From: Methanobrevibacter sp.
GTDB lineage: Archaea > Methanobacteriota > Methanobacteria > Methanobacteriales > Methanobacteriaceae
Assembly: GCA_017652345.1 (NCBI GenBank)
Contig: JAGCBE010000325.1
Coordinates: 1-12,479 of the forward strand
DNA: 12,479 bases
Direction: 5' to 3'
Part shown: in pieces, positions 1 through 12,479 of the stretch
Numbering within the stretch: the stretch's first letter is position 1
How the letters are laid out: each line of letters begins with the position of its first letter
The notes under the pieces: model-generated
What the model saw: the letters and a program-made list of their open reading frames with translations, nothing else
Told to the model about the DNA's origin: nothing
The model's database searches: none
Made by a program: the position numbers and the translations under genes

Positions 1-114
1 CTGCTAGATATAAAAAGCCACACTCCGCCTCATTTCCCCAAAGCCTAGCGCTAGGCTACAAGCCGCTATTTGACGTACTTGATAAAATACATTTGATAAT
101 TTATTGCGCCGCTC
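1..114. repeat. Outer part of the left inverted terminal repeat (partner not in window)
   Basis: These bases lie outside the 123 bases that are demonstrably repeated at the right end. Because the match runs without a mismatch up to the last base of the window, this stretch is inferred to be the outer part of the same repeat, with its right-hand copy clipped off. It contains a perfect 16-bp palindrome at 42-57 (AGCCTAGCGCTAGGCT) and ATTTGA-type words at 68-73, 91-96 and 124-129. No gene is convincing here. The first bases (ctgctag) are not the short A-rich repeats often found at protein-primed termini, so the true molecular end may lie further out. Confidence 0.6.
42..57. repeat. Perfect 16-bp palindrome in the outer ITR
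   Basis: AGCCTAGCGCTAGGCT is fully self-complementary. As DNA it is a possible protein-binding site or cruciform near the replication origin. Its core TAGCGCTA also occurs at 8268-8275 and 8889-8896. Function unknown. Confidence 0.7.
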
Positions 115-154
115 TGCGTGTCTATTTGATAGGCTGCTGCGGATTCTGGCTACC

Positions 155-174
155 ATTGATAATATATCATCAAT
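155..174. repeat. Imperfect 20-bp AT-rich palindrome in the ITR
   Basis: ATTGAT and ATCAAT arms flank an ATATAT centre, with one non-symmetric base pair per half. The same dyad is at 12420-12439 in the right ITR. Its place in the terminal repeat suggests a binding site for a replication or packaging protein, but this is inference only. Confidence 0.6.
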
Positions 175-184
175 AGCAAAGGAC

Positions 185-221
185 AAATAAAAAGCCTTCC
201 GCCTGTGGTGGAGTGGAAGGC
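185..221 (-). terminator. Intrinsic terminator of the late operon, inside the left ITR
   Basis: Read on the minus strand, a GCCTTCC / GGAAGGC stem (7 bp, 221-215 with 200-194) closes a 14-nt loop that can pair partly inside, and is followed at once by TTTTTATTT. This is a standard rho-independent terminator, lying 17 nt beyond the stop codon of the last late gene. Confidence 0.88.
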
Positions 222-238
222 AAGGAGACATTATAGGA

Positions 239-658
239 TTAATTAACTTTATTGACGCTATCAACAAAGGTATCTAAAACAGCATTTGTGATATCAATGC
301 CTGTATATACACCTGTTAGAATATCAATTCCAAAACCTCTATATGTAGTTCCATTATAGTAGATATGTGATAAGTTAATTTTGTAATCGCCTGTGTTAAT
401 TTCTCCGCAAGCATTTAGATTAGCAATTCCATTACTTTCTACCCAATTTTTTAGAGTGTCCCAAGAAGTAAATGCTGTTTTGTCATTATTAATAATAATG
501 AGTGAAATAGAAAGTGTTAAATCTCCTGTCTGTTTTACCATAATAACAGGATGATAATAAAGCGGTTTAGCATTTTCTAAAGTACCGCTTTCAACTAATT
601 TTTTAACTTCACTATCAGCAATTTCTTGTAATTGCTTTAAGCTAAACATTCTTCTCAT
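239..658 (-). CDS. Unknown 139-aa protein, last gene of the late operon
   Basis: I do not recognise this protein. The start at 658 has a very strong site, AGGAGG, 9 nt upstream on the minus strand; a second Met at codon 4 is less well placed. Residues 6-27 look like a charged helix. The rest alternates hydrophobic and polar residues as in a beta-rich domain, with several Tyr/Gly segments (Tyr at about 99-106) and no membrane span or signal peptide. It directly follows the major capsid gene, the position that the head fibre gene 8.5 has in phi29, so a head decoration or other minor structural role is a reasonable but purely positional guess. It is separated from the capsid gene by 102 bases that include two hairpins, so it may be expressed at a different level. 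Its stop codon nearly touches the ITR boundary. Confidence 0.85.
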   Translation of the reverse strand: MRRMFSLKQLQEIADSEVKKLVESGTLENAKPLYYHPVIMVKQTGDLTLSISLIIINNDKTAFTSWDTLKNWVESNGIANLNACGEINTGDYKINLSHIYYNGTTYRGFGIDILTGVYTGIDITNAVLDTFVDSVNKVN

Positions 659-760
659 AATTTATAACCTCCTAAAATGAGAAAAGGATTGCTTCTAGTT
701 TATCGCCAGAAGCATAGAAGCGAATTAGTATTATCTAGAATAGAGTGCTATGCGCTCTTA
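659..760 (-). other. Intergenic gap with two hairpins between the capsid gene and the last late gene
   Basis: On the minus strand, 758-742 forms AGAGCGC-ATA-GCACTCT (six pairs and one C/A mismatch around a 3-nt loop). Then 713-691 forms a GCTTCT / AGAAGC hairpin followed by a weak T-rich stretch (CCTTTTCTC). The second could be a leaky terminator that reduces read-through from the abundant capsid message, or an mRNA-stabilising structure. No convincing promoter for the following gene is visible. Confidence 0.45.
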
Positions 761-1882
761 CTAATCATCAACAAAGATTGTGAAGAAGGCATTTCTAGAA
801 ATAAAGCCTGTTAATTCCATGTGTGAGAAGAGATTTAAGAAGTCTCCTGCGCCATTGAAGTTTTCTCTAACAGCTTCATAGTCAACGTGAAGTCTCACAG
901 CTCTAGAATCCATTAAGATAGCGTAAGCCTTGCTTTCTGTAGCGCCAAAGTCTCTAATAATTTTAGCTTCTACACCTGTAGCAAGTTTTTCTAAATGGAA
1001 AGCGCCTGCCATTGTGTCAACTTCAAGAGAAGGCATAACACCTTGCTTCACGTAGAGAGATAAACCTTGCTCTGCGCCGATTGTATTACCATTGAGAGAA
1101 TAGCCTTCGCTTACGTCTTGTGCGATTTCAACAGCTTCTTTCATAGCTTTAATGAAAGCTTCGCCTGTTGTTGCGTCCTCTGGTACAGCAACCACTTTGA
1201 CATATTTAATAGGAATTAAATAGCCACCAGCAACAAGAGTAGCCCATGTATCGCCAGAAGCCGCTGTTTTTGATTTAACACAGACAGCGAAATTTGTACT
1301 TTGTTTATAATAAGTACCTTCTGCGACATTCATAGGAGTAGTAGCGTAATCTGTGTACGCTGTAGCATTTGTCATTGAGCCTTCTGCTAAATCGCATAAT
1401 CTACCTAATAATTCTCTCTTAACTTGATATTTGAAAACTGCTTTAGAATCTTCTAGTCTCTTTGACATAGTAGAGATAATATCAACAAATTGCCCTTCAT
1501 TATGGACGGCTCTTTCAATGTTGTTATTAGGAATAGAAGTAGCAATAACTTTCTTGCCTAAAGAGAAGTTATAGCATACAGGACGATAGGTAGGAGAGTA
1601 GAATTTTAATGCTCTGCTGCCGTCTGCGTCTTGATTGTAGTCAACAACGTCAACTAAATCTTGATACCATTCTTCAATAGTTTTGCCAAAGCTTAATTCT
1701 TCGCCGTTAAGCTCTTCTAACTTATCAAAGAAGGAAGTATCAATTTGTAAAATTTTGCCAATCTTATCAAGTAAGCCGACAATATTATTTCTTGTCTCTG
1801 TAAATGATTGATAAGCAACTTTATTGCTACCTACATAAGTAGCAACTGCGGCTTTTAATTCCGCTAAAGATAATTTTGCCAT
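761..1882 (-). CDS. Major capsid protein (phi29 gp8-like)
   Basis: A 373-aa soluble protein that would form the icosahedral shell. I assign it by overall resemblance to gp8-type capsid proteins of small phi29-like phages: a helical N-terminus (about 1-65), a mixed middle, and a conserved-looking C-terminal part (about 326-373) ending in alternating hydrophobic residues. It also fits by position, directly after a small coiled-coil scaffold as in the phi29 order 7-8. phi29 gp8 is longer (448 aa) and carries a C-terminal Ig-like (BIG2) domain; here the protein ends without one. The start at 1882 has AAAGGA 10 nt upstream. The gene follows the scaffold by 6 nt, so the two are co-transcribed. Codon choice for common residues is regular, fitting high expression. 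Confidence 0.88.
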   Translation of the reverse strand: MAKLSLAELKAAVATYVGSNKVAYQSFTETRNNIVGLLDKIGKILQIDTSFFDKLEELNGEELSFGKTIEEWYQDLVDVVDYNQDADGSRALKFYSPTYRPVCYNFSLGKKVIATSIPNNNIERAVHNEGQFVDIISTMSKRLEDSKAVFKYQVKRELLGRLCDLAEGSMTNATAYTDYATTPMNVAEGTYYKQSTNFAVCVKSKTAASGDTWATLVAGGYLIPIKYVKVVAVPEDATTGEAFIKAMKEAVEIAQDVSEGYSLNGNTIGAEQGLSLYVKQGVMPSLEVDTMAGAFHLEKLATGVEAKIIRDFGATESKAYAILMDSRAVRLHVDYEAVRENFNGAGDFLNLFSHMELTGFISRNAFFTIFVDD

Positions 1883-1888
1883 AAAATT

Positions 1889-2164
1889 TTAATCCTTTCT
1901 TTTTTCAATTTGCTCTTTGAAGCATTCTTCAAGAGTTTTAGGCTGTGGATTGCCCTCTTCTTTTGGAGCGCCTTTGAAGGACGTATCTTTAATCACTTCA
2001 ATATATTTCTTTCGCAAATCTTCATGCGATTTAAGGAAGTCTTGCTCTTCCTTTTCAAGATTGTCAATCTCTCCAGAGATTTTCCCAATCTTTTCCACTT
2101 CCTCTGTAGGAGTAGAATCTGTGATTAATCCTTTAAGCAGCTCTCTAACCTTGTTAAAGTCCAT
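1889..2164 (-). CDS. Probable head scaffolding protein (phi29 gp7-like)
   Basis: A 91-aa, very charged, mostly helical protein with no Cys-rich, membrane or enzyme motif. Residues 20-60 have the heptad-like spacing of a coiled coil, followed by a Gly/Pro-containing linker (about 65-75) and a short charged C-terminal helix, the usual plan of small internal scaffolds in which the C-terminus contacts the capsid shell. Its size (phi29 gp7 is 98 aa) and its place just before the major capsid gene support the call. It starts 2 nt after the holin-like gene; a GGGAG sequence sits 13 nt before the ATG, within the end of that gene. In phi29 the scaffold leaves the prohead during packaging; the same is inferred here. 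Confidence 0.8.
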   Translation of the reverse strand: MDFNKVRELLKGLITDSTPTEEVEKIGKISGEIDNLEKEEQDFLKSHEDLRKKYIEVIKDTSFKGAPKEEGNPQPKTLEECFKEQIEKRKD

Positions 2165-2166
2165 AA

Positions 2167-2460
2167 TTACTTTTTGTCTCCCTTCTTATCGTTAAGAGCT
2201 TCTTTAATTTTTTCTCCACCTTCTTGGAGAATATTTCCAAGCTCTTTAACTTCTTCTTCATCTATTTTATCATCTTCTTTCGCTTTTTTCCACCATTTAA
2301 CAAGCGGAATGAAGATAGAGCAAATAATTGTAATAAGCAAGCCTACAATCATACAGATAATAGCTGTAATATGCTCTACATTTTCAAGCTCTTGCGGAGT
2401 TAAAGCAACTCCTAAAATAGAAATAATATTTCCTAAACCGCTAAAAATTGATTTCTTCAT
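2167..2460 (-). CDS. Holin-like small membrane protein
   Basis: Start chosen at the ATG at 2460 (97 aa), not the in-frame TTG 9 nt upstream, because GAGG lies about 10 nt before the ATG and this avoids overlap with the previous gene. Residues 31-54 form a strong membrane span rich in Ile and Cys, ended by KWWKK at the inner face. Residues 4-21 form a weaker hydrophobic, possibly amphipathic segment. The tail (55-97) is highly charged and helical. One or two N-terminal spans with a charged cytoplasmic tail is typical of phage holins, which make the membrane pores that trigger lysis. It lies between the lower collar and scaffold genes, not beside an endolysin. An alternative is another membrane-associated morphogenesis protein. 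Confidence 0.7.
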   Translation of the reverse strand: MKKSIFSGLGNIISILGVALTPQELENVEHITAIICMIVGLLITIICSIFIPLVKWWKKAKEDDKIDEEEVKELGNILQEGGEKIKEALNDKKGDKK

Positions 2461-2462
2461 AA

Positions 2463-3074
2463 TTAACAATCCTCTTGAAAGAATATTCTTTCAAAGTCTC
2501 TAACCCATGTAGAGAGCAAATCTTTATAATTGTCTTGAATCTCTTTTAATCTCATCATTTTAGACATAAGAGGAGAAGAATTTTCTCCTTCTGTGCTAGT
2601 GAAGTGAGTAATATAATTATCGCCTTCATAGACTTCCTCACTATTTGGATTTTGTGGAGTATCATTGAATTTAACTTTGTTTTTGCTAGTGGCTTTAATA
2701 TCTGCCATTAAGTCCGCTTTAGCGCTGGAGTATTGAGCTAAAAGCGTTGTGTAATATTCGTAAGTCTCATTTAATTGTGAGATTAATTTATAAATCCAAT
2801 TTTTATATGCCGCAGTAATCTCTTCATTAGAAGGAGCTTCTTCATTAAAGTATTTAACAATTTTGATTATTCCATGCTCATTATATTTCCCTAATACAAG
2901 AGAGATTAAATCATTATAAATAGTGTTAGTAGAAATATCACTAGGAAGCTCTAATTCTGTAAGAGATTCTAAATCTAAAGCATTTTTAATAAATGCGTCT
3001 AAAGAAATCTTTTTGAATGGAAAATATTGATTATCAATATCGCTATATTTATAGAAGTAAATCTTTTTAAGCAT
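2463..3074 (-). CDS. Lower collar / tail tube protein (phi29 gp11-like)
   Basis: Start chosen at the ATG at 3074 (203 aa): it overlaps the portal stop codon by 8 nt, has GAGG about 10 nt upstream, and gives a natural N-terminus (MLKKIYFYKYSD). A longer frame from a TTG at 3128 would add only 18 very basic residues that are the frame-shifted image of the portal's acidic tail. The protein is mixed helical, with a Tyr-rich stretch and a long helix at about 99-135 and a final helical segment at 175-200. Identity rests mainly on position, directly after the portal as in phi29 gp10-gp11, and on length (phi29 gp11 is 293 aa, so this is shorter). It is expected to sit under the portal and connect it to the tail knob. 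Confidence 0.72.
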   Translation of the reverse strand: MLKKIYFYKYSDIDNQYFPFKKISLDAFIKNALDLESLTELELPSDISTNTIYNDLISLVLGKYNEHGIIKIVKYFNEEAPSNEEITAAYKNWIYKLISQLNETYEYYTTLLAQYSSAKADLMADIKATSKNKVKFNDTPQNPNSEEVYEGDNYITHFTSTEGENSSPLMSKMMRLKEIQDNYKDLLSTWVRDFERIFFQEDC

Positions 3075-4038
3075 TATCTTCTTCCTCACTTTCTTTCTTT
3101 TCTTCTTGAGCTTCTTGCTCTTCTTCAAATTCTTCTACTTCCTGCGTAAGTGGAAAGTCTAACACTTGAGAGACTTCCTTACAGAAGGCTTCAATAGAAT
3201 CATCAAAGCAAGCGCCACATTCCGCAATTAATTGATTGTTAGAATTGACTTCTCCTGTGATAAGTCTTTCCGCTTTTTCAACAGGATTATTATTGATTCC
3301 CAAGAATGTAGATAATTCATTTTCTAGATTTTGCTTATATTGATAGAGTTTATCAATAATGTAGGAAGTATTTGAGCCGCTGTCTAGGACATTCTTGATT
3401 GCTTGTACGTCATTAGCGTCAAGGAAGAGCTTTTTTTCTCCTCTTTCAATCTTTTCCATTAAGTTCTCAACTCTAGCTTTATCTTCTGGAGAGCAGACTA
3501 CTAATCTAGGCAATTTATGGACGAATAAATTCATTTCAATAGTCTTTTCAACGTCTACAATTCTATCAATATAATACATGACTAAAGAGCGAATAGGAGC
3601 ATGACTACTATGCGCCCAGCCGATAACACAATCTTTATTGACTATTTTTAATCCTTTAGGAATGAAAGTAGCGCCTCTTTTATTAATGTAAGAGACAACG
3701 CTAGGAGCGTCTGTAATGTCATATTTAGAAATAGCAAAAGGCACTAAACAAAGCAAGCCATTTGCATTTTCATTTTCAAGAATGAGCGTATCTTTAGAAG
3801 AGTTAGAAAGCATTTGCTTCAAAGAAGGCATTTGCTTTGTACCTTCAAGAATGAAAGCACAAATACAGCCATTTTGCCAGAAGGATTTTAATAAGAATCT
3901 TTCTTGATTCTTTGTCAACTCTGGAAAATGCCTTCTATTTAAGAATAAGGCAAAGTACTTATTTTCATAGAATCTTTTAGAGGTATAGCTTTGAATTTCT
4001 TCCTCTTGATATTTAATATCTTTATATTTGATTTTCAT
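3067..4038 (-). CDS. Portal / upper collar (connector) protein (phi29 gp10-like)
   Basis: A 323-aa protein close to phi29 gp10 (309 aa), which forms the dodecameric channel through which DNA enters and leaves. Family marks visible are the helical N-terminal region, a central segment with the HSSHAPIRS and IDRIVDVEKTIEMN stretches (long helices around 140-172), and the late signature EKAERLITGEVNSNN followed by an acidic, helical wing (from about 254). The C-terminus ends in about 26 residues made largely of Glu (from about 298), a strongly acidic tail. The start at 4038 has AGGGAG 8 nt upstream, inside the end of the knob gene. It lies between the tail knob and lower collar genes and would work with the packaging ATPase at 6561-7628 and the candidate pRNA at 9344-9452. 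Confidence 0.88.
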   Translation of the reverse strand: MKIKYKDIKYQEEEIQSYTSKRFYENKYFALFLNRRHFPELTKNQERFLLKSFWQNGCICAFILEGTKQMPSLKQMLSNSSKDTLILENENANGLLCLVPFAISKYDITDAPSVVSYINKRGATFIPKGLKIVNKDCVIGWAHSSHAPIRSLVMYYIDRIVDVEKTIEMNLFVHKLPRLVVCSPEDKARVENLMEKIERGEKKLFLDANDVQAIKNVLDSGSNTSYIIDKLYQYKQNLENELSTFLGINNNPVEKAERLITGEVNSNNQLIAECGACFDDSIEAFCKEVSQVLDFPLTQEVEEFEEEQEAQEEKKESEEEDNA

Positions 4039-4041
4039 ACA

Positions 4042-6564
4042 TTAACTCCCTATTAAATTTCTTTCCCAATTTTCATATTTTTGCTCAAAGTCCCATTTAT
4101 CTTCACTTCTACTTGTTTTATGTAAGTAAGTTATTCCTGTTTTCATACAATTAATTAATTCTGTTAAGCATTCGTCTGGAATAGAAGCTATTTTTTCAAT
4201 AGAAGCTTCACACTCTAAATAGTCAAAGTTTACTCTATTATTATGAGAAGGAATGCCCATTCTATTAGAAGTATAACCAGCATAGAAGAATAAATCCGCT
4301 AGTAAATCTATCATTATATCTGTAGGTTCATAGAGAATATATTGCAATCTATTACCGCAATATTCACTCATTAAATCTACGTCATCACTACCCACAACAG
4401 AAGAAGCTTGATTTTGTGTCTGCTCTATTTTTTGTCTTAATGAATTTTCATTTTGAATTGTAGTAGTGATAGTATTTTTGACATTTGCCGCAACAGAGAC
4501 TAAAGAAGCAATAACGCCAGCAATTTTCAAAGGTACAGAAGGCGCTAATAGTGAAGCTCCTACGCTTGCCATAGATAATCCTAATCCTACAAAATTAGAA
4601 GCGTTTTGAATATTTTTGGCTTTAACGTCATAATTAAATCCTGTGCGAATATAATTGATATAAGGCACATTATAAAGTACTACTTCATTATTTCTTGCTA
4701 TAGGCATGACATTATAGAAGTTTTGATTTGCTTTATCGCAATTATAAGAAGCGAATGTAAACAAAAATTTACTATTAATTGTACTTGTCATTGTGAAAGT
4801 AATGTCAAATTCATCAAAGCCATGTAGAAAGTAATAATCTAATTTACATTTTTCTAATTCTACTTTGAAAGAGAATGAATCATACACATAAGAAGGCGCA
4901 TAAAAATCACTATGATATAATTTTGATTCTAAATAGCGTTTACTTCTTAAATTTGTAAGAGAAGGATTTATATTATTTATTTTTAAGACAGATAAAGGAT
5001 TATTAGTCCTTTGAATAATATTGTTTTGAAGTTTTGTATTAAGATTATTTAATTTTAACGCATAGAAATTAATATTATTTGATTGAGTGAAGAAAGTATA
5101 ATCCCAATTTGTATCATCATTGACAGCAATTTTTCCGCCTTCAACTTGAAAATTATAAGGACAATAAGGAAGCTTAATTAACTTAATATTTTTTGCGTCT
5201 GTCCTGTCTAATTGAGACATAGCAAATAATTTATTACTTGCGCTTGTATTAGTCCACTCACTTTCATTATTCCACATAGAATTTAAGTAGAAATTGCTTG
5301 TCTGTCTTGTGTCTTTAACAACATACTTGAAAGGAAGATTATTTAATTGAATATAATCAATATCTAAATATGTTGCTACAGAATAATTATCACGATAATT
5401 GTATAAAATTACATTAAGCTTATTTCCGCTTGTCCTTGTGATTTCTATATAACGTCCATAATTTGCTTCTTTTCCTGCGATTGTAGTACCATTAGGAAGC
5501 GTAATAGATTGAGAAATTAATTGTACTCCTACAAGATTCTCTTCATAAATTCTTGCGTAATAGTATTTTCCAGCTATTAAAGAAGTAGCTGTAATTCTTC
5601 CGCTTGTAATAACTCCGCTATCAACATTTGTCTCTTCTTCTGGAATGAGATAGCATTCTACAGGATTAACAAGACTTTCACTAGGATTCTCTTGATTTCT
5701 ATAAAGTAAATACCAATTTTGCTTTAATAATACTTTATCTTCTATAGAATAATTAGCTTGCTTGCGTAATAAAATAGGATTAATGCCTTCGCTAACATAA
5801 TCTATTTTTCTAAAATATCTAGTACCAGAATAAGAGAATGAAATTTCGTCTAGCGAAGAAATTGACATTTCTACGTCTTGAATTGTATCTACGTCTCTTA
5901 AAATAGCAGGAAAATCGCCGTCAATACAGCGCTGGAATCCTTCTAAAATATATTCATTTGAATAAGAGTTATCTAATTCAATAACAAATTTTTGAATAAT
6001 TTCTCCAGAATAGACAATTTCTTTTAAAATCCCTCTAGCAAAAATATCACTAAAAGTAAGATAAACAATTACTTCATCATTAATAGAAGGAAGCTCATCA
6101 ACAATATTATAATCACTAGGAGCAATATTTAAGAATCTCTTTTCGTAAGTAGTAGTAATTCTATCTTTATGCTCTCTTATAATTCTTGTGTTTTCTTTAA
6201 ATGTATAATCTCTATTCTCTTGAAAGGTATTTAATACGTCCATGATAAGCTCAAAGCGGACGCAATCTTTACTTCTCCAAATTGCCTTTTTAACAAAGTA
6301 ATAATGAGTTAATTCGTCATTATTTGTAATAGAGACATATTTAAAATTTAAAGTAGATTTAGGCTGTGAATAGGATTGATTCATTTCAACATTAATGCCT
6401 ATTTCTAAATCATTCTTAACGTATTGAAAATTATTGATTGTAGTAGCTGTCTTTGTTGCTAGATAAGATTCAATATCTTCAACAATTAAAAGCTTGTTAG
6501 GAAGTAATTCCCATTTACTAGAGTTATCTCTATTAGTAGAATATAATTTTACTATTGTACTCAT
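4042..6564 (-). CDS. Tail knob / distal tail protein (phi29 gp9-like)
   Basis: An 840-aa protein with the layout of phi29 gp9 (599 aa), the hexameric distal tail tube. The N-terminal block at 88-134 (YYFVKKAIW, FELIMDVLNTF, RIIREHKDR) corresponds to a segment I know from gp9 with the pattern FEIDVLQTW...IVREH. Residues 657-696 form a long hydrophobic Gly/Ala/Ser-rich loop like the gp9 loops that plug the tube and enter the membrane. Residues 736-784 hold the conserved C-terminal block (RLQYILYEP, GYTSNRMGIP, FDYLEC). About 240 residues more than gp9 are present; a beta-rich stretch at about 305-410 is the likely extra domain and might carry receptor-binding work, since no separate appendage gene is seen. 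It starts by an ATGA overlap with the ATPase stop, so translation is coupled. Confidence 0.88.
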   Translation of the reverse strand: MSTIVKLYSTNRDNSSKWELLPNKLLIVEDIESYLATKTATTINNFQYVKNDLEIGINVEMNQSYSQPKSTLNFKYVSITNNDELTHYYFVKKAIWRSKDCVRFELIMDVLNTFQENRDYTFKENTRIIREHKDRITTTYEKRFLNIAPSDYNIVDELPSINDEVIVYLTFSDIFARGILKEIVYSGEIIQKFVIELDNSYSNEYILEGFQRCIDGDFPAILRDVDTIQDVEMSISSLDEISFSYSGTRYFRKIDYVSEGINPILLRKQANYSIEDKVLLKQNWYLLYRNQENPSESLVNPVECYLIPEEETNVDSGVITSGRITATSLIAGKYYYARIYEENLVGVQLISQSITLPNGTTIAGKEANYGRYIEITRTSGNKLNVILYNYRDNYSVATYLDIDYIQLNNLPFKYVVKDTRQTSNFYLNSMWNNESEWTNTSASNKLFAMSQLDRTDAKNIKLIKLPYCPYNFQVEGGKIAVNDDTNWDYTFFTQSNNINFYALKLNNLNTKLQNNIIQRTNNPLSVLKINNINPSLTNLRSKRYLESKLYHSDFYAPSYVYDSFSFKVELEKCKLDYYFLHGFDEFDITFTMTSTINSKFLFTFASYNCDKANQNFYNVMPIARNNEVVLYNVPYINYIRTGFNYDVKAKNIQNASNFVGLGLSMASVGASLLAPSVPLKIAGVIASLVSVAANVKNTITTTIQNENSLRQKIEQTQNQASSVVGSDDVDLMSEYCGNRLQYILYEPTDIMIDLLADLFFYAGYTSNRMGIPSHNNRVNFDYLECEASIEKIASIPDECLTELINCMKTGITYLHKTSRSEDKWDFEQKYENWERNLIGS

Positions 6565-7628
6565 AAATTAAAATATATTTCCTCAATAAGATAGTAGCAT
6601 TCAATAGAGCTAAAAGCAATTAATCTCTTTCGCATAGCCTCTTTTATTTTTTGGAATTTGTATCTTTCGTCTGGAGAAAGCATAACAACTCTATCAACTA
6701 GCTCTTCAAAATCAAAGCAAATAATGTCTCTTCTCTTTGAGACTTTGCTGCCTTCTATGAATTGAGCATAATAGAGAATATCTCCTATATCGTCCCAGAT
6801 AGACGCTCTATAAAGTCCTATATATCTATTAGCTGCCTTAAAGACATAGATTAGCTTGAATGAAGGTGGAAGCTTATCTCTTATGATAATATTTAAGTCA
6901 TTCACATTCTTACCTTCAAAAGCATATTTTGTGTATGCGTTGTCAAATTGATAAAGCGGATTCTCCTCAAGAATCTTCTTCCTCAATTCTGGAGTAATTT
7001 CGTAGCATTGAATAACATAGCTCTTCTTGTCGCTTACAATAGCGCCTCTTGTGAGCTTTGCTGTGCTTACATTGAAAAACATAAAATAAGGATTATAAAG
7101 GCTGTATGGATTTCCCATGAAGTAGCATTTAAGTCCTTCGCTCTCTCTTCTAAATGTATTATAGACTTCCATGAATTTTGTAGCTTCGTCCTTGAGGTAT
7201 TTTTCTCCAAATCTTTGATTACAAATAAATTCATCAAAAATAATGTACTTCAAATTAAGAAGCACTAAAGATTTAATGGCTGTAATATCACAGGAGAGCG
7301 CACATATACGCATAAACCTTTTATTATTAATATAAATGTCAACAAGTCCTTCTTTAAGCGTGGATTGTGCATATTCAAAGACAATTTTATCGTCTGTAAA
7401 CTTATTTATAATTTGTGCTATATCATCAATATAAGCTTTAGTTATGTGAGTGATTTTTCTTCTTATGACAAGAGTAGTATGCTCTCCCTCACAAAAAGAC
7501 TTGTATGCCTTGTCAAGCCATATCGCAGTAGATTTCCCTGCTTCACGCTCACTAATAATAAAATTAAATGGAAGATTATAGCCGTCTATTTTCCTGCAAG
7601 TAAAATGTATATTGTCTCTTTCTTTCAT
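6561..7628 (-). CDS. DNA packaging (encapsidation) ATPase (phi29 gp16-like)
   Basis: 355 aa from the ATG at 7628, close to phi29 gp16 (332 aa). It powers genome packaging through the portal. Walker A is residues 26-34, SEREAGKST, with the catalytic Lys at 32 and the usual first Gly replaced by Ser. Walker B is YIIFDE at 128-133 with D132 and E133. MGNP at 171-174 is a sensor-like motif. The C-terminal half should be the nuclease-fold domain that contacts pRNA in phi29, but I see no intact catalytic set. An in-frame GTG at 7682 would add 18 residues, yet lacks a ribosome site and would start inside the early promoter. The ATG also lacks one; it sits just 6 nt after a TATAAT box, suggesting a leaderless mRNA. 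It is the first gene of the late operon. Confidence 0.9.
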   Translation of the reverse strand: MKERDNIHFTCRKIDGYNLPFNFIISEREAGKSTAIWLDKAYKSFCEGEHTTLVIRRKITHITKAYIDDIAQIINKFTDDKIVFEYAQSTLKEGLVDIYINNKRFMRICALSCDITAIKSLVLLNLKYIIFDEFICNQRFGEKYLKDEATKFMEVYNTFRRESEGLKCYFMGNPYSLYNPYFMFFNVSTAKLTRGAIVSDKKSYVIQCYEITPELRKKILEENPLYQFDNAYTKYAFEGKNVNDLNIIIRDKLPPSFKLIYVFKAANRYIGLYRASIWDDIGDILYYAQFIEGSKVSKRRDIICFDFEELVDRVVMLSPDERYKFQKIKEAMRKRLIAFSSIECYYLIEEIYFNL

Positions 7629-7634
7629 ACCATA

Positions 7635-7662
7635 ATTATATATAATTAAAAAATTTTTACAA
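7635..7662 (-). promoter_or_regulatory. Candidate late promoter, minus strand
   Basis: Minus strand TTGTAA (7662-7657), 16-nt spacer, TATAAT (7640-7635). The -10 box is consensus and the -35 is fair. The start site would fall at about 7629-7627, that is, on the ATG of the ATPase gene, giving a leaderless message. The -35 box is only 6 nt from the -35 box of the divergent early promoter, so the two would interfere or share a regulator. Confidence 0.55.
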
Positions 7663-7668
7663 AATATA

Positions 7669-7696
7669 TTGAAAGTGCGCACTAGTGTGCTATAAT
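7669..7696 (+). promoter_or_regulatory. Early promoter, plus strand
   Basis: TTGAAA (7669-7674), 16-nt spacer, TATAAT (7691-7696). This is a near-consensus vegetative (sigma-A type) promoter, expected to be recognised by host polymerase at once after infection. The start site would be near 7703, followed by AGGAGA (7718-7723) and the first early ATG at 7731. The spacer holds a dyad (7677-7690). Confidence 0.78.
7677..7690. promoter_or_regulatory. Dyad in the early promoter spacer, candidate operator
   Basis: GCGCACTAGTGTGC: an 8-bp perfect centre (CACTAGTG, 7680-7687) extended by two further pairs across one mismatch. It fills the space between -35 and -10 exactly, an ideal position for a repressor. 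A second inverted repeat, TGTGCTAT (7686-7693) with ATAGCACA (7711-7718), frames the -10 box and the start site. The ribbon-helix-helix protein at 8813-9010 is a possible ligand. Confidence 0.5.
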
Positions 7697-7697
7697 G

Positions 7698-7726
7698 ATT
7701 ATGCTAGGAAATAGCACAGGAGACAA
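7698..7726 (-). promoter_or_regulatory. Alternative late promoter, minus strand
   Basis: Minus strand TTGTCT (7726-7721), 17-nt spacer, CATAAT (7703-7698). Five of six bases match consensus at -10. It would give a leader of about 60 nt before the ATPase ATG. It overlaps the early promoter and would face it, which could serve as a switch. Less likely than, or additional to, the site at 7635-7662. Confidence 0.35.
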
Positions 7727-7730
7727 AGAC

Positions 7731-7976
7731 ATGAAAAAAGAATACGAAAGACAACCTATCATTATTAAAATCCATTCAAATTTTATGAATGGTACAAGAT
7801 ACTTCAAGCTTACTCAATTAGACTATTGTGAGCAAAAAGTAGAAATGTGTAATATAAGCGGCGAAGTTATTAGCGATTTCCCTCTTATCTGGAAAGGCTT
7901 AACATTTGACGAATCAAAGCAAAGAATCCTTGATTTAGCTCACGAAGTTAGAGCGGAAGAAGTAGAGATTTACTAG
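7731..7976 (+). CDS. Unknown 81-aa early protein
   Basis: First gene of the early operon. The ATG at 7731 is chosen because AGGAGA (7718-7723) is 7 nt upstream; the frame is open from 7695, but that start would overlap the -10 box and precede the likely transcription start. The protein is soluble, with alternating strand-like segments (IIIKIHS, RYFKLTQLDY, KVEMCNISGEVI) followed by a C-terminal helix (about 59-77, rich in Glu and Arg). I do not recognise it. As the first early gene it could be a host takeover or regulatory protein, or a small DNA-binding protein of the kind that phi29 makes early, but nothing in the sequence settles this. Its stop codon lies inside the first arm of a strong RNA hairpin (7973-7996). 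Confidence 0.75.
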   Translation: MKKEYERQPIIIKIHSNFMNGTRYFKLTQLDYCEQKVEMCNISGEVISDFPLIWKGLTFDESKQRILDLAHEVRAEEVEIY

Positions 7977-7996
7977 GAAGGCGAAAGCCTTCCTAG
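7973..7996 (+). ncRNA. Strong mRNA hairpin with GAAA tetraloop between the first two early genes
   Basis: CTAGGAAGGC, loop GAAA, GCCTTCCTAG: a perfect 10-bp stem closed by a GNRA tetraloop, starting in the stop codon region of the upstream gene. No T-tract follows (AAGGAGACATATAGG does), so it is not a normal terminator. It may protect or punctuate the mRNA, or be an RNA-binding site. The 7-bp GGAAGGC/GCCTTCC core is the same as in the ITR terminator. Confidence 0.7.
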
Positions 7997-8029
7997 AAGG
8001 AGACATATAGGAAAGAAAGGAGACAAGCT

Positions 8030-8251
8030 ATGCAACTCTATGCAAAGATTCATGACAGAGACAGCTTCAAATATGAAAGAGTAGTCCTGTGTGAATTTGA
8101 AAGCGAAGCAGGAGACAAAGTCTTTATTGAAGAAGTGGAGCAACACAAAGAAGAATGCTTCAAAGTGGTTATTGATGAAGGCTATTGCCATACTACTTAT
8201 TACTACCCTGTTAAACGCTACACAATTACAGAATTAGAAATCTACAAATAA
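8030..8251 (+). CDS. Unknown 73-aa early protein
   Basis: The start has AAAGGAGA (8016-8023) 6-7 nt upstream, a very good site, so this is a real gene despite its size. It is acidic and probably beta-rich, with Tyr-rich C-terminal strands (TTYYYPVKRYTI) and paired Cys residues at 21 and 43. No membrane span and no known motif is seen. It shares a Glu- and Tyr-rich character with the preceding early gene, but I cannot claim relationship. Between the two genes, a second site-like sequence, AAGGAGACAT (7997-8006), has no start codon behind it. Confidence 0.72.
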   Translation: MQLYAKIHDRDSFKYERVVLCEFESEAGDKVFIEEVEQHKEECFKVVIDEGYCHTTYYYPVKRYTITELEIYK

Positions 8252-8263
8252 GGAGATTCTAAA

Positions 8264-8280
8264 AGGTTAGCGCTAATCCT
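8264..8280 (+). repeat. Small dyad between early genes (TTAGCGCTAA)
   Basis: TTAGCGCTAA (8267-8276) is a perfect 10-bp palindrome. With a 1-nt bulge the arms extend to AGG...CCT. It lies in the 59-base gap before the next gene. As RNA it makes only a weak stem; as DNA it could be an operator. Its core is shared with the 42-57 ITR palindrome. Confidence 0.4.
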
Positions 8281-8310
8281 CTAAAAGCGCACTTCTAAAG
8301 GAGAAATAGT

Positions 8311-8568
8311 ATGCCTAAATTAACAAGAGATAAATTTGAGAATTGGAGAAGAAATACTTTAGCGGCTATTGAAAGCCTTAATAAGATTCTTGGAAATGAT
8401 TTAACAGGAGAAGGATTCTACAATTTAGAATATAGAGGAAGAAATCATAAATTAGTCCTCACGCATGACGGATTTACTATCGCAAGAGGTATGTACGCTA
8501 TTGAAAGAGCTATTGAGAATCTATTTGACTACTACAATATGAAAGAGAGAAGAAAGAATGAATCTTGA
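8311..8568 (+). CDS. Unknown 85-aa early protein
   Basis: AAAGGAG (8297-8303) lies 7 nt before the ATG. The protein begins with a basic amphipathic helix (about 5-27, KFENWRRNTLAAIESLNKIL), then a short strand-rich middle (about 38-58, YNLEYRGRNHKLVLTHDGF), then a C-terminal helix (about 62-82) ending in KERRKNES. It is a compact helix-strand-helix layout with net positive ends. I do not recognise a family; small phage proteins of this type are often nucleic-acid or host-protein binders. It overlaps the next gene by 11 nt, so the two are probably translationally coupled. Confidence 0.72.
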   Translation: MPKLTRDKFENWRRNTLAAIESLNKILGNDLTGEGFYNLEYRGRNHKLVLTHDGFTIARGMYAIERAIENLFDYYNMKERRKNES

Positions 8569-8758
8569 TAACTTATTATTTGAAAAAGTTTTTATCATTA
8601 AATTTCAATCCGCTAATAGCAGCGGCATAATGGTAGTGAGGACTTCTCACTATGAAAAGAAAATAAATAAATTCAAAAGAGCTTTCAAAGATTGTAATAT
8701 TTATTATATGAGTGAATGTGTACTCACTCCAGAGATAATAAAGGAGCATAATCTATGA
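8558..8758 (+). CDS. Unknown 66-aa early protein
   Basis: It starts 11 nt before the end of the previous gene, with only a weak purine-rich site upstream, so expression likely depends on coupling. The sequence shows an N-terminal hydrophobic strand (FEKVFIIKFQS), a second strand (GIMVVRTSHY), a basic helix (about 33-45) and a last strand-helix part containing two Cys residues (46 and 54). The beta-beta-alpha-beta pattern is like that of many very small phage proteins, but no known motif is seen. Its stop overlaps the start of a 37-codon reading frame (ATGA). Confidence 0.65.
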   Translation: MNLDNLLFEKVFIIKFQSANSSGIMVVRTSHYEKKINKFKRAFKDCNIYYMSECVLTPEIIKEHNL

Positions 8759-8868
8759 AATTGAAAGAATATCTTGAATGGAAAAAGTCATTAGAAAAGA
8801 AGGAGAAGAAAAATGGCAGTACCAAAAGGAAAAGAAAGAATCACAATAACGATTCACAAGGAAAGTAA
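8755..8868 (+). CDS. Possible 37-aa basic peptide, coupled leader of the next gene
   Basis: A short frame starting in an ATGA overlap with the preceding stop. AAGGAG (8741-8746) is 8 nt before its ATG, a better site than the preceding gene has. The product is very Lys-rich and hydrophilic (MKLKEYLEWKKSLEKKEKK at the start). The last 56 nt overlap the beginning of the ribbon-helix-helix gene in another frame, and that gene's own site AAGGAG (8800-8805) lies inside this frame. Translation through here could open or compete with the regulator's start, acting as a leader. It may be made and have no function as a peptide. Confidence 0.5.
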   Translation: MKLKEYLEWKKSLEKKEKKNGSTKRKRKNHNNDSQGK

Positions 8869-9010
8869 AAAGTTAGTGGAGCAATTACTAGCGCTACATA
8901 GTGAGCCACTATCATACAGCAATTTATTTGAAATTGCGCTAATCTTCTATGCTAAAGCTTGCATGGGAGAAATTGACAAGCTAGAAAAACAAGAAAAGGA
9001 GAAAAATTAG
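8813..9010 (+). CDS. Ribbon-helix-helix transcriptional regulator, 65 aa
   Basis: Layout of a CopG/Arc-type DNA-binding protein: a short basic arm, one beta strand at about 9-15 (RITITIH), helix 1 at about 16-29 (ESKKLVEQLLALHS), a turn with Pro and Ser, and helix 2 at about 34-49 (YSNLFEIALIFYAKAC), then a charged tail. Dimers of this fold put the paired strands in the major groove of short palindromes. The start has AAGGAG (8800-8805) 7 nt upstream. Its place in the early operon ahead of the replication genes suggests control of early/late switching, the job of p4 in phi29, though p4 has a different fold. The dyads around the central promoter (7677-7718) are candidate targets; that link is inference. 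Confidence 0.7.
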   Translation: MAVPKGKERITITIHKESKKLVEQLLALHSEPLSYSNLFEIALIFYAKACMGEIDKLEKQEKEKN

Positions 9011-9012
9011 CT

Positions 9013-9333
9013 ATGCAAAAAGTCAAAATTATCGTCCGCAATTATGAAAAGAAAGACGGCGGCAAATTCACAAAATTAACAATCGGCGGCAAGTACATTA
9101 ATGACGTGCTTGCAGAAGAATCTCAACAATATCAAGTGAAATTCACAAGCAAGAGCGCTGTTAAAGAGCCAAATCAAGAAGGCATTTATGAAGTAGCCTT
9201 CAATGACGGCGAAGCATGGATTGACAGCCGTCCAGAAGTCGCAGGAAAATTCATTTATAGAATTACTGCTCAAAGAGTTAAATTTAATAAACCTCTTCCA
9301 AGACTTGAAAAAGACATTAGAGAAGTGAAATAA
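9013..9333 (+). CDS. Probable single-stranded DNA-binding protein (p5-like)
   Basis: A 106-aa, mainly beta-strand protein with regular strands (VKIIVRNYE, KFTKLTIGGKYI, YQVKFTSKS, GIYEVAF, KFIYRITAQRV), aromatic and basic residues spread along them, and a charged C-terminal tail, which suits an OB-like ssDNA-binding domain. The early operon position, two coding genes before the polymerase and one before the probable terminal protein, is like gene 5 (SSB) in phi29. It would coat the displaced strand during strand-displacement replication. No motif proves the function; another small beta-rich protein is possible. AAAGGAG (8995-9001) lies 11 nt before the start, within the end of the regulator gene. 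Confidence 0.5.
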   Translation: MQKVKIIVRNYEKKDGGKFTKLTIGGKYINDVLAEESQQYQVKFTSKSAVKEPNQEGIYEVAFNDGEAWIDSRPEVAGKFIYRITAQRVKFNKPLPRLEKDIREVK

Positions 9334-9343
9334 TTAAATTAAC

Positions 9344-9452
9344 GGACGCTATATTTAATAATAGTAGAAAGCGTAATCTAGAGAGGAAGCTAGACATTGG
9401 ATTGTCCCTCTGCGCTGTTATGTAGCGATAACACTATTAACTTATAGCGTCC
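9344..9452 (+). ncRNA. Candidate packaging RNA (pRNA) of phi29 architecture, about 109 nt
   Basis: Seen by hand pairing. Closing helix: GGACGCTATA (9344-9353) with TATAGCGTCC (9443-9452), 10 perfect pairs. It continues, after a small internal loop, as TTA (9355-9357) and ATAG (9361-9364) with CTATTAA (9434-9440), leaving a 3-nt 5' bulge (9358-9360). The junction holds hairpin 1: AGCG/CGCT (9370-9373, 9413-9416), AGAGG/CCTCT (9382-9386, 9407-9411), a 5' bulge AAGCTA (9387-9392), then GACA/TGTC around loop TTGGAT (9397-9402). Hairpin 2: GTTAT/ATAAC (9417-9421, 9428-9432) with loop GTAGCG. Bulge GCUA (9389-9392) can pair with loop UAGC (9423-9426). phi29 pRNA, which forms a ring between portal and ATPase, has the same A-helix with CCA bulge (18-20), CE bulge (45-48) and D loop (82-85); here the equivalents fall at 15-17, 46-49 and 80-83. 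Confidence 0.78.
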
Positions 9453-9459
9453 CTTTTCT
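9441..9459 (+). terminator. Possible leaky terminator at the 3' end of the candidate pRNA
   Basis: The 3' arm of the closing helix (9443-9452) is followed immediately by CTTTTCT (9453-9459). A stable helix plus a short U-rich run could end part of the transcripts here and define the RNA's 3' end, while read-through continues into the replication genes. The stem closes over 89 nt, which is long for a terminator, so processing is an alternative. Confidence 0.35.
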
Positions 9460-9478
9460 AACAAAAAGGAGACAAAAT

Positions 9479-9739
9479 ATGAAAACATTTCAACAAAATC
9501 TTGAAAGCCTAAATTCAAAGAAATTAAGCGCTTATCTTGGTTGTAATTTAAGAATTTATAAAGAAGAATTACTTTCTTTATTAGCAATTAAAGGAATTGA
9601 AGTAAAGAGAAATATGAGCTATAGCGAAATAGTTTATGTTTATAGAGATTGCGTGCTAGATATTATCTTTTCTAGAATTGAATACCCTAGAAAAGACTTT
9701 GACTTTATTAACGGCGAAAAATACTTTATAGGAGCTTAA
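9479..9739 (+). CDS. Unknown 86-aa protein between the candidate pRNA and the terminal protein gene
   Basis: The start has AAAAAGGAGA (9463-9472) 6-7 nt upstream, an excellent site. The protein is largely helical, with segments at about 3-18, 25-39 (RIYKEELLSLLAIKG) and 47-62 (YSEIVYVYRDCVLDIIF), and a short polar C-terminus. Two Cys residues are present (22 and 58). Nothing identifies a family. Position next to the terminal protein and polymerase genes suggests a replication accessory role, but that is only context. Confidence 0.7.
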   Translation: MKTFQQNLESLNSKKLSAYLGCNLRIYKEELLSLLAIKGIEVKRNMSYSEIVYVYRDCVLDIIFSRIEYPRKDFDFINGEKYFIGA

Positions 9740-9741
9740 TT

Positions 9742-10389
9742 ATGAATGTAGCACAAATGATAAAAGAGCTTGAAAAAATGGGCTTCAAAGTGGACGCAAG
9801 AAGAAGGACAGACGGCGGCTGGATTATTATGAAAATCAATGGAATGTCCTTTTCTGGAGCAAGTGGCAATCAATACGCTAGAGAAGTGTTAGGAGTACAG
9901 CTTTCTCAAGCACGAATAGAGCAAGTACATTTTAACGTCAATAAATATATTAAAGGCTCTAAAAAGCCTAAAGACAAAATTGATGAAGAAATGGAAGCAG
10001 AATTAAAAAGAGTACAGCGCTTATGGAGAAAAAACAAAGTAGGCGCTAGAATCACTAAAAGAAAACTCCGCTGGCACTTAAAAGAAGGCGGAAGAAAAGA
10101 AGCATGGGACTACCTCAAGAAAATGTCTAGATATGGACAAGGCTACGCTTATGAAGAGAATGTCCTTTATTTAGCTAAATACATAGAGGACGTGGCGCAA
10201 GGCTGTCCTGCTAATTATAAAGATAAAGTCTTACAAGTCGCGGCGGCTGTCCGCTCAAAGCTTGAGACTTTCAAAGAATCATGGATTCACGATATATATT
10301 CCTATTGGTATGAAGTAATAGGAAGCAATTATTATGAGCCTGTAATTGAAAGAGCAATTAACTCAACTTATAACACTATGAAAATGTAA
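9742..10389 (+). CDS. Probable terminal protein (genome-linked primer of replication)
   Basis: A 215-aa basic protein placed directly before the protein-primed DNA polymerase, the position of the terminal protein gene in phi29 (266 aa) and in Cp-1. It would give the hydroxyl group for the first nucleotide and stay on the 5' ends. The N-terminal part (about 1-50) has a helix then a GGWIIMKINGMSF strand pair and SGNQYAR. The middle (about 78-125) is a long, Lys/Arg-rich helical region suited to DNA binding. The C-terminal part is helical with many aromatic residues (WIHDIYSYWYEV). The priming residue cannot be fixed by eye; S208, T209, Y210 and T212 near the end are among the candidates. GGAG (9731-9734) is 7 nt before the start. 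The stop is 2 nt before the polymerase start. The call rests on context, size and charge. Confidence 0.62.
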   Translation: MNVAQMIKELEKMGFKVDARRRTDGGWIIMKINGMSFSGASGNQYAREVLGVQLSQARIEQVHFNVNKYIKGSKKPKDKIDEEMEAELKRVQRLWRKNKVGARITKRKLRWHLKEGGRKEAWDYLKKMSRYGQGYAYEENVLYLAKYIEDVAQGCPANYKDKVLQVAAAVRSKLETFKESWIHDIYSYWYEVIGSNYYEPVIERAINSTYNTMKM

Positions 10390-10391
10390 TT

Positions 10392-12317
10392 ATGGAAGTA
10401 AGAATCAATCGCAAAAAATACAGAGTTTTTGCTTTTGATATTGAATCTCATAATGACGAAGAATCAATTAAGAATAAAACTACTTCCATGTGGCTAGGCT
10501 GTCTTATTGATGACACAAGTAAGATTGATGAAGAATCATCATATTGCTACACTATGGAAGAAGTTATTAATAAATTAGAGGAATTATCTAATCCAAAGAG
10601 GAGACATGGAGAAAAGAAAAAGCCTACAAAGAATATATGTATATATGTCTATAACTTGAGCTTTGAATGGAGCTTCATGCTCCCTGTATTACTTGAAAAA
10701 GGCTTTAGATTCAAAGAAGCAATAGAAGAGCAAGACGAATATTGCTTCAACACTATCTCAACTCACAGCGTCTCTTCTGTGTGGAATATTAATCTTAAAT
10801 TCTCCGCAAAGAGTGGCAATATCATATTTAGAGATTTAGCAAAAATATATGGCGGCGGATTAGGAAAAGTCGCTAAAGCTTTCAATTTGCCTACGCAAAA
10901 AGGAGAGATAGACTATCGCTTAAATAGGCTTCATGGCTGGATTCCTACAAAAGAAGAAAAAGAATATTGCTTCAAAGATACAAGAATCATTATTGATATT
11001 CTTCTAGAAATGATAAAGAGACAGGACAAATTCTTTTTCTCTTCTATGAGTATGGCTTCCTATTCTATGCGTATGATGATTAAAGAAGGATTTCCACGCT
11101 CTACAAAGCCTATGGCTAAATATAGAGAGTTATACCCTTTATTAGACGAAGAAGAGAGCGCTTTCCTGCGTAATGCTGTGAGCGGCGGAATTACTTACGC
11201 TCCAGAGCGCTGGCAATTCAAAGACATTAAGCAAAGAATAATCCACATTGACGCTCACTCAATGCACCCTTCTAGCGCTTACTTAAATAAATTTGCTTAT
11301 GGAAAAGGAGAGTATAAACTAGGCAAGCCTTATAATTACGCAGATTATTCAAATTGCTGTCATGTCAAAGTAAGCTTCGCAGGAGTAAAGCTTCATAGCG
11401 TCATTAAATTAATAGGCTTCTTATATGTAGAAGATTTTGAATTGACACTATGGGACTTTGAAATTGAGACTATGAAGAAATGCTATGAGAATCTAGAAAT
11501 TGAGTATATAGATTATTATAGATATAAGAAAAAGCCTCTGCCATGGCGAAAGTATTACGCAAAATGTTATTATGCTAGATTACAAGCAAAAGCAAATAAA
11601 GACGCTTTCAATGTGCTTTATTATAAGCTTCTCATGAATAGCTCTTATGGAAAGTCTCTGGAGAATGCTCATTGTGAAGTATTTGAAAATTGTCTTGATG
11701 AAGAAGGAATAATTACTTCAAAAACTTTGAAGAAAAATAAGCCGTCCTATATGAGCGAAGAAGAATGGCGCATTAAAGGAATTAATGCTAAATATACATA
11801 TCTTCCTTATGGTAGTCAAATTCCTGCATATAGCCGCTGTTGTCTCATTGAGCTTGCGCTCAAGATAGGCTTTGAAAAGGTAGTCTATTTTGACACAGAT
11901 TCAATATTCTTTATAGAGGACGAAGAAAGCCTAGCAAATATGAATAAATATATGCCTACGCAAAATTTTCTAGGCGGCTGGGCAATAGAAGAGATTATTG
12001 ACAGAGCGCAATTCACAGCGCCTAAAAGATATAAAGCAGAAGTGGACGGCAAGACATACATTAAAGCAGGCGGAATCAACTTCACTAAATACATTCAAGA
12101 CAAAGCTAAAGAAGAAGGCTTGAATGATTTAGAAGATATTAAAGACTATGTAAATAAGTATCACTTTGACTTTGATGAAATTAATATTGTCTCTTCTATT
12201 TGGAAAGTACAAAGAGCCTTTAGAGTTAAAGGCGGCACTATCATAGAATTTCAAGACAAGGAAATGTCTGTCCCTAAAAAGTATAAAGAAATCTTTGAAA
12301 AGAATAATCCTCAATGA
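10392..12317 (+). CDS. Protein-primed family B DNA polymerase (phi29 gp2-like)
   Basis: A 641-aa enzyme that replicates the linear genome from the terminal protein, with strand displacement and proofreading. Exonuclease motifs: Exo I FDIES (D16, E18), Exo II YNLSFEWSF (N88, with E92 where phi29 has Asp), Exo III YCFKD (Y192, D196). Polymerase: SGGITY at 264-269 (the YxGG-like linker), motif A IDAHSMHPSS (D287), motif B KLLMNSSYG (K412, N416, Y419), motif C YFDTDS (D501, D503), and KRY at 545-547. The extra length between motifs A and B fits the TPR1 and TPR2 insertions of protein-primed enzymes. phi29 polymerase has 575 aa. In motif A the usual Tyr of SLYP is His (H292). No clear ribosome site precedes the ATG, so translation is probably coupled to the terminal protein gene. 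All catalytic acids are present. Confidence 0.97.
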   Translation: MEVRINRKKYRVFAFDIESHNDEESIKNKTTSMWLGCLIDDTSKIDEESSYCYTMEEVINKLEELSNPKRRHGEKKKPTKNICIYVYNLSFEWSFMLPVLLEKGFRFKEAIEEQDEYCFNTISTHSVSSVWNINLKFSAKSGNIIFRDLAKIYGGGLGKVAKAFNLPTQKGEIDYRLNRLHGWIPTKEEKEYCFKDTRIIIDILLEMIKRQDKFFFSSMSMASYSMRMMIKEGFPRSTKPMAKYRELYPLLDEEESAFLRNAVSGGITYAPERWQFKDIKQRIIHIDAHSMHPSSAYLNKFAYGKGEYKLGKPYNYADYSNCCHVKVSFAGVKLHSVIKLIGFLYVEDFELTLWDFEIETMKKCYENLEIEYIDYYRYKKKPLPWRKYYAKCYYARLQAKANKDAFNVLYYKLLMNSSYGKSLENAHCEVFENCLDEEGIITSKTLKKNKPSYMSEEEWRIKGINAKYTYLPYGSQIPAYSRCCLIELALKIGFEKVVYFDTDSIFFIEDEESLANMNKYMPTQNFLGGWAIEEIIDRAQFTAPKRYKAEVDGKTYIKAGGINFTKYIQDKAKEEGLNDLEDIKDYVNKYHFDFDEINIVSSIWKVQRAFRVKGGTIIEFQDKEMSVPKKYKEIFEKNNPQ

Positions 12318-12324
12318 TATATTT

Positions 12325-12364
12325 ATTATAGGTTATAGATTGTCTTTGCAGGCTAACCTATAAT
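12325..12364 (+). repeat. 11-bp hairpin after the polymerase gene, crossing the ITR boundary
   Basis: ATTATAGGTTA (12325-12335) pairs perfectly with TAACCTATAAT (12354-12364) around an 18-nt loop. The inner end of the ITR (12357-12364) supplies most of the 3' arm. It starts 7 nt after the stop codon and stands 8 nt before the terminator, so it may protect the 3' end of the early mRNA or be a DNA site near the repeat junction. Confidence 0.65.
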
Positions 12365-12372
12365 GTCTCCTT

Positions 12373-12409
12373 GCCTTCCACTCCACCACAGGCGGAAGGC
12401 TTTTTATTT
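12373..12409 (+). terminator. Intrinsic terminator of the early operon, inside the right ITR
   Basis: Same element as in the left ITR, here read on the plus strand: stem arms 12373-12379 and 12394-12400, then a T-rich tract at 12401-12409. It lies 55 nt after the DNA polymerase stop codon, so the ITR ends transcription of both arms. Confidence 0.88.
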
Positions 12410-12419
12410 GTCCTTTGCT

Positions 12420-12439
12420 ATTGATGATATATTATCAAT
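12420..12439. repeat. Imperfect 20-bp AT-rich palindrome, right ITR copy
   Basis: Mirror copy of the dyad at 155-174, as expected from the exact inverted repeat. It has the same arms and the same broken pair on each side of the ATATAT centre. Confidence 0.6.
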
Positions 12440-12479
12440 GGTAGCCAGAATCCGCAGCAGCCTATCAAATAGACACGCA

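What the first reader, a model, noticed from the sequence alone, without database searches (positions are those of the whole stretch)
9344..9452. A phi29-type packaging RNA hidden in the early operon
The gap between the SSB-like gene and the next early gene can be paired by hand into a closing helix of 10 + 7 bp with a 3-nt 5'-side bulge, a junction, a long hairpin with a 5'-side bulge, and a short hairpin. The order and the numbering of elements match phi29 pRNA as I know it: bulge at 15-17 here against 18-20, CE bulge at 46-49 against 45-48, D-loop at 80-83 against 82-85, total 109 nt against about 117-120. The genome also encodes the gp16-type ATPase and gp10-type portal that pRNA serves. 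pRNA is well described only for close Bacillus relatives of phi29, so one in such a small, distant phage would be a clear extension.
Basis: partly seen in the sequence, partly recalled or inferred. Interest (0 to 1): 0.95.

Follow-up and report, generated by a model that had tools for sequence, protein, structure and literature searches.

The report
Packaging RNA in tiny phi29-like phage
A 109-base stretch between two early genes of a 12.5-kb phi29-like phage sequence folds like the phi29 packaging RNA, including two loops that are exact complements of each other, and is likely the RNA ring part of this phage's DNA-packaging motor, a part so far described as special to phi29 and related Bacillus phages.

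Summary
9334-9460 folds at -35.4 kcal/mol (z -3.58, 0 of 200 shuffles) into a phi29-type three-way junction at 9344-9452. The CE-bulge GCUA (9389-9392) and the D-loop UAGC (9423-9426) are exact complements, like the loops that join phi29 pRNA copies. An energy-based scan counts 21-29 such structures here, as many as for phi29 and B103 (29 each); 12 shuffled windows reach at most 3. A stricter combined anatomy occurs in 41 of 4000 shuffled windows, 4 of 4000 with the apical-loop motif. The genome has the matching ATPase, portal and capsid genes. The scan found the same architecture in 17 of 33 other phi29-like phages, many outside Bacillus and often just upstream of the ATPase; one group of six shows strong covariation. 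Against: Rfam RF00044 and two covariance models made here do not find this RNA, and no DNA of close relatives was found, so covariation in this clade is untested. Most likely a divergent pRNA: a new variant of a known kind.

The parts
9344..9452 (+). predicted packaging RNA (pRNA), 109 nt
9344..9353 (+). outer closing helix, 5' strand (pairs with 9443-9452)
   Evidence: pair probability 0.97-0.98 at its two ends
9443..9452 (+). outer closing helix, 3' strand
9354..9358 (+). 5' side of the internal loop, UUUAA, at the place of the phi29 bulge; 3' side 9440-9442
   Evidence: UUUAAU or UUCAAU also at this place in L022-L025
9359..9365 (+). inner helix, 5' strand (pairs with 9433-9439)
   Evidence: probability about 0.83
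9433..9439 (+). inner helix, 3' strand
9370..9416 (+). CE arm (long hairpin), in the phi29-like fold with an extra 5' internal bulge 9375-9381
9389..9392 (+). kissing 4-mer GCUA in the CE bulge 9387-9392
   Evidence: sequence
9397..9402 (+). apical hexaloop UUGGAU on a 4-bp stem 9393-9396/9403-9406
9417..9432 (+). D arm (short hairpin), 5-bp stem
   Evidence: probability about 0.95
9423..9426 (+). kissing 4-mer UAGC in the D-loop 9422-9427
   Evidence: sequence
9305..9334 (+). promoter-like site TTGAAA-18-AATAAT with TG before the second hexamer, ending 9 nt before 9344
   Evidence: the number of such sites in 7600-9800 is near chance (11 against 7.6, sd 3.0)
   Evidence: no family match; 145 homologues
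9479..9739 (+). downstream early gene, no family match
6561..7625 (-). gp16-type packaging ATPase
   Evidence: PF05894 53.9 bits; predicted model matches the phi28/phi29 motors
3067..4038 (-). gp10-type portal (connector)
   Evidence: PF05352 74.4 bits
761..1882 (-). phi29-type major capsid protein
   Evidence: PF25622 98.9 bits

Best explanation
The 9344-9452 stretch folds in silico as a three-way-junction RNA with exactly complementary CE-bulge and D-loop 4-mers, and is likely the pRNA of this phage's phi29-type DNA-packaging motor. Inferred working: it would be transcribed from the early strand, perhaps from its own promoter-like site, freed as a discrete RNA of about 110 nt, and joined head to tail through GCUA of one copy pairing with UAGC of the next into a ring (five copies in phi29). 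The ring would sit on the prohead with the apical UUGGAU loop against the capsid and the closing helix towards the gp16-type ATPase, holding that ATPase at the gp10-type portal while DNA is pumped in. Shown here: the predicted fold, the complementarity, the partner genes and the same architecture in other phi29-like phages. Not shown: a transcript, a ring, or any need for it in packaging.
For: Fold and stability. Exact GCUA/UAGC complementarity between the two loops that pair in phi29 pRNA (sequence). Joint anatomy in 41 of 4000 shuffled windows, 4 of 4000 with the loop motif; 21 of 2000 and 1 of 2000 with the narrower loop pattern. Topology scan 29 at 9344-9452, equal to phi29 and B103 (29 each); at most 3 in 12 shuffled windows. 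The gap 9334-9478 is 145 nt against at most 59 nt elsewhere in the early operon. Phi29-type capsid, portal and ATPase genes; the ATPase model matches the phi28 and phi29 packaging motors first, and the phi29 C-terminal domain (7cnb, E 3.4e-4). Like RNAs in other phages: just upstream of the ATPase in L011, L012, L014, L019, L020, L023-L026 and Hungatella phage CH17P1, whose kissing pair is again GCUA/UAGC; in a gap before the ATPase region of Eggerthella phage LE1-1; between early and late genes of Arthrobacter phage Anjali and Curtobacterium phage Pize. L021-L026: 23 of 39 pairs change on both sides, 0 of 500 shuffles as high. [quoted passage not shown]
Against: RF00044 gives no match at E <= 10. 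Models R1 and R2 give the place only 10.3 and 11.5 bits (E 4.5 and 1.9), rank 12 of 32 and 10 of 29 matches listed in the window, although R2 finds phi29, B103, L009 and L010. The apical loop has G where the others carry A (UGG for UGA). The CE arm has an extra 7-nt internal bulge, and the phi29-like CE arm holds only about 28% of the ensemble. The closest relative in the phages collection (L001, 38.5% ATPase identity) shows no candidate. The motif module alone occurs 0.91 times per shuffled window. The descriptor's stem limits were set with this RNA in view. No close-relative DNA, no transcript data.
Confidence: 0.85

Rival explanations
1. A cis-acting leader: the fold regulates the gene that starts at 9479 (attenuation or translation control), the closing helix plus the T-rich tail acting as a weak terminator.
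For: The 3' arm is followed by CTTTTCT and lies about 13 nt before the ribosome-binding site of the next gene (sequence).
Against: The terminator scan finds none here. It does not explain the complementary loops or the match to pRNA anatomy. In other phages the like RNA sits beside quite different genes (left genome end, before the ATPase, between early and late genes), which fits an RNA acting in trans.
Confidence: 0.07
2. A chance fold in an AT-rich non-coding gap.
For: Hand pairing alone is common: 223 of 400 shuffled windows have some match to the loose descriptor and 12 of 400 a match of 28 bp or more with a kissing 4-mer; energy alone is unremarkable for the genome; no covariance model finds it.
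Against: z -3.58 for the stretch itself; joint anatomy in 41 of 4000 shuffles, 4 of 4000 with the loop motif; topology score 21-29 against at most 3 in 12 shuffles; it lies in the largest gap of the early operon, in a genome with ATPase, portal and capsid genes of the phi29 type.
Confidence: 0.05
3. A remnant or a different small RNA: descended from or resembling a pRNA, but no longer part of the motor.
For: L001, the nearest relative in the phages collection, shows no candidate, so the lineage may be able to package without one; one base of the capsid-contact loop differs.
Against: The kissing loops are exact complements and the outer helix of 10 bp has no mismatch, as expected under selection; L001 may be incomplete (a scaffold marked UNVERIFIED).
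Confidence: 0.03

Closest known systems
phi29 pRNA (Rfam RF00044, Phage_pRNA)
   Same: Three-way junction; interrupted closing helix; long CE arm with a 5' bulge complementary over 4 nt to the D-loop; 4-bp apical hairpin with a hexaloop (UUGAGU in phi29, UUGGAU here); about 110-120 nt; same strand as the early genes; phage with capsid, portal and ATPase genes of the same families.
   Different: No RF00044 match at E <= 10 (phi29 itself 145.4 bits). Kissing letters GCUA/UAGC for AACC/GGUU. A 5 x 3 internal loop in place of the phi29 bulge; an extra 7-nt bulge in the CE arm; four unpaired junction bases before the CE arm and none between the CE and D arms, whereas the phi29 model has one before and three between. 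Lies inside the early operon, not at the genome end.
pRNA-like RNAs found here upstream of the ATPase in viral contigs and fecal scaffolds (L019-L026, L011, L012, L014) and in Hungatella phage CH17P1
   Same: Architecture and kissing loops; CH17P1 has the same kissing pair GCUA/UAGC.
   Different: Place in the genome (just before the ATPase gene); L019-L026 carry a GAAGA pentaloop and a 14-15-bp outer helix.
'packaging RNA' annotated in Actinomyces phage Av-1 (NC_009643, misc_RNA 16295-16402)
   Same: Precedent for a pRNA claim outside Bacillus phages (record annotation).
   Different: The annotated stretch does not fold into a pRNA-like shape here on either strand, and the scan lists no candidate in that genome.

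Membership tests
phi29-type pRNA | two-hairpin three-way junction closed by an interrupted long helix, about 110-120 nt | tested here: met
   predicted fold
phi29-type pRNA | CE bulge and D-loop complementary over 3-4 nt (PMC12670572, passages) | tested here: met
   GCUA 9389-9392 and UAGC 9423-9426
phi29-type pRNA | bulge in the closing helix between its outer and inner halves | tested here: inconclusive
   a 5 x 3 internal loop at that place, not a one-sided bulge
phi29-type pRNA | apical hexaloop with UGA, the capsid contact of phi29 (U54 G55 A56, PMC6542822, passages); its recurrence in other phages was seen here and is not a published criterion | tested here: inconclusive
   UUGGAU, one mismatch to KUGANN
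Rfam RF00044 | score above the gathering cut-off of 100 bits | tested here: not met
   no match at E <= 10. A database threshold, not a biological criterion; I do not file it in RF00044.
phi29-type pRNA | encoded with gp16-type ATPase and gp10-type portal | tested here: met
phi29-type pRNA | compensatory changes in relatives | not testable with these tools
   no DNA of close relatives found; met for the separate group L021-L026
phi29-type pRNA | discrete transcript, ring on the prohead, required for packaging | not testable with these tools
   needs experiments

The most novel reading that the evidence does not exclude
pRNA is an ancestral, general part of the phi29-type (PF05894) packaging motor and not a Bacillus-phage oddity: it persists from Bacillus phages to 12.5-kb phages and to phages of Actinobacteria and Clostridia, unnoticed because its sequence is free to change while the junction, the kissing loops and a capsid-touching loop stay.
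Probability: 0.55. Interest if true: 0.88.

Novelty: new variant of a known kind. Interest (0 to 1): 0.75.

Why it matters
[quoted passage not shown] A pRNA in a 12.5-kb phage, and like RNAs in phages of Arthrobacter, Curtobacterium, Eggerthella and Hungatella and in unassigned viral contigs, would make the question whether RNA-dependent packaging is a late oddity or an old trait testable by comparison. It would also give many natural kissing-loop and junction variants for motor studies and RNA nanotechnology.

Tried and rejected
Rfam: three chance-level matches elsewhere in the window, none of pRNA. Folding energy along the genome: unhelpful, as stable folds are common. BLASTN of 9300-9500 in the phages collection: short matches with weak E-values (best listed 0.6) in unrelated phages, 20 of 105 records listed. 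Search for close-clade DNA: exact 24-mer in viral contigs, none; ATPase query in viral contigs gave two distant contigs, others none; genome contigs none; SSB-like alignment none. The clade itself is large at protein level (648 ATPase homologues, best 120 listed; 145 SSB-like). Covariance models R1 (6 sequences) and R2 (8) do not reach the window; R2 also misses the candidates in L011, L012, L014, L016, L030, L032 and L033 and the pRNA of Bfsp1 (L018), published in 2025, so this shows the models' short reach as much as a difference of the window. The purely mechanical pairing descriptor was dropped as evidence by itself.

Scan tally: of 33 phages other than the window put through the topology scan (whole, or the fetched part: L008-L010, L023-L028, L035, L036), 17 have a match of 3 or more samples at a known pRNA place or in a gap by the ATPase or between gene blocks (L002, L007, L009-L012, L014, L019, L020, L023-L026, L030, L032, L037, L038) and 16 have not (L001, L008, L013, L015-L018, L027-L029, L031, L033-L036, L039). 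Of the 16, L008, L016, L018 and L033 match the motif module, and L008 and L015 are the next-best matches of R1 (E 0.29 and 0.52); in L035 and L036 I read the RNA by eye by analogy with L032; L039 has the gap and a UUGAUU hairpin but no kissing complement that I could see. L010 and L030 are weak (3 samples; L030 6 in the laxer). Matches elsewhere that I do not accept: L028 +2707 (4 samples, inside the ATPase match), L011 +8635 (4), L015 -11353 (6, laxer limits), and in the first scan, which also counted apical-loop complementarity, several more (among them L001 -1312, L002 +16741, L011 +16643 and -5625, L014 -1625, L015 -16629, L017 +10184 and -13530), which the bulge-only scan of the same genomes did not list at 4 or more.

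Full report
WHAT WAS CHECKED. The window is a compact 12.5-kb phage sequence with late genes on the minus strand and early genes on the plus strand. It encodes a phi29-type capsid protein (PF25622, 98.9 bits), a gp10-type portal (PF05352, 74.4 bits), a gp16-type ATPase (PF05894, 53.9 bits) and a family B DNA polymerase (PF03175, 89.3 bits). The stretch 9344-9452 lies in a 145-nt gap between the small early gene 9013-9333 and the gene 9479-9739; the other gaps of the early operon are at most 59 nt.

FOLD. 9334-9460 folds at -35.4 kcal/mol, z -3.58 against 200 dinucleotide shuffles, none as stable. Numbering 9344 as 1: helix 1-10/100-109, internal loop 11-15 against 97-99, helix 16-22/90-96, four junction bases 23-26, CE arm 27-73, D arm 74-89. 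The CE arm has two folds of equal energy (-34.3 kcal/mol each): the MFE, and a phi29-like one with stem 39-43/64-68, bulge AAGCUA 44-49, and hairpin GACA-UUGGAU-UGUC 50-63. The second holds about 28% of the ensemble before any loop pairing is counted. The bulge tetramer GCUA (46-49) and the D-loop tetramer UAGC (80-83) are exact complements, the relation of the AACC and GGUU loops that join phi29 pRNA copies.

CHANCE. Energy alone is not special in this genome. A loose pairing descriptor is met by chance: 12 of 400 shuffled windows hold a match of 28 bp or more with a kissing 4-mer anywhere in the CE arm. Requiring the kissing 4-mer within the 9 nt directly 5' of a 4-bp, 6-loop hairpin gives 41 of 4000 shuffled windows (both strands); adding an apical loop within one mismatch of KUGANN gives 4 of 4000. 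With the narrower KUGARW pattern the counts were 21 of 2000 and 1 of 2000. The loop patterns were taken from other phages, but the descriptor's stem lengths were set with this RNA in view, so these counts are optimistic. An energy-based scan (31 structures per 150-nt window, step 20) counted 21 and, in a second run, 29 structures with bulge kissing here; the highest count over 12 shuffled windows was 3.

CONTROLS AND RELATIVES. Bulge-only scan of 14 sequences, the window and 13 relatives: matches of 10 or more are the window (29), phi29 (29, at its known place), B103 (29 and 14, overlapping), L012 (45), L014 (19), L019 (58), L020 (14) and L011 (10); the matches of 4-9 are L011 +8635 (4) and one overlapping the L019 RNA (6). 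The places in L011, L012, L014, L019 and L020 all lie directly upstream of the ATPase match (ATPase places). L001, L013, L015, L016, L017 and L018 have none; Bfsp1 (L018) has a published pRNA, so the scan misses some. Eight viral contigs with relatives of the L020 ATPase were fetched, two of them L019 and L020 again; the RNA is upstream of the ATPase in six of the eight (L021-L026) and was not seen in L027 and L028. In all six a TATAAT box stands just before the RNA (sequence). On a plain MAFFT alignment of the six, 23 of 39 pairs change on both sides and 87.5% of cells pair; 0 of 500 shuffles reach either figure, and partners slid by 1-3 columns give at most 14 pairs and 50%. The structure used came from one of these sequences (L023), and relatedness can inflate the shuffle test, as the tool warns. 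The kissing helix itself shows no two-sided change (86.4% of cells paired); by eye it covaries (ATCA/TGAT in L021-L024, ACCA/TGGT in L025 and L026), which the MAFFT columns hide because L025 and L026 are shifted there. Further candidates: Hungatella phage CH17P1 just upstream of its ATPase, with the window's kissing pair (weak, 3 samples); Arthrobacter phage Anjali; Curtobacterium phage Pize and Eggerthella phage LE1-1; and, by the motif module, Bfsp1 and Bacillus phages PumA1 and PumA2. Tally over all scans: 17 of 33 phages other than the window (listed, with the misses and the unaccepted matches, under tried and rejected).

THE APICAL LOOP. In phi29, U54 G55 A56 of the pRNA touch the capsid E loops (PMC6542822, passages read); with the AACC bulge at 45-48 (numbering recalled, and given in the finding) these are the UGA of the loop UUGAGU. 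The hexaloop at this place is UUGAGU in phi29, B103, Chedec 11, L009, L010 and Bfsp1; GUGAAA in PumA1, PumA2, L012, CH17P1 and LE1-1; UUGAAU in Anjali and, read by eye, in Mendel and Swim; GUGAAG in Pize; UUGAUU in Mantle. L021-L026 have a GAAGA pentaloop, L011 a like GCGAAGAG stretch and L014 a 7-base loop. The window has UUGGAU. The module with an exact KUGARW loop gives 12 matches in 412,569 bases of loci (some overlap), 11 at known or candidate pRNA places; eight of those belong to the phages, or close kin of the phages, that suggested the pattern, so only three (L016, L018, L033) are new. With one mismatch allowed many scattered matches appear, and 0.91 per shuffled window; the window's only match, both strands, is the one at 9393.

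WHAT SPEAKS AGAINST. RF00044 does not match though it scores phi29 at 145.4 bits. Model R1 (L021-L026) gives 9338-9458 only 10.3 bits (rank 12 of 32 in the window), while its next-best matches in 274,860 bases are Chedec 11 (E 0.29) and the left end of KonjoTrouble (E 0.52), where Bacillus pRNAs lie. R2 (plus those two) gives the window 11.5 bits (rank 10 of 29); its only four matches in 300,685 bases are phi29, B103, L009 and L010, and it misses the candidates in L011, L012, L014, L016, L030, L032 and L033 and the published one of Bfsp1. The nearest relative in the phages collection, MT836277 (ATPase 38.5% identity), shows no candidate. DNA of the close clade (648 ATPase homologues at protein level) was not found in the collections searched, so the decisive covariation test for this very RNA is open.

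MECHANISM (inferred from phi29). Copies would join through GCUA-UAGC pairing into a ring; the CE hairpin loop would face the capsid and the closing helix the ATPase. The ATPase model (pLDDT 78.7, pTM 0.61) matches the phi28 motor (E 1.3e-13), the phi29 motor (4.9e-12), the phi29 N-terminal domain (4.3e-10) and C-terminal domain (3.4e-4); full-length TM-scores are only 0.43-0.51, so the domain arrangement is uncertain. For the asccphi28 ATPase, solved without pRNA, the positions of pRNA-contacting residues are said to be conserved (PMC8216284, passages read).

PRIOR ART. [quoted passage not shown] PMC12670572 (passages): 12 new pRNAs by Infernal from phi29, GA1 and DLc1, Bfsp1 named, paired loops in all 12. 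PMC6266182 (passages): a model from Nf and GA-1 could not reliably find the Cp-1 pRNA. Av-1 carries an annotated packaging RNA. Nine paper searches listed no report of pRNA in phages of this size or in Hungatella, Eggerthella, Arthrobacter or Curtobacterium phages; two searches showed 20 of 156 and 20 of 41 papers, titles and abstract starts only, and most subscription papers are not in that library.

VERDICT. Likely a divergent pRNA. It has the anatomy to work like phi29 pRNA; membership in RF00044 is not claimed.

Noticed in passing
L011 11174-11306 (-), L012 8434-8533 (-), L014 about 1852-1966 (-), L019 1966-2076 (-), L020 13662-13770 (+), L023-L026 about 2360-2480 (+), L030 13686-13791 (+): pRNA-like RNAs directly upstream of the packaging ATPase in phages not assigned to Bacillus, without an annotated RNA there (the Hungatella record annotates none; the other records carry no annotation or were fetched without one).
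   Followed up: partly
L032 about 4991-5090, L035 634-807, L036 1315-1506, L037 3932-4050, L038 12540-12640: pRNA-like RNAs in Arthrobacter, Curtobacterium and Eggerthella phages (L035 and L036 read by eye); in the Arthrobacter and Curtobacterium phages they lie in the gap between the early block and the genes before the capsid gene.
   Followed up: partly
L029 (Actinomyces phage Av-1) 16295-16402: The stretch annotated as 'packaging RNA' does not fold like a pRNA on either strand (-14.6 and -19.5 kcal/mol); the annotation may be misplaced.
   Followed up: partly
L001 (MT836277): The nearest relative in the phages collection reads better with TGA as Trp (ATPase, tail and portal frames become longer), suggesting a Mycoplasma-like code; no pRNA candidate was found in it.
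   Followed up: partly
window 7635-7696: Two strong divergent promoter-like sites (TTGAAA-16-TATAAT + and TTGTAA-16-TATAAT -) between the late and early gene blocks.
   Followed up: no
L018 (Cytobacillus phage Bfsp1) about 620-744 (-): A pRNA-like fold with the hexaloop UUGAGU in a phage whose pRNA was reported in 2025 (PMC12670572); its coordinates there were not compared.
   Followed up: partly
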